64,000 nt of DNA, taken from NCBI GenBank assembly GCA_913056235.1, contig CAJXMW010000007.1, forward strand, positions 62,001 through 126,000, in the 5' to 3' direction. Under the pieces are notes generated by a model. That model had not been told where the DNA came from and searched no databases. It worked only from the letters and a program-made list of their open reading frames with translations. This DNA comes from an uncultured Fodinibius sp. Lineage in GTDB: Bacteria > Bacteroidota > Rhodothermia > Balneolales > Balneolaceae. Positions 1-64,000 of the stretch are shown here, one piece after another (within the stretch, counting starts at the first letter, position 1; the number at the start of each line of letters is the position of its first letter). A program made the translations under genes and the position numbers.

Positions 1-390
1 CATCGGCAAAGAGCGTACCGAGGTAGCTGTAGGAACTTCCAGGCTCTCGTCCATATTCTGAACAATCTTGCTGGAAACGCCGGTAATTTTTTCGAGGGTA
101 GCTCCAGAGGGAATAGATACTTCTTTATCCTCTTTTTGTTTAGGAGCTTCCTTGGCCTGGGGAGTGGGCTTCTCGCGTTTGGCAGAGGGCGCAGTAGGTG
201 CCGCAGGAGCAGTACCGTTACCGGATTTTTCTGCCTCAGATTTAAGCTCCTCGGCGGTGTCGACCCCTTCAACTTCATCAAAATACTGTCGCCAGTGATT
301 AGGGACAGAGTTGGGGTCTTCTTTGTATTGATTAAAGAGTTCTTCTACAAGTGCGGAGTTGGGTCCGAAAACTGCTTCGAGCGACTTCAA
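1..390 (-). CDS. kgd: multifunctional 2-oxoglutarate decarboxylase/dehydrogenase E1 with fused succinyltransferase region, N-terminal part
   Basis: Only the N-terminus lies in the window; the gene runs off the left edge. The first ~40 residues (FGPNSALVEELFNQY, then PNHWRQYFDEV) are the 2-oxoglutarate dehydrogenase E1 N-terminal helix. A Pro/Ala/Lys/Glu-rich linker follows (about residues 55-95), then IVQNMDESLEVPTATSVR, the entry to the E2-type acyltransferase core. This E1 helix-linker-E2 order is typical of actinobacterial Kgd-like fused enzymes, which decarboxylate 2-oxoglutarate and feed succinyl groups into the TCA cycle. No ATG fits. An in-frame TAA lies four codons upstream of TTG at 390, so TTG (LKSLEAVFGPN) is the preferred start, with ATT at 393 as the only other option. 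No clear Shine-Dalgarno. Divergent from pepF across about 220 AT-rich bases. Confidence 0.85.
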   Translation of the reverse strand, partial: MKSLEAVFGPNSALVEELFNQYKEDPNSVPNHWRQYFDEVEGVDTAEELKSEAEKSGNGTAPAAPTAPSAKREKPTPQAKEAPKQKEDKEVSIPSGATLEKITGVSSKIVQNMDESLEVPTATSVRSLPM

Positions 391-611
391 AATGTGGTCT
401 TATTGAGTGAGTTTTAATTAGTGCTAAATAAACGGCTGTACAAGTTAATTTTGACTGTTATTTTTGGTTTCTTTCAACCATACACAATCAAGCCTAAAGT
501 TAAGTATTGTAATGTTAAATTACGATTCTTCAGTTAATATTATTTATTGATATACTTGGTTGATTTAAACAATTGGAAATGAGGGTTTAAAGAGGATATT
601 CAACAATATTT

Positions 612-2408
612 ATGAGCGATAACGTGAAGGACAAAACAGGGGCAGAAAACGTTCAATGGGATCTTTCTGACCTTTATGAATCAATTGATGATCCCGCTCT
701 CGAAGCGGACCGGGAAAAGGTTCGTGACCAGGCTGACCAATTTGCTGCTACATATAAAGGCAAAGTAGCAGAGCTTGACGAAGAAGGGATGAAACAGGCT
801 TTACAAGAGTACGAAGCACTGCTAGAGACTATCGGAAAGATCGGTTCGTATGCTCACCTGATCTGGTCGACGAATACCAACAAGCCGGAATATGGTAAAC
901 TGATGCAGGAAGCCAATGAGCTCTCGTCAGAAATCCATCAAAAGCTGGTCTTTTTTGATGTTGAATGGCTGGCCGTGGATGATGACGAAGCTGAAAAGCT
1001 GATTGAAAGTGAGGAACTAACGCACTACAAGCATTATCTGGAGACTTCTCGGCGTTATAAGGATTACATCTTGAGCGAGAAAGAAGAGCAGGTGCTCTCG
1101 GCCAAAAAGGTGACGGGACGCAGTGCCTGGAATCGTTATTTCGATGAAACAATGGGAGCAGCCCGCTTTGAGCTGGATGGCGAAGAGCTGACGCAACAGC
1201 AGATACTTAGTAAGCTGCACGAACCCGATCGTGATCTCCGAAAACGGGCACAGGCTTCTGCCACAGAAACCTTTAAAGACCATAGTCGCACGCTCACTTT
1301 TATTTTTAACACACTACTGGCTGACAAGCACACCAACGACAAATTGCGCGGCTACGAGAGCTGGATTTCATCGCGAAACCTGGCTAACGAAATTGATGAT
1401 GAGACAGTCGATATTCTTATTAATTCGGTGACCAATAACTATAGCCTTGTGCACCGTTTTTATGATCTAAAGCGTGAGCTGTTGGGATATGAAGAGCTGT
1501 ATGACTACGATCGTTATGCACCGCTGCTGGAAAGTGAAAAGAATATTAAGTGGGATAATGCCCAGCAAATGGTGCTCGATTCCTATTCAAACTTTCATCC
1601 TGAAATGGGTGAAGTGGCCGGTAAGTTCTTTAACCAAAACTGGATTGATGCGGCCATGAAGCCGGGCAAGCGTGGAGGAGCCTATTCGGCTAGTACGGTG
1701 CCGTCGGTGCATCCATATGTGTTTATGAATTTTGATGGAAAGATTCGTGATGTGCAGACCTTGGCGCATGAGCTAGGCCACGGGGTGCATCAGTATTTGT
1801 CACGAGAACAAGGTGCTTTACAAGCTGATACGCCTTTGACCACGGCCGAGACAGCATCGGTATTCGGCGAAATGCTGGTCTTTCAAAAACTGATGCGCAA
1901 TCTCGAGGATCCCAAAGAAAAGTTAGCCCTGCTGATTGGTAAGATTGATGATACTATTGCCACAGTGTTCCGCCAGGTGTCTATGAATCGGTTTGAGCAT
2001 GCCATCCATACCCACCGGCGCGAAAAGGGAGAGTTGACCACCGAAGATTTTTCCAGGTTGTGGAGAGAAACGCAGGAAGATATCTATGGCGATTCCGTTA
2101 CACTGACTGACAACTACGATATCTGGTGGAGCTACATTCCGCACTTCTTACATACACCGGGCTATGTCTATGCATATGCGTTTGGGGAATTGCTTGTGCT
2201 GGCGTTGTATCAGGAATACACGCGATCTGAAAACGGCTTCTCAGATAAATATATTGAGATGCTGAAGGCAGGCGGATCCGATTGGCCGGAAAACATTGTC
2301 GGCAAACTGGGGCTCGATATCACCCAGCCCGACTTTTGGAATAACGGGCTGGCGGCGATTGAAAACATGATCGAACAGGCAGAAGAATTGGCAAATAAGG
2401 TAGACTAA
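612..2408 (+). CDS. pepF: M3-family oligoendopeptidase F
   Basis: A 598-residue zinc metallopeptidase that cleaves short peptides in the cytoplasm; no signal peptide. The zinc site HELGH is at residues 386-390 and the third ligand is Glu413 in TTAETASVFGE, the usual M3 spacing. Length matches PepF/M3 enzymes (about 600). The C-terminal half carries the family segment with WWSYIPHF and YVYAYAFG. The start ATG at 612 has only an AT-rich leader. It is the first gene of a likely operon: the GAF gene starts 6 bases after its stop, and deoB follows 3 bases after that. A role in peptide recycling is expected from the family. Confidence 0.93.
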   Translation: MSDNVKDKTGAENVQWDLSDLYESIDDPALEADREKVRDQADQFAATYKGKVAELDEEGMKQALQEYEALLETIGKIGSYAHLIWSTNTNKPEYGKLMQEANELSSEIHQKLVFFDVEWLAVDDDEAEKLIESEELTHYKHYLETSRRYKDYILSEKEEQVLSAKKVTGRSAWNRYFDETMGAARFELDGEELTQQQILSKLHEPDRDLRKRAQASATETFKDHSRTLTFIFNTLLADKHTNDKLRGYESWISSRNLANEIDDETVDILINSVTNNYSLVHRFYDLKRELLGYEELYDYDRYAPLLESEKNIKWDNAQQMVLDSYSNFHPEMGEVAGKFFNQNWIDAAMKPGKRGGAYSASTVPSVHPYVFMNFDGKIRDVQTLAHELGHGVHQYLSREQGALQADTPLTTAETASVFGEMLVFQKLMRNLEDPKEKLALLIGKIDDTIATVFRQVSMNRFEHAIHTHRREKGELTTEDFSRLWRETQEDIYGDSVTLTDNYDIWWSYIPHFLHTPGYVYAYAFGELLVLALYQEYTRSENGFSDKYIEMLKAGGSDWPENIVGKLGLDITQPDFWNNGLAAIENMIEQAEELANKVD

Positions 2409-2414
2409 ACAGGG

Positions 2415-3923
2415 ATGAAAAATTACGCAACGGCACGTGAGAAGGAGCGTTCGAACGCCGAAATGGTGGGACAGAAACGTCAGGAAAAAGCACTTCGGGA
2501 ATTCAAACAGGTTCTTAATGATCTGATCTTTTTGTTGCGAAGCGCCTCGGATATGGAGACGGTTTATATGTATTGGGTCAATCGTGGCCGCGAGCAGTTT
2601 GTGATGGAGACCAAATCCACGGTGCTCAATAATGTGATGTTTGAAGACCGTATTGGTTTCGACCAACATTTTTTGGATGAGTACAAAGATCTGGATGAGC
2701 CCGTAGCAGTTGAAGTAGGAGAAGACATCCCGGCCTCTGCACTCAAGCATTATTATAATGAGGTGCCAGTGAAGTATGTGACGCTGTTGCCTTTTGTTAA
2801 TAATGGCGAAACTGTAGCATTAACCGTGTTGGAATCCAGCGATCATATTTTTACTGATGACAAGAGCGATGTCATTTATTCCTACATCAATGCACTGCGA
2901 AATGTGTTGAACACCTACCTTGAGATCAGTGACCTCTATGAGCAGCAGGATGAGTGGATCGACTACGAGGAGCGGCTTTCGGTACTCGAAACACGATGTC
3001 ATCGTGCTGAGATGATCAAGCGGTTGCTCAACCTGGTTCAATCATTTTTGCACGATGGTGGCGTTTCTTTTATCACCCAGGGAATGGAAAGCTGGTGTAA
3101 TGTGATGAATGCGGATGACGCTAAATATGCGCCACCTGTTGGTATGAAGATGGAGGAGCGGTCAATGGCTTATGAAGCAGCTGAGCAGGGGGAAACCGAA
3201 TTTGCTATCCATTTTAATAACAATCCCAAGCGGTTGTCGCCTCGCGAACTGCATTCCGAAGGAGCTACATTGGCCATCCCGCTGATCATGAATGATCGTC
3301 GCCAGGGCGTGGTGCTGGTTTATGATAAAAACCCACTCATTTTCAAGGAATCGACGAAGCACAAGCTAATTAACCTGGTGCGTATTGCCGGCCTGCAGAT
3401 ACAAGCCAACGATCCAAAGTTGGATATTGACGGGCCCATTTTTACCAATGACTACAATGCATTTCTGCCGGATTTATGGGAGCAGGCCGTTGACTCAGAA
3501 TTGGCGCGGTTGTCTCGTGTTGATAATAAATTCCACTCGTGGTTTGGTCTCGTGACTATTTCTGACTTGCCGGAACTGCGGACCAAACTACGCATCGAGC
3601 AGCTTGATGAGATGCAGCGTGATTTGATTGCGGCTTTTAATCCCAGCCAGTTTGGGTACTCCGGTATCTTGGGATACAATTCCGATTACGTCTATTCCTT
3701 TTTTATACAGAGTAAGGATCCCGATGCGGTACACAACTGGTCACAGTCACTGAAGAAGAAATTCTCGGGATCCGTTGAGCTCTCCAACGGCATTCATATA
3801 GAAACAGGCATTAAGGTAGGCTATGTAAAACTGGACGAAGAATATGAAGACTGCTATGAAGTGTTATCCAATGCAAAATCGGCACTTTCACAGGCATTAA
3901 AATCCAAAAATGAAGCTATTTAG
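2415..3923 (+). CDS. GAF-domain protein with degenerate GGDEF-like C-terminus
   Basis: A 502-residue soluble protein. A basic N-terminal helix (1-40) is followed by two regions with GAF-like alternation (about 40-170 and 195-330), joined by a helical connector near 175-200. The last ~150 residues resemble a worn diguanylate cyclase fold: the end, with ETGIKVGYVKLDEEYED followed by LSNAKSALSQA, matches the final strand and helix of GGDEF domains, but no GG(D/E)EF signature is seen, so it is probably not an active cyclase. It may be a ligand-sensing or scaffold protein. It lies between pepF and deoB with gaps of only 6 and 3 bases, so it is almost certainly co-transcribed. The function is unknown; the domain reading is by eye. 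Confidence 0.7.
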   Translation: MKNYATAREKERSNAEMVGQKRQEKALREFKQVLNDLIFLLRSASDMETVYMYWVNRGREQFVMETKSTVLNNVMFEDRIGFDQHFLDEYKDLDEPVAVEVGEDIPASALKHYYNEVPVKYVTLLPFVNNGETVALTVLESSDHIFTDDKSDVIYSYINALRNVLNTYLEISDLYEQQDEWIDYEERLSVLETRCHRAEMIKRLLNLVQSFLHDGGVSFITQGMESWCNVMNADDAKYAPPVGMKMEERSMAYEAAEQGETEFAIHFNNNPKRLSPRELHSEGATLAIPLIMNDRRQGVVLVYDKNPLIFKESTKHKLINLVRIAGLQIQANDPKLDIDGPIFTNDYNAFLPDLWEQAVDSELARLSRVDNKFHSWFGLVTISDLPELRTKLRIEQLDEMQRDLIAAFNPSQFGYSGILGYNSDYVYSFFIQSKDPDAVHNWSQSLKKKFSGSVELSNGIHIETGIKVGYVKLDEEYEDCYEVLSNAKSALSQALKSKNEAI

Positions 3924-3926
3924 ATT

Positions 3927-5105
3927 ATGGGAAATTGCTATGTGATTGTTATTGACGGACTGGGTGTTGGCGCGCAGGAGGATGCCGCTGAATATGGTGA
4001 TGAGAATGAGAATACTCTTGGTCATCTTTGTGAGGAAACCGGTTGCAAACTGCCAAATCTGCAGCGCATGGGATTGGGCAATATCATCCCGCTAAAATCG
4101 GTACCGGTAGAACCAGAGCCATTGTGCGCCTACGGTAAGATGCGGGAGCGTTCGGCGGGTAAAGACTCCACAACCGGCCATTGGGAGATCGCGGGGGTGC
4201 AGCTTAACCGCCCATTTCCAACCTATCCAGATGGATTTCCCGATGAAGTTATTGAAAAATTTTGTCAAGGTATTGGCGTCGAAAAGGCACTGGTAAACAA
4301 GCCGTATTCGGGCACCGAAGTTATCGCTGATTACGGCGAAGAGCACCTGGAGACGGGCTATCCCATCGTCTATACCTCGGCCGACAGCGTTTTTCAAGTG
4401 GCCGCCCATGTAGATGTAACTCCCATTGATACGCTTTACGAATGGTGCAAGTTTGCGCGTGAGGAAGTATTGCAGGATGAGCATGGTGTGGGACGTGTGA
4501 TTGCACGTCCTTTCCACGGAGAGCCGGGCAACTTTGAGCGGATTTCCGATAAACGTCATGACTTTTCGATGAAACCGCCGGAGCACAATGTCATCAACCG
4601 ATTACAGCAAGAGGGCATCAAGACCTATTCAATTGGTAAGATTATAGACCTTTTTGCTGAACAGGGTTTTACGCAATTTCGCCGCACCAAGAGCAACGCT
4701 GAAGGAATCTCACAGTTATTAAGCTTGATGTCGGCAGCCTCTGATAGTTTTGTGTTTGTGAACTTGATCGATACCGACCAGAAGTACGGGCATCGGCTGG
4801 ATCCCTCCGGCTATGCCGAATGTCTGCAGGAATTTGACCGGGCGATACCTGCTATCGTCAGTAAGCTCCAGGAAGATGATATTCTGATCATCACCGGTGA
4901 TCACGGCAATGACCCCACCTCCGAAAGTACTGATCACAGCCGTGAGTTTGTTCCACTACTGCTATTTCCTTCCGACAGAGCAGGAGAGGTTAACCTTGGA
5001 ACGCGTGACACCTTTAGTGATGTTGCAAGTACAGCTGCCGACTTTTTCAATATAACAGCTGAATATCCCGGAACATCTTTGCTTAATGGCAGTGCAAGAA
5101 AATAG
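3927..5105 (+). CDS. deoB: phosphopentomutase
   Basis: A 392-residue member of the alkaline-phosphatase superfamily. It interconverts ribose/deoxyribose 1-phosphate and 5-phosphate in nucleoside salvage. The N-terminal metal site is visible (VIVIDGLGVGAQEDAAEYGD). The phosphorylated Thr lies in GKDSTTGHWE around residues 78-87. The C-terminal metal ligands are in ITGDHGNDPT and STDHSREFVPLL. Length is normal (about 390). It is the last gene of the pepF operon; adenosine deaminase, another nucleoside-salvage enzyme, lies elsewhere in the window at 35791. No terminator hairpin was found directly after it. Confidence 0.95.
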   Translation: MGNCYVIVIDGLGVGAQEDAAEYGDENENTLGHLCEETGCKLPNLQRMGLGNIIPLKSVPVEPEPLCAYGKMRERSAGKDSTTGHWEIAGVQLNRPFPTYPDGFPDEVIEKFCQGIGVEKALVNKPYSGTEVIADYGEEHLETGYPIVYTSADSVFQVAAHVDVTPIDTLYEWCKFAREEVLQDEHGVGRVIARPFHGEPGNFERISDKRHDFSMKPPEHNVINRLQQEGIKTYSIGKIIDLFAEQGFTQFRRTKSNAEGISQLLSLMSAASDSFVFVNLIDTDQKYGHRLDPSGYAECLQEFDRAIPAIVSKLQEDDILIITGDHGNDPTSESTDHSREFVPLLLFPSDRAGEVNLGTRDTFSDVASTAADFFNITAEYPGTSLLNGSARK

Positions 5106-5283
5106 CATTACGATTCGATATTATTCGCTAGAAGCTTTATATTATAGAGATTGAACAGGTGCAACAAATATTTCCATTGCGCGTTATCATATCCCATTGA
5201 ATGGTAATCATGATCGAAGCGAGCTCTCGGCTCCGAAAATGATCATCCTCACTAATAAATGCTAATTTAACCCAGCAAATCCC

Positions 5284-6138
5284 GTGGCTAGAAGTTCAGG
5301 TATTTCTACTCGAGAATCGGAATCTCTCGACCGCTATTTACAAGAGATAGGCAAAGAAAAGCTTATTACCCCAGAAGATGAGGTAAGGCTTGCCAAAGAA
5401 ATCCAGAAGGGTAGCCAAAAGGCACTCGAAGATCTTACTAAGGCGAACCTTCGCTTTGTTGTTTCGGTAGCAAAGCAGTACCAGAATCAGGGGCTTTCGC
5501 TCGGTGACCTTATTAATGAAGGTAATCTCGGGCTGATCAAAGCCGCTAAACGTTTTGACGAAACTCGTGGATTTAAGTTTATTTCGTATGCTGTTTGGTG
5601 GATTCGTCAGTCGATTTTGCAGGCTCTGGCCGAGCAGAGTCGTATTGTACGTCTGCCGCTGAACCGTGTGGGTGCACTTAACAAGATTGGTAAAGAACTT
5701 TCCAAGCTCGAGCAGGAGTACGAACGCGTGCCTTCTGCCGCTGAGCTTGCTGAAAGTCTGGATATGACCGTTTCGGAAGTTGCTGATACACTCAAAATTT
5801 CCGGACGTCACCTTTCGGTAGACGCCCCCTTTGCTCAGGGTGAAGACAACCGTCTGCTGGATGTCCTCGAGAATGAGGAGACTCCTAACCCTGATAATGA
5901 CCTGATGGGCGAATCGCTCAAGGTTGAAATTGAACGCGCGCTCTCGAAGCTTACTGACCGCGAAGCAGAGGTTATTCGCCTCTACTTCGGCATTGGACGC
6001 GAGCACTCATTGACGCTTGAAGAAATTGGTGAACGTTTTGATCTGACGCGTGAACGTGTCCGTCAGATTAAAGAAAAAGCACTTCGCAAGCTGCGCCACC
6101 ACAATCGAAGTGCAGCACTTCGAGCCTATCTCGGTTAA
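5284..6138 (+). CDS. rpoD: primary RNA polymerase sigma factor, RpoD/SigA type
   Basis: A 284-residue sigma-70 factor. Region 1.2 ([20 protein letters not shown]) is followed by region 2 with [34 protein letters not shown] and the -10 melting segment [13 protein letters not shown]; region 3 follows, then region 4 with [20 protein letters not shown]. It lacks a long region 1.1 and the non-conserved insert, as in the primary sigma of Bacteroidota and relatives, which is also about 285 residues. The only sensible start is GTG at 5284, since an in-frame stop lies seven codons upstream and the family begins just before the S-L-D-R-Y-L segment. The upstream 178-base gap should hold its promoter. 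A strong terminator follows, so it is probably monocistronic. Confidence 0.95.
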
Positions 6139-6158
6139 ACAACTAAAGATTTAGGTCA

Positions 6159-6194
6159 AAGCCTCTTCCGATTTCGGAAGGGGCTTTTTTATTT
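6159..6194 (+). terminator. intrinsic terminator of rpoD
   Basis: A 12-bp stem (AAGCCTCTTCCG against CGGAAGGGGCTT, one G-U pair) with a 4-base loop is followed directly by a run of T. It starts 20 bases after the rpoD stop. Confidence 0.9.
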
Positions 6195-6263
6195 CCCCAA
6201 ACTTTTAATAGACTGATTTATCATCTAGAAAACATTTTCTGATAATTCGCACGTTAGTGCTTT

Positions 6264-9125
6264 ATGAAGCGAATAATTGCCATATTCTTACTTGTGTTGG
6301 GGTTTTCTTCTGCGACTGATGCGCAGATTCTTCCTTTCCGTACATACTCTATCGAACGAGGTTTGAGCGAAGCAGTTGTCAACAATCTGATGCAGGATGA
6401 GGAGGGATACCTCTGGATTGGCACCAGCTACGGACTCAACCGGTTTGATGGCATCAGCTTTAAAAATTATTACACCGAAGATGGCCTGCTGAATAACAAG
6501 ATTTATTCGCTCTACGAGGATAACCAAAATCAGCTCTGGATTGGTACCGGTGCCGGTGTAAACGTGATGCGACAAGACAGCATCCATACCTTGCCAATGT
6601 TGAAACCCCTGCAGTCCAGCACGATCCTGTCTATCTATCAGGATAGTCATAACGAGTACTGGTTTGCGACCGATGGCGAAGGGGTTTGGCATCTGGATCG
6701 TCAAAACAACTTAACGCAGTATCTTACCATTCACGGTATGGGTAGCGACCGCGTGCGGGATATCCTGGAGGATGACAACGGTGTGCTCTGGTTTGCCACT
6801 CGTGACGGGTTGACGAAGCTCGAGAACGGGAACTTCCGAACGTTTACAACTCGTCACGGCTTGCCTGATGATCGTCTGAGAGATCTGTTGCTGGCAGATG
6901 ATGGCTCACTCTGGGTGGCCAGTCGCGGGGGACTCTGCCATGTCCAAAATGCAACATTTAACTGTTTAACAGAACAGGATGGGCTGGTTAATAATCGAAT
7001 TCAGTCTATTTCGAAAGATAAGAATGGCAATCTCTGGATTGGTACAGAAGAGGGCGCCAGCTACTATGCCGATAGCACTTTTACTAATTATTCGGTTGAG
7101 CAGGGACTTTCCAGTAATATCATCCATGCTACACATTACGATCGGGAAGGTAATATTTGGTTCGGGACTTTTGGGGGCGGAGTCAGCATTTTTCTGGGCA
7201 ATCATTTTAAAAGTTATACCGTGGAACAGGGTTTACCTAATAATGTAATTACCTCGATGACCGAAGATGATTCCGGACAACACTGGATTACGACCTACGG
7301 CGGTGGGATATCCAGGATTGATGAAAAGGGCTTTACCAATTTGAGTTCTAAGGATGGACTGGTTGATAATAAAGTTTATACCATAGAAAAAGGGGATCAG
7401 GGCCAACTGCTAATTGGCACACGTTGGGGATTAAGTATTTATGATGGAAATAGCTTTTACAATTTCGATGAAACAGAGCTTCCCTATCGCAAAATCCGGT
7501 CTGTGCTGGATCCCGAAAATAGTGATGGCCTGTGGCTGGGAACCTATGGAGAAGGGCTTTTGCGATATAAAGATGGAAAGTTTAAACAATATACCGAGGA
7601 AGATGGCTTGCCAAACAACATTGTGATGTCGTTGGAAGAAACCTCCGATGGAGCTGTTTGGGCAGCAACTTATGGCGGAGTGAGCAAGGTTAATGATGGC
7701 ACGTTTACCAATTATTCTATTCAGGATGGACTGCCCAACAACGGTGTGCTCGACATTTTGAAAGACCAATCGGGGAGACTATGGTTTGCCACCTACGGAG
7801 GGATAGCACGCTTCGTTGACGGCGAATTTGAAACTATTATTACCGATGACGGGCTACCGGATGAAGTGAGTTACTTTATTGAACAGGATAATCGCGGGAT
7901 CTACTGGATAGGATCCAACAAAGGGGTGATCCGCTTTGATTATCAGGCATTTCGGTCTGGGGATGAGGCGGCGAAAGCCCGTGCTTTTAAATTGATTACC
8001 CAGGACCAGGGACTGGTAGCCAACGAAATGAACGCCGGAGCCTCATTTAAGGATAGCGATGGTCGATTGTGGTTCGGATCGGTTGGAGGTGTTACCGTGT
8101 TTGATCCTGCCAAAGAAATCATAAATCAAGCAGCGCCCAACATACATATTGAAAATGTGCGCGTTTCGGGTGAATTGATCCGGATAAAGTCACCGTTGGA
8201 AATTGAAAGTGACTTCCAGAATGTTACCTTCGAGTTTATCGGCATTAGTTTTTCGGCCCCTGAGCAGGTGCGCTATCGCTATCGGCTAAAGAATTCGGGT
8301 GAAGACTGGCAGCAAACTACTCAGCGGTCGGTCCGATATTCAGCGCTAATGCCCGGCGAATATATTTTTGAAGTTAAGGCCCAGAGCAGTGATAGCCGGT
8401 GGAGTACAAAAACAGCGCGCATTTCGTTTGAGGTGCTGGCACCTTTTTGGCTGCAGTGGTGGTTTATTGGGATACTATGCCTGGCCTTAATTGGCATTGT
8501 GCTGTTTATTTACAACTACTACCGGGTGCGCAAGATGGTCGAAATTGAACGGATGCGCGTGCGCATTGCCAGCGATCTGCACGATGATGTAGGTTCTGCA
8601 CTTACCGAAATTGCTCTACAATCGGATTTCTTGCAGACGATGGAGGTCTCCGATAAACTACAGGAATCACTCCAGCAGATCGGAACGCAAAGTCGGAAAA
8701 TCGTTTCCAGCCTAGACGATATTGTCTGGTCCATTGATGCCCGCAACGATACCATGGGCGACCTTACAGATCGCATGCAGGATTATGTTAACAATGTGTT
8801 GCCCGAAAAAGAAATTGCATATCACTTTGAAGGCGACATGCAGGAACGGCTGACCGTATCCCTTAAAGAAAACCTGTATCTTATTTTTAAAGAAGCAATT
8901 AATAATATTGCGAAGCATTCAAATGCGGATCGTGTTGATGTTACGCTCTCAACGAATGGACACGGTTTTCTTATGAGCATCAGGGATAATGGGACCACGG
9001 CCAACAATGAGCGGAAAACAGGACAGGGATTACATAACATGAAAATGCGAGCGAAACGTGTTGATGCAGATGTTACTTTTAGTAATAGCGACGGTTTTGA
9101 AGTGAGAGTAGAAAATCGTAACTAG
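6264..9125 (+). CDS. periplasmic-propeller sensor histidine kinase (NarL-type partner)
   Basis: A 953-residue membrane sensor. A signal peptide (1-20, ending TDAQ) precedes about a dozen regulator-propeller repeats (about 25-620) with recurring EDDNGVLWFAT/LWIGT motifs, two seven-bladed propellers' worth. A Y_Y_Y-type Ig-like domain (about 640-715) and one transmembrane helix (about 729-752, WWFIGILCLALIGIVLFIY) follow. The cytoplasmic part is a HisKA_3 kinase with the phosphoacceptor His773 in LHDDVGSALTEI and a HATPase domain with N-box KEAINNIAKHSNADRV. There is no fused receiver or AraC domain, unlike many Bacteroidota hybrid versions. The NarL/FixJ regulator at 9260 is the evident partner. 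Ligand unknown; polysaccharides or envelope cues are typical for this family. Confidence 0.92.
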   Translation: MKRIIAIFLLVLGFSSATDAQILPFRTYSIERGLSEAVVNNLMQDEEGYLWIGTSYGLNRFDGISFKNYYTEDGLLNNKIYSLYEDNQNQLWIGTGAGVNVMRQDSIHTLPMLKPLQSSTILSIYQDSHNEYWFATDGEGVWHLDRQNNLTQYLTIHGMGSDRVRDILEDDNGVLWFATRDGLTKLENGNFRTFTTRHGLPDDRLRDLLLADDGSLWVASRGGLCHVQNATFNCLTEQDGLVNNRIQSISKDKNGNLWIGTEEGASYYADSTFTNYSVEQGLSSNIIHATHYDREGNIWFGTFGGGVSIFLGNHFKSYTVEQGLPNNVITSMTEDDSGQHWITTYGGGISRIDEKGFTNLSSKDGLVDNKVYTIEKGDQGQLLIGTRWGLSIYDGNSFYNFDETELPYRKIRSVLDPENSDGLWLGTYGEGLLRYKDGKFKQYTEEDGLPNNIVMSLEETSDGAVWAATYGGVSKVNDGTFTNYSIQDGLPNNGVLDILKDQSGRLWFATYGGIARFVDGEFETIITDDGLPDEVSYFIEQDNRGIYWIGSNKGVIRFDYQAFRSGDEAAKARAFKLITQDQGLVANEMNAGASFKDSDGRLWFGSVGGVTVFDPAKEIINQAAPNIHIENVRVSGELIRIKSPLEIESDFQNVTFEFIGISFSAPEQVRYRYRLKNSGEDWQQTTQRSVRYSALMPGEYIFEVKAQSSDSRWSTKTARISFEVLAPFWLQWWFIGILCLALIGIVLFIYNYYRVRKMVEIERMRVRIASDLHDDVGSALTEIALQSDFLQTMEVSDKLQESLQQIGTQSRKIVSSLDDIVWSIDARNDTMGDLTDRMQDYVNNVLPEKEIAYHFEGDMQERLTVSLKENLYLIFKEAINNIAKHSNADRVDVTLSTNGHGFLMSIRDNGTTANNERKTGQGLHNMKMRAKRVDADVTFSNSDGFEVRVENRN

Positions 9126-9150
9126 AATTAAAGAATGTTTCAAAAATAAC

Positions 9151-9226
9151 GTGTCATGCTGAACTTGTTTCAGCATCTATAGGTTATATTCAAAGGTTAT
9201 GTTTTAGATCCTGAAATGGATGACAC
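9151..9226. repeat. imperfect inverted-repeat element between kinase and regulator
   Basis: Ends GTGTCAT and ATGACAC are inverted. The inner segments TTTCAGCATCT and AGATCCTGAAA also pair, so the arms match over about 18 positions with a small deletion. The left arm itself holds a hairpin (ATGCTGAA, five bases, TTCAGCAT), and AGGTTAT occurs twice in the middle. It resembles a non-autonomous repeat of the kind scattered in Bacteroidota intergenic DNA. No second full copy was found in the window. Confidence 0.5.
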
Positions 9227-9259
9227 CGTGATCTTAGTCGCAATTAAATCACAAAAGTT

Positions 9260-9895
9260 ATGGCCTCAGTCGTTGGAATTGTTGAAGACAACAAAAAAAT
9301 AAGGGATTTAATCCAGCGGTATCTCGATATGCAGGACGACCTTTCGTGTCCTGTAGCTGTGGATTCGGTGGAGGATATGATCGAATATCTCGAAGAGCAT
9401 CCCCAGCCGGATGTCATTTTGATGGACATTCAGCTGCCGGGGATGTCGGGAATTAAGGGTATTGGCTTGATTAAAGAAAAGTACACTGATATCGATATCA
9501 TCATGCTTACGGTGTATCATGATTCGCACAAGATTTTTAATGCACTCCGGGCCGGTGCATCGGGATACTTGCTGAAACATACTTCGCTTCCAGAGATCAA
9601 GGAGTCTATCCTGAAGTTGGTGGATGGCGGTGCACCCATGTCTCCACAAATTGCTCGCAAGGTGATTAATCATTTTCAGGAAAATGCGCCCAAGAAAAAT
9701 TCCGACTCTGATCTCACGCCGCGCGAACACGATATCGTTAATGGGCTTGTGGACGGCCTCAGCTACAAGATGATTGCTGACCGCTACGACATTTCTATTG
9801 ATACGGTTCGTGCCCATATCCGAAATATTTACAAGAAGCTGCACGTTAATTCTAAGGCAGAAGTGATTGCGAAATCGCTGAAAGGCGAAATTTAA
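9260..9895 (+). CDS. NarL/FixJ-family response regulator
   Basis: A 211-residue two-domain regulator. The receiver (1-120) has the acidic pair in IVEDNKKI, phosphoacceptor Asp56 in VILMDIQLPG and the conserved Lys in GYLLKHTS. The C-terminal LuxR-type helix-turn-helix (about 148-205) has LTPREHDIVNGLVDGLSYKM and DTVRAHIRNIYKKL. It lies 134 bases after the propeller histidine kinase on the same strand and should be phosphorylated by it. Start ATG at 9260. The following lipoprotein and beta-barrel genes on the same strand are possible targets (inference from position only). Confidence 0.93.
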   Translation: MASVVGIVEDNKKIRDLIQRYLDMQDDLSCPVAVDSVEDMIEYLEEHPQPDVILMDIQLPGMSGIKGIGLIKEKYTDIDIIMLTVYHDSHKIFNALRAGASGYLLKHTSLPEIKESILKLVDGGAPMSPQIARKVINHFQENAPKKNSDSDLTPREHDIVNGLVDGLSYKMIADRYDISIDTVRAHIRNIYKKLHVNSKAEVIAKSLKGEI

Positions 9896-10017
9896 ATTCC
9901 TTCACATGAACATGTGATTGAATCATGAGAGTGTAGGTGTTAATATATGAATGAAATGAGATAGAAGTGATTTTCCGACCTGATAAGTGAGGTTAATTGC
10001 ATAAAACGGAGTTTACC

Positions 10018-11397
10018 ATGAAAAGTTTAAAAGTAGTTGGAATTACCCTGATCGCCCTTCTCCTGACAGGATGCTATACGCAGCTGCAGTATTCGCAGAC
10101 GATGCGTGAGATTACCGACCAGGAAGAGAAGCAGGCCAAGGCCTACTCGTGGAATGACGATGAGCAGGCCAATGAGAAAGCTCAAATTGAAGGTGAAGCG
10201 GCCCAGCGCAGCGAAGAATATTCAGATTCGGCTGTAGCTGACGAGGAATATATCCCCATACCGTACAGAGATTACCAATACGCCGATAAGTACAAAGCCT
10301 GCAATTGTAATCCCTATAACTCGTACCATTTCTATGGGGATTCCTATTTCTTCCCGTCGTATGGGAGCTGGTATAATTACCACCGTTCACGGTTCGGAAT
10401 AGGATTTACGAGTAGTGCCTTTTACCGCTGGCATATGAGGCAATATTTTGGTCACTCATTTACACTTGGCTTTTCTTGGGGATACGATCCCTTTGGTTAT
10501 TATTACGACCCATTTGGGTATCCGTTCTATGACTATTACGGGTATCACCGACCTTATGCTTTCAACTATTACTATTTCTATGGTAAATCTGGCTATGGTC
10601 CCGGTTATTACAATGATGGGAAATCGCGAACCAACATTCGCTATGGACCGCGAAATGTAGGAGTCGATCGCGTGGTAACGAATCGAAACCGTTCTGGTGA
10701 TTCTCAGGTGCGAAGTCAAAGCAGTGCCAACGATGGAAGCAGACAAGCAGTTCGCACGCGTTCTGTGGGCACGTCACGTTCAAGTGGTACAGTGAATCGT
10801 AACAGTAGTGGCTCTACTAGAGTTACACGCAGCCGTAGTAGCAATAATGGTAATAATGGTGGAAAGAGTGGGTCAGCCCGGACGCGGTCTCGTGGCAATG
10901 AGCAAGACAATAGCCGAGACCAAGTATATATCGACCGGACTGATGAGCCATCAACACCCGTAATTATCTCTGGTGACCGTTATCGTGAAATTCGTTCACG
11001 TCAGCTAAGCAACAGTTCGGTGCGAACGCTTGAAAATTCAGCAGATCTCCGTAGTCGCTTGCGTACTGTTCAGGATAAAAATACCAATAGTCGGATCGAG
11101 CGTAACCGGCCTACATTCTTCGAACGGATGAAAAGCTTTTTTGACAATAACAGCAGCCGAATCATCAAATCGAGAAGCACAAATAGCCCCAATCGTATTC
11201 GTTCACGTTCTACTAATTCAGGCCGTTCATCTTCCGTTGGTCAAAGCAGCAGCGGGAGCTCTCGTTCGAGCGTAACCCGCAATCGCTCCTCCTCATCCAG
11301 TAGTAGCAAGTCGCGTGGTAGCTCATCATCATCCTCTTCGCGTAGCCGTAGCGGTGGGGGAAATTCTTCAGGTTCGGAACGCAGCCGCGGCAATTAG
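10018..11397 (+). CDS. Tyr-rich, Arg/Ser-rich surface lipoprotein
   Basis: A 459-residue predicted lipoprotein of unknown function. The signal peptide ends in LLLTGC with lipidated Cys19. Start ATG 10018 is preferred over an upstream TTG at 9997 because a GGAG sits 7 bases before it. Residues 20-80 are charged and helical. Residues 80-200 are very rich in Tyr, Phe and Gly (YYYDPFGYPFYDYYGYH), with a CNC pair near residue 94. From about 215 to the end the protein is dominated by Ser, Arg, Asn and Gly with many RSR/RSS units, so it is strongly basic. Such composition suggests a disordered surface or adhesive protein rather than an enzyme. No homologous domain was recognised. Confidence 0.75.
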   Translation: MKSLKVVGITLIALLLTGCYTQLQYSQTMREITDQEEKQAKAYSWNDDEQANEKAQIEGEAAQRSEEYSDSAVADEEYIPIPYRDYQYADKYKACNCNPYNSYHFYGDSYFFPSYGSWYNYHRSRFGIGFTSSAFYRWHMRQYFGHSFTLGFSWGYDPFGYYYDPFGYPFYDYYGYHRPYAFNYYYFYGKSGYGPGYYNDGKSRTNIRYGPRNVGVDRVVTNRNRSGDSQVRSQSSANDGSRQAVRTRSVGTSRSSGTVNRNSSGSTRVTRSRSSNNGNNGGKSGSARTRSRGNEQDNSRDQVYIDRTDEPSTPVIISGDRYREIRSRQLSNSSVRTLENSADLRSRLRTVQDKNTNSRIERNRPTFFERMKSFFDNNSSRIIKSRSTNSPNRIRSRSTNSGRSSSVGQSSSGSSRSSVTRNRSSSSSSSKSRGSSSSSSSRSRSGGGNSSGSERSRGN

Positions 11398-11411
11398 TGA
11401 TGAGATAACCG

Positions 11412-11491
11412 GCAAGTGTGAACTCTTCACTGGATACTTGCTGAGAAATGAAGTTCGCATGAACATGTTATGTCTATGACATCCCATGCGA
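11412..11491 (+). terminator. two consecutive stem-loops after the lipoprotein gene
   Basis: The first hairpin at 11412-11441 pairs GCAAGT with ACTTGC around an inner GTGAA/TTCAC. The second at 11455-11491 pairs TCGCATG with CATGCGA and an inner ATGTC/GACAT. No T-tract follows, so termination is uncertain; they may instead stabilise the mRNA end. Confidence 0.4.
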
Positions 11492-11643
11492 GATAATTTT
11501 AAAAGGTAAGATGATTGCCGAGGGTTTGAAGTTGCAATGGTCGCAACGCTGAAGGAAGTGCTGAGCGCAATTGTCACAATTAAATTAAGAGAACCCAAAA
11601 ACTCATCTATAGCTCAATAATTAACCCTAGAAGTATCAAAAGT

Positions 11644-13119
11644 ATGTTGAAAAAAATATTATTACTCCTGCTTTTCGTGGCCGTTTCAACCTCAACACTA
11701 CAGGCACAAAGTGCGGATGACGTGATGCGCTACAGCCTTGAATATCCCTCGTATGATCCCGTGAGTTTGGTGATACCAGGGGTAAGTCAACCCACCGGCT
11801 TCGGAGCTTACCAAGATAACCCGGCTGTTATGGCGCTTTATGACAAGAGCTTTTTTTCCTTTGACTTGAGTAACCGTTTTGTTGACGAAACCAGCCAGTA
11901 TCTTGGAAACAATCCCAGTTTTTCGACCAATCAGACTAATATTGGCGATCTCGGCTTTATGTACAAAGTGCCGACTACCCGAGGCAGTTTAGTCGTTGGG
12001 GCGGGTTACAGCCAGACGACCGATTTTAATCGCGGGTTTTCTGCAAGCGGACGCAATAACCAGACGACCATCACCGATTTCTATAATGTTACTCCGGATG
12101 ACAGCCTTTTCTTTGCGGCTTTCGATGTCTATGCCATTGACTATGCTACAACCGACAGCTCGTTCTCAAATACCAAGTCCATTTTCCGATTCTTTGATAA
12201 TAACTTTTATCCGGGTATAAATCAGGACGTAGAGACTACAGAAAAAGGACGGATGGGCGAATATTCCGCATTTATGGCTACCGAGTTGTTAAAAGATTTT
12301 TCAGTCGGGATTTCCATTGGATATTTGAACGGGACGTATTCGTATCGGCGCGAATTTCTGGAGTCCGATCGCCAAAATGATTACAATGCCGCATTTATTG
12401 ATACCGATGGCGACGGTCAGCCCGAAACAGATATTGACAGAATTTTGAGTATTGACACTATTGAGGCTGATATTCAGGCTTTTAGCGCCCGATTGGGATT
12501 TGTGTACAAGCCAACCAAAACTTTTAATTTAGCGGCCAGTTATGAATTTCCAAGCAAGCTTTTTATTGATGAAGAGTTTAATACCCGGCTCACAACAACC
12601 TTTGATAACAGTGTGCAGTTTGAAGATGATGCGCCGGGGAGATTTTCGTATAAAATCGTTCGACCCCAACGGCTTAAAGCTGGAGTTACGGTAAAAGGGT
12701 TTCCGGCCCTTACGTTATCAGCTTCTGCGGAGGGGATACGATATTCCGAGGCCGAAATTCAGTTTGATGAAATTACCTTAAGCAGCCGGGAACGAGATAT
12801 TAACGAAACGGTTCGCTCGAATTTTAATGATGTGGTTAATTTGCGCGGGGGACTTGAATACAAGTTGAACCGATACTTTACGCCCAGGGTAGGTTACGGC
12901 TATTTCCCCAGCCCGGTTGATGGAAGCAATAGCGACCGTCAATTCATAAACGGCGGCTTTAGCGCTGAGCTCACCAAAGGATTAATGTTTGACTTGGGCG
13001 TTCAATACAGCTTCTGGGATGATCAGAACGTGCTTTATTCCACGTCAACGACCAGTGAAGTGGTTGATGAGGAAGTAACCCGCCTGCACGTGATGGTTGG
13101 AGTGCGCATGACGTTGTAA
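11644..13119 (+). CDS. outer-membrane beta-barrel protein, FadL/OMPP1-like
   Basis: A 491-residue secreted protein with a signal peptide cut near residue 20 (TLQAQ). The N-terminus of the mature chain (GFGAYQDNPAVMAL) resembles the hatch segment of FadL/OMPP1-type barrels, where 'NPA' is a hallmark. The rest alternates polar and aromatic residues in beta-hairpin rhythm (GSLVVGAGYSQTTDF; FSVGISIGYLNGTYSYRREF; LRGGLEYKLNRYFTPRVGYG) and ends with LHVMVGVRMTL, a typical barrel-closing strand. These proteins carry hydrophobic substrates across the outer membrane; the substrate here is unknown. About 245 bases separate it from the lipoprotein gene, so it probably has its own promoter. Confidence 0.75.
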   Translation: MLKKILLLLLFVAVSTSTLQAQSADDVMRYSLEYPSYDPVSLVIPGVSQPTGFGAYQDNPAVMALYDKSFFSFDLSNRFVDETSQYLGNNPSFSTNQTNIGDLGFMYKVPTTRGSLVVGAGYSQTTDFNRGFSASGRNNQTTITDFYNVTPDDSLFFAAFDVYAIDYATTDSSFSNTKSIFRFFDNNFYPGINQDVETTEKGRMGEYSAFMATELLKDFSVGISIGYLNGTYSYRREFLESDRQNDYNAAFIDTDGDGQPETDIDRILSIDTIEADIQAFSARLGFVYKPTKTFNLAASYEFPSKLFIDEEFNTRLTTTFDNSVQFEDDAPGRFSYKIVRPQRLKAGVTVKGFPALTLSASAEGIRYSEAEIQFDEITLSSRERDINETVRSNFNDVVNLRGGLEYKLNRYFTPRVGYGYFPSPVDGSNSDRQFINGGFSAELTKGLMFDLGVQYSFWDDQNVLYSTSTTSEVVDEEVTRLHVMVGVRMTL

Positions 13120-13130
13120 GACTACAAGCT

Positions 13131-13172
13131 CATCGGACGACTGGTTTTGTCGTCTGATGAATTGAGGTTTTT
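13131..13172 (+). terminator. terminator after the beta-barrel gene
   Basis: An 11-bp stem (CATCGGACGAC with GTCGTCTGATG, one G-U) with a 7-base loop lies 11 bases after the stop, followed by a short T-rich stretch. It lies between convergent genes. A second imperfect stem (TTTGTCCGA with TCGGACGAAA) at about 13179-13213 faces the other gene. Confidence 0.65.
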
Positions 13173-13217
13173 GGATTGATTTGTCCGACTGCAAACCCAG
13201 CACTCGGACGAAAGATG

Positions 13218-14228
13218 CTATTTCGCCAGCGTTTTTGATACTGTCACATCAAATTTGGCCCAGACCGGCAAGTGATCAGAAGTGGTATTTCCATAATTAT
13301 CAATGTACGACAGCGGCGCATCATACACAGCCGTACTGTTTTGTACATAGTTGTCAAAGAGTTCATCACTGATGGTGATATGGTCAATGATATCTTCATA
13401 GTTTACCGAGGCTGATTGTCCGCTGTCAGATAGTTTCTTGGTGATGACCTCAAAGTTCGCATCATCATTCACAAACTGGTAATACGGTGTTTTTAGATGA
13501 TTACCATTATTGTCGTAATAGATTGATTCATCGACATCATCATTATAATCGCCCAGCATAATAATATTGGCATCGGGCTTGTGATCTTTCAGGTAATAAT
13601 AAAGACCTTCTGCTGCCTTTATTCTTCGATTATAGTCTTCGTCTTTATCATCTCCATAATTCGAAATAGCATGAATTACTATAGCATAAAAGGGCACCTT
13701 GTGATCCTTATAGGTATAAGTAAAGGAGAAATACATGGGAATACGTCCGTTAGCCCAATAATATTTCCAATCATCTTTGTACTCCTGACGCACATCTGTG
13801 ATAGCCCCGGAATCCAGAGAATCAATAGTTTGCGTGTTGAATGCAAAGGCCATTTTTTGGGATTTGGATACATGCTTGGCAATGAAGCCGTGGAAGCCTT
13901 TCATATGGGTGACAATTTTATCCAAATTGTCTTGCCCGTTAACCTCCTCAAAGGCAAAAAGGTCGGCATCCAGTGAATCAACCACGCGGACAATATTTTT
14001 GGTTTGCTGTTCAAAATCAGGCGGACCGTTGAATCCTGAACCATACCATTGTAGATTCCAGGTTACCGTCTCCAGTGTTTCATTGGCGGGTACCGAATCG
14101 GTATCTTCAATTTGTTCCTGTTCTTCTTCGGGATCTTCCTCTTCGGGCTGATAGGAAGTGCCGCAACTGGTAAACAGGAGCAATGAAAGTGTAAACAGGA
14201 CTGTCAGTTTTCTTAAAGAAGAATGCAA
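13218..14228 (-). CDS. endonuclease/exonuclease/phosphatase-family lipoprotein
   Basis: A 336-residue lipoprotein. The signal peptide ends LLLFTSC (Cys22), followed by a strongly acidic Glu/Pro linker to about residue 50. The EEP metal-dependent phosphohydrolase/nuclease fold follows: WNLQWYG, FEEVNG (catalytic Glu), VIHA (His), LGDYNDD (Asp/Asn) and TSDHLPVWA (final His). All expected active-site motifs are present, so it should be an active phosphodiesterase or nuclease acting outside the cytoplasm on the outer membrane or in the periplasm. It ends 3 bases after the universal stress gene on the same strand, so the two are probably co-transcribed. Confidence 0.88.
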   Translation of the reverse strand: MHSSLRKLTVLFTLSLLLFTSCGTSYQPEEEDPEEEQEQIEDTDSVPANETLETVTWNLQWYGSGFNGPPDFEQQTKNIVRVVDSLDADLFAFEEVNGQDNLDKIVTHMKGFHGFIAKHVSKSQKMAFAFNTQTIDSLDSGAITDVRQEYKDDWKYYWANGRIPMYFSFTYTYKDHKVPFYAIVIHAISNYGDDKDEDYNRRIKAAEGLYYYLKDHKPDANIIMLGDYNDDVDESIYYDNNGNHLKTPYYQFVNDDANFEVITKKLSDSGQSASVNYEDIIDHITISDELFDNYVQNSTAVYDAPLSYIDNYGNTTSDHLPVWAKFDVTVSKTLAK

Positions 14229-14231
14229 TGG

Positions 14232-15116
14232 TTAGCTTTGTTCGGCTTTGGGGTTAACGCTGAGTACGGGGCTTTTAACATGGCGAACCACATTGGCCGT
14301 CGTGCTGCCCATCATCAAGTAGTCGATACCGGTGCGTCCAACGGTGGACATAACGATCAGGTCGTGTGGATTATTAAGATTATAATTGAGGATCGCCTCG
14401 TGCGGCGTATCTGATGATACAATCACTTTTGTCTCCACAAGATCATCAATATCGTGGAGCAGTTCTTTAGCCAGTACGCTTATACGCTGTTCCCGTACCT
14501 GTCTTTTGGATTCATCGGGCTCATCTTCATGCTGGGGATCAAACGCCAGAATATTGACCACTTCCAACTTGGCGTTGGCCGCTCGTGCAATCTCTTTAGC
14601 CAAGGGAAAAGCTTCCTTGGAGTGATCTGAAAAATCGGTGGTTACCATAATGCGATCAAGGTTCGCCAGCTCCCGCTCTTCATTTACGATCAGCACTGGA
14701 ATATTCGACATTCGCAGTACCTTTTCTGATACTGATCCCAGGAAAAAGCGGGAAAACCCAGTACGTCCGTGGGTTGTCATCACGATCATATCAAAATCTT
14801 TGCCCTCCTCAACAATCGACTGTGCGGGATTGCCAATTGAAATCAGGGGGGCATTTACCAATGAGGGATCTAACTCGGTGTTTGCCAGTTCAGCCAAACG
14901 GTCGTGTAGGGCATCCTCAATTTCATCGTAATCTTCCATCGAGGTTGTTCCCATCCCGTACATATATGGCCCGCCATCCACTTCGTTTAGTGGCAAATAA
15001 GAGTGAAAAGGCGTAACACTGCCATTAAAAAGCTTGGCAAATTTTTCGGCCGAATGCAGAGCCTTGGCTCCAAGATCCGAAAAGTCCAGGGGTACAAGTA
15101 TTTTGATATTTTCCAT
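14232..15116 (-). CDS. tandem-domain universal stress protein
   Basis: A 294-residue cytoplasmic protein with two UspA domains. Each has the ATP-binding loop: domain 1 HGRTGFSRFFLGSVSEKV near residues 115-132 and domain 2 VGRTGIDYLMMGSTTANV near residues 255-272. The N-terminus (ILVPLDFSD) gives the usual first strand and Asp. Such tandem proteins bind ATP and accumulate under starvation, salt or redox stress. It precedes the EEP lipoprotein by 3 bases and follows corA with about 53 bases between them on the same strand, so these may form an ion/stress operon. Confidence 0.93.
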   Translation of the reverse strand: MENIKILVPLDFSDLGAKALHSAEKFAKLFNGSVTPFHSYLPLNEVDGGPYMYGMGTTSMEDYDEIEDALHDRLAELANTELDPSLVNAPLISIGNPAQSIVEEGKDFDMIVMTTHGRTGFSRFFLGSVSEKVLRMSNIPVLIVNEERELANLDRIMVTTDFSDHSKEAFPLAKEIARAANAKLEVVNILAFDPQHEDEPDESKRQVREQRISVLAKELLHDIDDLVETKVIVSSDTPHEAILNYNLNNPHDLIVMSTVGRTGIDYLMMGSTTANVVRHVKSPVLSVNPKAEQS

Positions 15117-15169
15117 GATGATAGAATTTATTTAATGATCATTGTTAAAATAAGGAAATACTATGACTC

Positions 15170-16288
15170 TCAGAACCATCCTTTTCGCTTAAAATAAATC
15201 ACCATGATGATGGCCACAATGCCCATCACACCCAGCGAGGCCGGGTATCCCCAGTACCAACTGAGCTCAGGCATATTATAAGGGCTTATTTCGGGATCGA
15301 AGTTCATCCCGTAAATGCCGGCGATAAAGGTTAGAGGAATAAAGATAGTAGCTATAATGGTCAGTACTTTCATTACCTCGTTCATCCGGTTGCTAACAAA
15401 CGACATATACATATCGTGTAACCCAAGGATCAAATCGCGATAATTTTCGATATTATCAATAACCTGCACCATGTGGTCGTAGACATCCCGCAGAAAGATC
15501 TTGGTATTGCTGCTGATAAACTTGGATTCGTCACGAATTGTCGAATTGATAGCATCTCTGAGCGGCCACACCGACTTTCGGAAGTAAATAATTTCTCTCC
15601 TGATCTGATGAATTTGTTCGAGCAGATGCTCATCAGGTTCCTCCAGTAATTCATCTTCCAGTGTTTCAATATCGTCAGCAATATGTTCGATAATATTGTA
15701 ATAGTGATCCACTACCGCATCGAGCAGGGCATAGGTAAGATAGTCGGTGTTCAGCTTGCGGATCCGGGAACCTTCGACCGTCAAGCGGTCCATAATAGGT
15801 TTAAAATAATCTTCGTCGGTCTCCTGAAACGACATCACATAATTTTGTCCCAGCACGATACTGATCTGCTCGGTCTTCAATTTTTTTTCGTCTCCGGAGT
15901 AGGTCAGCATGCGCAGCACAAAAAAGATGCAGTTATCATAGGACTCAACCTTGGGCCGTTGCGAAGTGTTTACGATGTCCTCCTGAATGAGGGGATGCAG
16001 CTCAAAGTAATTCCAGATTGATTTAAGCTTTTCCGTATCGTGTAGTCCATTAACCTTGATCCACGTTTTGGATGGAGCATCCAGATAGGGTTGTACCTTT
16101 TGAATTTGATCGATAGGCAACTCCTGGAAATCTGCCTCGTCGTAATCATAAACTGTAATCTTTATCTCATCCAGGTGTCGTTCGCCGATGTGTTCAATGG
16201 TGCCCGGAGCTGTGCCGGGTTTTTTGGAGCGAGCTTTGCGCTGACGTACACTCGGTAGCATATGCTTGAATCGTTTTTTGGAAGTCAT
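15170..16288 (-). CDS. corA: CorA-type magnesium/cobalt channel
   Basis: A 372-residue CorA protein. The cytoplasmic alpha/beta domain and long stalk helices fill residues 1-305. The first transmembrane helix ends in the signature GMNF (IYGMNFDPEI, about residue 327), the periplasmic loop carries MPEL, and the second helix runs to the basic C-terminus KRKGWF. It passively imports Mg2+ (or Co2+/Ni2+) as a pentamer. The start chosen is ATG 16288 (MTSKKRFKH); an upstream TTG at 16321 would add 11 unlikely residues. A basic N-terminal extension (RQRKARSKK) precedes the conserved domain. Confidence 0.95.
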   Translation of the reverse strand: MTSKKRFKHMLPSVRQRKARSKKPGTAPGTIEHIGERHLDEIKITVYDYDEADFQELPIDQIQKVQPYLDAPSKTWIKVNGLHDTEKLKSIWNYFELHPLIQEDIVNTSQRPKVESYDNCIFFVLRMLTYSGDEKKLKTEQISIVLGQNYVMSFQETDEDYFKPIMDRLTVEGSRIRKLNTDYLTYALLDAVVDHYYNIIEHIADDIETLEDELLEEPDEHLLEQIHQIRREIIYFRKSVWPLRDAINSTIRDESKFISSNTKIFLRDVYDHMVQVIDNIENYRDLILGLHDMYMSFVSNRMNEVMKVLTIIATIFIPLTFIAGIYGMNFDPEISPYNMPELSWYWGYPASLGVMGIVAIIMVIYFKRKGWF

Positions 16289-16459
16289 AGTATATTGGTT
16301 AAGTCCTTGCTGTAAGATCAAATATGGGCAAGCTTACATCCTAAAACAAGCACTGCTTTTATCCCATCTGCGGATGGATGATAGCCACGTGAGATGGAGG
16401 TCATCGTGTAGATGGCGACCATCAGAAATTATTCCCTTTTGATGCGGTTCACTTAAAAA

Positions 16460-16469
16460 GGGGGGGGGG
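16460..16469. repeat. G10 homopolymer upstream of corA
   Basis: Ten consecutive G follow AAAAA in noncoding DNA, about 175 bases upstream of corA. Long G tracts are prone to slippage. No gene or hairpin is visible around it (16289-16505). Confidence 0.5.
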
Positions 16470-16505
16470 CTGTATCTTAACTTCGACAGGTGGGGGACAC
16501 TTTTA

Positions 16506-16673
16506 TTAGTCTTTTGACTTATTCCGCTTCTGTAGAATCCAGTGAATGATCGGCGGCGCAAAGAAAATGGCAATAATCAGGTTGCCGGTATAGACGTAGA
16601 TTATACCGGCCAGGGCAAGACAAACTATCAGTATGATAAATGAAATCAGGTATGTCTGTTGCTTGGTAGTCAT
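16506..16673 (-). CDS. small two-helix membrane protein
   Basis: A 55-residue ORF starting MTTKQQTYLI. It has two hydrophobic stretches: residues 8-29 (SFIILIVCLALAGIIYVY) and 31-46 (NLIIAIFFAPPIIHW), then a charged tail LQKRNKSKD. Coding potential is suggested by the clear membrane pattern and basic C-terminus. The function is unknown. It lies on the same strand as corA but separated by over 200 bases with a G10 tract. Confidence 0.55.
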   Translation of the reverse strand: MTTKQQTYLISFIILIVCLALAGIIYVYTGNLIIAIFFAPPIIHWILQKRNKSKD

Positions 16674-16737
16674 GTGTACTCTGTAGTTTTCAAGAGAGAA
16701 GGGAAAGTAATTTGGATGTATAAGTATTCAAAATAGG

Positions 16738-16764
16738 AAAGTCACGGTGAGAGACCGGGACTTT
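16738..16764 (-). terminator. stem-loop downstream of the OmpA remnant
   Basis: AAAGTC and CGGT pair with ACCG and GACTTT around a 5-base loop, with one internal mismatch. On the minus strand it lies about 35 bases after the broken OmpA gene and is followed by a weak T-rich stretch, so it is probably its old terminator. Confidence 0.4.
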
Positions 16765-16798
16765 TGGTAAGACAGAATAGTATTACGATCTAGCGCGA

Positions 16799-17127
16799 TC
16801 AACCAATTTCGCCGTTCTTGGCCGCTTCTTTCAGTTCATCGTTGGCATAAATAGCGATTTCTACCCGTCGATTTTGCTGGCGCCCTGTTTTTGTCTCGTT
16901 CGTGGCTACCGGACGTTTTTCGCCATAGCCGATGATGGTCATGCGGGATGAATTGACATCCAGAAATGAGGTGTATTCAGCTACGGATTTGCCCCCTTTT
17001 TCAGATAGCTCTTACTTATAGTCAGGAGACCTATCTTTAGCAGTTTTGTCCAATTTTTGCAGTTCAGTGTTGTAAATAATATTCCCAAGCTAAGAACAAC
17101 AAGTAGTATCTGTTTCGATAGTTTCAT
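16799..17127 (-). pseudogene. OmpA-family lipoprotein, internally deleted
   Basis: The 5' part from ATG 17127 encodes a lipoprotein signal peptide (MKLSKQILLVVLSLG, lipobox LNCKNW) and stops after 48 codons. The 3' part, in another frame, encodes the end of an OmpA peptidoglycan-binding domain: NSSRMTIIGYGEKRP, then TGRQQNRRVEIAIYAND and a stop at 16799. The middle of the gene (glycine-zipper region and first half of the OmpA domain, roughly 100-150 codons in intact YiaD-like relatives) is missing, and the join is out of frame. The intact ancestor would have anchored the outer membrane to peptidoglycan. The pieces are well conserved, so the loss looks recent. Confidence 0.8.
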
Positions 17128-17196
17128 AAAATGGTATCTGTTTTGGGATTAAGGTGTTGTTGCCCTTAAATCCTTGCAAAGAGATAATCTTTCGAA

Positions 17197-19743
17197 TCAG
17201 ATCGTTTCGGAGCGTAGAACCTCTAAAGGTGTTTTTTTGTATACGCTGCGGCTGTTAAACATACCAATCAGGATGGTGAGACCAGTTACCACAAGGGTTC
17301 CGATAACAATCACCCAGATATTGGGTGTAAAGGTGATATCGAAGTAGAAATATCCGAGCAGCCAAGTGGCCCCGACAGAGAGAATGAGTCCGGTTAAAGC
17401 AGACAAAATCCCCAGAAACAAGTATTCGACCGACAGTATTTTGATGATCTGTTTCTTGCTGGCACCGAGGGTTCGCAGCAGCACGCTTTCCTTGATACGC
17501 TGGAACCGGCTGGTGGCTACCGAGCTGGCCAGAACAATGAGTCCGGTAATGATGCTGAACAGCGCCATAAACTGGATGGCAAACGATATCTTGTCGATAA
17601 ACTGATTGATCGTTTCCAGGATGCGGCTCACATCAATAGCTGAGACATTGGGATATTCCTGCACGACGGCCTGTTGTATAGTTGCGGACACCTCTTCGGA
17701 TGGCGCGCGTGTGACCGTCACATAAATTTGTGGTGCCGGTTCCAGAACACCTGTGGGAAAGAGCATGAAAAAGTTAGGCTGCACGCGCTGGAAATCGACC
17801 TCACGCACGCTGGCTACATAAGCTGATATGGGGACACCTTGTACATCAAAAGCCAGGGAATCTCCAACCTCCAGGTTGAGGTCTCGGGCAATTTCTTGTG
17901 CCGCCGATACGGGCACACGTCCAGTGTCGGGATTAGTGCCGATCCATTCACCTTTGAGTAGGGTTTCAGAATCAGTAAGCGAGTCGCGGTAGGTCGAACG
18001 ATACTCTCGCTGTAGCGCCCAGTCATGGACGTTGTTGGCCGTATCTTGATCGATAGCTTGGGTGCTTCGGCCACGCAGCGAATCCAGACGCATCGTTACC
18101 ATGGGCACGTTTTGGAGAATAGGCGCTTCGTTATCCCGCAGGATTTGATTAATTCCTTCATTTTGATCTGGCTGAATGTCGAAGAAAATGAGGTTCGGCG
18201 CATCGTCGCGCGAAGCAAATTCGAGTTCCTCCATCAGCATGTCCTGGCTGAAGTAGAGTGTGCTCACCAGCAGCATTCCCAAGCCAAGTGAGAGCATGAG
18301 CGTCGCTGTTTGGTTGTGTGGCCGGTATAGGTTGGCCAGCCCCTGCCGCCAGACGTACTGCCAGTGCGATGGAAAGAACCGGCGCACCAGCTTCATCAGC
18401 GCTTTGGCGACTAGTAATAGTAGCCCAAAGGCGACGATCATCCCAGCGGTAAACAAGCCGCCGACCTTCCAACTTTCAGTCAATAGCGTGGCATAGCCCA
18501 TCACCGTAAGTGCCACCGCGACATAGATAGTAACTTTCGTTTTGTTGGAAAGCAGCGACGTAATGGAGTCGGTCATCGTACGGAGGGCATAGAGCGGTGA
18601 AGCTTTGCGCAGGGCTAGCAGGGGCAACAAGGCAAATACCAAGGCAACGCCCGTACCCGTGAACAGGCCCAAGCCAATGGAGAGCCAAGAGACGGTTAGT
18701 TCTACATTTACCGGCAAAAAGTCACTGACCAAGCCGGGCAGAAAATATTGGATGCCAATGCCCAGGATGGTGCCGGTGAGGGCACCTATAAATCCCAACA
18801 CGACCGCCTGAATTAAGAAAATACTCATCGTCTGGTTCGAAGATGCACCAAAGCATCGCAGTACTGAAGCCGTACTAATTTTCTGGTTAATATACACGTG
18901 TATGGAGCTGGCCACTCCAATACCGCCGAGCAGTAAGGCGATAAATCCGACCAGATTTAGAAACTTGCCGAGATTACCTACCGCTTCGCCAATTTCTTCG
19001 CGGCGTTCCTCAACCGTTTCATAATCGATATCGATGCCGAGACCATCTTCCATCGAGTCGATGCGTGTCTCAATGGGCGACATACTTCGATTGTCGGTGA
19101 ACTTGAAATACTGCTTGTACTCGATACGGCTGCCGCTTTGTATTAGGTTAGTTGAATCAAGTACCGACGCCGGTATGAACACTCGTGGTCCGATCATGGC
19201 AGCAGCGGCTGCTTCGCCCGGCACTTTGGTGATGGCACCCGATATTGCAAAGGTCATCTGACCCACTTTGATGGAATCACCCACCTCGATATCAAATTGA
19301 GTCATCAAAGACTGATCGACCAGTGCCGTGCTGTCTGATTGAAAGTTGTTGGCAGCTTCAGCAGGGATCGTTTCCAGTTTGCCATAAAAGGGGAAGTTGC
19401 CTTTTAATGCGCGAATATTTGACAGGCGCGTATTTCCCGTTTTGGGGAAGAGCACCATCGATGGGAACTCGGTAATAGTTGCCTGTTCGCCACCCAGTGT
19501 GTCAAAATAAGCGGTAAGGGTGTCGGGCGGTGCTTGCTCGGTTTCGATTTCGAGATCGGCGCCCAGTAGTTCCTTCGACTGATTGTTGATGGTGTTGTTC
19601 AGGCTATCCCGAAAAGAGGTGATTGCCACCTGTGCGGCCACGCCAATAATGATAGCAGATATGTAAACGAATAGTCGCTTCTTGTTGGAGCGCGCATCGC
19701 GCCAGGCCATTTTCCATGACCATTTTGAAAAGAATGAGGACAT
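17197..19743 (-). CDS. ABC transporter permease, YbbP/FtsX type
   Basis: An 848-residue permease. An N-terminal helix (about 25-45, LFVYISAIIIGVAAQVAI) leads into a large MacB-type periplasmic domain (about 50-240). A first FtsX block of helices (about 250-390) is followed by more helices (about 400-455), a second periplasmic domain (about 500-710) and a final FtsX block (about 720-840) with SRFQRIKESVLLRTLGASKKQ, the coupling segment to the ATPase. This duplicated layout matches YbbP of E. coli. It follows the ATPase gene by 19 bases. Together they should extract or export lipophilic or envelope substrates rather than import nutrients. The substrate is unknown. Confidence 0.9.
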   Translation of the reverse strand: MSSFFSKWSWKMAWRDARSNKKRLFVYISAIIIGVAAQVAITSFRDSLNNTINNQSKELLGADLEIETEQAPPDTLTAYFDTLGGEQATITEFPSMVLFPKTGNTRLSNIRALKGNFPFYGKLETIPAEAANNFQSDSTALVDQSLMTQFDIEVGDSIKVGQMTFAISGAITKVPGEAAAAAMIGPRVFIPASVLDSTNLIQSGSRIEYKQYFKFTDNRSMSPIETRIDSMEDGLGIDIDYETVEERREEIGEAVGNLGKFLNLVGFIALLLGGIGVASSIHVYINQKISTASVLRCFGASSNQTMSIFLIQAVVLGFIGALTGTILGIGIQYFLPGLVSDFLPVNVELTVSWLSIGLGLFTGTGVALVFALLPLLALRKASPLYALRTMTDSITSLLSNKTKVTIYVAVALTVMGYATLLTESWKVGGLFTAGMIVAFGLLLLVAKALMKLVRRFFPSHWQYVWRQGLANLYRPHNQTATLMLSLGLGMLLVSTLYFSQDMLMEELEFASRDDAPNLIFFDIQPDQNEGINQILRDNEAPILQNVPMVTMRLDSLRGRSTQAIDQDTANNVHDWALQREYRSTYRDSLTDSETLLKGEWIGTNPDTGRVPVSAAQEIARDLNLEVGDSLAFDVQGVPISAYVASVREVDFQRVQPNFFMLFPTGVLEPAPQIYVTVTRAPSEEVSATIQQAVVQEYPNVSAIDVSRILETINQFIDKISFAIQFMALFSIITGLIVLASSVATSRFQRIKESVLLRTLGASKKQIIKILSVEYLFLGILSALTGLILSVGATWLLGYFYFDITFTPNIWVIVIGTLVVTGLTILIGMFNSRSVYKKTPLEVLRSETI

Positions 19744-19762
19744 AAACTAGAGGATCAAATAC

Positions 19763-20482
19763 TTACTTAATGTTTTCAACTTCCGGATTTTCAACCCACT
19801 CGTCTTTGAATATTTTGCCATTTTTAAGGCGGATAATACGCTGACACTGTTCGGCCAACGAAAGGTCGTGCGTAACTAAAACAAGAGTGGTTCCGCTGGC
19901 TTTGTTCAGATCAAACAGGAGCTGCTCAATGGTTTTTCCCGTCTCAGCATCAAGGTTGCCGGTGGGTTCATCCGCAAACAAAATATTTGGCTTGTTGATG
20001 AAAGCTCGGGCAATAGCTACGCGCTGCTGTTCGCCGCCCGACAGTTGAGCCGGATAGTGGTCCAGCCGGTCGCTGAGGCCTACGTTGTCGAGTAGTTCTT
20101 CAGCATCATGGCGCACCTCGGCCGATTTCATGCCACGCAATTCAAGGGGCACCATTACGTTTTCCAGAGCCGTAAGGGTGGGCACCAGTTGAAACGTTTG
20201 GAAAACAAATCCTACGTGCTGGTTACGGACCTCGGCACGTTCATCTTCATTCAACGGTCCCAAGTCAATACCGTTCAGTGTTACAGCACCGGAGGTGGGA
20301 CGATCTAGTCCTGCACAGAGCCCAATAAGGGTGGTCTTTCCGCTGCCCGACGGACCAACAATAGAGCAAATAGTACCTTCATCCACCGAGAAATCGACAT
20401 GGTCGAGAACTGTGAGCGTTCGGTCGCCACTTCTAAATTTTTGTGTGAGATTTGTAACTTCGAGTATCGGATTTGAATCCAT
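19763..20482 (-). CDS. ABC transporter ATP-binding protein, YbbA/LolD type
   Basis: A 239-residue ATPase with Walker A GPSGSGKTT (about 40-48), Q-loop FVFQTFQLVPTLTALENV, signature LSGGEQQRVAIARA, Walker B ILFADEPTGNLD and the H-loop VTHD. Length and the TALENV segment fit the MacB/LolD/YbbA export class. It is the first gene of the two-gene transporter operon and is divergent from tesA, the same arrangement as ybbA-ybbP/tesA in Proteobacteria. That conserved order supports a shared role in lipid or envelope metabolism (inference from synteny). Confidence 0.95.
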   Translation of the reverse strand: MDSNPILEVTNLTQKFRSGDRTLTVLDHVDFSVDEGTICSIVGPSGSGKTTLIGLCAGLDRPTSGAVTLNGIDLGPLNEDERAEVRNQHVGFVFQTFQLVPTLTALENVMVPLELRGMKSAEVRHDAEELLDNVGLSDRLDHYPAQLSGGEQQRVAIARAFINKPNILFADEPTGNLDAETGKTIEQLLFDLNKASGTTLVLVTHDLSLAEQCQRIIRLKNGKIFKDEWVENPEVENIK

Positions 20483-20601
20483 AAAATTTGTTTAATGATT
20501 TTTTGGTCAGTAACATAAGCCAACGGATGAATCATTCCGCTTAGGAGGGCGTTTCTATAATTAGCAGAAATTAAATTAACATCCTTATATACAACAAATT
20601 A

Positions 20602-21249
20602 ATGAGACGATTTTTTACGACTTTTGTTATCCTTTTTCTGGCTATCTCCTTTGTTTATGGACAAAATGATACTCAACGGATATTATTTTTTGGCGATAGT
20701 ATTACTGCCGGGCATGGCATCGGTAAGGCTAACGCCTTTCCGGCTTTGATCCAACAAAAAATTGACTCACTGGGCTGGGATTTTAAGGCGATAAATGGTG
20801 GTCTGAGTGGGGAAACTTCGGCCGGCGGTTTGCGGCGTGTTGACTGGATGCTACGTCAGCCAGTTTCGGTGTTTGTTCTCGAGCTTGGTGGCAACGACGG
20901 TCTGCGTGGCATCGATCTGGATGTAACAAAAAAGAATTTGCAGAAGATTATCGACAAGGTGGAGGCCAAGTATCCCGAGGCAAAAATAGTATTGGCTGGC
21001 ATGCAGGTACCGCCGAACCTTGGCCCAGAGTACACCAAAAAATTTAAGCAGATGTATCCCAAACTGGCCAAAGAAAATGAAGCCGCGCTGATTCCGTTTT
21101 TACTTGAAGATGTGGGACGTAATCCCAGCCGAATGCAGGGTGATGGCATTCATCCAAACGCAAAAGGACATAAGATTTTGGCCGAAACCGTCTGGGATAC
21201 ACTGATGCCGATTTTAGAGAATATCAGAGAAAACATTCATACCAACTAG
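20602..21249 (+). CDS. tesA: TesA-type SGNH lysophospholipase/arylesterase
   Basis: A 215-residue exported esterase with a signal peptide to about residue 20 (ISFVYGQ). All SGNH blocks are seen: FGDSITAGHG (nucleophile Ser, about residue 32), GGLSGETSAGG (Gly), LGGNDGLRG (Asn) and DGIHPNAKGH (Asp/His). Length fits TesA/arylesterase. It hydrolyses thioesters, lysophospholipids or aryl esters in the periplasm. It is transcribed away from the YbbA/YbbP genes, and the LmbE deacetylase starts 14 bases after its stop, so the two secreted hydrolases are probably co-transcribed. Confidence 0.93.
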   Translation: MRRFFTTFVILFLAISFVYGQNDTQRILFFGDSITAGHGIGKANAFPALIQQKIDSLGWDFKAINGGLSGETSAGGLRRVDWMLRQPVSVFVLELGGNDGLRGIDLDVTKKNLQKIIDKVEAKYPEAKIVLAGMQVPPNLGPEYTKKFKQMYPKLAKENEAALIPFLLEDVGRNPSRMQGDGIHPNAKGHKILAETVWDTLMPILENIRENIHTN

Positions 21250-21263
21250 ATCATATTTGCCTA

Positions 21264-22202
21264 ATGATGCGACGACTAAGTATTACGGTTTGTGTTTTTT
21301 TACTACTCTTGACAGCCGTTGACAAAACTAATGCCCAGGATAAAGAATGGCTCGACTATAATCCCAAAATTTTGCTGGTTACCGCCCATCCCGATGACGA
21401 TGCGCTCTATTCGGCTACTGTGTTTAAAACGACTCATCTGCTGGATGGAAAGGTTGATTTGGCCCTCATGACGAATGGTGAAGGCGGATATCACTATTCC
21501 ACACTCGGCAATTATATTTATGATCGTCAACTCGACAAAGAAAAGATCGGTCGTGAATATTTGCCGGGCATCCGAAAACGAGAGCTTATGGCCGGGGGAA
21601 AGATTGTTGGTCTGCGCAACTATTTTTTCTTCGATCAGGTAGATAAAAAGTATTCAGAGGATATTTCCAATCCTCTACAACGCTGGGATACCGACTGGAT
21701 TAAACAGCGGTTGCAGAAAATCTTGGAGCAAGGCGATTACGATTTTGTCTTTACGATGATGCCCTCCGAGGGGACACATGCCCATCACAAAGCATCAGCT
21801 ATTTTGGTGTTGCAAACGATCGAGAAGTTACCGAAAGACGAGCGTCCGATTGTTCTCGCTACCGATATTGCCAGCACAACCGAAGACTCTACTGATTATA
21901 ACCAGCTTGAAGACTATCCGATTTCAAAGTTGATGGAGGACGAGGCGCCCATGTTATTTGATCGCAGGCAAAAATTTGGGCACGAGAAACGGTTGAATTA
22001 TAAAATTATCGGTAACTGGGTGATTGCTGAGCATAAATCACAGGGTACTATGCAAATGTATATGGGGCGCGGAAATGTAGAGCAGTACTGGCCGTATGCG
22101 ATCAACCAGAGAAAAGAGATTTCGAAGGCGCGCCAATTTTTCAAAGCTGTTAATGAAGTACCGATTTATCGAAATCCTAATATCAATTTCGATAACGAAT
22201 AA
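21264..22202 (+). CDS. secreted PIG-L/LmbE-family N-deacetylase
   Basis: A 312-residue exported protein with a signal peptide to about residue 24 (DKTNAQ). The zinc site AHPDDDALY (His, Asp, Asp) lies near residues 41-49 and the third ligand is in GTHAHHKASA near residue 175. LmbE/PIG-L enzymes remove acetyl groups from N-acetylglucosamine-type sugars; here the export signal suggests an envelope or external glycan. TNGEGGYHYSTLG after the active site is typical of the secreted bacterial subgroup. It is followed by noncoding sequence and the isocitrate lyase wreck. Confidence 0.9.
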   Translation: MMRRLSITVCVFLLLLTAVDKTNAQDKEWLDYNPKILLVTAHPDDDALYSATVFKTTHLLDGKVDLALMTNGEGGYHYSTLGNYIYDRQLDKEKIGREYLPGIRKRELMAGGKIVGLRNYFFFDQVDKKYSEDISNPLQRWDTDWIKQRLQKILEQGDYDFVFTMMPSEGTHAHHKASAILVLQTIEKLPKDERPIVLATDIASTTEDSTDYNQLEDYPISKLMEDEAPMLFDRRQKFGHEKRLNYKIIGNWVIAEHKSQGTMQMYMGRGNVEQYWPYAINQRKEISKARQFFKAVNEVPIYRNPNINFDNE

Positions 22203-22469
22203 CCTCGGTGTCTTTCTGAACCTGTGGTGTCTCGATCATTCGGGGTTTCAGGATCTAATAGATATTTGGTTCTCTATTAGTTGCTTAGAGTGGCACGAAG
22301 AATACACTGAGAACCTCAAAGAATCACAAGGATATCTGGTTCCTAAGTTCCGCTTGGGGATTAGTAGTTCATACACTGGCTTGCTGATTCTTCATCAGGC
22401 TACAAAGCCAACGCTCATTTAAATGAGTTGATGCAAATGCCTATAGTCCACTGATTCATCTGTGGGCTA

Positions 22470-23267
22470 ATGCTGGCGCCGATTGTTGCTGATGCAGAGG
22501 CTGGATTCGGTGGTGCACTAAACGTATTTGAGCTGATGAAGACGATGATTGAGGCGGGAGCTTCGGATGTTCATTTTGAAAATCAGCTGGCTTCAGAGAA
22601 GAAGTGCGGTCATTTGGGTGGCAAAGTGCTTGTGCCAACCTCCCAGTTTACCAAAACGTTGACAGCGGCGCGCTTAGCTGCCGATGTCCTGGATGTGCCA
22701 ACACTCGTTATAGCGCGGACAGAGCAGTTGCTTACCAGCGATGTGGATCCCTATGATCACAAATTTCTTACGGGTAAGCGCTCGGCCGAGGGCTTCTACT
22801 ACGTTAAAAACGGGCTGGATCAAGCCATCAGTCGGGGACTCGCGTATGCTCCGTATGCTGACTTGGTTTGGTGTGAAACGTCAAAGCCGGACCTCCACGA
22901 GCAGGTATTTGCCGAAGCCATCCATGAAAATATCCCGGCAAGCTGTTGTCCTACAACTGTTCGCCGTCGTTTAACTGGAAGCAAAATTTGACCGATAGCG
23001 AAATTGTGAAATTCCAGTTTGTGACCCTCGCTGGATTCCATTCGCTCAACTTTGCCATGTTCAATCTTGCTAGTAGTTATAAAGAGGAAGGAATGTTTGC
23101 CTATTCACAGCTGCAGGAGGCTGAATTCGCCAACGAGGTTAACGGTTACCAAGCATCAGCGGGAAGTTGGGACCGGCTACTTCGATGCGGTCAAGCAATC
23201 TATTGATGGCGGCAAGAGCCCAACGCTGGCCCTTGCAGGTTCCACCGAAGAAGCACAATTTGTATAG
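22470..23267 (+). pseudogene. aceA: isocitrate lyase, truncated and frameshifted
   Basis: The sequence starts inside the enzyme at [13 protein letters not shown] and runs through the active-site loop [65 protein letters not shown] and the C-terminal GSTEEAQF. About 150 N-terminal residues are absent. Near 22930 one A appears lost from an A-run (reading HEN-IPAS instead of a continuous PGKLLSYN frame). About 12 codons are missing before KFQFVTLAG, and about 7 bases are missing near 23150 after NEVNGY. Several independent lesions rule out a sequencing error. The glyoxylate-shunt enzyme encoded here is dead; an intact copy elsewhere cannot be judged. The preceding 22203-22469 holds nothing recognisable. 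Confidence 0.9.
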
Positions 23268-23308
23268 CAATAGTCTCTTAATTTATTTCCTGTTGTTATT
23301 CTATCTGG

Positions 23309-23341
23309 ATCTGGTTACGAAGTTGAACTTCGTAACCAGAT
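23309..23341. repeat. 33-base perfect palindrome
   Basis: Sixteen-base arms (ATCTGGTTACGAAGTT and its exact complement) surround a single G. It lies between the isocitrate lyase wreck and the convergent SIMPL gene. No T-tract follows on either side, so it is not a standard terminator. Its shape, with a centre like GAAGTTGAACTTC, resembles the palindrome at 61571-61599. Confidence 0.75.
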
Positions 23342-23365
23342 AACAAACCTGTCGGTCCTTATTTG

Positions 23366-24046
23366 CTAGGATCCTTTCCTCAGGGTTTTATATGTTATTG
23401 AAACATTGGCCGATATGCTTACCGTTTGGTTGAACTCCATCAGGCTGTCGGATGATTTCTGATACGCCATTTCCATCATAGGCCGAGGTCCATTTTGATT
23501 GTAAGAATAGCTGATGTCTTTGATGCCGGAAATCGAAAGTCCGGTTTCGTTGGCGATAATGTTTGCCTTTTCGCGTGCGATCTTCAGCGCTTTTTTAAGG
23601 GCCTCGTTTTCGCCACTTTCGGTTTCACTGGACCTGAAATTACCGCTGAACTCATCAAAATCATTCTCGATCAGGGTGAGCTGAATCTCTTCGTAGAGAT
23701 CAAAATCATCAAGTGAAAGAGTCACACTTTGTCGGGTACGTACAAAATCCTGCCGCTCACCACCGTATTGGCTGTTGGTGACGCGTGATATAGAAATGGG
23801 TTCAAAGTTGATATTCTCTTCTTTGATGTTATGCTTCTTGAGTAATTTGACAAGCACTTGCTCTCGTTCTTTATGCAGGTCGTAGGCCTGTTGCGGAGTA
23901 TCGCCCTCGGCATTAATATTAATCTGAAAAGCAATTTCGTCAGCTGGGATAAGTACTTTCGAAGTTGCACTGATATTGATCGTATTTTGGGCTACCGTGG
24001 ATCCCACGGTGATAAACAGGGAGATACAAAGAATGAGATAGCGCAT
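23366..24046 (-). CDS. secreted SIMPL-domain (DUF541) protein
   Basis: A 226-residue protein of the SIMPL/DUF541 family, periplasmic with a signal peptide to about residue 20 (ISLFITVGSTVAQ). Family features are INISATSKVLIPADEIAFQI at the first strands, QQAYDLHKEREQVLVKLLKK, and the final ISANVSITY. ATG 24046 gives a clean signal peptide. An earlier ATG at 24094 overlaps the cdaA stop as ATGA and would add 16 polar residues; translational coupling from that start cannot be excluded. The biochemical role of SIMPL proteins is poorly defined, with links to envelope and oxidative stress. It probably shares an operon with the cyclic-di-AMP synthase gene. Confidence 0.85.
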   Translation of the reverse strand: MRYLILCISLFITVGSTVAQNTINISATSKVLIPADEIAFQININAEGDTPQQAYDLHKEREQVLVKLLKKHNIKEENINFEPISISRVTNSQYGGERQDFVRTRQSVTLSLDDFDLYEEIQLTLIENDFDEFSGNFRSSETESGENEALKKALKIAREKANIIANETGLSISGIKDISYSYNQNGPRPMMEMAYQKSSDSLMEFNQTVSISANVSITYKTLRKGS

Positions 24047-24090
24047 AGTTTTATTATTTGATGGTTTGCGGTTGCGGGTGATGAATAAGC

Positions 24091-25545
24091 TCATTGCGTT
24101 TTGTTTTGTACTTTTATCGAAATCGTTATTTGTCTTGGTGTTCCTGCTGGCAAAGTAACACCATCCGGCAGAATAAGATCTTTTGTGACTGATGTAGTTT
24201 GGTCAATAGCTGTCAGGTCAACGGCTTCGGTCGTGATGGAGTCGGGTAGTGTTGCGCCCTCGATAGCTGACACGGCAACGGTTTTGGGATCGCTAGAAAG
24301 TCCAGAAATTTCCAAATCATCAGGCAGACTGCCTGATGTGGATACTTTTACAGGGCGCCTAACTTGTCGGAGTGTTTTTACTTTAAGTGTTTTTGGGTTG
24401 ACATCATAAAGTCGAAGATCATTTGAGAGATTCAAATTACTTTCGGTGATCGACAGCTTATCGGAGATAAGAGTTTCCTCTTCCAAGTTAAATGATACGA
24501 CCAGCTCTGAAGGATTCAGTGACCGGAATGCCTGCTCCGATCCGGAGAGGGTAACCCTGGCCTGCATCGGCAGAGAATCCTGCATGGTAACATTACTAGA
24601 CTGCAGGTTCAGGTACTCGATCGGCACTGAATATGTTCGGTAAACCGTGCCGGAGGGATAGGCAAAACCTAACCAAAGAATTACAGCCAGGGCGACTGAA
24701 GCAAGAACCGTTCGCAGGTTGCGTTTTTTCCACCAGTCAATGAGTGTAGAATCTTGCAGTTGATAATGTTCATCCCAGAACTTATCGAGCTTGTTCTTCA
24801 ATTCGCTACTGGACTCTAGTGCGGTAAGCTGACCATGTTGGGCTACACTGATGGTACCACGTTCTTCTGAAACAACGACGACCAGTGAATCGCATTGCTC
24901 GCAGAGACCCAGGGCCGCAGCGTGACGCGTACCACCTGGATGATTTTTTCCGAGGTTCTTGGATAAGGGCAGGTGTACGCCAAACCGTACAAGCTTGTCG
25001 CCTTCCAGCAAAACCGCGCCATCGTGGCCAGGGGCTTTGGGGTTGAAGATGCTGTAAAGCAGCGGTATCGTAAGTTGGCCGTTGAGTTCAATCCCACCGT
25101 CGATATGTCGTTCCCAGTCCTCTTGACCGCGAATAACAATCAGCGCACCGGTTCTGTTGTCGGACATTTTAGATGCGGCCTCGGTGATGATATCAGTTAC
25201 GGTATTGGAATAGGTAGGGGTATCCTCATTATCAAAGAAGGTCCAGGCGCCGATACGGTCGACAACGCGCCGGATGTCGGATTGAAAGACGACAACCAGG
25301 CCAATCAGGATGATGATAAACAGTGTTTGGATAAGCAGTTCGGTGAGGTACATGCCGGTTACCCGTGCGAATACATAAATCACGAACAACGTGGCAAAAC
25401 CAATGAGCGTGCGACGCGAAAGACTCTGGATCAGCCAGTTTAACAACAGGTAAAAAACGACCGAGATCAGCCCGATATCCAAGAGATCTATAATGCGTAT
25501 GTTGCGCACAAAATCTTGCAGGCTCGAACTGAGTGTCTCTATCAT
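24091..25545 (-). CDS. cdaA: diadenylate cyclase CdaA fused to a YbbR/CdaR-like region
   Basis: A 484-residue membrane protein. Three helices (about 15-86) precede a DAC domain (about 105-230) with the catalytic DGA (PGHDGAVLL, about residue 173) and GTRH (PGGTRHAAALG, about residue 205); it should make cyclic di-AMP from two ATP. After a short linker a fourth helix (about 275-297, VLASVALAVILWLGFAY) leads to an external part (300-484) with YbbR-type repeats such as YSVPIEYLNL, PMQARVTLSGSE and VRRPVKVSTSG. In Firmicutes CdaA and its regulator CdaR (YbbR) are separate neighbouring genes; here they form one chain. Start ATG 25545 is chosen; the longer frame adds 60 non-homologous residues. The dehydratase gene ends one base before it. 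Confidence 0.9.
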   Translation of the reverse strand: MIETLSSSLQDFVRNIRIIDLLDIGLISVVFYLLLNWLIQSLSRRTLIGFATLFVIYVFARVTGMYLTELLIQTLFIIILIGLVVVFQSDIRRVVDRIGAWTFFDNEDTPTYSNTVTDIITEAASKMSDNRTGALIVIRGQEDWERHIDGGIELNGQLTIPLLYSIFNPKAPGHDGAVLLEGDKLVRFGVHLPLSKNLGKNHPGGTRHAAALGLCEQCDSLVVVVSEERGTISVAQHGQLTALESSSELKNKLDKFWDEHYQLQDSTLIDWWKKRNLRTVLASVALAVILWLGFAYPSGTVYRTYSVPIEYLNLQSSNVTMQDSLPMQARVTLSGSEQAFRSLNPSELVVSFNLEEETLISDKLSITESNLNLSNDLRLYDVNPKTLKVKTLRQVRRPVKVSTSGSLPDDLEISGLSSDPKTVAVSAIEGATLPDSITTEAVDLTAIDQTTSVTKDLILPDGVTLPAGTPRQITISIKVQNKTQ

Positions 25546-25546
25546 A

Positions 25547-26506
25547 TTATGGGCATAAAATGGTTTGTAGCTTCTCTGTCGAAATATTGGCTCCACAGAC
25601 GACAAGTACAGTCGATTGCCCGGCAAATTGCTCGGGATTGTTGAGCAGGGTGGCGATTGCCACACCGGCCGATCCCTCGACCAACTTGCTGTGGTGCTTG
25701 AGCATAGAACGGATTGCATCGGCAATTTCGTCTTCGGAAATCAGGATAAAATCATCCACCAACTGTTGGCAGAGCTCAAAAGTGATGGAGTCGCGCTCAA
25801 ATCCTCCGGCCGAGCCATCCGAGAGGGTCGGTTTTGATTCGATTTCACGATATTCCCCAGCCCGGACACTCACGCTCATTTCGGGCGAATTTTCTGGCTG
25901 ACAGCCCATAATTTTTGTGTCGGGTGATTTTTCTTTCACAAAAGTGCCAATGCCGGAGATCAATCCCCCGCCACCTACAGTTGCCAATATGTTATCGGGA
26001 TGGGGAAGTTTGTCTAGAATTTCGACGGCGATCGTACCTTGACCCGCAATGATCTGCTCATCGTTATAGGGGGAAACATAAATCCAACCATTGTCCTCGG
26101 CCGACTTACGGGCAAAGATTTCAGTGTCGTAAGGGTCATCTCCGTGAAATTCGATGTCTACGTCGTAGCCCTTGATAGATTCGACTTTCGACTTCACGGC
26201 ATTGTGCGGCAAAAATACTTTGCCCTGTATCCCCAGCAGATCACAAGCCCGGGCAAATCCCAGTCCATGGTTTCCTGTGGAGGCCGTAACCGGCAGGGCA
26301 TCCAGACCTTGTTCCTGTATCCATTTGAGCTTGTTTAAACTTCCCCGCGCTTTAAAGGAGCCCGTAACCTGTTCACTTTCCAGCTTCAGATATACGTCGC
26401 CGCCGCAGTGTTCGCTCAGCCAGTTTGAGTAGAGCAGGGGCGTGCGAAAGATGTTGTTGGTGATACGGCCATGGGCGGTTTCAATTTCTTCAAAAAGGTC
26501 CATCAC
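25547..26506 (-). CDS. PLP-dependent threonine/serine dehydratase-like enzyme
   Basis: A 319-residue fold-type II PLP enzyme. The PLP lysine is in TGSFKARGS (about residue 53), the Asn loop in ASTGNHG, and the phosphate-binding loop in GGGGLISG. VVCGAN near the C-terminus contacts the pyridine nitrogen. No C-terminal regulatory ACT domain, so it is the short catabolic type, related to threonine dehydratase or serine racemase. It deaminates hydroxy-amino acids to 2-oxo acids and ammonia, though exact substrate is not clear. It sits just upstream of cdaA with one base between stop and start. A second enzyme of this class lies at 51207-52178. Confidence 0.88.
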   Translation of the reverse strand: MMDLFEEIETAHGRITNNIFRTPLLYSNWLSEHCGGDVYLKLESEQVTGSFKARGSLNKLKWIQEQGLDALPVTASTGNHGLGFARACDLLGIQGKVFLPHNAVKSKVESIKGYDVDIEFHGDDPYDTEIFARKSAEDNGWIYVSPYNDEQIIAGQGTIAVEILDKLPHPDNILATVGGGGLISGIGTFVKEKSPDTKIMGCQPENSPEMSVSVRAGEYREIESKPTLSDGSAGGFERDSITFELCQQLVDDFILISEDEIADAIRSMLKHHSKLVEGSAGVAIATLLNNPEQFAGQSTVLVVCGANISTEKLQTILCP

Positions 26507-27128
26507 GTGTCATCTAAATTTAGCTACTAACTGATTTATCAAAATAATACGAAGCTTTTTCAGCAATAAAAATTACAGCTATTTCTTCAGCTGGAGTCCG
26601 AACAGTGTTACGCATCCATTTTTTCAGTTGCACATTTTTCTTAGAAGAATGTTCTTCATTTTGAGATCCGGAAGATAAGTAATTCGGGGTACTGTTGGGT
26701 CAAAATAGATCTGTCCAAATTACGAGCAAAACCCGTTGGGGCTTTCTATTCATTTAGGCTGAATGAAGAAAGTGGAGCTTGGCTGATACTGCCACTAAAA
26801 TCCAGTGTCGTTTTCAGATTGATTTAAACTTGAAGTTTCGCTCACTTAACGAGAATGAATCGGTTGGTCCACTACTATTAGGATCTTAACGTAGAGTGCA
26901 TCATCAGAATAGATAACCCGTTTTAGAGTGGGAAACTGGATTCAATATTTATGCCAGTTGTTTCTTGGCCAGCGCAGAGCCACCTTTTATTGTGAGGAGA
27001 AATCCATAAAGATATGTAGCAACTTTGAGAGATCAGAAAAATTGTTACCCACAGGCAGCCATTCTGAATACTGACAGCTGATTACTGAATTTTCAGAAAT
27101 TCTTAATTTCCAATTTTTAATTCTCCAT
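26507..27128. other. 622-base stretch without a recognisable gene
   Basis: AT-rich sequence between the dehydratase and the MutS-like gene, both on the minus strand. No ORF with a plausible domain, tRNA or strong hairpin was found on either strand. It should contain the dehydratase promoter at its left end. Confidence 0.6.
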
Positions 27129-28961
27129 TTAGGTAGGGAGTCCCTCCATTTCCATAATCTTGAGAGCATTGGTCGTAGGGCAGGGGCCGGGTTTGAGTTT
27201 GTATTCGAAGCTCATCTTGCTGCCCTCGATCGTTTCGGCAAAGTGCCAGTTGCTGAGCTCCGGAATGGATTCCTCCAGCTGAGCCAGTTCGAGATCGTGC
27301 GTTGATACAAGTCCCACGCCATTTTTGCCGGCCACATTTTTGAGGAAAGCCTCGCTTCCCTGAAGGCGCTCCCGGTTGTTGGTGCCACGATAGATTTCAT
27401 CTACCATAAAAAAGACCGGCGTCTCGTGATCATCATTCAGGATGTCGAGCAGGGCACGGAGCCGTTTGACCTCGGCATAAAAGTGAGAGAGTCCATCATC
27501 AAGCGAATCCGTAACGTTGATGCTGCTGAACAGTCGAAACGGTATCGTAGAAAAGTACGTGGCGTTGACCGGCGCGCCTGCAAAGCACATCGCCAGGTTG
27601 ATGCCCATCGTTCGCAGAAAGGTGCTTTTGCCCGCCATATTGGAACCGGTAATCAGTAGTATATCTCCTTTATCATCGATGGAAACATCGTTGGTTACTT
27701 TTTGCTCTTCGGGGATGAGCGGGTGTCCCAGTTCCTCGGCTTTAACAGGTTGGGCGGCATTCACATCTGGCAGGGCAAAGTTGTAATGTGGATTCAGCCA
27801 CGAAAAGTTAGCCATCGAGCAATAGGCCTCGAGCTTATACACGTGATCAATCCAGTCTGATAGATGGGGAGCCAGGTCCTGTTTATAGGAGCTAAGTTTC
27901 TGGGAGAAATATAGATCCCAGGGCATAAGAAAGTTGAGAAGCGCCCAGATAACTTCGCTCTGCTGCGAGGAGGCTGCTCCTGCGATTCGTATGATGCGTT
28001 TTATGTATTGGGAAGGAGAATAGTCGCCGGACCAAAAGGGAGCGCAAAATTTCTTGAGGTTTGAATCAGATTCATAGTTGTTTGTCTCGAGAAAATGCAG
28101 CACCGCATTGAACTGACTCAATAGTTTCTCGATCTGGTAGGACTCTTCATACAGGCCGGCAATTTTTTCGCTGTTAAAGTTGTAGATCACTAGGTAGAGC
28201 ACAAAGGTAAAAATGACATAGGGATCCATAACGCCGGTCAGGTACAATGCCAAGAGAGCAATATTAAGCACTGACAAGCTTCCAAGTAATGCTAGTGGAA
28301 GCCAATAATTTACCTCTTTTGAATCCTTGAGATGTTGCCGCAACTCTTCGAGTGACCAGTCGTTTTCAAGTTCCTGCTTTTTGTACAGTTCGGCCCGCAG
28401 ATGCAGGGAGTCGCGAAATTGTGGCTGACGCGCCAGCTCTTTCACAATCGCCTGACGTTCCGTAACCTTTTGGGGGTTGGGTTCCCGCTGCAACAGGTAT
28501 TCGGCCAGCTGATCAGTACTTCCCTGGTAGGTAGCGGTATCCATGAGTTGGAGCAGGGAATGATTGCCTGTAAGATAAAGATCACGGGCAAAGGGATGAT
28601 TGGAATAATCTATTGTAGATTTTTTTTCGGGGATGTTCGGCCAGTTAAGATTGAGGCGGGCCAGGTGCGTGTCCCGGATAGCTTTCCAGATTTTAAAACG
28701 CTCTTTTGTTTCATCAATGGTGTTATGTTCCCGAATTAACTTCCAAAACCCACCAATAAATCCAATGAGCGATAACCAAAACAGCCACTCTGGCCCAAAA
28801 CTCCCAGCGAGATACACCAAGGCCAGTCCGCCGACGAAAGCGCCCAAACGGGCCATTGACAGCCGATTACTTAGCTGGTTGAGGGTGTTGATTTTTTGGT
28901 GCAGGCGTCCGACTTGGTTTTCCAGTGCCTGGCGTAGCGAATCGCGATTGTGGGTGTGCAT
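27129..28961 (-). CDS. membrane-anchored MutS-family ATPase
   Basis: A 610-residue protein with two N-terminal membrane helices (about 38-58 and 60-75, LGAFVGGLALVYLAG; LFWLSLIGFIGGFW), two more near 220-260, and a C-terminal MutS core ATPase: Walker A TGSNMAGKSTFLR (about 440), INVTDSLDDGLSHFYAEV, Walker B FFMVDEIYRGTNN and the His switch STHDLELA. The DNA mismatch-recognition domains of MutS1 are missing, so it is not the standard repair protein. Membrane MutS homologues of this form occur in Bacteroidota and relatives, with unknown function. Start ATG 28961. It stands alone, with noncoding gaps of over 300 bases on both sides. Confidence 0.88.
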   Translation of the reverse strand: MHTHNRDSLRQALENQVGRLHQKINTLNQLSNRLSMARLGAFVGGLALVYLAGSFGPEWLFWLSLIGFIGGFWKLIREHNTIDETKERFKIWKAIRDTHLARLNLNWPNIPEKKSTIDYSNHPFARDLYLTGNHSLLQLMDTATYQGSTDQLAEYLLQREPNPQKVTERQAIVKELARQPQFRDSLHLRAELYKKQELENDWSLEELRQHLKDSKEVNYWLPLALLGSLSVLNIALLALYLTGVMDPYVIFTFVLYLVIYNFNSEKIAGLYEESYQIEKLLSQFNAVLHFLETNNYESDSNLKKFCAPFWSGDYSPSQYIKRIIRIAGAASSQQSEVIWALLNFLMPWDLYFSQKLSSYKQDLAPHLSDWIDHVYKLEAYCSMANFSWLNPHYNFALPDVNAAQPVKAEELGHPLIPEEQKVTNDVSIDDKGDILLITGSNMAGKSTFLRTMGINLAMCFAGAPVNATYFSTIPFRLFSSINVTDSLDDGLSHFYAEVKRLRALLDILNDDHETPVFFMVDEIYRGTNNRERLQGSEAFLKNVAGKNGVGLVSTHDLELAQLEESIPELSNWHFAETIEGSKMSFEYKLKPGPCPTTNALKIMEMEGLPT

Positions 28962-29297
28962 AAAACGTTTTTTGGATCAATAGTTTTCAAGCCGAAGGAT
29001 ATAGAAAGGAGCGACAAAATGCAGATTCAAATTGGTTTAATGTTGGGCTGGATCAAACACTATGCTTGGGGTTTGACAAACAGGAGTAATCCAATGGAAA
29101 AGTGTTGGTTCGGGGCAAGGTGCTGGGTCAGTTGGATTAATCGGCCATCCATGGTACAGACAATAAGCAAAGAAGGGATAAAAGGATCTTAGAAAAGGTC
29201 ACAAAACATGGATACGCGGGGAACAATTCTGCAATTCTGGCTTTTAATCCAATGAGACAGAATAAAATAGAAACATTGCCTGAACTCCACTACAGAT
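28962..29297. other. 336-base intergenic region between divergent genes
   Basis: This separates the MutS-family gene (minus) and the vWA lipoprotein (plus) and must carry both promoters. A short open frame (28950-29192) has no domain and overlaps the MutS start. No hairpin or RNA gene seen. Confidence 0.55.
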
Positions 29298-30329
29298 ATG
29301 AAATCACTCAAAAACGTCCTCTCTTCAGCCCTTATCCTAAGCATTTTGCTCACAGTTGCCATCACCGGTTGTGACAGCAGTGATAACAGCGGTGAAGAAG
29401 TAGGAGTAGAATTAATAGAAGCAGAATCTGAACCACCCTCTAAAATCCGACTCTTTTTTAAAGTGGATCTTGGAGAAGAGAACCAGTTTACAACCCTTGA
29501 ACCATCCGCTTTTGAGATTTATGAAGATGGTTCCCAGATATCAAGACTAGAATCGCAGGCCGATATCCAGCGTGAGCCGGGGGACTTCCTATACTCTTCG
29601 GTGCTGATGCTTGATCTCAGCGGTAGTATCTTGAATAATGCCGATCTGCCCCGGCTTAAAGAGGCGGCAACTACGTTTATCGAGCGGACGATGCCGGTAG
29701 AGGACGAAGAGCTGTATGGCACGCGCGAGATGTCGGTTTACTGGTTTGATGGAGAACAAAGTATTCATCCGCTGGTTGATTTTACCGCTGAACGAGATAT
29801 GCTGATTTCCGGTATTGAGTCGATCGACGAAGATATCAGCAGCGATGTATCTACCAACCTGAACGGGGCGGTCATCCAGGGCTTGTCGGTAATGAATAAT
29901 CGACTGCAGGAAATCCGTGAAGACTCGAGCGGCTCCACGGCGGGTTCGATGGTGTTGTTTACCGATGGGACAGATCAGGCGGGATATGTGAGTACAGATC
30001 AGGCGATGGATTCGGTACGCAGTGCCGCCAGCGAGCACTCCATCTTTACCATTGGACTTGGCGGTGAAATTGACCAAGAAGTACTGGAAAGCTTTGGCAA
30101 GGACGGCTTTGAGCTGGCAGAGGATTCGCTGGAGCTTAATGATTCGTTTCTTGCCGTGGCCAAAAGGCTAGAAGCGGAATCAAACTCGTTTTATGTACTG
30201 GAATACTGTTCGCCCAAGCGATCGGGTCAGCACTCGCTGGAGCTGCGCGCGACCTATGAGGATAAGTTTGGCAGTTTTGAAACGCAGTTCTCGGCCGAAG
30301 GTTTTTCCGGCGGTTGTTCGGTAGATTAG
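29298..30329 (+). CDS. von Willebrand factor A-domain lipoprotein
   Basis: A 343-residue lipoprotein; signal peptide ends VAITGC (Cys25). After an acidic linker the N-terminal region resembles the Ig-like strand block found before vWA domains (FEIYEDGSQISRLE, about 72-86). The vWA domain (about 100-290) has a complete metal-ion-dependent adhesion site: DLSGS (about 106), a Thr in DVSTNLNGAV, and FTDGTD (about 222). Such proteins bind partners through Mg2+. Two Cys near the C-terminus (EYCSP and GGCSVD) may form a disulphide. Function unknown. It faces the DUF1569 gene, whose stop lies 4 bases away. Confidence 0.85.
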   Translation: MKSLKNVLSSALILSILLTVAITGCDSSDNSGEEVGVELIEAESEPPSKIRLFFKVDLGEENQFTTLEPSAFEIYEDGSQISRLESQADIQREPGDFLYSSVLMLDLSGSILNNADLPRLKEAATTFIERTMPVEDEELYGTREMSVYWFDGEQSIHPLVDFTAERDMLISGIESIDEDISSDVSTNLNGAVIQGLSVMNNRLQEIREDSSGSTAGSMVLFTDGTDQAGYVSTDQAMDSVRSAASEHSIFTIGLGGEIDQEVLESFGKDGFELAEDSLELNDSFLAVAKRLEAESNSFYVLEYCSPKRSGQHSLELRATYEDKFGSFETQFSAEGFSGGCSVD

Positions 30330-30333
30330 CATA

Positions 30334-30840
30334 TCAGTTTTCCTGACTAATTAACCCAAATTGCGACAAGTGATGAAAACAGTGCTTGAAGTGGAACTTT
30401 TGCCACTGCTCGGCATTTAGTTCCCCAAACATGGGATTGGTCTGCGTAGCTTCAGGATGAGCTCGGTAGTAATCTCTAAAATAGTTAATTTCTTTTTTCA
30501 GCTGCTCCTTGGCTTCTTCTAGGCTTTGATGTTGTAGTTCTACAAGCTTGGTGCCCGTGACCGGATTGACAAATCCTTTGGGCATGGGCCGATTAAGATT
30601 GAGAAATGCTTGCAGATTGGCACGTTTTTCCTCGGGTGTTTCGCAATCGACTTCGATTTTGTCTGTTGACATTTGAAAAGCAAACATCAGGTGTTCGACC
30701 ATGTGTTGTGCACTCATTTTTCCCCATTGTGGATCGGTATTGGCATCAAGAGCATCAATAGCCGACGGTATGATTTCTTCGAAGAAGGTATTTCTGAGGT
30801 CAGAGTCGTTTACGTTATAGGCCAGCGTTACTTTTGCCAT
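30334..30840 (-). CDS. DUF1569/DinB-superfamily protein
   Basis: A 168-residue four-helix protein of the DinB-like fold. Conserved His residues for a metal site are visible in SAQHMVEHLMF (about residues 44-54) and at the end in FHFKHCFHHLSQFG. The segment HPMFG-like (NPMFGELNAEQW) before the last His cluster is the family hallmark. DinB-like enzymes often act as metal-dependent thiol transferases, but for DUF1569 the activity is unknown. Cytoplasmic, no signal peptide. It converges with the vWA lipoprotein and has its own upstream region. Confidence 0.8.
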   Translation of the reverse strand: MAKVTLAYNVNDSDLRNTFFEEIIPSAIDALDANTDPQWGKMSAQHMVEHLMFAFQMSTDKIEVDCETPEEKRANLQAFLNLNRPMPKGFVNPVTGTKLVELQHQSLEEAKEQLKKEINYFRDYYRAHPEATQTNPMFGELNAEQWQKFHFKHCFHHLSQFGLISQEN

Positions 30841-30950
30841 GAATAGCGGTATTTAATGGTTAAGGTATAACTCACAAATGTAATGGCAATCTGTTTGTAT
30901 TTTCAAGATATCACCGGAATACGATTTTTAAAAAACAGTGGGCGGATTTT

Positions 30951-31200
30951 TTAGGATGGAGTTCCAAGAAGACATAGTTGCTTCGTTTTGCCCTCAATCG
31001 TTCCCTTTTCCCAGCGGTAGTTAGTAGAATCAATATCGGCCAGCAGCTCATCGAGGTCGCTCAGGGTATAGGTCCGGAAGTGTACAGCAGCTTATGCATG
31101 ACGATTATTAACCGTGTGATACAACACCGCAGCCACTGGGGGGGACCAGCCAAAATCCTCAAATTCAAAAGGTGTATCCGCCTCATTAGTTGAAGAGTTG
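30951..31200 (-). pseudogene. unidentified gene remnant
   Basis: On the minus strand a conserved-looking protein tail ends at 30951 with YTLSDLDELLADID, YRWEKGTIEGK and LLGTPS before the stop. Upstream an in-frame TAA breaks it, and another frame carries FEFEDFGWSPPPSG. No full ORF exists. The fragment looks like the C-terminus of a roughly 100-150 residue protein, but I do not recognise the family. The surrounding 30841-31361 holds nothing else. Confidence 0.35.
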
Positions 31201-31361
31201 GTGACCACTGAACATTGTCTACTGAATAGAATATTGCAGTAAAGTTATTTTGAGGCTATTACTCAAGTTTCTAAAGCTTGCGTTTTGCACTGATTTCTCT
31301 CTTAATAGTGTAGTCTCGGACTGTTGAAATATACTTGTGTTGTAATCTCTGTAAAGGATAC

Positions 31362-31787
31362 CTATTCCGCTGGTTGCCAGGTATTGTCGCAGTTGCTGCA
31401 ATGGTACCGGTCTTGCGGAATAGAAACGGGTAGTACAAAGGCCAGTAGAAAAAGTAAGCCTGCCAGAAATGATCGCTCTTGAAAAACATTGGGACTTTGG
31501 CATTTGGGACATCGAATGGCCGGCTCTATACCTTCTCCCTCGAAAAGCTCGTCCAAATATTTTTCATCTGCTTTGCTATTGGATATGATTGATTGAGCCT
31601 GTTCAAGTTCGTCTTCCGGAACAAAAAGCTTAATTCCGCCAACGGCTGGTCCAAGGTGAGGAGCCACGCTCACTGTATTATTGTCAGACATGCGCACGTT
31701 AATGCCTTCATCTTCCAACTTGATGAGGTCAAGTTCAGCTCTGTTTAGAAATTCATAGGTTTTCAAAAGTTTATAGGAAGCAGCCAT
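31362..31787 (-). CDS. DUF2007 protein with zinc ribbon and membrane helix
   Basis: A 141-residue protein. The N-terminal DUF2007 fold (about 4-70) starts YKLLKTYEFLNRAELD and includes GGIKLFVPEDELEQA, a module related to PII-like and signal-transducing domains. A zinc ribbon follows: CPKCQSPN (about 93-100) pairs with CSNCDNTW (about 129-136), and a short hydrophobic segment between them (FLAGLLFLLAFVLPVSI) may enter the membrane. Start ATG 31787 (MAASYK) is preferred over 31799, which adds MVVI. Function unknown; DUF2007 proteins are often found near stress genes. Confidence 0.8.
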   Translation of the reverse strand: MAASYKLLKTYEFLNRAELDLIKLEDEGINVRMSDNNTVSVAPHLGPAVGGIKLFVPEDELEQAQSIISNSKADEKYLDELFEGEGIEPAIRCPKCQSPNVFQERSFLAGLLFLLAFVLPVSIPQDRYHCSNCDNTWQPAE

Positions 31788-31864
31788 GATAACCACCACT
31801 CAGAATTTGATATGTGAACTTATACATATATGGTAATACTGACGGGGATAGGCAAATTTTTGAC

Positions 31865-32131
31865 TTAATCCCTATTCAGCGAAGCCACTGTGGCACCCCA
31901 GCCGCTGCGGTCACCGGCCAACGAGTAACTTTCAACATGGGGGTTGCGGTCGAGCAGGGTATGCACCGAGCGCCGTAAGTTGCCGGTACCTTTGCCATGG
32001 ATGATTCGAATCTCATAAATGTCTTCCTTTAAACACTCCTCAATATAATTGGGAATCAGTGAGCCCAACTCATCGGGCCGAAAAGTGTGCAGGTCCAGGA
32101 CACCATCAATGGGTAGTTTTTCAGGAGACAT
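31865..32131 (-). CDS. stand-alone Smr-domain protein
   Basis: An 88-residue Smr domain, almost nothing else. Motifs are VLDLHTFRPDE (about 11-21) and IIHGKGTGNLRRSVH (about 43-57), the LDxH and HGxG signatures of Smr nucleases (nicking or RNA endonuclease activity). In many relatives this domain is fused to MutS2; here it is free, and a MutS-like protein lies 3 kb away. Cytoplasmic. A possible role in ribosome rescue or DNA/RNA cleavage follows only from the family. Confidence 0.9.
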   Translation of the reverse strand: MSPEKLPIDGVLDLHTFRPDELGSLIPNYIEECLKEDIYEIRIIHGKGTGNLRRSVHTLLDRNPHVESYSLAGDRSGWGATVASLNRD

Positions 32132-32600
32132 GATTAGTGATTATACTATTGCTTTAAAAGAATGGTAACAGTAGCAAAATTTTTAGTCAAAAAACACTTA
32201 AGTTTTCCCTCTGATAGGACTCAGGTTGTGCCCTCGACTGGTAGCGATAACTTTTCGTTGACGGTTAACTTTTCGTTTTAGCAAAGAGTGGGGATTCTAA
32301 AAGCAAAAATGACTTCTAGCAATGGTAGACAGATATGCTCATGAAACCTGCATAATACCGAAGCTTATTCACAGGGTTCATTTAGAAACCCGAAATCTTT
32401 CGGCGCGGCTATACTTAGTCTGATCTGGGATTGCTAATTTTTGTGGTAGGTATTCAATGTGGGGAATACTTAGCGGAGGACATAAGCGAAACAGCGTATA
32501 TTAAGATCCAAATGAAGGGAATAATTAAGGTTGATAAACGTTTTGATAAAAGAAATACAATATTTAATATAGGCTTCAATCTTAATTGAAAACTCAAGAG
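32132..32600. other. 469-base AT-rich stretch before the HicA-like cassette
   Basis: No credible ORF on either strand. It carries the Smr promoter at its left end and probably the cassette promoter at its right end. No terminal repeats or attachment site could be defined. Confidence 0.5.
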
Positions 32601-32942
32601 ATGTCACAGGACTTACCAGATGATTTGTCAGTAGTATTTGAAAAGAATGACGATGCCAACACTTTTCCTGTAACTGGTGCATGGGGCGGACCAACTCCTG
32701 ATGGGGATTCTCTTGTTGTTCATTTATATACAGAGTATCAGTCTACACCAAACTCTATTAAAGCAAATGTAGAAGATGATGGTTCTGTTAATATAAGTGA
32801 GGGGCAACGGATTACACGAGGAGATGTAACAAGAGAAATTCAAGGAACAATGGTTTTATCACCTAAACAAGCTATTAGTTTAGGTCAATGGCTAGTAAAA
32901 CATGGCCAAAATGCTTTAAATAATAATCAAGGAAATCAGTAA
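32601..32942 (+). CDS. uncharacterised small protein, first gene of an AT-rich cassette
   Basis: A 113-residue soluble protein, start ATG 32601 (MSQDLPDDLS); a TTG at 32586 is possible but less likely. The middle (TGAWGGPTPDGDSLVVHLYT) reads as beta-strands, and the end (TMVLSPKQAISLGQWLVKHG) as a helix, which resembles the plan of DUF3467-type proteins, but the match is weak. It is acidic and lacks Cys. Only 4 bases separate it from the next gene, and the three genes 32601-33669 share an AT-rich base composition unlike their neighbours. Function unknown. Confidence 0.6.
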   Translation: MSQDLPDDLSVVFEKNDDANTFPVTGAWGGPTPDGDSLVVHLYTEYQSTPNSIKANVEDDGSVNISEGQRITRGDVTREIQGTMVLSPKQAISLGQWLVKHGQNALNNNQGNQ

Positions 32943-32946
32943 TACT

Positions 32947-33369
32947 ATGGAAGATGTATTATGGCCATCTGATACAAAGCAAAAACAAGGTGATGCCGGT
33001 TCTATTACACGTAGTGGATTGTTTAGAACAAAAGGTTCTGATCAGCAACCGGTGATAAGAGATTTTCCTAGAGTTGCATCAAAGTATTCGGAAAGTGGTG
33101 AAAAACAGATTCAAAAGGTTAAAAATCAAAAGAGGGTTCTTGATTACGAGATAAAAGGTGAGCGTTTTGAAATTCATCTAAAAAATGATCTCGTATATAT
33201 TAATCATCCCAAATGGTCTCTTGTCGGTATGGGAGGAACGTTACTTGATGCCGAAATTGATATGTTGGAAGAAGCCAAACTCATTGCTGAGGAGTATCTA
33301 GAGATGGAAGACTCTCAATTAAGCTACGAAGCGCAAAAATTTAAAGAATATCTTATAAGAATTATTTGA
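32947..33369 (+). CDS. HicB-like/antitoxin-type protein (tentative)
   Basis: A 140-residue protein. The N-terminal 70 residues look disordered and charged. The C-terminal half (FEIHLKNDLVYINHPKWSLV, then GMGGTLLDAEIDMLEEAKLIAE) has the beta-strand, GxGxT, helix layout of HicB-type antitoxin domains ('G-x-T-xx-EA'). There is no evident DNA-binding region at the C-terminus. It lies 4 bases after the first cassette gene and 3 bases before the HicA-like gene, so it is a good candidate for the toxin's partner. Identification is inference from pattern and position. Confidence 0.5.
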   Translation: MEDVLWPSDTKQKQGDAGSITRSGLFRTKGSDQQPVIRDFPRVASKYSESGEKQIQKVKNQKRVLDYEIKGERFEIHLKNDLVYINHPKWSLVGMGGTLLDAEIDMLEEAKLIAEEYLEMEDSQLSYEAQKFKEYLIRII

Positions 33370-33372
33370 TGT

Positions 33373-33669
33373 ATGTCAAAAGTCCGGAAAGTAAGGGATA
33401 TCAAGAGGGCGTTGACAAATAAGGGATTTACAGAGAAAAAAGGTGGGAATCACCTGAAATATGTCTACAGAAGTAGAAATCTAACAGAACCTCTTGTTAC
33501 AGTAATTTCCCATGGAAAAGATGAGTATGGAATAGAACTGCTTGACCGTATGGCATACCAATTAAATTTAACAAATGGTCAACTTCTCGATTTTATAGAT
33601 TGTGATATAAGTTTAAAGGATTATTACAAGTTAATGCAGGATAGGGGGGTTGTCTCAAATAAGAGTTAG
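33373..33669 (+). CDS. HicA-like mRNA interferase toxin
   Basis: A 98-residue protein starting MSKVRKVRDIKRALTNKGF. The signature GFTEKKGGNHLKYVY, with the catalytic-type His at about residue 28, followed by VTVISHGKDE, fits the double-stranded-RNA-binding-like HicA fold (YcfA family). Its C-terminus is longer than minimal HicA (about 60-80 residues), adding a helical tail with LLDFIDCDISLKDYYKL. It ends the three-gene cassette; an RNase toxin that cleaves mRNA is the likely function. Start ATG 33373 lies 3 bases after the previous stop. Confidence 0.65.
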   Translation: MSKVRKVRDIKRALTNKGFTEKKGGNHLKYVYRSRNLTEPLVTVISHGKDEYGIELLDRMAYQLNLTNGQLLDFIDCDISLKDYYKLMQDRGVVSNKS

Positions 33670-33735
33670 ACAAGTAGTGATCCTTTGAGTCCATTATAAA
33701 CACTTTTGGCTCAATACTCATTACCCAAAAATAGA

Positions 33736-35625
33736 CTAAGCCCGTTCGGCCAGCTCAAACCAGCGCTCGGTGTGCTCGTCAATCTCATCTTTAAGCTGTT
33801 CGTATTCAGCAGACTTTTCGCGCAGTTCTTCGTGATCAAGTTCTCCGCTACTTAATTTCTGCTCCAACGCCTCTTTTTCCTGTTCCAGCTCATCAATCTT
33901 GTCACCCAGCTTGTTGTATTCACGTCGCTCATTATAGCTGAGTTTGTTATTAGTGTTAGATGAGGAGCTACTACCTGAATTATTACTCTGGGATTTTGCT
34001 CGGGCTTTCTTTCTCTGTTCCGCTTCTTCCTTTTTCTTCAGCTTGCGGTATTCCTCGTAAGAACCATGATGATCACGTACTTTGCCGTCACCCTCGAAAG
34101 CAAAATAGTGATCCACCAGTTTGTCCATGAAAAAACGATCGTGGGAGACGATAATCAGGCAGCCGCCAAAGTTCTGCAGGAACTCTTCGAGCTTGTTGAG
34201 GGTCAACAGATCGAGATCATTCGTTGGCTCATCGAGGACAAGAAAATTCGGATTCTCCAGCAGTACCAACATCAGACCAAGCCGCCGCTTTTCGCCACCG
34301 CTGAGTTTACGGACAGGGGTGTATTGCATATCGGCGGTAAACATGAAATGCTTCAGAAACTGTGAGGCGGAAATTTTGCTGCCATCGGCCAGTTCAATGA
34401 CTTTGGCTACATTCTCAATCACATCAATTACGCGCTGATCTTCATCAAAGTCGATCCCATTCTGACGATAATGGCCAAAGGCAATAGTTTCGCCTACGCG
34501 AATTTTGCCGGAATCGGGCTCTTCTTCGCCAGTCAGAAGTTTCAGAAAAGTGCTCTTACCCACACCGTTGGGACCAATGACGCCAATGCGTTCGCCTTTC
34601 TCAAAATCGTAATAAAAGCTGTCCAGGATCTGCAGGTCGCCATAACTTTTGGACACGTTAATCAGCTCCACAATCTTGCCGCCCATCCGCTGCATATCCA
34701 TCTGCAGGCGTAGTTCAGGATCATCGCGGCCGGTGTCGGCGCGCTCTTTTATATCCTTAAAATCATCAATACGGGATTTAGACTTAGTCGTTCGCGCTTT
34801 GGGTGAACGGCGCATCCACTCCAGTTCTTTCTTATAAAGTTGGTTGGCTTTATGGGCCTTTTTTCGCTCGATCTCCCGCCTCTCAGAGCGTTTCTGCAAA
34901 AAATACGCGTAATTCCCTTTATGATGGTAAATCTTGTTGTCATCCAGCTCAATGATGTGATCGCAAATGCGATTGAGAAAGTAGCGGTCGTGGGTCACCA
35001 TCAGCAAGGTCATGGAGCTGGTTTGCAGGTACTCCTCGAGCCACTCAATCATATCCAGATCCAGATGGTTGGTGGGCTCGTCGAGGATCAGCAGATCGGG
35101 ATTATCGAGCAATACAAAGGCCAGGGCCACGCGCTTCTGCTGTCCACCCGAAAGAGTGGCGATCGATTGGTCTAAATCGTGAATATCGAGCTTGCCCAGG
35201 ATCTGCTCCATGCGTTGCTCGTAGTCCCAGGCGCCGGCGGCATCCATCGCGGCCGAAGCGTCTTCAAAATCCTTTTGGGTTTGTCGGTTGTAGTCTTTGG
35301 CCTGCCGGGCCGCTGCCTCTTTATAATTTTGAATCAGACGTACCATCTCGTTATCGCTCTGGGCAATAAATGAGCGAATAGACATTTCCTCGTTGAGTTC
35401 CGGCTCCTGTTCCAGGTAGCCAATGTTAACGCCATTTTGGATCATCACTTTACCCGAGTCGGGCGTTTCTTCACCCGCCAGGATTTGTAGTAGAGTTGTT
35501 TTCCCGGTGCCGTTTTCGGCAATAAGAGCTGTTTTGTCGCCTTCCGAAATACCAAAGGACAGGTCCTCAAACAGCACGCGCGCACCATATATTTTGGTAA
35601 GATTTTCTGTAGAGAGATATGTCAT
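33736..35625 (-). CDS. uup: ABC-F family ATPase, Uup type
   Basis: A 629-residue soluble protein with two ABC domains and no membrane helices. Domain 1: Walker A AENGTGKTT (about 37-45), LSGGQQKRVALAF, DEPTNHLD. A basic linker (about 230-300, with KKAHKANQLYKKELEWMRR) is the P-site tRNA interaction region. Domain 2: GPNGVGKST (about 350-358), LSGGEKRRLG, DEPTNDLD. A C-terminal coiled coil (about 565-625, rich in Glu/Lys/Leu) marks the Uup group, preceded by a Ser/Asn-rich spacer. ABC-F proteins act on the ribosome to rescue stalled translation; Uup has also been linked to branched DNA and transposon excision. Probably monocistronic. Confidence 0.9.
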   Translation of the reverse strand: MTYLSTENLTKIYGARVLFEDLSFGISEGDKTALIAENGTGKTTLLQILAGEETPDSGKVMIQNGVNIGYLEQEPELNEEMSIRSFIAQSDNEMVRLIQNYKEAAARQAKDYNRQTQKDFEDASAAMDAAGAWDYEQRMEQILGKLDIHDLDQSIATLSGGQQKRVALAFVLLDNPDLLILDEPTNHLDLDMIEWLEEYLQTSSMTLLMVTHDRYFLNRICDHIIELDDNKIYHHKGNYAYFLQKRSERREIERKKAHKANQLYKKELEWMRRSPKARTTKSKSRIDDFKDIKERADTGRDDPELRLQMDMQRMGGKIVELINVSKSYGDLQILDSFYYDFEKGERIGVIGPNGVGKSTFLKLLTGEEEPDSGKIRVGETIAFGHYRQNGIDFDEDQRVIDVIENVAKVIELADGSKISASQFLKHFMFTADMQYTPVRKLSGGEKRRLGLMLVLLENPNFLVLDEPTNDLDLLTLNKLEEFLQNFGGCLIIVSHDRFFMDKLVDHYFAFEGDGKVRDHHGSYEEYRKLKKKEEAEQRKKARAKSQSNNSGSSSSSNTNNKLSYNERREYNKLGDKIDELEQEKEALEQKLSSGELDHEELREKSAEYEQLKDEIDEHTERWFELAERA

Positions 35626-35790
35626 GAAGCTAGAAGTGGTAGGTGCTTTCTGTAAAGTCTTGGGTTAATTCCATTGGCTTGCAAGATAAGGAACACCCGT
35701 CGAACATAAAATGGGGCAGCGATTGATTTTGGGTCTTGCAACCGAACGAAAATCCTCTTTTTTTAAGTAAAATTATCAGCTAGTTTTCCC

Positions 35791-36792
35791 ATGAAGTTCA
35801 GTGACCTGCCTAAAATTGAGTTGCATTTGCACCTGGATTGTTCCCTCAGCTATGATGTGGTGCAGAAACTCAATCCAGATATTTCAAAAGAGCAATACCA
35901 CCAAGAGTTTGTTGCAGCGGGCAAATGCCAAGACCTGGCCGATTATATCAGCCGGTCGTTAAGCGCTATCGAGCTGATGCAGACTAAAAAAGCGCTGCGG
36001 CTGGTAGTTGAGGATCTCTTTGCTCAGCTGCAGGCCGATAACGTGATTTATGCCGAGCTCCGTTTTGCGCCACTGGAGCATATCAAGCAGGAGCTCAGTG
36101 CCAAAGAGGTCGTACAGGTTGTTAATGATGCGGTGGATGAACAGGTTGAGGCTACTGGTATCGAAGCGGGTATAATCCTTTGTACGTTGCGTCATTATTC
36201 CAGGGAGCAGAGCATGCAGACGGTGAAGCTGGTAGAACAGTTTGCCGGCCAGCGTGTTGTTGGATTTGATATTGCGGCTGATGAGGCGGGCTTTCCAACT
36301 GATAATCACGTAGCAGCTTTTGAGTATGCTAATGAACACGGCCTAAATTGCACCGCTCATGCCGGCGAAGCCTGTGGGGCCGAAAGTGTTTGGGAGACGC
36401 TCGAGAAATTCAAGCCGTCACGTATCGGGCATGGGGTACGCAGTGAGGAAGACCAAGAGTTGATTGAGCATCTGAAGGCTCGGGATATTCACCTTGAGGT
36501 TTGTCCTACCAGCAACGTACAAACCAACGTGTTTGAAGCTATTACCGATCACAATCTGGATCGACTCTACAACCAGAATGTATCGATGAGTATTAATACT
36601 GATGGACGTACTATCTCTGATGTTATGCTTGAGGAAGAGTACCAAACGCTGACTGATATTTTTCATTGGGATAAAGAAAAATTACTGACGTGTAATATAG
36701 AGGCTGTTAAACACGCATTTACTGATTCGGAGGTAAAAGCTGAGCTACGACAACAGCTAAAGAAAGGATTTGCAGCAGAAAGTGAATTGTAA
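35791..36792 (+). CDS. add: adenosine deaminase
   Basis: A 333-residue amidohydrolase that turns adenosine into inosine. Zinc ligands in ELHLHLDCS (about 10-18), catalytic region in HAGEACGAESVW (about 190-201), GHGVRSEED, and the final Asp in SINTDGRT (about 270). In many homologues the last motif reads NTDDP; here it is NTDGR, with the essential first Asp kept. Length is normal. No signal peptide, cytoplasmic. It is divergent from the ABC-F gene and faces the small membrane gene at 36816. Together with deoB at 3927 it implies active nucleoside salvage. Confidence 0.93.
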   Translation: MKFSDLPKIELHLHLDCSLSYDVVQKLNPDISKEQYHQEFVAAGKCQDLADYISRSLSAIELMQTKKALRLVVEDLFAQLQADNVIYAELRFAPLEHIKQELSAKEVVQVVNDAVDEQVEATGIEAGIILCTLRHYSREQSMQTVKLVEQFAGQRVVGFDIAADEAGFPTDNHVAAFEYANEHGLNCTAHAGEACGAESVWETLEKFKPSRIGHGVRSEEDQELIEHLKARDIHLEVCPTSNVQTNVFEAITDHNLDRLYNQNVSMSINTDGRTISDVMLEEEYQTLTDIFHWDKEKLLTCNIEAVKHAFTDSEVKAELRQQLKKGFAAESEL

Positions 36793-36815
36793 ATTAGCTG
36801 ACGATCGGACAGGCA

Positions 36816-37013
36816 TTAAGCTTTGAAGGTTGCTGCATCCAGTGTTGACCACAGGTGAATAATCCAGCCCATCCAGATAATCCAGAGTACAGTGGCCATT
36901 ACAAATTGAAAGGCTGCTTTTAGAAGGCGTCCCTGTAGGAGTTGACCCAGTCCCGGAATGAAAAAACTTGCCAGTGCCGCAATCACATTTCCCGCTGATC
37001 CTTGTCCGCTCAT
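36816..37013 (-). CDS. small two-helix membrane protein
   Basis: A 65-residue protein with two hydrophobic segments: VIAALASFFIPGLGQLLQG (about 10-28) and FQFVMATVLWIIWMGWIIHLW (about 35-55). The PGLGQLLQG turn is typical of a common small bacterial membrane-protein family near the TM2-domain group. The end (DAATFKA) is polar. Function unknown. It converges with adenosine deaminase, with 23 bases between stops. Confidence 0.7.
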   Translation of the reverse strand: MSGQGSAGNVIAALASFFIPGLGQLLQGRLLKAAFQFVMATVLWIIWMGWIIHLWSTLDAATFKA

Positions 37014-37223
37014 ATGAGTTGTTTTTTTGTTGGCTTTGAAACCATTCTACGATCTTAACGAAGAAAAGTTTAATCCCTGCATTGTATTTATGGTTATTTT
37101 GTAGTCAGTTAAAACTTAATTATGCTAAGAAGCTGATAGGTTGACAAATGTTCAGTTATTTCATTTACAATCTTTCAGATAACATTGGGCGCTCTGACTG
37201 CTCAGCAATCTAAATGATCATAC

Positions 37224-38222
37224 ATGTCGTACGAATTACCTCCCGCACCAAATAATGACAAAGGAGACCAGCGTCAAGTGGGGCTGGAGCTCGAATTTGC
37301 GGGAGTAGAGATCGAGCAAGCTGCTAAAATTATTCAATCGTTATACCACGGTCAGATTGAGAAGGAGCACCGCTATCACTACGAAATACTGGGGACTAAG
37401 CTTGGTCATTTTCGTGTGGAACTGGATGCGCGGATTCTCAGGAAAATGGCCAAGCAAAATATCTTTGGTCAGTTGGGGATTGACATGGATGAAGAGTCGA
37501 TCCGTAAATCGATAGAGGATGTGGTTGACAAGTTGGCTATGGCGGTAGTACCACTGGAAATTGTGATGCCACCAGTACCAATAAACCAGCTTCACCGGCT
37601 GGAAGAGCTGCGCGCAGAATTGCAGAAAAACAGGGCTAAGGGTACCCACACTTCGCTGGTGCACGCTTTCGGGATGCATCTGAATGTGGAGTCACCAAGT
37701 TTGGAAACTAAAACCTTGGTCAATTATCTGCGCGCTTTCATTGTGCTTTATCCGTGGCTGTTGGAGACCCTGGATATTGATATTTCTCGACGTATTTCGC
37801 CCTTTGTGGATCCATTTCCGAACGACTATGCACAAAAGATTCTACCACCTGATTATAATCCCGATCGGGATCAGTTTATTCGGGATTATCTTGAGTCAAA
37901 TCCTACGCGAAACAGGCCAGTGGATATGATGCCTATTTTTGGCATGCTGAACCAAGAGCTGATCCAGCCGGCGATGGAGGGCGAAAAAAACGATCCCCGT
38001 CCGACCTTTCACTACCGACTTCCCAACAGCCGTATCAACGACCCTGAGTGGCGTTTTGAGGATGAATGGAATCACTGGTTGCCGGTGGAGAAGTTGGTCG
38101 CCGATGATGAAATGTTGGATAAGTTAAGCCGGTTATATTTGGTGCGTAAAGAACAAACGGTAATTTCATTCCGAAAGGAATGGGCATCAACGGTAGCAAT
38201 ATTTCTTGATCTCGATGAGTAG
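37224..38222 (+). CDS. Amidoligase_2-family COOH-NH2 ligase
   Basis: A 332-residue cytoplasmic enzyme of the glutamine-synthetase-like amidoligase family. The N-terminal strand VGLELEFAGVEIEQA (about 20-34) carries the metal-binding Glu pattern, and GHFRVELDA (about 71-79) continues the sheet. Conserved AFGMHLNVE (about 149-157), RPVDMMPIFG and FHYRLPNSRIND occur in the second half. Such enzymes use ATP to form peptide or amide bonds on small molecules or proteins. Its stop overlaps the next gene, a glutamine amidotransferase, by 8 bases; this pairing is a known but little studied context for the family. Product unknown. Confidence 0.85.
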   Translation: MSYELPPAPNNDKGDQRQVGLELEFAGVEIEQAAKIIQSLYHGQIEKEHRYHYEILGTKLGHFRVELDARILRKMAKQNIFGQLGIDMDEESIRKSIEDVVDKLAMAVVPLEIVMPPVPINQLHRLEELRAELQKNRAKGTHTSLVHAFGMHLNVESPSLETKTLVNYLRAFIVLYPWLLETLDIDISRRISPFVDPFPNDYAQKILPPDYNPDRDQFIRDYLESNPTRNRPVDMMPIFGMLNQELIQPAMEGEKNDPRPTFHYRLPNSRINDPEWRFEDEWNHWLPVEKLVADDEMLDKLSRLYLVRKEQTVISFRKEWASTVAIFLDLDE

Positions 38223-39021
38223 TAAGCGACCCAATATTGGTGTTACAGGTCCCGACAAGGGAGGCACAGCTGCTTGGTGGTTTACCAAATTTGCGCTGTT
38301 ATTACACGGTGCACATCCCATTCGTATCCGTCCAAAAGATGGGATCCCCGAGGCCGATATTCATGGACTGGTAATCGGGGGCGGTGCCGATATAAACCCC
38401 AGGCGGTACGGGCATTCCGAGGTAGAAGATCTGCTTTCCGAAGATCAGGAAGTATCTGGAGTCCGCAAGTTTTTCATCAGACTGGCCACAATTTTCTTTT
38501 TCCCGTTGATCTATTTCATCCGAAAACTTTTTTCGATCTCATCTCCCGGCATCGACAAAAGACGCGATGAGCTTGAGTTTGAGTTACTGGAGCAGGCTTT
38601 TGAAAAAGGGATTCCAGTGTTGGGTATTTGTCGCGGAGCACAGCTCATTAATATTCAGCAAGGGGGGACCCTGCACAGCGATATCAGCGGATATTACACC
38701 GAGGTGCCACGCGTCAACAGTGTATGGCCCAAAAAGAAAGTATGTCTGGCAAAGCAGGGAATGCTATATGAGCTTTTGAAGTCTCAATATCTCTGGGTGA
38801 ACGCCATGCACCATCAGGCCGTGGATACGCTCGGAGAAGGATTGCAGGTGGTAGCACGCGAAGAAAACGGCATTGTGCAGGCCATTGAGCATACGGGCCG
38901 TGATTTTGTGCTGGGCGTGCAGTGGCATCCTGAATACATGCCCCAGATTCCACTGCAGCGTCGCATTTTTAAAGCATTGGTGCAGCAGGCAGAGGAATTT
39001 AACGTTCAATATAGCCAATAA
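38215..39021 (+). CDS. class I glutamine amidotransferase (peptidase C26-like)
   Basis: A 268-residue enzyme. The nucleophile Cys is in GICRGAQLINI (about residue 139), and the His/Glu pair in GVQWHPEYM (about 237-245). ADINPRRYG (about 58-66) is typical of the gamma-glutamyl-GABA hydrolase/C26 subgroup. A hydrophobic stretch (about 90-110, ATIFFFPLIYFIRKLF) interrupts the N-terminal half and is unusual for this class; it may touch the membrane or the partner enzyme. Start ATG 38215 overlaps the amidoligase stop by 8 bases; a TTG at 38206 is less likely. It could trim or remodel the amide made by the amidoligase (inference). Confidence 0.85.
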   Translation: MSSKRPNIGVTGPDKGGTAAWWFTKFALLLHGAHPIRIRPKDGIPEADIHGLVIGGGADINPRRYGHSEVEDLLSEDQEVSGVRKFFIRLATIFFFPLIYFIRKLFSISSPGIDKRRDELEFELLEQAFEKGIPVLGICRGAQLINIQQGGTLHSDISGYYTEVPRVNSVWPKKKVCLAKQGMLYELLKSQYLWVNAMHHQAVDTLGEGLQVVAREENGIVQAIEHTGRDFVLGVQWHPEYMPQIPLQRRIFKALVQQAEEFNVQYSQ

Positions 39022-39023
39022 AA

Positions 39024-39051
39024 GTAGGGGTTTGCTGTAACAAACCCCTAC
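39024..39051. terminator. hairpin between convergent genes
   Basis: An 11-bp perfect stem (GTAGGGGTTTG with CAAACCCCTAC) and 6-base loop begins 3 bases after the amidotransferase stop. There is no strong T-tract, so it could act on both strands weakly. Confidence 0.6.
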
Positions 39052-39080
39052 AGAATAGATGGCTAAAAACTGACTGAGTG

Positions 39081-39401
39081 TTAGGTATCCATTTTATAGT
39101 CCACAAAATGGCGTTCTTTAATCACCGAATTGATAAATTTTACCGCTTTCTTGTGGTGATCATTGCGGGTGTACATGGTATAGTCCAGCTCAGTCTCAAA
39201 ATCCGATATTAAAACAACATCGTAGGGAGAGCCTGCCTCTTCGTCATCATCAGAAATGTTAATCCCGACTTCTACATTTTTTATTTCATCGATATTTACT
39301 TTCAGGCCCTCCAGAATAAGTTTCATCTTTTCCGCATTTTTCTGTTTGGAAGCGCCTTCGGCTTCATCTTTAAGTTTCCACATAACTACGTGACGAATCA
39401 T
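39081..39401 (-). CDS. Dabb (stress-responsive A/B barrel) protein
   Basis: A 106-residue ferredoxin-like alpha+beta barrel protein. The start MIRHVVMWKLKDEA and the end with HHKKAVKFINSVIKERHFVDY are the Dabb hallmarks, including the conserved His near residue 81. It usually forms a dimeric barrel; some members are enzymes in aromatic-polyketide-like pathways, others are stress-induced with unknown activity. Cytoplasmic. It lies downstream of the HU genes on the same strand with 76 bases between. Confidence 0.88.
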   Translation of the reverse strand: MIRHVVMWKLKDEAEGASKQKNAEKMKLILEGLKVNIDEIKNVEVGINISDDDEEAGSPYDVVLISDFETELDYTMYTRNDHHKKAVKFINSVIKERHFVDYKMDT

Positions 39402-39477
39402 AAATAGTCTCCTGTTAATATGCTTTTATTACGAGTTTCTATGCTAAAATTTTGAGAAATTGTATTTGTGCTGATCC

Positions 39478-40926
39478 TTATCGAGCCCGATTTGCGTAGG
39501 CCAGATCTGCTTTGTCAATTTCGACATCAGCAATGCTGCGGATGTCATTATGGTAAAGTTTGGCTCCCCAAAGGTGGTTTTTTGCCTTCGAAGAGTTTTG
39601 TCCTTTATACCATTGATATGTTGCGATAAAACCTTTGGCTACCCCAACAGAATCAGCGGCATTAAGATTGTTTTGGGGGCCCGAAGGCAAGGGTACCGAC
39701 AAAGAATTGCCGGCAAGAATTTTATCGGGATTCTGAAGCGCATCATTTTTCCCGTAAATCCAGGGCCAGAGTCGTGGATTACCATAGTTGTCTTCGGCCA
39801 AACTCCAAAGAGTTTGCCCCTTTTCGATGGTTTGATTTACTGCGTCAGGTTTCTGGTCGGTTGATGAATTAGCAGCTGATTGGTTGGCCGTATTGGTCGC
39901 TTGCTGCTTATTTTGCTGTGTTTTTTGAGATTGTCCTTCCTGCTGATCCTGATTTTGGTCTTGATTGGATACGGCTGTGCTCTGCTGATTGTTATCCGCA
40001 GTCGCATCTGCTTGTTGTGAGACGGCACTCGTTTCATTTACTGCCATCTGTTGTGATGTGTCCGGCCCATTGGAAAATAGGCTGAAATACCATGCTCCGC
40101 CCACTAGCACCAACAAAATAAATACAGCTGCAATAAAGATGGGCAAAGAGTTGGCTTGTTTACCATCTTCTTTTGTAGACCCAATAGCGGGAGCCAGAGA
40201 TTCTTCTTTCCCATCCAAAGTGGTCGTTTTTTCTTCTTCGGATGGGGCAAAGCGAGATTCCTCTTCTGTTGTTTCAGGTTGCTCTTCTTCGTTAGAGTCT
40301 TTAGCTACAGTCTGTTCTTCTTCAGTGACTTCATCGGGCTGTTCATCAGTCGCTTGTTCTTCCTGCGGTTCATTTTCTGTCCCCAAAAATTCATTAAGCT
40401 CATCATCAATTTTATCCTCGTCGCCCGGTGTTTCCTCACCATCAAACTCTACGATGTCTCCGTTGTCATTCTCTTCTTCGGCCTCGTCCTCAGAGGATGC
40501 TTCTTGCTCATCGTTTATAGAATCTTTCGAAGTGGGGGGACCCGTGGGAATAAAATCATCTTGCCCACTTTTTTCTTCAGTGGGTACCACTTCTTCGTCT
40601 GTATCTTCTTCAATAAGCTCCGGCTCAAGGTGAGCATAGGGAGCATTCACTAGTTCGCGCAGATCCTTGTATGGTTTGAATACAATCTTATTGTGGGCCG
40701 GGATCGTAATTTTTTCTTCGGTCTGTGGGTTGTATCCTTCCCGTTCATCCACACGTTTGAGCTTAAATTTGCCAAAGCCGGCGATATTGACGGTACCATC
40801 TTGTTCAAGGCCACCGTTGACTACATCCGCAAAATCTTTTAGAAAATCGTGTGTAAACTGTTTTGATCGATCGGTCTCCTCCGCGATCGACTCAATCAGT
40901 TCTCCGAATGTGACTTTCTCACTCAT
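39478..40926 (-). CDS. HU-type DNA-binding protein fused to membrane anchor and LysM domain
   Basis: A 482-residue fusion. Residues 1-95 are an HU/IHF domain (VTFGELIESIAEE, then GFGKFKLKRVDEREGYNP and ITIPAHNKIVFKPYKDLR, the DNA-binding arm). A very acidic linker follows (about 100-255), then one membrane helix (about 257-280, LPIFIAAVFILLVLVGGAWY) and a Gln/Asn-rich stretch (about 290-355). A LysM domain (about 363-412, EKGQTLWSLAEDNYGNPRLW and ILAGNSLSVPLP) and a short tail complete it. With HU inside and LysM outside, it could bridge the nucleoid to peptidoglycan. Related HU fusions to wall-binding domains have been noted in Bacteroidota. Start ATG 40926 overlaps the upstream HU gene by 8 bases. 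Confidence 0.9.
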   Translation of the reverse strand: MSEKVTFGELIESIAEETDRSKQFTHDFLKDFADVVNGGLEQDGTVNIAGFGKFKLKRVDEREGYNPQTEEKITIPAHNKIVFKPYKDLRELVNAPYAHLEPELIEEDTDEEVVPTEEKSGQDDFIPTGPPTSKDSINDEQEASSEDEAEEENDNGDIVEFDGEETPGDEDKIDDELNEFLGTENEPQEEQATDEQPDEVTEEEQTVAKDSNEEEQPETTEEESRFAPSEEEKTTTLDGKEESLAPAIGSTKEDGKQANSLPIFIAAVFILLVLVGGAWYFSLFSNGPDTSQQMAVNETSAVSQQADATADNNQQSTAVSNQDQNQDQQEGQSQKTQQNKQQATNTANQSAANSSTDQKPDAVNQTIEKGQTLWSLAEDNYGNPRLWPWIYGKNDALQNPDKILAGNSLSVPLPSGPQNNLNAADSVGVAKGFIATYQWYKGQNSSKAKNHLWGAKLYHNDIRSIADVEIDKADLAYANRAR

Positions 40927-41212
40927 CGTTTGCCCCCAATTGTTTTAGATCTTCTTTCAGGCTTTTGCTTGGACTATAGTCAACCGTCCGTTTCGGTGGC
41001 AATTTCATGTACTGCTCGTAATGTGGATTGTACGATTCACGCTCGTCTCGCGTGCTACTGCCAAACGTACCGAGCTCTGGGATGGTAAACGTTTTGCCAT
41101 TGGCAAGGCTATCGCTGAACGTTTCTACAATAGTGTCCAGCAGACGGCGTGTTTCCGCCTTGCTCATATCCCAGTTATCTGCAAGTTTTGCCACCAAATC
41201 GCTCGTATTCAT
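40919..41212 (-). CDS. HU/IHF-family DNA-binding protein
   Basis: A 97-residue HU-like protein: N-terminal helices (NTSDLVAKLADNWDMSKAE), then the turn FTIPELGTFGSSTRDERESY and an arm region ending PPKRTVDYSPSKSLKED. The arm lacks the usual R-N-P tip motif of HU and has HYEQYMKLPPK instead, so DNA contacts may differ. It overlaps the HU-LysM gene by 8 bases, so the two are translationally linked and may form a heterodimer (inference). Start ATG 41212; the 233-base upstream gap, shared with the divergent aconitase gene, should hold the promoters. Confidence 0.9.
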   Translation of the reverse strand: MNTSDLVAKLADNWDMSKAETRRLLDTIVETFSDSLANGKTFTIPELGTFGSSTRDERESYNPHYEQYMKLPPKRTVDYSPSKSLKEDLKQLGANDE

Positions 41213-41445
41213 GGTAAAATCGTCAGGATTTGTAAATAAACATCACACTTACTATTAATTAAGAAAAAAATATTTAAAAACTAAGGGCCTATTTGCTCCT
41301 ATTGCTTAGAATATTTATAAATAGTTATTTCTTGTGCATTTACTTGAAGTATAGGCTGTTTGACTAGTATTTTATGAAACGATTTCTGACCAGTTAAACT
41401 TTAGGTAAACAACAATATAGCGGAAACCAAAACTGAATATTATTT

Positions 41446-43416
41446 ATGAGTCGACCACTTAACGTAACTGAAAAACTTATCAAAAGTCATCTTGTAGATG
41501 GTGAGATGAAACCGGGCACTGAGATTGGTCTGAAAATTGATCAGACCCTGACACAGGATGCTACCGGTACGATGGTAATGCTGGAGCTTGAAGCCATGGA
41601 ACTGGATGAAGCACAAACTGAACTTTCCTGCCAGTATGTTGATCACAACCTGATCCAGACGGACTTTAAAAACCCGGATGATCACGTATTTTTAAAATCA
41701 GCAGCGGAACGGTTTGGCATGTGGTATAGCCGTCCCGGTAATGGAGTAAGTCATCCAATTGAAACAGAACGTTTTGCAATTCCCGGAAAAACACTGGCCG
41801 GATCAGACAGCCATACGCCTGCGGCCGGATGTATGGGCATGCTTGCTATTGGTTCTGGCGGGCTCGATGTCGCTTTTGCGATTGCCGGTGAACCGCTTTA
41901 CATAAAAATGCCGAAAGTGCTGGGCGTTGAACTCAAAGGGGAGCTACCTGACTGGACCAGCGCTAAAGATGTTGTACTCGAAATGCTGCGTCGTTACGAT
42001 GTTGACGGAGCTACCGGTTACGTTATTGAATATTTCGGCGAAGGACTTAAAAATCTCTCCACCATGGATCGCCACGTAATTGCGAACATGGGCACTGAGA
42101 TGGGAGCTACAAGCACCGTATTTCCAGCCGATGGTGAGGTCCGTCGTTTTATGGAATCTCAAGAGCGCGGTAATGAATTTGTAGAACTAAAAGCCGATGA
42201 AGGCGCTGAGTATGACAAGTACGAAGAGCTTATCCTCGATGATGTTGAACCACTGATTGCATTGCCCAGCAGCCCGGGTAATGTTGTTCCTGTCCGTGAA
42301 GTTGAAGGGCAAGATATTTATCAGTCTTATGTTGGTTCTTCCGCTAACCCGGGATACCGTGATTTCTGGATTTGTTCTGAGATTGTGAAAGATAAAACGG
42401 TTAATGACAATGTTTCTTGGGATATTAACCCCACCTCACGACAGATCATCGAGAATATGGTCAAAAACAACGTGATGTTTAACCTCGTGCAGTCCGGTGC
42501 ACGAATCCACCAGGCCGGATGTAACGGATGCATTGGAATGGGGCAGGCGCCAGCATCAGGACAAAACAGCCTGCGTACCGTTCCTCGAAACTTCCCCGAC
42601 CGATCAGGAACGCCCGAGGACTCCGTTTTCCTCGTAAGTCCTGAAACAGCAGCAGCTTCTGCTCTTACGGGCAAGATTACCGATCCGCGTGATCTCGAGG
42701 ATCTATATAACATGGAATATCCGAAGTTTGAGCATCCGCAAGAAATTCACATCAACACTGAGATGCTTACGCCACCGAAACCAAAAGAAGAACGTGGCGA
42801 AATCAAGAAAGGGCCCAATATTTCTACCATGCCCGACTTTGATGAGCTTGAAGACTTTGTAGATGTACCTGTTCTCTTGAAGATGGGAGACGATATTTCT
42901 ACGGATGAAATTCTGCGGGCTGGTGCTGAAGTGCTACCGTATCGCAGTAACATTCCGGAGATCAGTAAGTTTACCCTCGATGTGGTTGATGCAAACTTCC
43001 ACGATCGTGCCATGGAAGCCAAAGAAGAGCATGGCGGACACGTTGTGATTGCCGGCGAAAACTACGCGCAGGGATCCAGTCGTGAACATGCCGCTATTGC
43101 GCCTCGTTATCTCGGAATGCGTGCGGTAATTGCCAAAAGCTATGCGCGTATTGGTTGGCAAAACCTGATCAACTTTGGTATTCCTCCGCTGGAGTTTGAG
43201 CACGATGCTGATTACGAAGATATCGATCAAGGTGATATGCTGGCTGTTAACGACATCCGAAGTGCTATTGAAAATGGCAATGAGATTGTCATCCACAATA
43301 AAACGAAGGATAAGAAGTATACTGTTAAGCACACCTTCAGTGAGCGGCAGAAAGAAGCTGTTCTGTACGGTGGTGTGATTAATCGCTTTAAAGCGAGAAA
43401 AAATGGATCCAGCTAA
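41446..43416 (+). CDS. acn: aconitate hydratase, short Aquifex-like type
   Basis: A 656-residue aconitase that interconverts citrate and isocitrate in the TCA cycle. Substrate motifs AGSDSHTPAAG (about 125-135), HQAGCNGCIGMG (Cys359 and Cys362 of the 4Fe-4S cluster), QGSSREHAAIAPRYLG (catalytic Ser) and SYARIGWQNLINFG are clear. The third cluster Cys, in the GSC motif of most aconitases, appears as Ser299 (VGSSANPGYRD). This may be normal for its subfamily or may alter the cluster. It is shorter than AcnA (about 890). With the fused 2-oxoglutarate enzyme at the left edge it supports an oxidative TCA cycle. Strong terminator downstream. Confidence 0.92.
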   Translation: MSRPLNVTEKLIKSHLVDGEMKPGTEIGLKIDQTLTQDATGTMVMLELEAMELDEAQTELSCQYVDHNLIQTDFKNPDDHVFLKSAAERFGMWYSRPGNGVSHPIETERFAIPGKTLAGSDSHTPAAGCMGMLAIGSGGLDVAFAIAGEPLYIKMPKVLGVELKGELPDWTSAKDVVLEMLRRYDVDGATGYVIEYFGEGLKNLSTMDRHVIANMGTEMGATSTVFPADGEVRRFMESQERGNEFVELKADEGAEYDKYEELILDDVEPLIALPSSPGNVVPVREVEGQDIYQSYVGSSANPGYRDFWICSEIVKDKTVNDNVSWDINPTSRQIIENMVKNNVMFNLVQSGARIHQAGCNGCIGMGQAPASGQNSLRTVPRNFPDRSGTPEDSVFLVSPETAAASALTGKITDPRDLEDLYNMEYPKFEHPQEIHINTEMLTPPKPKEERGEIKKGPNISTMPDFDELEDFVDVPVLLKMGDDISTDEILRAGAEVLPYRSNIPEISKFTLDVVDANFHDRAMEAKEEHGGHVVIAGENYAQGSSREHAAIAPRYLGMRAVIAKSYARIGWQNLINFGIPPLEFEHDADYEDIDQGDMLAVNDIRSAIENGNEIVIHNKTKDKKYTVKHTFSERQKEAVLYGGVINRFKARKNGSS

Positions 43417-43436
43417 GCGGATCTGACGGATAAAGT

Positions 43437-43470
43437 AAAAGCCCCGGTTTTCACCGGGGCTTTTTTATTT
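43437..43470 (+). terminator. terminator of the aconitase gene
   Basis: An 11-bp stem (AAAAGCCCCGG with CCGGGGCTTTT), 6-base loop and T-tract start 21 bases after the stop. The A-rich left flank allows it to serve the convergent gene as well. Confidence 0.93.
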
Positions 43471-43497
43471 TAAGCCGTGTTTTAATCTTATCTTGCG

Positions 43498-45375
43498 TTA
43501 TTTCTTATCCAGGAGTTTAACTTCAATATTTGTAGGATGCTCGGGGGTGTGATATACCCGCTGTATTGCATTCTGGAAGTCGCTCTCTTCGGCTTTAAAA
43601 ATATTGGGGACATACTTTTGGGGATTCAAATCAATAAGAGGAAACCACGTACTCTGAATTTGAACCTGGATTTTATGTCCTTTCTGGAAGGTATGGTATA
43701 CATCCTGCAGCGGTAGATCCACATATGTAATTTTATTCGGTTTGAAAGGTTTGGGCTTTTCATAACTATCCCGGAAACGACCGCGGATAACTTCGCTGCG
43801 CACCATCTGATGATAGTTATCAAGCTCAACGCCATCGGGCGTATGCTCCGTTTCAGGTGTGCTGGCCGGATAAACGTCTATAATTTTTACTACCCAGTCG
43901 GATGCTGTGCCTGATGTCGAAACGTAGAGATTTGCCAGCATGTCGCCCGCAAGTGTTACATCTTCTTTCAGGACTTCAGTCTCAAAGGTAATGACATCCG
44001 GACGCCGTGCGGCAAACCGCTGATCGTCGGTCATGTAATCCGCAGGAGTAAAAACCAGATCATTTTCCTCTTTATAGGGCACAGGATTTTCAATGTCACT
44101 TTCGTACTCGGTAAACTTATCACCAGCCTTGTTAGGCTTTTGATCATTCAGTGATCCATCACCGTGAATATACCACGATTTTTTTTGGGCCTTCTGTGGT
44201 GGCCAGTCGCTAAACTTACTCCATGATTTTGTGCCGGTATCAAACATGTAAGCCTCCGGCAGTTTGCCCATATCTTTTCCTTTTAGATGTTTCATAAAGA
44301 ATGGGTATTCAATCTCCTTCTGATAGAACTGGGAGACATTCTTACCAAAATAAATTTCGCCAACCATCTGGTGAGTGTTACTACTGGCCCACTGACCGTG
44401 ACTCCAGGGACCTATTACAATGGTGTTTTGTAGCCCCGGATTCTTTTCTTCAATTGATCTGTAGGTATTTAATGGTCCATAGAGATCTTCAGCATCAAAC
44501 CAGCCGCCGACGGTCATTACCGGATGGTCTATGTTTTCGAGATGGGGCAGGATATTTCGTTTTTGCCAGAACGCATCATAATTGGGATGGTTCTTAAGCT
44601 CTTGCCAAAAGAAATTTTCTTTGGAATAATATTTATCTGCCTTCGTCAAAGGAGTAATCGAATCGTAGAAATAATAGCCATCCTGGGTACCCGTTTGGGC
44701 AAAGTCGTACCATGCTGTATCTGTTGGAGCTTCCTGCTGGATACCGAAAAGCGGGGTGACGAACCAGTAGCTCATGAGGTAGGCCCCGTGGTGGTGAAAG
44801 TCATCAAAGAAGAAGTCCGAAATTGGCGCCTGAGGTGAGGAGGCCGCCATAGCTGGATGGGCATCCGGTAATCCTGCCGTGGTATAAAAACCCGGATAGG
44901 AAATACCCCATTGACCCACTTTACCATTGTTATTTGGGATATTATTCACGAGCCATTCAACAGTATCATAGGTATCAGAACTTTCATCTATTTCATCCTC
45001 ATCCGATTTATTAGGCGTCATGGTCGTATAATGTCCTTCCGACATCCAGCGGCCACGAACATCCTGGCAAACGATGATAAATCCTTCTTTCTGCATGTAG
45101 GGATTGGAAATAATCTGCTCGGGTATCCTTCCTTCTTCATAAGGACGACAGCTGTAGGGCGTGCGTTTCATCAGGATTGGATATTCCTGGGAGGTATCTT
45201 GGGGAGCATAGACTACGGTATGCAATTTAACCCCGTCACGCATTTCAATATCATATTGCGACTTAACGTAATCACTGCTTGAAAAGGAATTGTCTTGTCC
45301 CAGGGCGGGAATGGTGATGAGTACTAGAAGACTAAATAGAAATAAACGATGGACAAATTTTTTTCGCTCTTCCAT
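43498..45375 (-). CDS. secreted CocE/NonD-family (S15-like) hydrolase
   Basis: A 625-residue exported alpha/beta hydrolase; signal peptide to about residue 27 (ITIPALGQ). The substrate-binding start IEMRDGVKLHTVVYAP, RGRWMSEG (oxyanion Tyr/Trp region) and nucleophile motif GQWGISYPGFY (Ser about 159) define the family; the acid/base residues are in WFDAEDLYGP and WSHGQW. The C-terminal jelly-roll domain (about 430-620) is present. Members are alpha-amino acid ester hydrolases, glutaryl-ACA acylases or X-Pro peptidases, so the natural role is probably peptide or ester scavenging in the periplasm. Monocistronic. Confidence 0.92.
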   Translation of the reverse strand: MEERKKFVHRLFLFSLLVLITIPALGQDNSFSSSDYVKSQYDIEMRDGVKLHTVVYAPQDTSQEYPILMKRTPYSCRPYEEGRIPEQIISNPYMQKEGFIIVCQDVRGRWMSEGHYTTMTPNKSDEDEIDESSDTYDTVEWLVNNIPNNNGKVGQWGISYPGFYTTAGLPDAHPAMAASSPQAPISDFFFDDFHHHGAYLMSYWFVTPLFGIQQEAPTDTAWYDFAQTGTQDGYYFYDSITPLTKADKYYSKENFFWQELKNHPNYDAFWQKRNILPHLENIDHPVMTVGGWFDAEDLYGPLNTYRSIEEKNPGLQNTIVIGPWSHGQWASSNTHQMVGEIYFGKNVSQFYQKEIEYPFFMKHLKGKDMGKLPEAYMFDTGTKSWSKFSDWPPQKAQKKSWYIHGDGSLNDQKPNKAGDKFTEYESDIENPVPYKEENDLVFTPADYMTDDQRFAARRPDVITFETEVLKEDVTLAGDMLANLYVSTSGTASDWVVKIIDVYPASTPETEHTPDGVELDNYHQMVRSEVIRGRFRDSYEKPKPFKPNKITYVDLPLQDVYHTFQKGHKIQVQIQSTWFPLIDLNPQKYVPNIFKAEESDFQNAIQRVYHTPEHPTNIEVKLLDKK

Positions 45376-45756
45376 GTTGGGTTCTTTCTTTAATTATGGG
45401 TTGTGGAAAAAATAGTTGCTTTAGGCTATAATAAAACAGGAAAATTGAAATAAATCTGCTTGCCTATAACAAATGGTTGTCTATACATATATCTGCAAAA
45501 GTTGAATATAAAAAGATTCGGCGATGACCGGTATCGACTTTTAATACTTTTACTCCAGGTTGATCAGCTAAAATGGACCAGCAGTTCTATATTAAAATCA
45601 GGGAAGTTACATTATTTGGATCAACAAGGGGAGAAGTATAGAAAATGAATGGGCAGAGGTGCATTCTATGTATTCTCCCAACTTTGGTTACGCTGTTGTA
45701 GACAGATGGGCCACAAATTACTTAACTCGTGTACAAACTTATAATTCTGAGGTTAT
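45376..45756. other. 381-base intergenic region
   Basis: AT-rich DNA between two divergent genes. No convincing ORF, RNA gene or strong hairpin; it should contain both promoters. Confidence 0.55.
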
Positions 45757-46293
45757 ATGGATTTATCTTGGTTAACAACTTCATTTTCGGCAGTGATCAT
45801 GATAATCATCACCACTATTGGTATTTATCTGGCGCTGATATTCTATACCCGTATTGCCGGTCTCCGTTCTTTTTCTAAAATGTCCAGCTTTGACTTTGCA
45901 GTAACTGTTGCTATTGGTTCATTAATTGCCAGTACGATTTTAGTAAAAGATCCTCCGTTGCTACAGGGAATTGTAGCGCTTGGCGTACTTTATGCTGTTC
46001 AAATGGGAGTAGCCTCTTTGAGGGGGCATTCAACCGTCATGAGTAAGCTGGTGGACAATAAACCGCTTTTACTGATGAATGGTACTGATGTGCTTGATCA
46101 TAATCTCAAAAGGGCAAATGTGACGTATGCTGACCTACGGGCCAAGCTACGGGAGGCTAACGTGACACAGATGAACCAGGTAAAAGCGGTTGTAATGGAG
46201 GCGACCGGAGATATTTCCGTCCTTCATCATGCTAATAAAAATCACGAAGTAGATGCAGTATTGTTGCAAGAAGTGCAGGGTTGGGATGAGTAA
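45757..46293 (+). CDS. DUF421 (YetF-like) membrane protein
   Basis: A 178-residue protein with three N-terminal helices (about 10-32, 45-62, 68-88) and the cytoplasmic DUF421 domain. Family motifs: RIAGLRSFSKMSSFDFAVTV (about 32-51), then NKPLLLMNGTDV and RANVTYADLRAKLREANV. The end (EVDAVLLQEVQGWDE) is variable. Function is unknown; in Bacillus relatives such proteins are linked to spore and envelope traits. About 290 noncoding bases follow before the YtxH gene. Confidence 0.9.
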   Translation: MDLSWLTTSFSAVIMIIITTIGIYLALIFYTRIAGLRSFSKMSSFDFAVTVAIGSLIASTILVKDPPLLQGIVALGVLYAVQMGVASLRGHSTVMSKLVDNKPLLLMNGTDVLDHNLKRANVTYADLRAKLREANVTQMNQVKAVVMEATGDISVLHHANKNHEVDAVLLQEVQGWDE

Positions 46294-46585
46294 AATCCTC
46301 ACCTTTGCCTGCATAGGAGAAGAAAGTTAATTATTCAAAGCACAGAAAGATGCTGTAGGAAATAGTCTATCATCTCATAGAGAAGGGTCAGCTGAAGGAA
46401 TTCGGCGGGGCTTTTATTTCTGGGATGACGCCACTCGATATCAATAGCTTTTTTATCTAGAATTGGGAACATCAACAGCATATTGTTGCTAAAAGTTGAT
46501 GTAGCAATAGATTCTAACGGATTAATCTCAGGTATTTCGCTACATTAATTTTATACCTTATTCCCTAATTAAAAACAGCAAAGCT

Positions 46586-46975
46586 ATGAAAAAAGGAAGA
46601 GTGATTTTAGCTACTTTAACCGGTGTGGCCAGCGGCACAATATTGGGACTTTTATTTGCGCCTGACAAAGGGGCAAAGACCCGCAAGAAAATCTCCCAGA
46701 AAGGAGATGATTATTTACAGAAAATGAGAAAGGATATTGACGAACTGCGTGGATATCTGAATGATAAAGTCAAGAAAACCCAAAAAGAGATTGATGAACT
46801 TGAGGATGAGGCAACTCAAACTGCGAAAACGGTTGTTGAAGATGCAAGTGAGATGTCCAACAATCTGGAAGATTGGACTAAGGAAGAACTCTATCAGCGG
46901 GCCAAAAAAGAGAAGATCAGCGGCTATTCCAAGATGAATAAGGACGAGCTTATTGAAGCATTAAAAAATAATTAA
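46586..46975 (+). CDS. YtxH-like protein with C-terminal Rho_N/SAP-like domain
   Basis: A 129-residue protein. An N-terminal hydrophobic helix (about 7-25, ILATLTGVASGTILGLLFAP) with the DKGAKTRKKI tail is the YtxH signature. A long charged coiled coil (about 35-90) follows. The last ~35 residues (WTKEELYQRAKKEKI, then YSKMNKDELIEAL) form a Rho-N-terminal-like helical module often tied to nucleic-acid binding. It is anchored in the membrane, with the rest inside. YtxH proteins are general stress proteins; the added Rho_N-type end might contact nucleic acid (inference). Confidence 0.88.
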   Translation: MKKGRVILATLTGVASGTILGLLFAPDKGAKTRKKISQKGDDYLQKMRKDIDELRGYLNDKVKKTQKEIDELEDEATQTAKTVVEDASEMSNNLEDWTKEELYQRAKKEKISGYSKMNKDELIEALKNN

Positions 46976-47035
46976 ATGCGTTACAGTAATTTGATAGAAT
47001 ACGGTTTTGAAAGGGAATGTTGTAGGTAACCAAAA

Positions 47036-47059
47036 TAGTGTGTACTTTAATACACACTA
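47036..47059. promoter_or_regulatory. operator-like dyad in front of the metal operon
   Basis: Perfect 9-bp arms, TAGTGTGTA and TACACACTA, flank a 6-base spacer. It lies 23 bases upstream of the proposed MerC start and covers an alternative GTG start at 47038. Its size fits a dimer-of-dimers site for a ribbon-helix-helix or Fur/Zur-type repressor; the third gene of this operon encodes a ribbon-helix-helix protein. Confidence 0.65.
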
Positions 47060-47082
47060 AAATATTTACCAGTGCGATTTTT

Positions 47083-47475
47083 GTGTTTTCAAAAGCTTTT
47101 TGGGATCGGATCGGCATTTTCTTGTCAGGGTTGTGTGCAATACACTGTCTATTTTTCCCAGTAGTTATAGCCCTATTGCCCCTTTGGCCCTTTGCTGAAT
47201 CAATTCATGCCTGGACCCATCCAATCCTATTCTTGCTGATAGCTCCTACGGTATATTTTGCAGTTCGATTTGACAATGTGCCTAATCGCATTCCGCAGTT
47301 TTTATTTACCGGTCTTGCCGTGATTGCCTTAGCTTGGTTGCTGCATGATTGGCTGGGCTTACTGGCAGAATCGGTGGTGACCCTGGGTGGTAGTGCTTTG
47401 TTAGTTGCCGGGCATTGGTTGAACTACCGTCACCATATCGAGTCAGCTACCAAGAAACCTAATTTGAATTATTAA
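47083..47475 (+). CDS. MerC-domain membrane protein
   Basis: A 130-residue protein with four membrane helices. The metal motif GLCAIHCLFFPVV (Cys and His, about 13-25) in the first helix is diagnostic of MerC-type transporters, which take up mercury or other soft metals; the genomic setting points to zinc or another transition metal. The frame remains open to a GTG at 47038, but that start lies inside the dyad at 47036-47059, so GTG at 47083 is preferred. It starts a likely operon with the ZIP transporter 8 bases after its stop. Confidence 0.8.
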   Translation: MFSKAFWDRIGIFLSGLCAIHCLFFPVVIALLPLWPFAESIHAWTHPILFLLIAPTVYFAVRFDNVPNRIPQFLFTGLAVIALAWLLHDWLGLLAESVVTLGGSALLVAGHWLNYRHHIESATKKPNLNY

Positions 47476-47483
47476 AGAGGTAC

Positions 47484-48305
47484 ATGTCAGATAAAGTTGT
47501 TGCATATAGTACTATAGCGATGTTATGCATCTTAACTTTTATAGCAGCGCTATTGTCAAACTGGAAAATTATTGGCATTTCATGGATAGCCTTTGGAGCT
47601 ATGGCTCTGGCTATTCCAATGGGCATTAAAGCAGCTGGTCAAACGCAACTCAATTATTTGGTTGCTGGTTACGGATTGACTAGCGGAGCCATGATCACAA
47701 GTGCAGCTATCTTCTTAGTGCCTACGGCAATTAATCATCATCCGGTGTATGGCGGATTAGGGATTGCAGTTGGTATTATGACTGGGTTTGCGATGCATAC
47801 CTTTAACCACAGCTTAACGCATACTTCATTATCAACTCATCCGGTAATACTGGAACTGACAACTCATGCGCTTACTGCCGGAGTAACAATCGGGATGGTG
47901 TATGCTGCGATGCCTAACCTCGGCATACTGCTGGGTATTGCAATTGTAACTCATAAAGGGCCGGCCGGTTACGCTGCTGCCCGTCGTCTTGCCATGCGAG
48001 GTAACTCACCGCTGCTGCTCCTGCTGCCTGCTTCTGCTTTAGGACTAGCAGCTCTGCCCGTAAGTATGATACACATTTCGGCAAATGCTATTATTTATGC
48101 TCTTATTTTTGGGTTTGCAACAGGGATCTTTTTTCATGTTGCAATTGACTTTTTACCTGAGTGCGAGATGGGAGGTAACATCCATCAAGATACGGATCTG
48201 GATCACGATGAGCACCACAAGCTGGACCGGTATCGCCGCTGGGCGGTATTGACCACCTTTATCGGAGGGATACTCGTATTTGCTGCCTGGTTTGTAGCCT
48301 ACTAG
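47484..48305 (+). CDS. ZIP-family metal transporter
   Basis: A 273-residue protein with about eight membrane helices. The metal path is seen in HTFNHSLTH (about 110-118), ELTTHALTAGVTIG (helix with a His) and THKGPAGYAAARR (the ZIP signature His-Lys-x-Pro region), then FFHVAIDFLPECE near the end. A His/Asp-rich loop (HQDTDLDHDEHH, about 233-244) may sense or collect metal. ZIP proteins import Zn2+, Fe2+ or Mn2+. It lies between MerC (8 bases) and the ribbon-helix-helix gene (28 bases) on one strand, suggesting a metal-uptake operon under local control. Confidence 0.9.
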   Translation: MSDKVVAYSTIAMLCILTFIAALLSNWKIIGISWIAFGAMALAIPMGIKAAGQTQLNYLVAGYGLTSGAMITSAAIFLVPTAINHHPVYGGLGIAVGIMTGFAMHTFNHSLTHTSLSTHPVILELTTHALTAGVTIGMVYAAMPNLGILLGIAIVTHKGPAGYAAARRLAMRGNSPLLLLLPASALGLAALPVSMIHISANAIIYALIFGFATGIFFHVAIDFLPECEMGGNIHQDTDLDHDEHHKLDRYRRWAVLTTFIGGILVFAAWFVAY

Positions 48306-48333
48306 ATAAAAAGAAATATAAGCAGGATCTGTT

Positions 48334-48669
48334 ATGAAACGACTCAATTTTACGCTCGATAACGACACCGTTAAGCTGTTGGAAGATTTGGCCAACAAAT
48401 ATTATAACGGCAATAAATCGCAGACGGTACGTGCAGCGCTCGAAAGCCTGGCTGCTCATACCGGACATGAAGGGTGGGTGATTGCTGGCTATACCCCCAA
48501 GGAGCTGGATGATGAGAATTCGTGCCATAGTTGTGGAGAGTCACACCAGAAGGGAGAAATCCTGTATCGTCCTGTTTTTGAGCGGGGCACGAGTCCCGAG
48601 GCGCTGAACCAGATGCCCTCTGAAGACTGGCTGGATTGCCCCCAGTGTGCCGAGAAACACATACAGTAG
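48334..48669 (+). CDS. ribbon-helix-helix protein with a zinc-ribbon-like C-terminus
   Basis: A 111-residue protein. Residues 1-45 form a CopG/MetJ-type ribbon-helix-helix: MKRLNFTLDNDTVKLLEDLA, then YYNGNKSQTVRAALESLA. The C-terminal part carries CHSCGESH (about 64-71) and CPQCAEKH (about 102-109), two knuckles that could bind one zinc ion. The order, DNA-binding domain then metal site, is what a metal-sensing repressor needs. It is the last gene of the MerC-ZIP group and could bind the dyad at 47036-47059. This regulatory role is inference; the protein family has no name known to me. Confidence 0.75.
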   Translation: MKRLNFTLDNDTVKLLEDLANKYYNGNKSQTVRAALESLAAHTGHEGWVIAGYTPKELDDENSCHSCGESHQKGEILYRPVFERGTSPEALNQMPSEDWLDCPQCAEKHIQ

Positions 48670-48734
48670 AGAGTTATTTTCAGCTCCCTTCTTATTTTGC
48701 AGAGGATGATAACGATATTTGATTGGTATTACAC

Positions 48735-49817
48735 TTACTTATCCCAGCCAAATATCTTCTTAACTGAAGTGATTGTGATTGAGTATCGCTCCGTTCCTCT
48801 CGTCCCAAGCAGGTAACCTACTGGCTGCAGTTCGGGGATGTTTTCGCAGACAATTTTAAACATTGCAAGATAGGGGATGATCATAAACATGCCGGGCAAT
48901 CCCCAAATCATGCCGCCTGCTATAAGTGAGAGAATAGTCACTAGTGGATTTATTTCAACATATGAGCCTGTGATGTTGGGTGTTAGAATATTATTCTCGA
49001 TAAACTGCACGATAAAGAACTGTATCACTACCGCCAGTGATAGGGCAGGTGATTGGGTTGCAAGCACAAAAAGAAATACGATACCATAGCCAATGATCGT
49101 CCCCAAATAAGGGATGAGATTGAATATGGCAGCAATAATCCCCAGCAGCAGCGCATATTTAATGTTGAAAAGATAAAAGCCGAGCGTATTCAATCCGCAT
49201 AAAATCAGAAACACAATGAAGAGTCCTTTCAAATATTTAGGGACTACCTCTGCGGCCTGATCGATAATATCTTGTGCCGCATCCTCATGGTCATTACCCA
49301 CCAACATAGAGACGAAAGTGCGAAATTTGTCGCGGTAGAATAGTAGCAAAAAGGTATAAACGGGAATCAATCCGATAGTGAGCAACGTGTTAGCGGTTCC
49401 GGTAAAAAACTGGGCTACATATTCGCCTGATCCTCTGATGCTTTCTACAATGGAATCCAGTTGTTCTGCGGTAACTCCAAAAGTGCGTCCCAGCGCCCAC
49501 CGAAAGCGGGTGATATTCGTATCAAGTCGCTCTTTAATTGCTGGCAGATCGTCGGTGACAGTCACGACCAGCAGCGTAAGCAAATACACAGCTCCAAGCA
49601 CAAAGGCTAGTGAGCCGATAATTAATATAAAGTTAGTAATAATACGCGGGATGCCCTTGCGCTCCATCTTTTCGGCGGTGGGATACAGTAGATAGGCAAA
49701 AAGAATAGAGAAAAAGAGCGGTACGAGCAGTTGCCGCGTGATAATTAAAGTGGCTATGATCGCGAAAACCAGTAGCAGCCGGATGAGATATCGGAGTGAT
49801 GTTGGATATTGGTCCAT
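48735..49817 (-). CDS. AI-2E family (PerM-like) transporter
   Basis: A 360-residue membrane protein. The N-terminal helix pair (about 12-70) with LVPLFFSILFAYLLYPTAEKMERKGIPR-type sequence (family region near residue 28-55), a soluble helical segment (about 85-140) and the later helices with LLGIIAAIFNLIPYLGTIIG and LIAGGMIWGLPGMFMI match the AI-2E/PerM family. These are putative exporters or antiporters (TqsA, YdiK); the substrate is unsure and a quorum-signal role should not be assumed. It faces the metal operon and stands alone. Confidence 0.93.
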   Translation of the reverse strand: MDQYPTSLRYLIRLLLVFAIIATLIITRQLLVPLFFSILFAYLLYPTAEKMERKGIPRIITNFILIIGSLAFVLGAVYLLTLLVVTVTDDLPAIKERLDTNITRFRWALGRTFGVTAEQLDSIVESIRGSGEYVAQFFTGTANTLLTIGLIPVYTFLLLFYRDKFRTFVSMLVGNDHEDAAQDIIDQAAEVVPKYLKGLFIVFLILCGLNTLGFYLFNIKYALLLGIIAAIFNLIPYLGTIIGYGIVFLFVLATQSPALSLAVVIQFFIVQFIENNILTPNITGSYVEINPLVTILSLIAGGMIWGLPGMFMIIPYLAMFKIVCENIPELQPVGYLLGTRGTERYSITITSVKKIFGWDK

Positions 49818-49921
49818 AAAAAAAGTAGTTGTTATATCCGTTAAAGTTGTGGATATATCGCGGTTGCACTAAGATCAGTAATTTTAATAGCTACTAGCTT
49901 CAGGGAGTTGTACTCCGGTTG

Positions 49922-51091
49922 TCAATTATTGTTCAGTGTAGATTCAATTTCTTCAATTACTTCTCCTTGTAGTTCATGGATTTTTTTGGGAGAAAGCTTA
50001 TTGGCAATTTCCAGCGCGCATCCCCAGGACAGCGTTACGCCTGCTCCGCCGTGGCCATAGTTGTGTATAACCTGGTTGTTATCAAGCGTTTCGGATTCCA
50101 GTCGCAACCCGTTGGTACGATTGCGGATGTATCTGTATCCCACCGATGGTTGCAGATCATTGGAGCTATTCAGTGAAGCATCAAACGTAGTGGCCAGAAT
50201 CTCTTTGTTGAGGTCGATGATCTGTCGAGGAAAGGCAACACCGTCAATTTTGTGAGTGATTGACTCGTCACTCTCTTTCCAATCGGTTTGACCTCGTTTC
50301 CCTTCCTGCCGGCTGCCGCCGAGTATCCATCCGTCTTTACGCGGATAGCAGTACACATCGCAGGCATTGCCGTCCTCGTCGGCATAGACCGATGCCTTGG
50401 GCGTGAAATTGTATGAGATAATCTCATCCTTTTTATTGGTAATCAGTGGAGCATTAGGCTTGTGTAGCAGGTGGCCACGCACCACAAGCTGTTGGTCACT
50501 GGGATCCTCGAACAGCTCCGGGCTGCCCGTGCCGGCACAATTGATGATCGTTTCGGACGGCAGATTTGCAATATCTTCGGGTGTTAACTTTTGTTGCGTG
50601 ATGGTTCCACCGCTTTGCTGATAGAGCTCGTAGAGAAATGGCAAATAAAGCGCCCAGTCGGCAAAAATGCAGTCGAAAGCCCAGCCACAGAGTCCATTAA
50701 CACTGGGCCGGCGCGGCACCTTCTCTGGATCCAACTCATCAAAGGGTTGTAGGTTCAGCATCCAGTTGCAATAATCCGGCTGTTCGGTTTGCTCTTCAAA
50801 TATTTCGTAATGTTTATGGATAGTGACGCCCGGGAAAGTCAGTTTTCGCAGCTCGTAAAATATGGATTGCGAACGTTGAAATAGCTCTCTGAGGCGGTTG
50901 GAATAGACCGAATGTGGAATTATTGAGGCCGAGGGAAAGAGGCTGGCAAATTCGGGATTGGAGCGTTTTTCGGTTGTGTTGGCAGCTACCTTGTCAGTGA
51001 TAATTTCCGTTTCGTAACCCAACAGCTGCAAGGTGAGGGCAGAGGTCAAGCCCGACACGCCACCACCTATGACAATAATTTTATTATCCAT
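49922..51091 (-). CDS. FAD-dependent D-amino-acid oxidase-like enzyme
   Basis: A 389-residue flavoprotein. The N-terminal dinucleotide-binding motif VIGGGVSGLTSALTL (about 6-20) and the C-terminal NYGHGGAGVTLSWGCA (about 355-370) are hallmarks of the DAAO/D-aspartate oxidase family. The middle contains RGHLLH and YPRKDGWILGGSRQEG, and YRYIRNRTNGLRLE carries a conserved Arg likely to bind the substrate carboxylate. It should oxidise D-amino acids to 2-oxo acids, giving ammonia and peroxide. It is downstream (115 bases) of a serine/threonine dehydratase-like gene, so amino-acid breakdown (perhaps D-Asp or D-Ser) is a fair guess for the pair. Confidence 0.88.
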   Translation of the reverse strand: MDNKIIVIGGGVSGLTSALTLQLLGYETEIITDKVAANTTEKRSNPEFASLFPSASIIPHSVYSNRLRELFQRSQSIFYELRKLTFPGVTIHKHYEIFEEQTEQPDYCNWMLNLQPFDELDPEKVPRRPSVNGLCGWAFDCIFADWALYLPFLYELYQQSGGTITQQKLTPEDIANLPSETIINCAGTGSPELFEDPSDQQLVVRGHLLHKPNAPLITNKKDEIISYNFTPKASVYADEDGNACDVYCYPRKDGWILGGSRQEGKRGQTDWKESDESITHKIDGVAFPRQIIDLNKEILATTFDASLNSSNDLQPSVGYRYIRNRTNGLRLESETLDNNQVIHNYGHGGAGVTLSWGCALEIANKLSPKKIHELQGEVIEEIESTLNNN

Positions 51092-51206
51092 CTATATATT
51101 GTTTACAATAGAACACAGACCAAGCAGATTTTCCACGGTAATTATCTTTGAAAACCTGCAATATCTGTGTAACAGTATTCCATTCATAATTCTAAATTTA
51201 AAATTC

Positions 51207-52178
51207 CTAATTCTCTTGCCAGGGCAGGTGATCTAAATCAATATTGCCTCCCGTGATAATGATTCCTGCCCGTTTATCACCAATATCCACCTTGCCATTA
51301 AACACAGCTGCCACCGGAACCGCGCAGGAGGGTTCAATAATAATTTTCATCCGTTCCCAGATAAATCGCATAGCCTCGACAATTTCGTCCTCAGTGACCG
51401 TGACAATCTCATCCACATGCTCCTGGATGCAGGCGAAGGTCAGCTCGCTGAGCGAGGTTCGCAGCCCGTCGGCCACAGTGTCGGTGCTTTGTACAGGATG
51501 ACGTTCGCCGGTCTTGAAGGAAAGGTAGGCATCATTGGCAACCTCGGGTTCGGTGCCTATAACAGTGGTATCCGGTGACAACCCCGAAGCCGCAATGGCC
51601 GAACCACTCATCAGTCCACCGCCGCCGATGGGGGCCAGAAGTATATCCAGCCCCGGCCGATCTTCGAGCAGTTCTATCGCCGCGCTGCCTTGTCCCTTGA
51701 TGATGTCGGGATTATCGTAGGGGTGAATAAAGGTAGCACCCGTTTTGTCAACTACTTTGGCCAGCGTGGTCTCGCGTCCTTCCTGGGTAGATTCGCTGAA
51801 GGTAATTTCTGCCCCGTAGTCGCGCACGGCATTAACTTTTACTTTGGGGGCATTTCCCGGCATTACAATGTGGGCCGGAATACCGCGTTGTTTTGCAGCC
51901 AGGGCTACGGCTTGGGCATGGTTGCCGGATGAGTGCGTAGCCACCCCATGTTGGGCCTCTTCCTCCGACAACTGACCTATGGCATGGGTTGCGCCGCGAA
52001 ATTTAAAAGCACCAACTTTTTGAAAATTTTCGCACTTAAAAAAAAGTTCACCGCCGGCGCGCTGGTTCACTTTTTGACTGCTCATGACGGGCGTCCGATG
52101 CACTTTATTACGGATTCTGAGATATGCTTTTTGGACTTCCTTGAAAGTGGGTATCGCAGAGACTGAATCAGACATCAT
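51207..52178 (-). CDS. threonine dehydratase/serine racemase-like PLP enzyme
   Basis: A 323-residue fold-type II PLP enzyme. PLP lysine in VGAFKFRGA (about 55), SSGNHAQ loop, IGGGGLMSG phosphate loop (about 170-178) and ITGGN near the C-terminus. The GAFKFRG form groups it with serine racemase, threo-3-hydroxyaspartate ammonia-lyase and catabolic threonine dehydratase. There is no ACT domain. Start ATG 52178 or the next ATG at 52175; the longer frame would run into the preceding gene. It starts 8 bases after the AsmA-like gene and precedes the D-amino-acid oxidase gene. Confidence 0.9.
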   Translation of the reverse strand: MMSDSVSAIPTFKEVQKAYLRIRNKVHRTPVMSSQKVNQRAGGELFFKCENFQKVGAFKFRGATHAIGQLSEEEAQHGVATHSSGNHAQAVALAAKQRGIPAHIVMPGNAPKVKVNAVRDYGAEITFSESTQEGRETTLAKVVDKTGATFIHPYDNPDIIKGQGSAAIELLEDRPGLDILLAPIGGGGLMSGSAIAASGLSPDTTVIGTEPEVANDAYLSFKTGERHPVQSTDTVADGLRTSLSELTFACIQEHVDEIVTVTEDEIVEAMRFIWERMKIIIEPSCAVPVAAVFNGKVDIGDKRAGIIITGGNIDLDHLPWQEN

Positions 52179-52186
52179 TTGATAGT

Positions 52187-53803
52187 TTATAAACCAATAC
52201 TTGATTTCAACCCAGAGAGTAAGGATTTCCACCAGTAATTAAAAACTGACTTTGTGGAATCACGTTTAAAATCGACCGTACCGGCACGGGGATCATCGCC
52301 GGTATTGCTTGAATTAACCTTAAACGTATTGGCCAGTAGCGATTTCAGCTTGTTGCCAAAATTCTCTTCGCTAGATTCTTTATTGAGCAGTGAAATTTTC
52401 AAATTCTCATAGCGCAACATAACATTGCCGCTGGCATGCTTGTCGGTTAGTTCCATATTAAAATTCATGCCCAAAATCTGACCATCCTCAATGCGGACAA
52501 AGGCCAGTGGCACTAGGGCCTTGTTGAGTGAAGTCATATCCATCGGCTGCAGGCTGCCTTTGATGTGCTGCTGGTTGGTATTGCCGGGGAAACGGAATTG
52601 CGCTTGTAGCTTGGCCTGATCCATGATATTGGTTTCGGCCGTCAGCGTCATCGACTGCTGTTTATTGGTTTCTTCATTTATATTCGTCAGCGGATACAGA
52701 TTAGCTTGGAGATCAGTAAATGTTATGGATCCGGCTTCTTTTGCTTTGGGCACGCGTTCACTATAGCGAATGTTACCTTCTGAGATCGAGAGCGTATCAA
52801 TATTCAAGGGAAAAGGAATATTGCGAACCATCTGCTGTGGCAGCGGTGGTTGGTTGTTGGGTGGAAAGGGTGGTCGCTTGTCGCGATAAATATTAATATC
52901 CGGCTTTGTAATGTTGATGTTTTGAGCCTCAATACTTTCGCCGCGGTTTAATTTCAGGATATCTATTTGGTGACAGTTAATTTCATCTATCGCTACAGTA
53001 AAACGGTCGGTCTCGTAACCTGCTTTTTGAGCAAACTCATTCTTATTTAGTCGTGGCGTAAGTTTTATAGAGCGAATATTCATTTGCCGGGTGTCCGACG
53101 AAAAGTGCAGCTCGTTTGCGGATAGCTCGTAGAGCTCGTTGGCTGTTTTGATACGGATATCCCGAAAGACCGTAGTGATATCTTCAGCGGGTAGAATGCG
53201 TTTGTCTTTGATTAACGTGGAGTCGATGCTAAGGTTTTGGAGGAGGATATAGCTATCACGGAAGGAGAAATAAGGTTCTACGGGCAGATCCGGCTGGCTG
53301 TAGGTGGCGGAAAGGCCGCGGATTAACAGTCGGGGCACGGATACATTTTCGAGCATTTGGAGGGTGATTTCTGACAAGCGTTGCGAAAGATCGGTCAGCC
53401 TGCGTTTGTGATTTGTATCGTTTTGTTGTGAGGTCGCCGTGAAGTCGATGGACGGATTGACGACTTCGATTTCCCGAAATGCCAGCTCTCGGTTCCATAG
53501 CAGATTAAGAAAACCAATGCCACTCACATTAAGCGCATCAAGTGATGCTTGAAACTTAAAATCGACGGAATCCTCCCGTGTGGACATCTGCACATTCCGC
53601 ACATTTAGCTGGCGACCAAGTATTTCAAGGTCAAATTCGCCAATATCTATGGTATAGGTACTGTCGGTGGCGGTATTAAAGCGGTTGACCAGGATGGATT
53701 GCAAATGATCATTCAAAAAAAAGCTGAAATAAATTTGGATTCCCCCAACAGTAATAAGGGCTCCCACCAAGAGACCCAGCAGAATTTTTTGGTAGCGTTT
53801 CAT
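52187..53803 (-). CDS. AsmA/DUF748-like envelope protein
   Basis: A 538-residue protein with one N-terminal membrane helix (about 7-28, ILLGLLVGALITVGGIQIYF) and a long beta-rich external part. AsmA-like features are the early YTIDIGEFDLEILGRQLNVR and repeated short hydrophobic strands (INITKPDINIYRD; FTDLQANLYPLTN) plus a C-terminal helix (FNYWWKSLLSGLKSSIG). The family bridges membranes and may transport phospholipids or help outer-membrane protein assembly. The sequence is divergent, so this is a fold-level call. It is the first gene of a possible operon with the dehydratase and oxidase, though the functional link is unclear. Confidence 0.7.
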   Translation of the reverse strand: MKRYQKILLGLLVGALITVGGIQIYFSFFLNDHLQSILVNRFNTATDSTYTIDIGEFDLEILGRQLNVRNVQMSTREDSVDFKFQASLDALNVSGIGFLNLLWNRELAFREIEVVNPSIDFTATSQQNDTNHKRRLTDLSQRLSEITLQMLENVSVPRLLIRGLSATYSQPDLPVEPYFSFRDSYILLQNLSIDSTLIKDKRILPAEDITTVFRDIRIKTANELYELSANELHFSSDTRQMNIRSIKLTPRLNKNEFAQKAGYETDRFTVAIDEINCHQIDILKLNRGESIEAQNINITKPDINIYRDKRPPFPPNNQPPLPQQMVRNIPFPLNIDTLSISEGNIRYSERVPKAKEAGSITFTDLQANLYPLTNINEETNKQQSMTLTAETNIMDQAKLQAQFRFPGNTNQQHIKGSLQPMDMTSLNKALVPLAFVRIEDGQILGMNFNMELTDKHASGNVMLRYENLKISLLNKESSEENFGNKLKSLLANTFKVNSSNTGDDPRAGTVDFKRDSTKSVFNYWWKSLLSGLKSSIGL

Positions 53804-54072
53804 CGATGAAGCTATTAAGTCAAAAATGGATAAAAAATAAAATCTCGCTCAATACACAGATTTTAAAATAGGATACTTCCCGGAAATAAAAAGGATTACA
53901 CAATAATTAAGGTAACTATGATTGTAGTAATTAGTTGCATGCAAAGAGTGTTCGATCACAGGAACAGGTTTTAAAGGTTTGCTTTTGTATGAAATGGATC
54001 AGCTGTTTTTGAGATCCTTTAATTCTAATATAGCAGATATCAAATCAACAATAAGGTTGACGGTGGAAGGAT

Positions 54073-54282
54073 ATGAATATGGTTCCGACCGGGTTACAAA
54101 GACTCAATGAAATTTTATTTGGCGGCTTAATTCCAAACTAAACATGTCTGGGTCAGGGTGGAGCCGGTTATGGCAAATCACTATTGGAGTAATATTTTTG
54201 GGAAGCGGTCGCAAAAAACGACGAGAAGGTCCCAAATATCTCCCTTGGAGAGCTAAAGAAAAGCATCTCCGGCTAATGTTGC
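54073..54282 (+). pseudogene. remnant of a second KaiC-like gene
   Basis: From ATG 54073 the frame encodes VPTGLQRLNEILFGGLIPN, then a TAA, then TCLGQGGAGYGKS in the same frame. This lines up with STGLEGLDEILHGG, LISNQAYLVQGG and GPGTGKS of the intact KaiC-like protein at 56480, with CAA turned into TAA and Walker A altered. A later piece in another frame, VPNISLGELKKSI (about 54226-54265), matches the intact VLYITLGESSENI. The rest of the gene is gone; a kinase remnant follows at once. Confidence 0.8.
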
Positions 54283-54458
54283 TATTTCGGGGCTATACTA
54301 TCATTGAGACGCTCATTAAACAGCTTGAAGCCACATTGAATATTGATACTCAAAGGGACTGTCTATTTCAATTACCTATCCGCGAAAGAAAGAAATTAGA
54401 GGATCAGCCAGTTCGCTGGTATAGTCTTCCAAGCTTAAAAGTGCGAATTCCCGTTTAA
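54283..54458 (+). pseudogene. remnant of a second histidine kinase C-terminus
   Basis: GYTIIETLIKQLEATLNID (about 54292-54347) is nearly the same as GFTIIETLVKQLQADIDVS at the end of the kinase at 57930-61277, followed by a decayed tail with LFQLPIRERKK. It abuts the KaiC remnant, so a deletion removed the end of one gene and nearly all of the next while keeping the same order (KaiC, then kinase) as the intact pair. Confidence 0.75.
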
Positions 54459-54626
54459 TCTTACTTTTAATGGTCTTTACTTTTAAATAATAGTGTGTTC
54501 AAGACTGTATTGATAACGCTATCAAATATTCCAGTTGTTTAACAATCATTTCATTGAATGTATGAAATGGAACAAAATCTATTTATTGCCTTTAAAAGTA
54601 CCTTTGGAAGAAAAAGGGGAAAGCAT

Positions 54627-55283
54627 ATGAGCAGTATTCGCTTACTTATAGCAGACGACCACAAAATAGTTCGCGATGGTCTGCGGGCCTTGCTGGAAGA
54701 GATTTCAGATTTCACGGTAACGGCAGATGTAGCCGATGGATCGGAATTGTTGGAGCATTGCAAGAATCATCAGTCAGATTTGCCCGATATCATTCTCATG
54801 GACGTTAATATGCCTGAGGTAAATGGAATTGAAGCGTGTAAAATTATCAAAGACACTTACGATCAAGTGCAGGTATTGGCGTTGACTATGATGCAGGGAA
54901 AGGAACATATTCGTGATATGCTGCAGGCGGGTAGTAGTGGTTATGTGTGCAAAAATTCTGATATAAATGAGCTTGAGGATGCAATACGTACCGTTTATAG
55001 TGGCAACTACTACTTTAGCGATGAAGCTGCCTATTCGGTATTAAAGGATCTGACCTCAGATGAGGAAGCAAAAAAATCTAACAACAAAGAGCTTACCAAT
55101 CGGGAGCAAGAGGTACTGGAGCTTATTTGCCAGGAATTTACCAATCCCGAAATTGCCGACAAACTCTACATTAGCGTACGAACCGTGGATGCCCATCGAC
55201 GTCACCTGTTGCAAAAAACCGGTGCTCGCAATACGGCTGGGCTCGTTCGTTATGCCATGGAGCATCAACTACTGAATTCATAG
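54627..55283 (+). CDS. NarL/FixJ-family response regulator 1
   Basis: A 218-residue regulator. Receiver (1-125) with Asp10/Asp11 (LIADDHKIVRDG), phosphoacceptor Asp59 in ILMDVNMPEVNG, Thr in LTMMQG and Lys in GYVCKNSD. LuxR-type helix-turn-helix (about 150-212) with LTNREQEVLELICQEFTNPE and RTVDAHRRHLLQKTGARN. Start ATG 54627 has GGGGA 7 bases upstream; the longer frame from 54558 adds 23 residues before the receiver and is unlikely. It lies after the kinase remnant and before a second regulator, and is the likely partner of the LOV-PAS kinase or of the lost one. Confidence 0.93.
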   Translation: MSSIRLLIADDHKIVRDGLRALLEEISDFTVTADVADGSELLEHCKNHQSDLPDIILMDVNMPEVNGIEACKIIKDTYDQVQVLALTMMQGKEHIRDMLQAGSSGYVCKNSDINELEDAIRTVYSGNYYFSDEAAYSVLKDLTSDEEAKKSNNKELTNREQEVLELICQEFTNPEIADKLYISVRTVDAHRRHLLQKTGARNTAGLVRYAMEHQLLNS

Positions 55284-55291
55284 CGATACTG

Positions 55292-55335
55292 GGTGAATTG
55301 CCTATATCCAAAATAGGTGAATTGACCTATATACA
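55292..55335. repeat. tandem direct repeat upstream of regulator 2
   Basis: GGTGAATTGCCTATATCCA (55292-55310) is repeated as GGTGAATTGACCTATATACA (55316-55335), 24 bases apart, about two helical turns. Between and overlapping them is CCTATATCCAAAATAGG, which recurs in similar form at 56313. A candidate regulator-binding region. Confidence 0.55.
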
Positions 55336-55485
55336 TATTGTCTGAAATCATGTATCCTTATCTAACAATATTTCAGGCTGATATGTAGGAATATTGGTTT
55401 ATAATCAAGCCCTTCTCGGCACACACTGTATACATATTGCAATTACAACAATCTGAATAGTTTTAAAAGGTTAGGCGGTTAAGTA

Positions 55486-56118
55486 ATGGAATCAGTGAAT
55501 ATACTGATAGCTATAGAGTATCAAATTGTGAGAGATGGAATTAAAAAAATACTACATGATGCTCCTGATATTGCCGTCGCAGGTTGTGCCAAAAATATTG
55601 ATGAGCTCATGGAGTTGCCTTTTGAGGATGGAAATATTCTTGTTTTAGATTTGGATATGCCAAACCTTGAGAATTCGCTGACTGTGCCAGAATTGGCCGA
55701 AAACTACAACGAGCTGAGCATCCTTGGCATCAGTGACAATGAAAATCCCTTTAGACTAAAACAGTTTATGCAGTCTGGGGGAGCAGGATATTTACTTAAA
55801 AAGCGGAGCGCCGAGGAGTTGATTGACGCCATTAAACAGATTTATGATGGGGGTAGATATTTATGTGATAAGGCTTTAAGCCTGCTCGTTAAGGCCGATC
55901 ACAGCAATAAAACGACTGTCCTTGACCTGACGGAACGCGAAGTGGAAGTGTTGGTACTTATCTGTCAAGAGCTTACCAATCGTGAAATTGCCGACAAGCT
56001 TGGAATCAGCGTTCGAACCGTAGATGCGCACCGTCGGAATATGCTTCAAAAAACGGGTGCAAAAAATACAGCGGGTCTGGTTAAATATGCAATAAAGCAT
56101 CATATATTTAGTCCTTAA
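55486..56118 (+). CDS. atypical NarL-type response regulator 2
   Basis: A 210-residue paralogue of the regulator at 54627; the DNA-binding domain is very close (LTEREVEVLVLICQELTNRE; RTVDAHRRNMLQKTGAKN). The receiver differs: the acidic pair Asp-Asp is Ile10-Glu11 (ILIAIEYQIVRDG), while the phosphoacceptor Asp55 (LVLDLDMPNLE), the Ser (LGISDN) and Lys (GYLLKKRS) remain. Loss of one Mg2+ ligand suggests weak or no phosphorylation, so it may act constitutively, bind another signal or tune regulator 1. Start ATG 55486. Upstream lies the direct repeat at 55292-55335. Confidence 0.92.
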   Translation: MESVNILIAIEYQIVRDGIKKILHDAPDIAVAGCAKNIDELMELPFEDGNILVLDLDMPNLENSLTVPELAENYNELSILGISDNENPFRLKQFMQSGGAGYLLKKRSAEELIDAIKQIYDGGRYLCDKALSLLVKADHSNKTTVLDLTEREVEVLVLICQELTNREIADKLGISVRTVDAHRRNMLQKTGAKNTAGLVKYAIKHHIFSP

Positions 56119-56312
56119 AACCATTCTCAAGATGGAGAAGCCAACCTTTACTTTCGCTCTCGTTGATTTGCCGTTCATAACTACAAGTAGGATAAACTGA
56201 TACACCCTTTGCTGGATGCCGGTGTTAATCATGACGTTCACATCAATTCGTATATTATGATCTTTTGGATATTGTAAAGCTCTTCCTTTGGTAACCCACT
56301 CCGTTAAAATAC

Positions 56313-56330
56313 CTAAATTTCAAAATAGGC
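56313..56330. promoter_or_regulatory. CCTA-N-AAAATAGG motif upstream of the KaiC-like gene
   Basis: CCTAAATTTCAAAATAGG is near-identical to CCTATATCCAAAATAGG at 55301-55317; both are imperfect dyads and both lie 150-185 bases before a gene of this locus. The rest of 56119-56479 (361 bases) holds no recognisable gene. Possibly a shared operator; function inferred. Confidence 0.4.
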
Positions 56331-56479
56331 TTTTTACGTCATTCTTATCGTAATATAGCTGTGTATATTCCAATTCATAATTTCAGCTTTTGAGCGGAAA
56401 TACTAGCCGTTCTACTCACATCGTTATAAAGGGTATTACCTAATTTGTCATTTCCACAATTAAGATCAGCACCTAGTAA

Positions 56480-57907
56480 ATGGGAAAAATATCTACCGGC
56501 TTAGAAGGTTTGGACGAAATTCTTCATGGTGGCCTAATTTCTAACCAGGCTTATTTGGTTCAGGGAGGTCCGGGTACGGGTAAATCAACCTTTGGGCTCC
56601 ATTTTATGAGCGAGGGTATTCGCAACGGTGATAATGTGCTATATATCACGCTGGGTGAGTCCAGCGAAAACATCAAGAAGAATGCCGCTCGCATGGATAT
56701 TGACATTACCGGGTTGGATTTCCTCGATTTAAGTCCCCGGGAAAACTTGTATCAGAATTCGAACGCCTACAATGTATTTTCAGCCGCCGAAGTAGAGCAG
56801 GGGCCTATTATGGATGCTATCATTGAGGCCGTGGAGAAGCATCAGCCCGATCGGGTGTTGGTGGATTCTATAACGATGCTGCGCTTTTTGCACCAGGATC
56901 CCTTTCAGATGCGCAAGATGGCGCTGTCGTTTATTAATCATATTACAAGCCGAAACGCCACGCTGATGCTGATTTCAGAATCGGCTTCGAGTTCGGCCGA
57001 AAAAGATGCCACTTTCTGGGTAGATGGAATTATTGAGGTTGATAACGACTCGGCCTGGCGAAAAGTAGCGGTAACAAAATACCGAGGTTCCGATTATGAA
57101 TCCGGTCCCCATGCTTTCAAGATTACTGGTCAGGGAATCACTGTTTACCCGCAACTACGTCCCAATGAATACAACCGACAATTTGAACAAGAGGTGCTCT
57201 CCTCTGGCATTGACGAGATGGATGATCTGCTGCACGGGGGCATTGAAAAAGGGACCGTCAGCCTGATTGTGGGAGCTACCGGTGTGGGCAAAACCAATCT
57301 TGGGTTACAGTTTTTAAAAGAAGCCGCATCCAGAAATGAACGTTCGGCACTTTATACTTTTGAAGAATCCCGCGAGTTGATCTTGAAACGATCCCAAATG
57401 GTCAATATTCCTGTTGATGAAATGATTGAGGTGGGCAACCTGAAAATCAAACCGGTCGAACCACTTTCTTATTCCCCGGATGAGTTTTCTGCAATGGTAC
57501 GTCGGGATGTGGAAGAAAATGATACGCGCATGGTTATGATCGATTCTATCGGGGGCTACGACTTGGCCGTGCGTGACGAAAATATCCTGGAGCGCCTGCA
57601 TGCGCTTACGGTTTATTTGCAAAATATGGGCGTTACGACATTCCTGATTAATGAATCACAGGATGTGACCGGCCGTTTTTCGGCAACGGAGATGAATGCA
57701 AGCTACCTGGCCGATAATATTTTATTCCTTCGTTACCTGGAGATTAACGGTGAACTCCGAAAAGCCATCGGGGTATTAAAAAAACGGCTAAGTGATTTTG
57801 AGAAAAGTATTCGGGAATATGAGATTACTTCTGAAGGCATAAAGGTTGGCAAACCACTGGAGAACATGCGGGGCATATTAAGCGGGAATCCCGAAATTAT
57901 AGATTAA
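56480..57907 (+). CDS. KaiC-like double-RecA ATPase
   Basis: A 475-residue protein of the KaiC family with two RecA-type domains. Domain 1 (about 1-235): Walker A QGGPGTGKST (Lys35), catalytic-type Glu in ITLGESSENI, Walker B-like RVLVDSITMLRFL. Domain 2 (about 240-475): Walker A GATGVGKTN (Lys271), YTFEESRELIL with paired Glu, and RMVMIDSIGGYDL. It is close to KaiC in length but there are no kaiA or kaiB genes here, so it belongs to the widespread KaiC-like group that is often next to sensor kinases. It is likely a cytoplasmic ATPase/autokinase signalling hub. The LOV-PAS kinase starts 22 bases after its stop and is almost surely co-transcribed. Confidence 0.93.
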   Translation: MGKISTGLEGLDEILHGGLISNQAYLVQGGPGTGKSTFGLHFMSEGIRNGDNVLYITLGESSENIKKNAARMDIDITGLDFLDLSPRENLYQNSNAYNVFSAAEVEQGPIMDAIIEAVEKHQPDRVLVDSITMLRFLHQDPFQMRKMALSFINHITSRNATLMLISESASSSAEKDATFWVDGIIEVDNDSAWRKVAVTKYRGSDYESGPHAFKITGQGITVYPQLRPNEYNRQFEQEVLSSGIDEMDDLLHGGIEKGTVSLIVGATGVGKTNLGLQFLKEAASRNERSALYTFEESRELILKRSQMVNIPVDEMIEVGNLKIKPVEPLSYSPDEFSAMVRRDVEENDTRMVMIDSIGGYDLAVRDENILERLHALTVYLQNMGVTTFLINESQDVTGRFSATEMNASYLADNILFLRYLEINGELRKAIGVLKKRLSDFEKSIREYEITSEGIKVGKPLENMRGILSGNPEIID

Positions 57908-57929
57908 CGAGTTTATAAGTCCTGTATTG

Positions 57930-60900
57930 ATGACAAATGTATTAGCAAATAATGATTCCTTTCTACTTGAAGGTCGTAAACCGGTGGTTCTCCTGTGGAT
58001 ACAGAATGCCCAGGATCGCCGACTGATAAAGAAGTACCTGTCTGACCAATGGGTTATTAATGTTGGCGATAACGGTATTGCAAATAAAGACTTTGATCTC
58101 TGTATCCTTGATGAACAGTCGTTTGATGAGAACAAGGAATATCTCCAGCAGGTGAAAGAAGAGGCTGCACCAATATTTCTGCCTTACCTCTTGTTGTCGC
58201 CAAGCCAGCAAACGGTTAGAATGAAGCCAGATATTCTGGATTTTGCCGATGATGTGGTCTATATCCCTGCATCTAAAAAACTGCTGAAGACGCGAATTAA
58301 CATGCTGCTTAGACAGCGTGAGTACTCGCTTGAGCTCGAGGCAAAAAACCGGCAACTAAAAGAAAAAAATGACAAGCTTAGGGTATTTGAACAGGCCATT
58401 GATTCTACCAAAGATGGAGTTTTAATTACTGACCTCAGTGAGGAAAATAATCCCATCATATATTGTAATGAGGGATTTGAACGTCTTACAGGTTACTCCC
58501 AGGAAGATGTAATAGGACACAACTGTCGCTTTTTGCAGGGTGATGACCGTGATCAGGCAGCCCGTCAAGAAATACGATCTATTATAGAAAACAGGGAAAA
58601 TGGACAGGTAAGACTGCGTAACTATCGCAGGGATGGTACAATGTTCTGGAACGAACTGAGCTTGGCGCCCATCAATAATGAAGGTAGAGGAGGTGATTTT
58701 TTTGTCGGTGTACTGCGGGATGTAACTGAGCTGGTTGAAACACAGCAACAATTGCAGGAAGAAAAAGAGCGCTATCGCCTGATTGCCGAAAATGCCACAG
58801 ATATGATATCCCTACATGCTCCGGACGGCACCTACCTGTATGCATCACCGGCTTCTCAAGATTTAATAGGATGTGAGCCTGAGGAGTTAGTAGGACAAAA
58901 TGCCTATGATAATATGCATCCCGAGGATAGAGAACGGATTTTAAACGAAAACGATATACAGTTTGCCAAGGAATCTGTCGTCCGTTGGACTTTCCGCAAG
59001 CAGACCAAAGATCAGGGTTACAAATGGGTGGAAGCAACCATGCGGCCCATACGGGATGACAATGGAGAAGTTATCGAGATTCAGGCTAGCACGCGTGATA
59101 TTTCGGCCCGCAAAGAATACGAGCGTAAGCTCGAAGAAGAAAAAGATTTTATTAATGCATCTATTGAAAGCTTACCTGAACTCTTTTTCTTGATAGACGA
59201 GAACCAGAATTTTGTAAAGTGGAACAATATTGAACAGGAGCTTGGCTATACGGACGAGGATGTTCAGGATATGCACCCGCTGGATTTTTACCGGGAAGAA
59301 GATCACGAATTTATCACTTCTAAAATCAACAAAGCCTTTACAAGTGGTAATGCCGAGGCAGAAGTGCAAATGCAGGCAAAAAATGGAGAGTTGATTCCAT
59401 ATTATATCAAAGCCAAACACTTTAATCGGGGAGATGAAAATTACATTGTTGGCTCATGTATCAATCTGTCGGATATTAAAGAAGCCCAATATGAGCTGGA
59501 GCAGCACCGACAGTTGCTGGATGCTATTATCAACCAGACGAAATCACTTATCTATTTAAAGGATGAAGATCGAAAATACAGGCTGGTTAACGACAGCTAC
59601 CTGGAGTTCTATAATTTAAAACGGGAAGAAGTTCTTGGTAAAACAGACCTTGAAGTTCACGGCAAAGAGTTCTTAGACCATGTAGGTGAAACCGATTACC
59701 GGGTGCTCAAGGCTGATCAAGCATCTGAGATTGAGGAAATGAGATTTAATGGTGACGGTGAAAGACGAATTTATCATACCATCAAATACCCTCTAAAAGG
59801 TGTACCCGGTTTTGAAAATTGTATGTGTGGTATTTCAACGGATATCACCGATCTTAAACAAGCGACTCAGCAACTACAAGAGCGTATTAAAGAATTGCGT
59901 TGCCTCTTTAATGTATCCAAGCTTACCGAGCACCATAGCAACATCGCTGAGCTACTCGACGAGGCCGTAACGTATTTGCCCGATGGAATGCGGTATCCCG
60001 AAATTACCCAAGCGGCTATCGAGTTTGACGGTGATATCTATCAAACGAAAGGTTATCGGGAGACAGATTGGATGTTGTCCTCCAGAAGTGTCAGAGAAGA
60101 AGGTAAGTCTGTTCACGCACATATAGCTTATACAGAAAACAAGACAAATTTGAATGAAGCTCCATTTTCGGAAGAAGAGAAGCAATTGATTGATGGCATT
60201 GTGGAGACGCTTTCATCTCAAATTGATCGCATTTATGCGCGAGAAAAACTCAAGGAAAGCCAAAAGCGGTGGAAGGGACTTGTCGAAAACGATCCCGACC
60301 TCATACAAACCCTAAAACGTGATGGTACTATTATATTTATTAACCAATCGGGGGCAAGTATTTTGGGTTTCGATACCCCGAAAGAGGTGATTGGCAAAAA
60401 CTATCTTGATCTGATAGAAGTGGATGACGAAGGTGCTCAACTTACCCAATCACGGATAGAGCAGGTTATAAATGGCAAAAAAATTCCCGCCCAAATTTAT
60501 AAAATAAAGGCCGTCAACGATAGACAATTATATTTAGAATCTCAGGCAGTACCCATAACGCTGGACACAGGCGAACCAGGAATTCAGCAGGTAGCGCAGG
60601 ATGTGACCGATCGTATTATGTACGAGGAGGAGCTGAAGCAGTCGTTAAAAGAGAAGGAGACCCTGCTACAGGAAATTCATCACCGGGTCAAAAACAACTT
60701 GGCTGTGGTATCGGGTATGATGGAGCTGCAGACGTTCAATACTGAAAATAAAGAAGTTAAAAGTCTGCTTTCGGACAGCACGAATCGGATCAAGACGATG
60801 GCCTTGATTCACGAGAAGCTGTATCAATCCGAGTCGCTTTCGGAAATTAATTTCGGCTCGTATATCCGTGATTTGGTGACCAGCATTGAAAAAATATCGC

Positions 60901-61277
60901 CTGATGATAATATCAGCCTAGAGTTCGATTGCGATGCTTTTAGCCTCAATATCAACCAAGCGGTGCCTACGGCTCTTATTGTAAATGAGATTATATTAAA
61001 TGCTTATGAGCACGCTTTTGAAGAGGGGGAAAGGGGACATATTAAGATCTCGATGAAGCAGGAGCAAGGCCAGATTACGGTTTGTATCCGTGACAATGGG
61101 AGAGGTTTGTCAAGTGATTTTAACCATCAGAAAAATGATTCAATCGGTTTCACCATTATTGAAACTCTTGTTAAGCAGCTCCAGGCTGACATTGATGTCA
61201 GCAGTGAAGAGGGACTGTCGATTATCTTTTCTTTTGAAAAGCAGGATATCAAGGGATCTTCCAGCGCGCTCATCTAA
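57930..61277 (+). CDS. LOV/multi-PAS sensor histidine kinase (HisKA_2 type)
   Basis: A 1115-residue cytoplasmic kinase without membrane helices. The N-terminal ~125 residues resemble a receiver without the phosphoacceptor Asp. A short coiled coil leads to PAS 1 (about 155-270), which carries the LOV flavin motif GHNCRFLQGDD with the photoactive Cys199, followed by NYRRDGTMFWNELSLAPI and GVLRDVTE, as in blue-light receptors. PAS 2-4 follow (about 280-405, 405-525, 530-655), then a GAF-like segment (about 660-785) and PAS 5 (about 790-905). The kinase part has phosphoacceptor His918 (EIHHRVKNNLAVV), N-box NEIILNAYEHAF, G-box RDNGRGLS and IGFTIIETL. Start ATG 57930; a TTG just before is unlikely. 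It should phosphorylate regulators at 54627/55486. Confidence 0.92.
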   Translation: MTNVLANNDSFLLEGRKPVVLLWIQNAQDRRLIKKYLSDQWVINVGDNGIANKDFDLCILDEQSFDENKEYLQQVKEEAAPIFLPYLLLSPSQQTVRMKPDILDFADDVVYIPASKKLLKTRINMLLRQREYSLELEAKNRQLKEKNDKLRVFEQAIDSTKDGVLITDLSEENNPIIYCNEGFERLTGYSQEDVIGHNCRFLQGDDRDQAARQEIRSIIENRENGQVRLRNYRRDGTMFWNELSLAPINNEGRGGDFFVGVLRDVTELVETQQQLQEEKERYRLIAENATDMISLHAPDGTYLYASPASQDLIGCEPEELVGQNAYDNMHPEDRERILNENDIQFAKESVVRWTFRKQTKDQGYKWVEATMRPIRDDNGEVIEIQASTRDISARKEYERKLEEEKDFINASIESLPELFFLIDENQNFVKWNNIEQELGYTDEDVQDMHPLDFYREEDHEFITSKINKAFTSGNAEAEVQMQAKNGELIPYYIKAKHFNRGDENYIVGSCINLSDIKEAQYELEQHRQLLDAIINQTKSLIYLKDEDRKYRLVNDSYLEFYNLKREEVLGKTDLEVHGKEFLDHVGETDYRVLKADQASEIEEMRFNGDGERRIYHTIKYPLKGVPGFENCMCGISTDITDLKQATQQLQERIKELRCLFNVSKLTEHHSNIAELLDEAVTYLPDGMRYPEITQAAIEFDGDIYQTKGYRETDWMLSSRSVREEGKSVHAHIAYTENKTNLNEAPFSEEEKQLIDGIVETLSSQIDRIYAREKLKESQKRWKGLVENDPDLIQTLKRDGTIIFINQSGASILGFDTPKEVIGKNYLDLIEVDDEGAQLTQSRIEQVINGKKIPAQIYKIKAVNDRQLYLESQAVPITLDTGEPGIQQVAQDVTDRIMYEEELKQSLKEKETLLQEIHHRVKNNLAVVSGMMELQTFNTENKEVKSLLSDSTNRIKTMALIHEKLYQSESLSEINFGSYIRDLVTSIEKISPDDNISLEFDCDAFSLNINQAVPTALIVNEIILNAYEHAFEEGERGHIKISMKQEQGQITVCIRDNGRGLSSDFNHQKNDSIGFTIIETLVKQLQADIDVSSEEGLSIIFSFEKQDIKGSSSALI

Positions 61278-61514
61278 ACAGGCTGGCACTGTGGTTATAC
61301 GGCTTCTTTTGATTCCTGTCTTTGGCGTTCTGGCTGCAAAGGCTCAAAATTGAAACTAATATAAGCTATGAAGGAATAGCACTCCTGAATAGCTTCAGTT
61401 GAATCGACTAAACGCCCATTAAGCCAGTTTTTGAGCTAGATTGTGCCATTTCAAAAGGCGCGAAGCGAAATCTTTATTCCCATTACAGTTTTTTATCCCA
61501 ACTTCGAGGGCTTA

Positions 61515-61549
61515 TATCTCGTTGCAATGCTTTGCGTTGCAACGAGATA
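61515..61549. repeat. palindromic repeat A
   Basis: Thirteen-base perfect arms TATCTCGTTGCAA / TTGCAACGAGATA around a 9-base loop. Noncoding, between the kinase and the 2Fe-2S gene. The 61278-61603 gap has no credible gene. Confidence 0.7.
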
Positions 61550-61570
61550 CCCTGTGATTAGCACCCTATA

Positions 61571-61599
61571 ACTAGCGCAAGTTTGAAACTTGTGCTAGT
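61571..61599. repeat. palindromic repeat B
   Basis: Fourteen-base arms ACTAGCGCAAGTTT / AAACTTGTGCTAGT around one G, with a single G-U position. It lies 21 bases after repeat A. It ends 4 bases before the minus-strand stop at 61604, so it might also act as a terminator of that gene, but there is no T-tract. Its centre resembles the palindrome at 23309-23341. Confidence 0.7.
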
Positions 61600-61603
61600 G
61601 CAA

Positions 61604-61969
61604 TTATTGCTCATGCAGTGGGTGTTTAAGAAACATGTACTCTTCAACCGGATTTCCATTGATGAGATGCTGCTGGATGATTTGTTCCAGCACTTCCGGC
61701 TGACAAGAGTGATACCAAATACCTTCCGGGTAGACCACCGCTATTGGACCTTTTTTGCATACTTGCAGGCAATTTGCTTTGGTTCTGTAAATGCCACCGG
61801 CACCATCCAAGCTTAGTTCCTTCAGACGTTTTTTGAGGTATTTCCAGGCTTTTAGTCCTATTTCCTTTTTGCAGCATTTGGATTTTGTCTGATCTGCACA
61901 GAGGAAAATATGTCGTTCAATCTTATCAATGTGTAGCTTTTTGGCCTTTTTGCGAACACGTTCATTCAT
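61604..61969 (-). CDS. thioredoxin-like 2Fe-2S ferredoxin-domain protein
   Basis: A 121-residue protein of the thioredoxin-fold [2Fe-2S] ferredoxin family. Cluster Cys are visible in [14 protein letters not shown] (about 20-33) and [20 protein letters not shown] (about 63-82). GIWYHSC then [20 protein letters not shown] closes the domain as in homologues. A basic N-terminus precedes it ([12 protein letters not shown]). It likely transfers electrons or delivers clusters; the partner is not shown by its neighbours. Start ATG 61969. Confidence 0.9.
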
Positions 61970-62022
61970 TCAAAAATAGGATTTATGTACTTATGATTTC
62001 TCACAACCTCCACACTTAACTT

Positions 62023-63624
62023 CTAATAATCCAATCCCGGCTGGGTAATCTCGTAGTCTTTCTCCTGTTTGGCCTGCTCGACCATCTCGGCCACATCCTG
62101 CAGCAGTTGTTTGGCATCATATACAATACCGTCTTTGATAGTGTACTCAATTCCACCTATACGTTCGGGTTTATTTTGCTTATTAACATGGACGGCGCCA
62201 GTACCATAGAGCGTCTTCAAATTTTTAAGAGGATTAGCGTCGACCAGCACCATGTCAGCCAGTTTCCCAACTTCAATGGTTCCGATTTTATCATCCATAT
62301 TTAGCACCTCAGCTGCTTTGAGGGATGCCGACTGAAAAATTTCGAGGGGATGAAATCCGGCCTCTCGAAACAGTTCCATCTCCTGGATGTACCCAAAACC
62401 GTAAAGTTTATAGATGTATCCCGCATCCGAGCCGAGCGTCACCCGTCCACCGCGATTTTTGAATTCATTGACAAACTCAAACCATAGCTCGTAGTTTTCT
62501 TTCCACGCTACTTCCTGCTCCGTCCCCCAGTTGATCCAGTATGAGCCGTGCGATTTACGGCTGGGCTTGTAGAACTCCCAGAGCGAGGGCAACGTATATT
62601 TTTCGTGCCATTCGGCGCGGCGCTGGGTGCTCAGATCGCGGCTGGCTTCGTAAATGGTAAAGGTGGGATTGAGCGTCACATCCAGCTCAAGCATTTCGTT
62701 CATCACGCTGTTCCATTTTTTACTATACGGATCGGCGGCCTGCTTCCAGAGCTTGCCAGCTTCTTCAAAACGGTGCTGCTCGTTGCTGTAGTTGTAGTCC
62801 AGCGGATAATCTTGAATCACCTGGTCGGTAAACAGCGCTTCGGGGATACCGTACCAGTGGGTGATGCTGGTTAGCCCCAGTCGGGCCGATTCAAGAGCAT
62901 TGTTATACACCACTCTCGTTTGAGCATGATGGGTCATCGTACCAAGTCCCAGCTTGTTGGCTTCGTCGATGGCAGCAGCATACACCGGCTTGCTGGCGCC
63001 AAAAAATTTGATGCCGTCGGCGCCCTTTTCGTTAATCATGTGTACCCATTTACGGGCTTCCTCAGGCGATGTAATTGGACCGTCGTGTTCCATCCCAAAA
63101 CCAATATAGGAAAAGATGCGAGGAGCGGTAATTTCATTGTTGGCACTGCGTTCTTTCTGGCGGAGCGTCCAGTCCATGCCATTAAATGAGCCCGGCTCGC
63201 GAACGGTGGTGATGCCGTGAGCCATCCACAATTTATAGACGTATTCGGCCGGTGTACCCTGCGCTTCGCCGCCGGTATGAGCATGCATGTCGATGAAGCC
63301 CGGCAGCAGGTACATACCGCTGGCATCGATCACCCGGGTGTTGGATCCGGCATCGGGACGGTTTTCTTCGTTGATAGGGAGGCCGGGATAACCCACTGAT
63401 TGGATGGAGGTAATTTTATTCCGCTTCACAACCACGTCGATGGGGCCTCTTGGCGGTGATCCGGTGCCATCAACCAAGGTAACGCCCCGGATGATCAGCC
63501 GTTCGTACGGTCCTTCGCCCATGCTGCGCTCGGGGGCTTCTTGCACTTGTGCGTGTGATGTGCTGGCCAAGCCGGTAATAAGAGTTGCTATCAGGATGGC
63601 AAAAATGAAACGTTGTGAGGGCAT
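62023..63624 (-). CDS. secreted amidohydrolase-family protein
   Basis: A 533-residue metal-dependent hydrolase with a signal peptide to about residue 25 (STSHAQ). The amidohydrolase barrel shows PGFIDMHAHTGG (His-x-His, about 108-119), a bridging Lys in GIKFFGASK, His ligands in LGTMTHHAQT and TSITHWYG, and the Asp in RVTLGSDAGY (about 400-409). The N- and C-terminal beta-sandwich parts (DVVVKRNKITSI; GKLADMVLVDANPL) are typical of the imidazolonepropionase/prolidase-like secreted group. Substrate unknown; such exported members cleave peptides or lactams. It follows the 2Fe-2S gene by 53 bases in reverse order on the same strand. Confidence 0.9.
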   Translation of the reverse strand: MPSQRFIFAILIATLITGLASTSHAQVQEAPERSMGEGPYERLIIRGVTLVDGTGSPPRGPIDVVVKRNKITSIQSVGYPGLPINEENRPDAGSNTRVIDASGMYLLPGFIDMHAHTGGEAQGTPAEYVYKLWMAHGITTVREPGSFNGMDWTLRQKERSANNEITAPRIFSYIGFGMEHDGPITSPEEARKWVHMINEKGADGIKFFGASKPVYAAAIDEANKLGLGTMTHHAQTRVVYNNALESARLGLTSITHWYGIPEALFTDQVIQDYPLDYNYSNEQHRFEEAGKLWKQAADPYSKKWNSVMNEMLELDVTLNPTFTIYEASRDLSTQRRAEWHEKYTLPSLWEFYKPSRKSHGSYWINWGTEQEVAWKENYELWFEFVNEFKNRGGRVTLGSDAGYIYKLYGFGYIQEMELFREAGFHPLEIFQSASLKAAEVLNMDDKIGTIEVGKLADMVLVDANPLKNLKTLYGTGAVHVNKQNKPERIGGIEYTIKDGIVYDAKQLLQDVAEMVEQAKQEKDYEITQPGLDY

Positions 63625-63820
63625 ACTGTGGGTGTATTAGGTGAAAATTTTCAATATAAAGTAATCAACAGTTCCGAGAGCTGACAGTTAAAAATTTTAA
63701 AAAGGATCCTCTCAGGGCGAAGAAAATATTGAATACGCTCCGCACATAACTGCTTCGGCAAGATCATAGTTACAGATGCTGGAACAAATTCAGAATAATC
63801 GCGGGGATTGTAAAATATCA

Positions 63821-64000
63821 TTACAGCAGAAGTGCACCTTCGTGCTTTAGTAGGTATTTCTTGCGGTCAATTCCGCCACTATATCCCACCAGTGTTTGGT
63901 CGGCGCCAATCACGCGGTGACAGGGAATGATGATGGGAATCGGGTTTTTACCGTTGGCCGTGCCCACGGCTCGCACCTTATTGGGATCGCCGATCTTTGC
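63821..64000 (-). CDS. ogt: O6-alkylguanine-DNA alkyltransferase, C-terminal part
   Basis: Only the last 59 codons are in the window; the 5' end lies beyond the right edge. The acceptor Cys is in [15 protein letters not shown], preceded by [13 protein letters not shown] and followed by [18 protein letters not shown], the full signature of the MGMT/Ogt active-site domain. The stop is TAA at 63821. It transfers alkyl groups from damaged guanine in DNA to its own Cys. It faces away from the amidohydrolase gene by about 200 noncoding bases. Confidence 0.95.

Follow-up and report, generated by a model that had tools for sequence, protein, structure and literature searches.

Four intact genes lie on the forward strand of the window (the whole 64-kb stretch of DNA analysed here), at the positions that the first-pass annotation had given them: two NarL-type response regulators, RR1 (54627–55283, from gene search and alignment) and RR2 (55486–56118), a KaiC-type ATPase of 475 aa (56480–57907), and a histidine kinase of 1115 aa (57930–61277) that follows kaiC after a gap of 22 bp. 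By its motifs RR1 carries the canonical phosphorylation residues, and the receiver of RR2 has lost its acidic pair (ADDH to AIEY) and kept the phospho-acceptor Asp. PF06745 covers the KaiC protein in two stretches (7e-79), and both ATPase domains have Walker motifs, each with its Walker A. The kinase, in which the domain search marks four significant PAS stretches, is headed by a pseudo-receiver domain (residues ~15–140; 57972–58349, + strand; from profile, model and fold search), behind which come a LOV domain (residues 153–267; 58386–58730, + strand), further PAS domains, HisKA_2, HATPase_c and a conserved KGSSS tail.

This KaiC is found in 12 of the 92 family genomes, at full length in 11 and truncated at the end of a contig in the twelfth; in one more, G028, a collapsed KaiC lies beside an intact LOV kinase. 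In all 13 of these genomes a kinase stands 3′ of kaiC on the same strand, 2–36 bp away. The phosphosite pair is Ser-Tyr in the window KaiC, as in every one of the 11 full-length proteins; in the CI domain, Gly-Glu occupies the site of Glu-Glu in a solved KaiC. KaiB (PF07689) is absent from the window genome and the other 12 KaiC genomes and was found, among 89 genomes, only in G050 and G057, while the window KaiC scores below the NCBIfam KaiC equivalog cut-offs (TIGR02655, 206.6 against 546.25 bits; NF006799, 278.8 against 408); in both respects the system departs from a KaiABC circadian oscillator. A KaiC scan of the species-genome collection yielded one distant archaeal locus only. Passages of a review restrict kaiA to cyanobacteria (PMC6627678), and a class in which KaiC precedes its own histidine kinase, without KaiB, was proposed in 2011 (PMC3164672). 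Judged by sequence against those portions of the 2011 paper that define this kaiC-Nt_HK class, the intact pair belongs there on three counts: the kinase lies behind kaiC in 13 of 13 genomes, kaiB is missing, and the phosphosite is SY, where SY, TY and SF are allowed. Cotranscription of kaiC and kinase is another trait of the class; in the window the two genes share a strand and lie 22 bp apart.

A profile of the kinase N-terminal domain, built of 14 rows that all come from the 13 KaiC loci themselves, matched 13 of 89 genomes at E < 1e-40, the same 13 that hold KaiC or its remains, with the next best match at 2e-17. Within the window's family, KaiC clearly co-occurs with kinases that carry a close version of the predicted pseudo-receiver. 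In G046, G095 and G388, PAS sensor proteins start with looser relatives of the domain (E 1e-16 to 1e-19), and no KaiC lies within 11–15 kb around these three best looser matches, nor in the 8.5 kb surveyed around a looser relative in Haladaptatus salinisoli; the N-terminal domain as such therefore need not mean KaiC, and a domain strictly confined to KaiC partners, in the broad form of that claim, was rejected because of G046, G095 and G388. Modelling gives the domain a receiver fold, (βα)5, with pLDDT 85. Nearly all of the 50 PDB matches listed in the fold search were named response regulators or receivers and none was named KaiB or SasA, so that model and fold search, which compare fold and not descent, led us to reject a KaiB/SasA-like N-terminus and with it a SasA-type kinase.

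The identification of the PAS 1 region as a LOV domain, made at first pass, was confirmed by the cysteine motif GxNCRFLQ, present as GHNCRFLQ at residues 196–203 with the adduct Cys in place, and by a model that shares 44% identity with the YtvA LOV domain (2pr6) and has as its best match the blue-light photoreceptor 4gcz (46%). The active-site Gln of FVGIQ, retained in the other eight family LOV domains, is Leu in the window (FVGVLRDVT). Nine of 14 KaiC-linked kinases have a LOV domain behind the pseudo-receiver; it is missing from five, and the kinases of G009, G012, G018 and G037 are without it. In these predicted architectures LOV is a sensor often, but not always, placed behind the pseudo-receiver. 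We infer that the KaiC-kinase module may be under light control, for which the first-pass annotation had suggested a light-gated ATPase; since five of the 14 kinases do without LOV and the window has exchanged Gln for Leu, light may not matter in the window strain.

RR1 stands at the KaiC locus only in the window genome and G034, and has a widespread paralogue, RRx. No KaiC-locus remains were detected at E 1e-4 beside RR1-like genes in five regions (four genomes that lack this KaiC and a second G012 region), which are other regulator loci. A motif search found the palindromes CCTA-N9-TAGG upstream of RR2 (55301–55317) and CCTA-N10-TAGG upstream of kaiC (56312–56329). CCTA-N-TAGG recurs in 10 of 17 kaiC/RR2 upstreams, against a shuffle mean of 0.21 and maximum of 3, these sequences being related and not independent, and is extragenic in 9 of 10 RRx loci. 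Genome-wide it is not over-represented, with 15 sites per strand where a reversed control pattern has 64, and only 7 of 22 sites lie outside open frames, the other 15 being inside, so a large palindrome regulon was rejected. Three of the seven are at the KaiC and RRx loci, and the occurrence of the palindrome at kaiC, RR2 and a second regulator locus suggests one circuit. A second conserved element upstream of RR2, CCTATATACATATTG (55326–55340, + strand), is the genome's sole exact match to CCTATATACATNTTG. Between RR2 and kaiC, 56152–56276 (+ strand) is probably what is left of a small stand-alone receiver-like gene, REC*, which stands at this place in sister species; it scores 21.6 bits, and the best of 200 shuffles reached 20.0. 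For the downstream 118-aa PAS gene no remains were found in the window.

Upstream of RR1, the first-pass annotation had noticed the start of a collapsed KaiC and the end of a kinase in the order of the intact pair, and profiles bear this out. A profile of the KaiC N-terminus (75 residues, 10 relatives, window copy left out), used in a six-frame scan of the 64 kb, gave 52.1 bits (E 1.1e-15) at 54067–54270; the only other real matches fell in the intact KaiC, one in each domain, and the next score was 2.0 bits. The remnant itself spans codons 1 to ~68 (54073–54276, + strand) in one frame with three internal TAA stops, and was also recovered in a genome-wide search (E 2.2e-8, three TAA), which showed the intact KaiC of the window to be the only one of its type in the whole genome. 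A profile of the kinase C-terminus, made from 13 relatives without the window's own gene, found part of the C-terminal HATPase region at 54291–54353 (+ strand; 23.2 bits, E 9.5e-7; also by alignment) and, past one frameshift, a further piece at 54338–54421 (9.3 bits, E 0.021 for the piece alone); intact gene aside, the next score in the 64 kb was 0.6. The kinase remnant is a little better preserved than had been described, its second piece (54353–54424, + strand) running to the genuine C-terminus and a stop at 54424. In plain tblastn with the window kinase, the remnant (30.4 bits) was outscored by an alignment at 8565–9104 (32.7 bits), so the case for it depends on the profile result and on gene order. 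With homology to both genes, the same order, disabling changes and alignment above chance by the profile E values, 54073–54424 is the remains of a second KaiC-kinase pair. A possible decayed operator 5′ of it (53851–53872, + strand) shares 18 of 22 bases with the operator region in front of the intact kaiC, a weak match (E 0.11 alone). The proposal that this pair, in the same order and on the same strand, was lost through an internal deletion is supported, and arithmetic from intact lengths puts the deletion between ~2.9 kb, for a kinase of 600 aa, and ~4.4 kb, for one of 1115 aa. The suggestion that each pair perhaps had one regulator was rejected, as G034, from another genus, has RR1 and RR2 with one pair; the split between RR1 and RR2 is old.

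We give an even chance to the reading that KaiC and its dedicated kinase form a KaiC-coupled light and stress switch and not a self-sustained clock, with a second copy decayed alongside. The pseudo-receiver would bind the KaiC hexamer, so that the kinase could read (or set) the ATPase or phosphorylation state of KaiC, with its LOV and PAS domains feeding in light and other cues. The HisKA_2 kinase would then phosphorylate a NarL-type regulator, RR1 or RRx, and regulators of that family might bind CCTA-N-TAGG in front of kaiC, in front of RR2 and at the RRx locus, which would close an autoregulated loop without KaiB. RR2, without its acidic pair, may work independently of ordinary phosphorylation, for example by competing for the same DNA sites. 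The module is often lost piecemeal: the window has lost the second pair and probably REC*, G028 its KaiC, and sister species LOV or regulators. Docking on KaiC we rate slightly less likely in view of the looser relatives of the pseudo-receiver that have no KaiC nearby.

Alternatively, one could envision an hourglass or damped timer, in which Ser-Tyr phosphorylation decays over hours, the kinase reads it out and light resets it daily through LOV. The two ATPase domains and the conserved phosphosite would suit such a device, which the 2011 paper, in one of its passages, raises for this KaiC class (PMC3164672), but the lack of KaiB in all 13 KaiC genomes and the Gly-Glu of the CI domain speak against it, and we hold it to be distinctly improbable. 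It is somewhat less doubtful, though still unlikely, that the sensor has lost its light response in the window strain, the LOV domain degenerating and other PAS inputs driving the module. Such a loss would fit the Leu, with which the window stands alone among nine family LOV domains, the four genomes with LOV-less kinases, and the decay of genes neighbouring the window kinase; however, the Cys and NCRFLQ motif are intact, and LOV receptors with Leu for this Gln still signal, natural examples being given in part of the literature (PMC9098866). A further alternative concerns the remnant. The remnant kinase tail is identical to the kinases of G009 and G018 at 26 and 25 of 43 positions and to that of the window at 21 of 43, and copies in sister species are at least as near to the remnant pair as the intact pair is; the remnant can hardly be a recent tandem duplicate, and we rejected recent tandem duplication as the simple account since the window's own copies are not its nearest. 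The remnant could then be an older resident pair that the intact pair, arriving later, replaced, but the intact KaiC groups with its genus (support 99/96; with G009, 92/89) and sits in a conserved neighbourhood, while a combined tree of 109 columns leaves the remnant unplaced (support 51–58 around it); we give this replacement little credence.

If the KaiC-coupled switch is real, KaiC gains a direct light input outside cyanobacteria. The locus offers a small testable system, with one KaiC, one kinase whose N-terminal domain closely accompanies it, a LOV sensor variably present in relatives and a candidate operator, and natural losses provide ready comparisons: the collapsed KaiC beside an intact LOV kinase in G028, the LOV-less kinases and the decayed copies. 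This type of pairing is already known; the light sensor, the likeness to haloarchaeal pairs and the repeated decay have been little explored. The "dark-blue" context of Ramlibacter tataouinensis, as presented in sections of the 2011 paper (PMC3164672), likewise places a specific histidine kinase directly behind kaiC, has a special domain at the N-terminus of that kinase, a Ser-Tyr type phosphosite and no kaiB, and its authors proposed interaction with KaiC through that domain, which they noted to resemble both a receiver and SasA/KaiB. In contrast to what those sections describe, the window domain models as a receiver fold and is followed by LOV, the kinase is of the HisKA_2 type, and the locus includes NarL regulators and a shared candidate operator. 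LOV histidine kinases of the HWE/HisKA_2 group, in the portion of a report that treats them (PMC10359499), share the LOV sensor and HisKA_2 core, to which the window kinase adds the pseudo-receiver, more PAS domains and the linkage to KaiC, with the Gln replaced. With cyanobacterial KaiABC and SasA/CikA the system has in common a two-domain KaiC and a kinase proposed to read it, but no KaiB was found in the KaiC genomes and the kinase is without a SasA-type domain; pseudo-receivers do occur in cyanobacterial KaiA and CikA, according to an extract of one paper (PMC12632262).

The haloarchaeal plasmid pairs (e.g., Haloarcula halophila NZ_CP119560.1) place KaiC, up to 49% identical to that of the window, beside a gene headed by the same N-terminal domain (E 1e-18 to 1e-31 in a search of 12 proteins). 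Homology with the N-terminal domain of the proteobacterial kinases is a further trait of the kaiC-Nt_HK class; profile A2 matches haloarchaeal and Acaryochloris kinases and misses the kinase that follows KaiC in Rhizobium and in Paraburkholderia. Neither of two Halorussus KaiC near the window type has a same-strand kinase behind it. On two Haloarcula plasmids LOV follows the N-terminal domain beside KaiC in the same order as in the window; these differ in that both LOV proteins are without a detectable kinase core of their own, the KaiC is ~41% identical, and no NarL regulator is annotated in the stretches surveyed. A KaiC-based light switch common to two domains of life, in which the pseudo-receiver of a LOV kinase docks on KaiC, blue light and the ATP state of KaiC meet in one protein, and regulators of two loci close the loop through one operator, is a tentative idea, rather doubtful as it stands and made slightly more so by the looser relatives without KaiC. 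If true, the pseudo-receiver-LOV order beside KaiC in Haloarcula and the window's family would mark a light input to KaiC, either ancient or exchanged, that does not depend on the cyanobacterial KaiA/KaiB clock.

The plus strand at this locus carries, in order, the remnant of a second KaiC-kinase pair (54073-54424), the NarL-type response regulators RR1 (54627-55283) and RR2 (55486-56118), a KaiC-like gene (56480-57907) and, after a gap of 22 bp, a sensor kinase (57930-61277). The KaiC has two KaiC domains (PF06745, E 7e-79) and is matched across residues 3-472 by solved KaiC structures (best 8zn5, E 2e-65), and it scores under the NCBI cut-offs for clock KaiC; the kinase has four significant PAS stretches, HisKA_2 and HATPase_c. 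A stretch at 8565-9104 resembles this HisKA_2/HATPase core (tblastn, E 4e-5) and is probably another kinase in the window. KaiB is absent from the window's own genome and from the 12 other genomes with window-type KaiC or fragments of it, so the KaiABC oscillator in its known form is not applicable. Among the 89 family genomes KaiB occurs in two, G057 and G050, the latter also the holder of a distant KaiC (24% identity) that we left out of our count; there, at L045:7111-9545 (G050:C302), this KaiC stands with two adjoining KaiB matches in a different system.

Full-length KaiC orthologues were found in 11 of 92 family genomes, the window included, the other ten being 56-73% identical to it; the KaiC of G077 is cut by a contig end (the contig starts inside kaiC), and G028 has fragments only. 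Weak matches in most other family genomes lie in open frames of ~450 aa and were taken, by their length, for RadA-like proteins. The same flanking genes surround the locus in the window's genus. RR2 lies upstream of it in G019, G012, G018, G037 and G034, RR1 besides the window in G034 only, and neither was seen at the KaiC loci of G009, G024, G025, G063, G078 and G028. A small stand-alone receiver-like gene sits between RR2 and kaiC in G019 and G018 and is broken in G012, and the window has a probable remnant of it in the same place (56152-56276; 21.6 bits, against a maximum of 20.0 in 200 shuffles). Directly behind the KaiC-linked kinase, G019 (L035:4699-5055), G012 (L036:5978-6334) and G018 (L037:12940-13296) carry a 118-aa gene, which reaches the PAS_8 cut-off in G019 and misses it in G018; the window holds no trace of it.

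The first-pass annotation had read 54073-54458 as the start of a KaiC gene and the end of a kinase gene, left from a duplicate pair in the same order, and this reading holds and can be extended using profiles built from relatives only, with the window's genes excluded. In a six-frame scan of the whole 64-kb window, a KaiC N-terminus profile matched 54067-54270 (E 1.1e-15; the best non-KaiC score after that was 2.0 bits), and a kinase C-terminus profile matched 54291-54353 (E 9.5e-7) and, in a different frame, 54338-54421 (E 0.021), with no other window score above 0.6 bits outside the intact gene and the remnant. By plain tblastn the kinase remnant alone is unremarkable (30.4 bits versus 32.7 elsewhere in the window). 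The KaiC remnant keeps a single frame throughout, with three TAA stops; the kinase remnant has one frameshift and then runs through the KGSSS..L tail typical of these kinases to a stop at 54424. Lost are ~407 KaiC codons and most of the kinase gene, by arithmetic a deletion of 2.9-4.4 kb if the lost kinase had ~600 or 1115 codons. Upstream, 53851-53872 agrees with the operator region of the intact kaiC at 18 of 22 bases (E 0.11, weak alone).

As to where this pair came from, the KaiC remnant is identical to the window's KaiC at 29 of 63 residues and to that of G009 at 30 of 63, the kinase tail to the window's kinase at 21 of 43 and to that of G009 at 26 of 43, and a tree of 109 columns leaves the remnant unplaced (surrounding support 51-58). 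Being no nearer to the window's copies, and unplaced, it is hardly a recent tandem copy, and may be either an old paralogue or a resident pair since replaced. No genome among the 92 searched in the family has two intact KaiC of window type. G012 retains a second kinase, which the tree sets apart from the other kinases of the genus (support 98/97 for the genus group and 81/79 for the remaining kinases), so kinase duplication in the genus is independently attested, with moderate support; this second gene, of the KaiC-linked type, lies at L036:2214-5201 (G012:C1), a few genes past the first and with no KaiC directly adjoining. In G028, all that is left of KaiC is an in-frame reading frame of 128 aa with parts of both domains (L044:10128-10514, G028:C26), beside an intact LOV kinase; this is either parallel decay or a minimal protein.

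Pfam gave no match to the kinase's N-terminal domain. Its model, from an alignment of 14, has a (beta-alpha)5 fold (pLDDT 85), and nearly all of its best 50 PDB matches are named response regulators or receivers (top KdpE, E 5e-6; exceptions by name are 4dad and the 6oec fusions), with no KaiB or SasA named among the 50 listed. D61, at the position of the phospho-acceptor Asp, does not vary among the 14; the acidic pair and Lys that we take to belong to working receivers are not in place, as judged by eye. A profile of the domain, built from the KaiC loci themselves, matches at E <1e-40 in 13 of 89 family genomes, exactly those with window-type KaiC or fragments. A looser match within the family occurs in G046 (2e-17), and 94 of 394 phylum genomes match at E 1e-5, many more loosely (best looser 3.5e-17); many of these looser matches, in open frames of 1,300-1,500 aa, were taken for hybrid sensors. 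The three best looser matches, from G046, G095 and G388, are in PAS proteins of 931-1519 aa that begin with the domain, and no KaiC lies within the 11-15 kb opened; these PAS sensor proteins are at loci L145, L146 and L147. Within the window's family the close form of the domain is thus tied to KaiC, a link that the wider domain lacks, and this tie is the main reason why we propose that the N-terminal domain may be a KaiC-docking module.

Beyond the family, 285 of 72,556 plasmids carry a relative of the window's KaiC at E 1e-20; among the best 40 of these the top ones are haloarchaeal, to 49% identity, and one is from Acaryochloris (48.5%). We examined 14 regions from 13 records (6 regions picked by KaiC match, 8 by kinase match). 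In Halorussus vallis, Haloferax larsenii, Halorubrum ezzemoulense, Halanaeroarchaeum and two Haloarcula, kaiC is directly followed by a protein starting with the N-terminal domain (E 1e-18 to 1e-30, 12 proteins searched), and in Acaryochloris a kinase with this domain is divergent from kaiC (E 3e-27). Both Haloarcula proteins have the LOV motif GRNCRFLQ behind the N-terminal domain, the order as in the window, with no kinase core detectable in either. The kinases behind KaiC in Rhizobium and Paraburkholderia gave no match to the N-terminal profile, and two Halorussus KaiC have no same-strand kinase behind them. The domain is present in Haladaptatus salinisoli (E 2e-31), with no KaiC in the stretch shown; Natrinema has a LOV protein without the window-type N-terminus, and Haladaptatus caseinilyticus has KaiC followed by stand-alone receivers. 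On the plasmid of the last (L125:4980-6810 and 8891-10736), two kaiC genes close to one another each overlap with a stand-alone receiver-like gene. The family (100/99) is separate from the haloarchaea (97/97) in a KaiC tree, so this sample of 25 shows no recent exchange.

The suggestion that each pair had one regulator does not hold. RR1 carries what we take to be the canonical phosphorylation residues. In all six RR2 the ADDH motif is lost (AIEY in the window, then AVHY, AVHH, ALHH, AVYY and AEHH in G019, G012, G018, G037 and G034) and the phospho-acceptor Asp is kept; the DNA-binding helices of RR1 and RR2 are, by eye, nearly identical. RR1-like genes occur in 61 of 89 family genomes at E 1e-35, and we examined 12 regions around such genes. 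Ten of these hold a second conserved locus, in the order kinase, RRx (a widespread paralogue of these regulators), small receiver-like gene (without a BLAST match in one of the 10) and kinase; the remaining two have a different regulator. The window's genome has this locus, with HisKA_3 and HisKA_2 kinases, at L081:6150-12426 (G000:C5), the others being L083-L091, and most of these loci carry the palindrome described below between their genes. The receiver-like genes of the two loci are homologous (HHalign probability 98.8%; profiles of 8 and 2 sequences), and RR1 and RR2 cluster apart from RRx (89/86, long branches), on which grounds the regulators at the KaiC locus appear to stem from a duplication of the RRx cassette.

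Of 17 kaiC or RR2 genes, whose sequences are related and not independent, 10 have the palindrome CCTA-N8..10-TAGG in the 300 bp upstream (1000 dinucleotide shuffles: mean 0.21, maximum 3). In 9 of 10 RRx loci CCTA-N7..11-TAGG is intergenic or overlaps no more than the final bases of a gene. Genome-wide it is not enriched (15 per strand versus 64 for the reversed control); 15 of its 22 genome sites are in open frames, and of the 7 outside, 3 are at the KaiC and RRx loci and a further one is upstream of another PAS protein. We infer that the palindrome is a candidate operator, which regulators of the RR1/RR2/RRx family would bind, and that it links the KaiC and RRx loci in a narrow circuit.

The kinase's first PAS is a LOV domain, with the adduct Cys in NCRFLQ, and its model best matches the blue-light photoreceptor 4gcz (46% identity) and, at 44%, the YtvA LOV (2pr6). 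LOV occurs in 9 of the 14 kinases and is absent from those of G009, G018 and G037 and both of G012, a distribution that on our reading of the kinase tree would require several losses or exchanges. The window alone among family LOV domains has Leu for the active-site Gln. LOV receptors with this exchange have been shown to photocycle and signal still, although in one construct the response was roughly halved and dark recovery ten times slower, and there are natural receptors without the Gln, often with Leu or Ile (PMC9098866). Light control of the module is plausible, with the Gln-to-Leu change and the LOV losses as warnings.

Work on Ramlibacter in 2011 proposed a class of kaiC with a dedicated kinase (Nt_HK), Ser-Tyr type sites and no kaiB; it showed cotranscription there and suggested an hourglass (PMC3164672). 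The window fits this class in gene order, lack of kaiB and phosphosite. The open-licence papers searched yielded no report of a LOV kinase partnered with KaiC. To this class we would add a receiver fold, as predicted by modelling, a LOV sensor behind the N-terminal domain and a haloarchaeal counterpart, together with a tight pairing within the family, a candidate operator and repeated decay.
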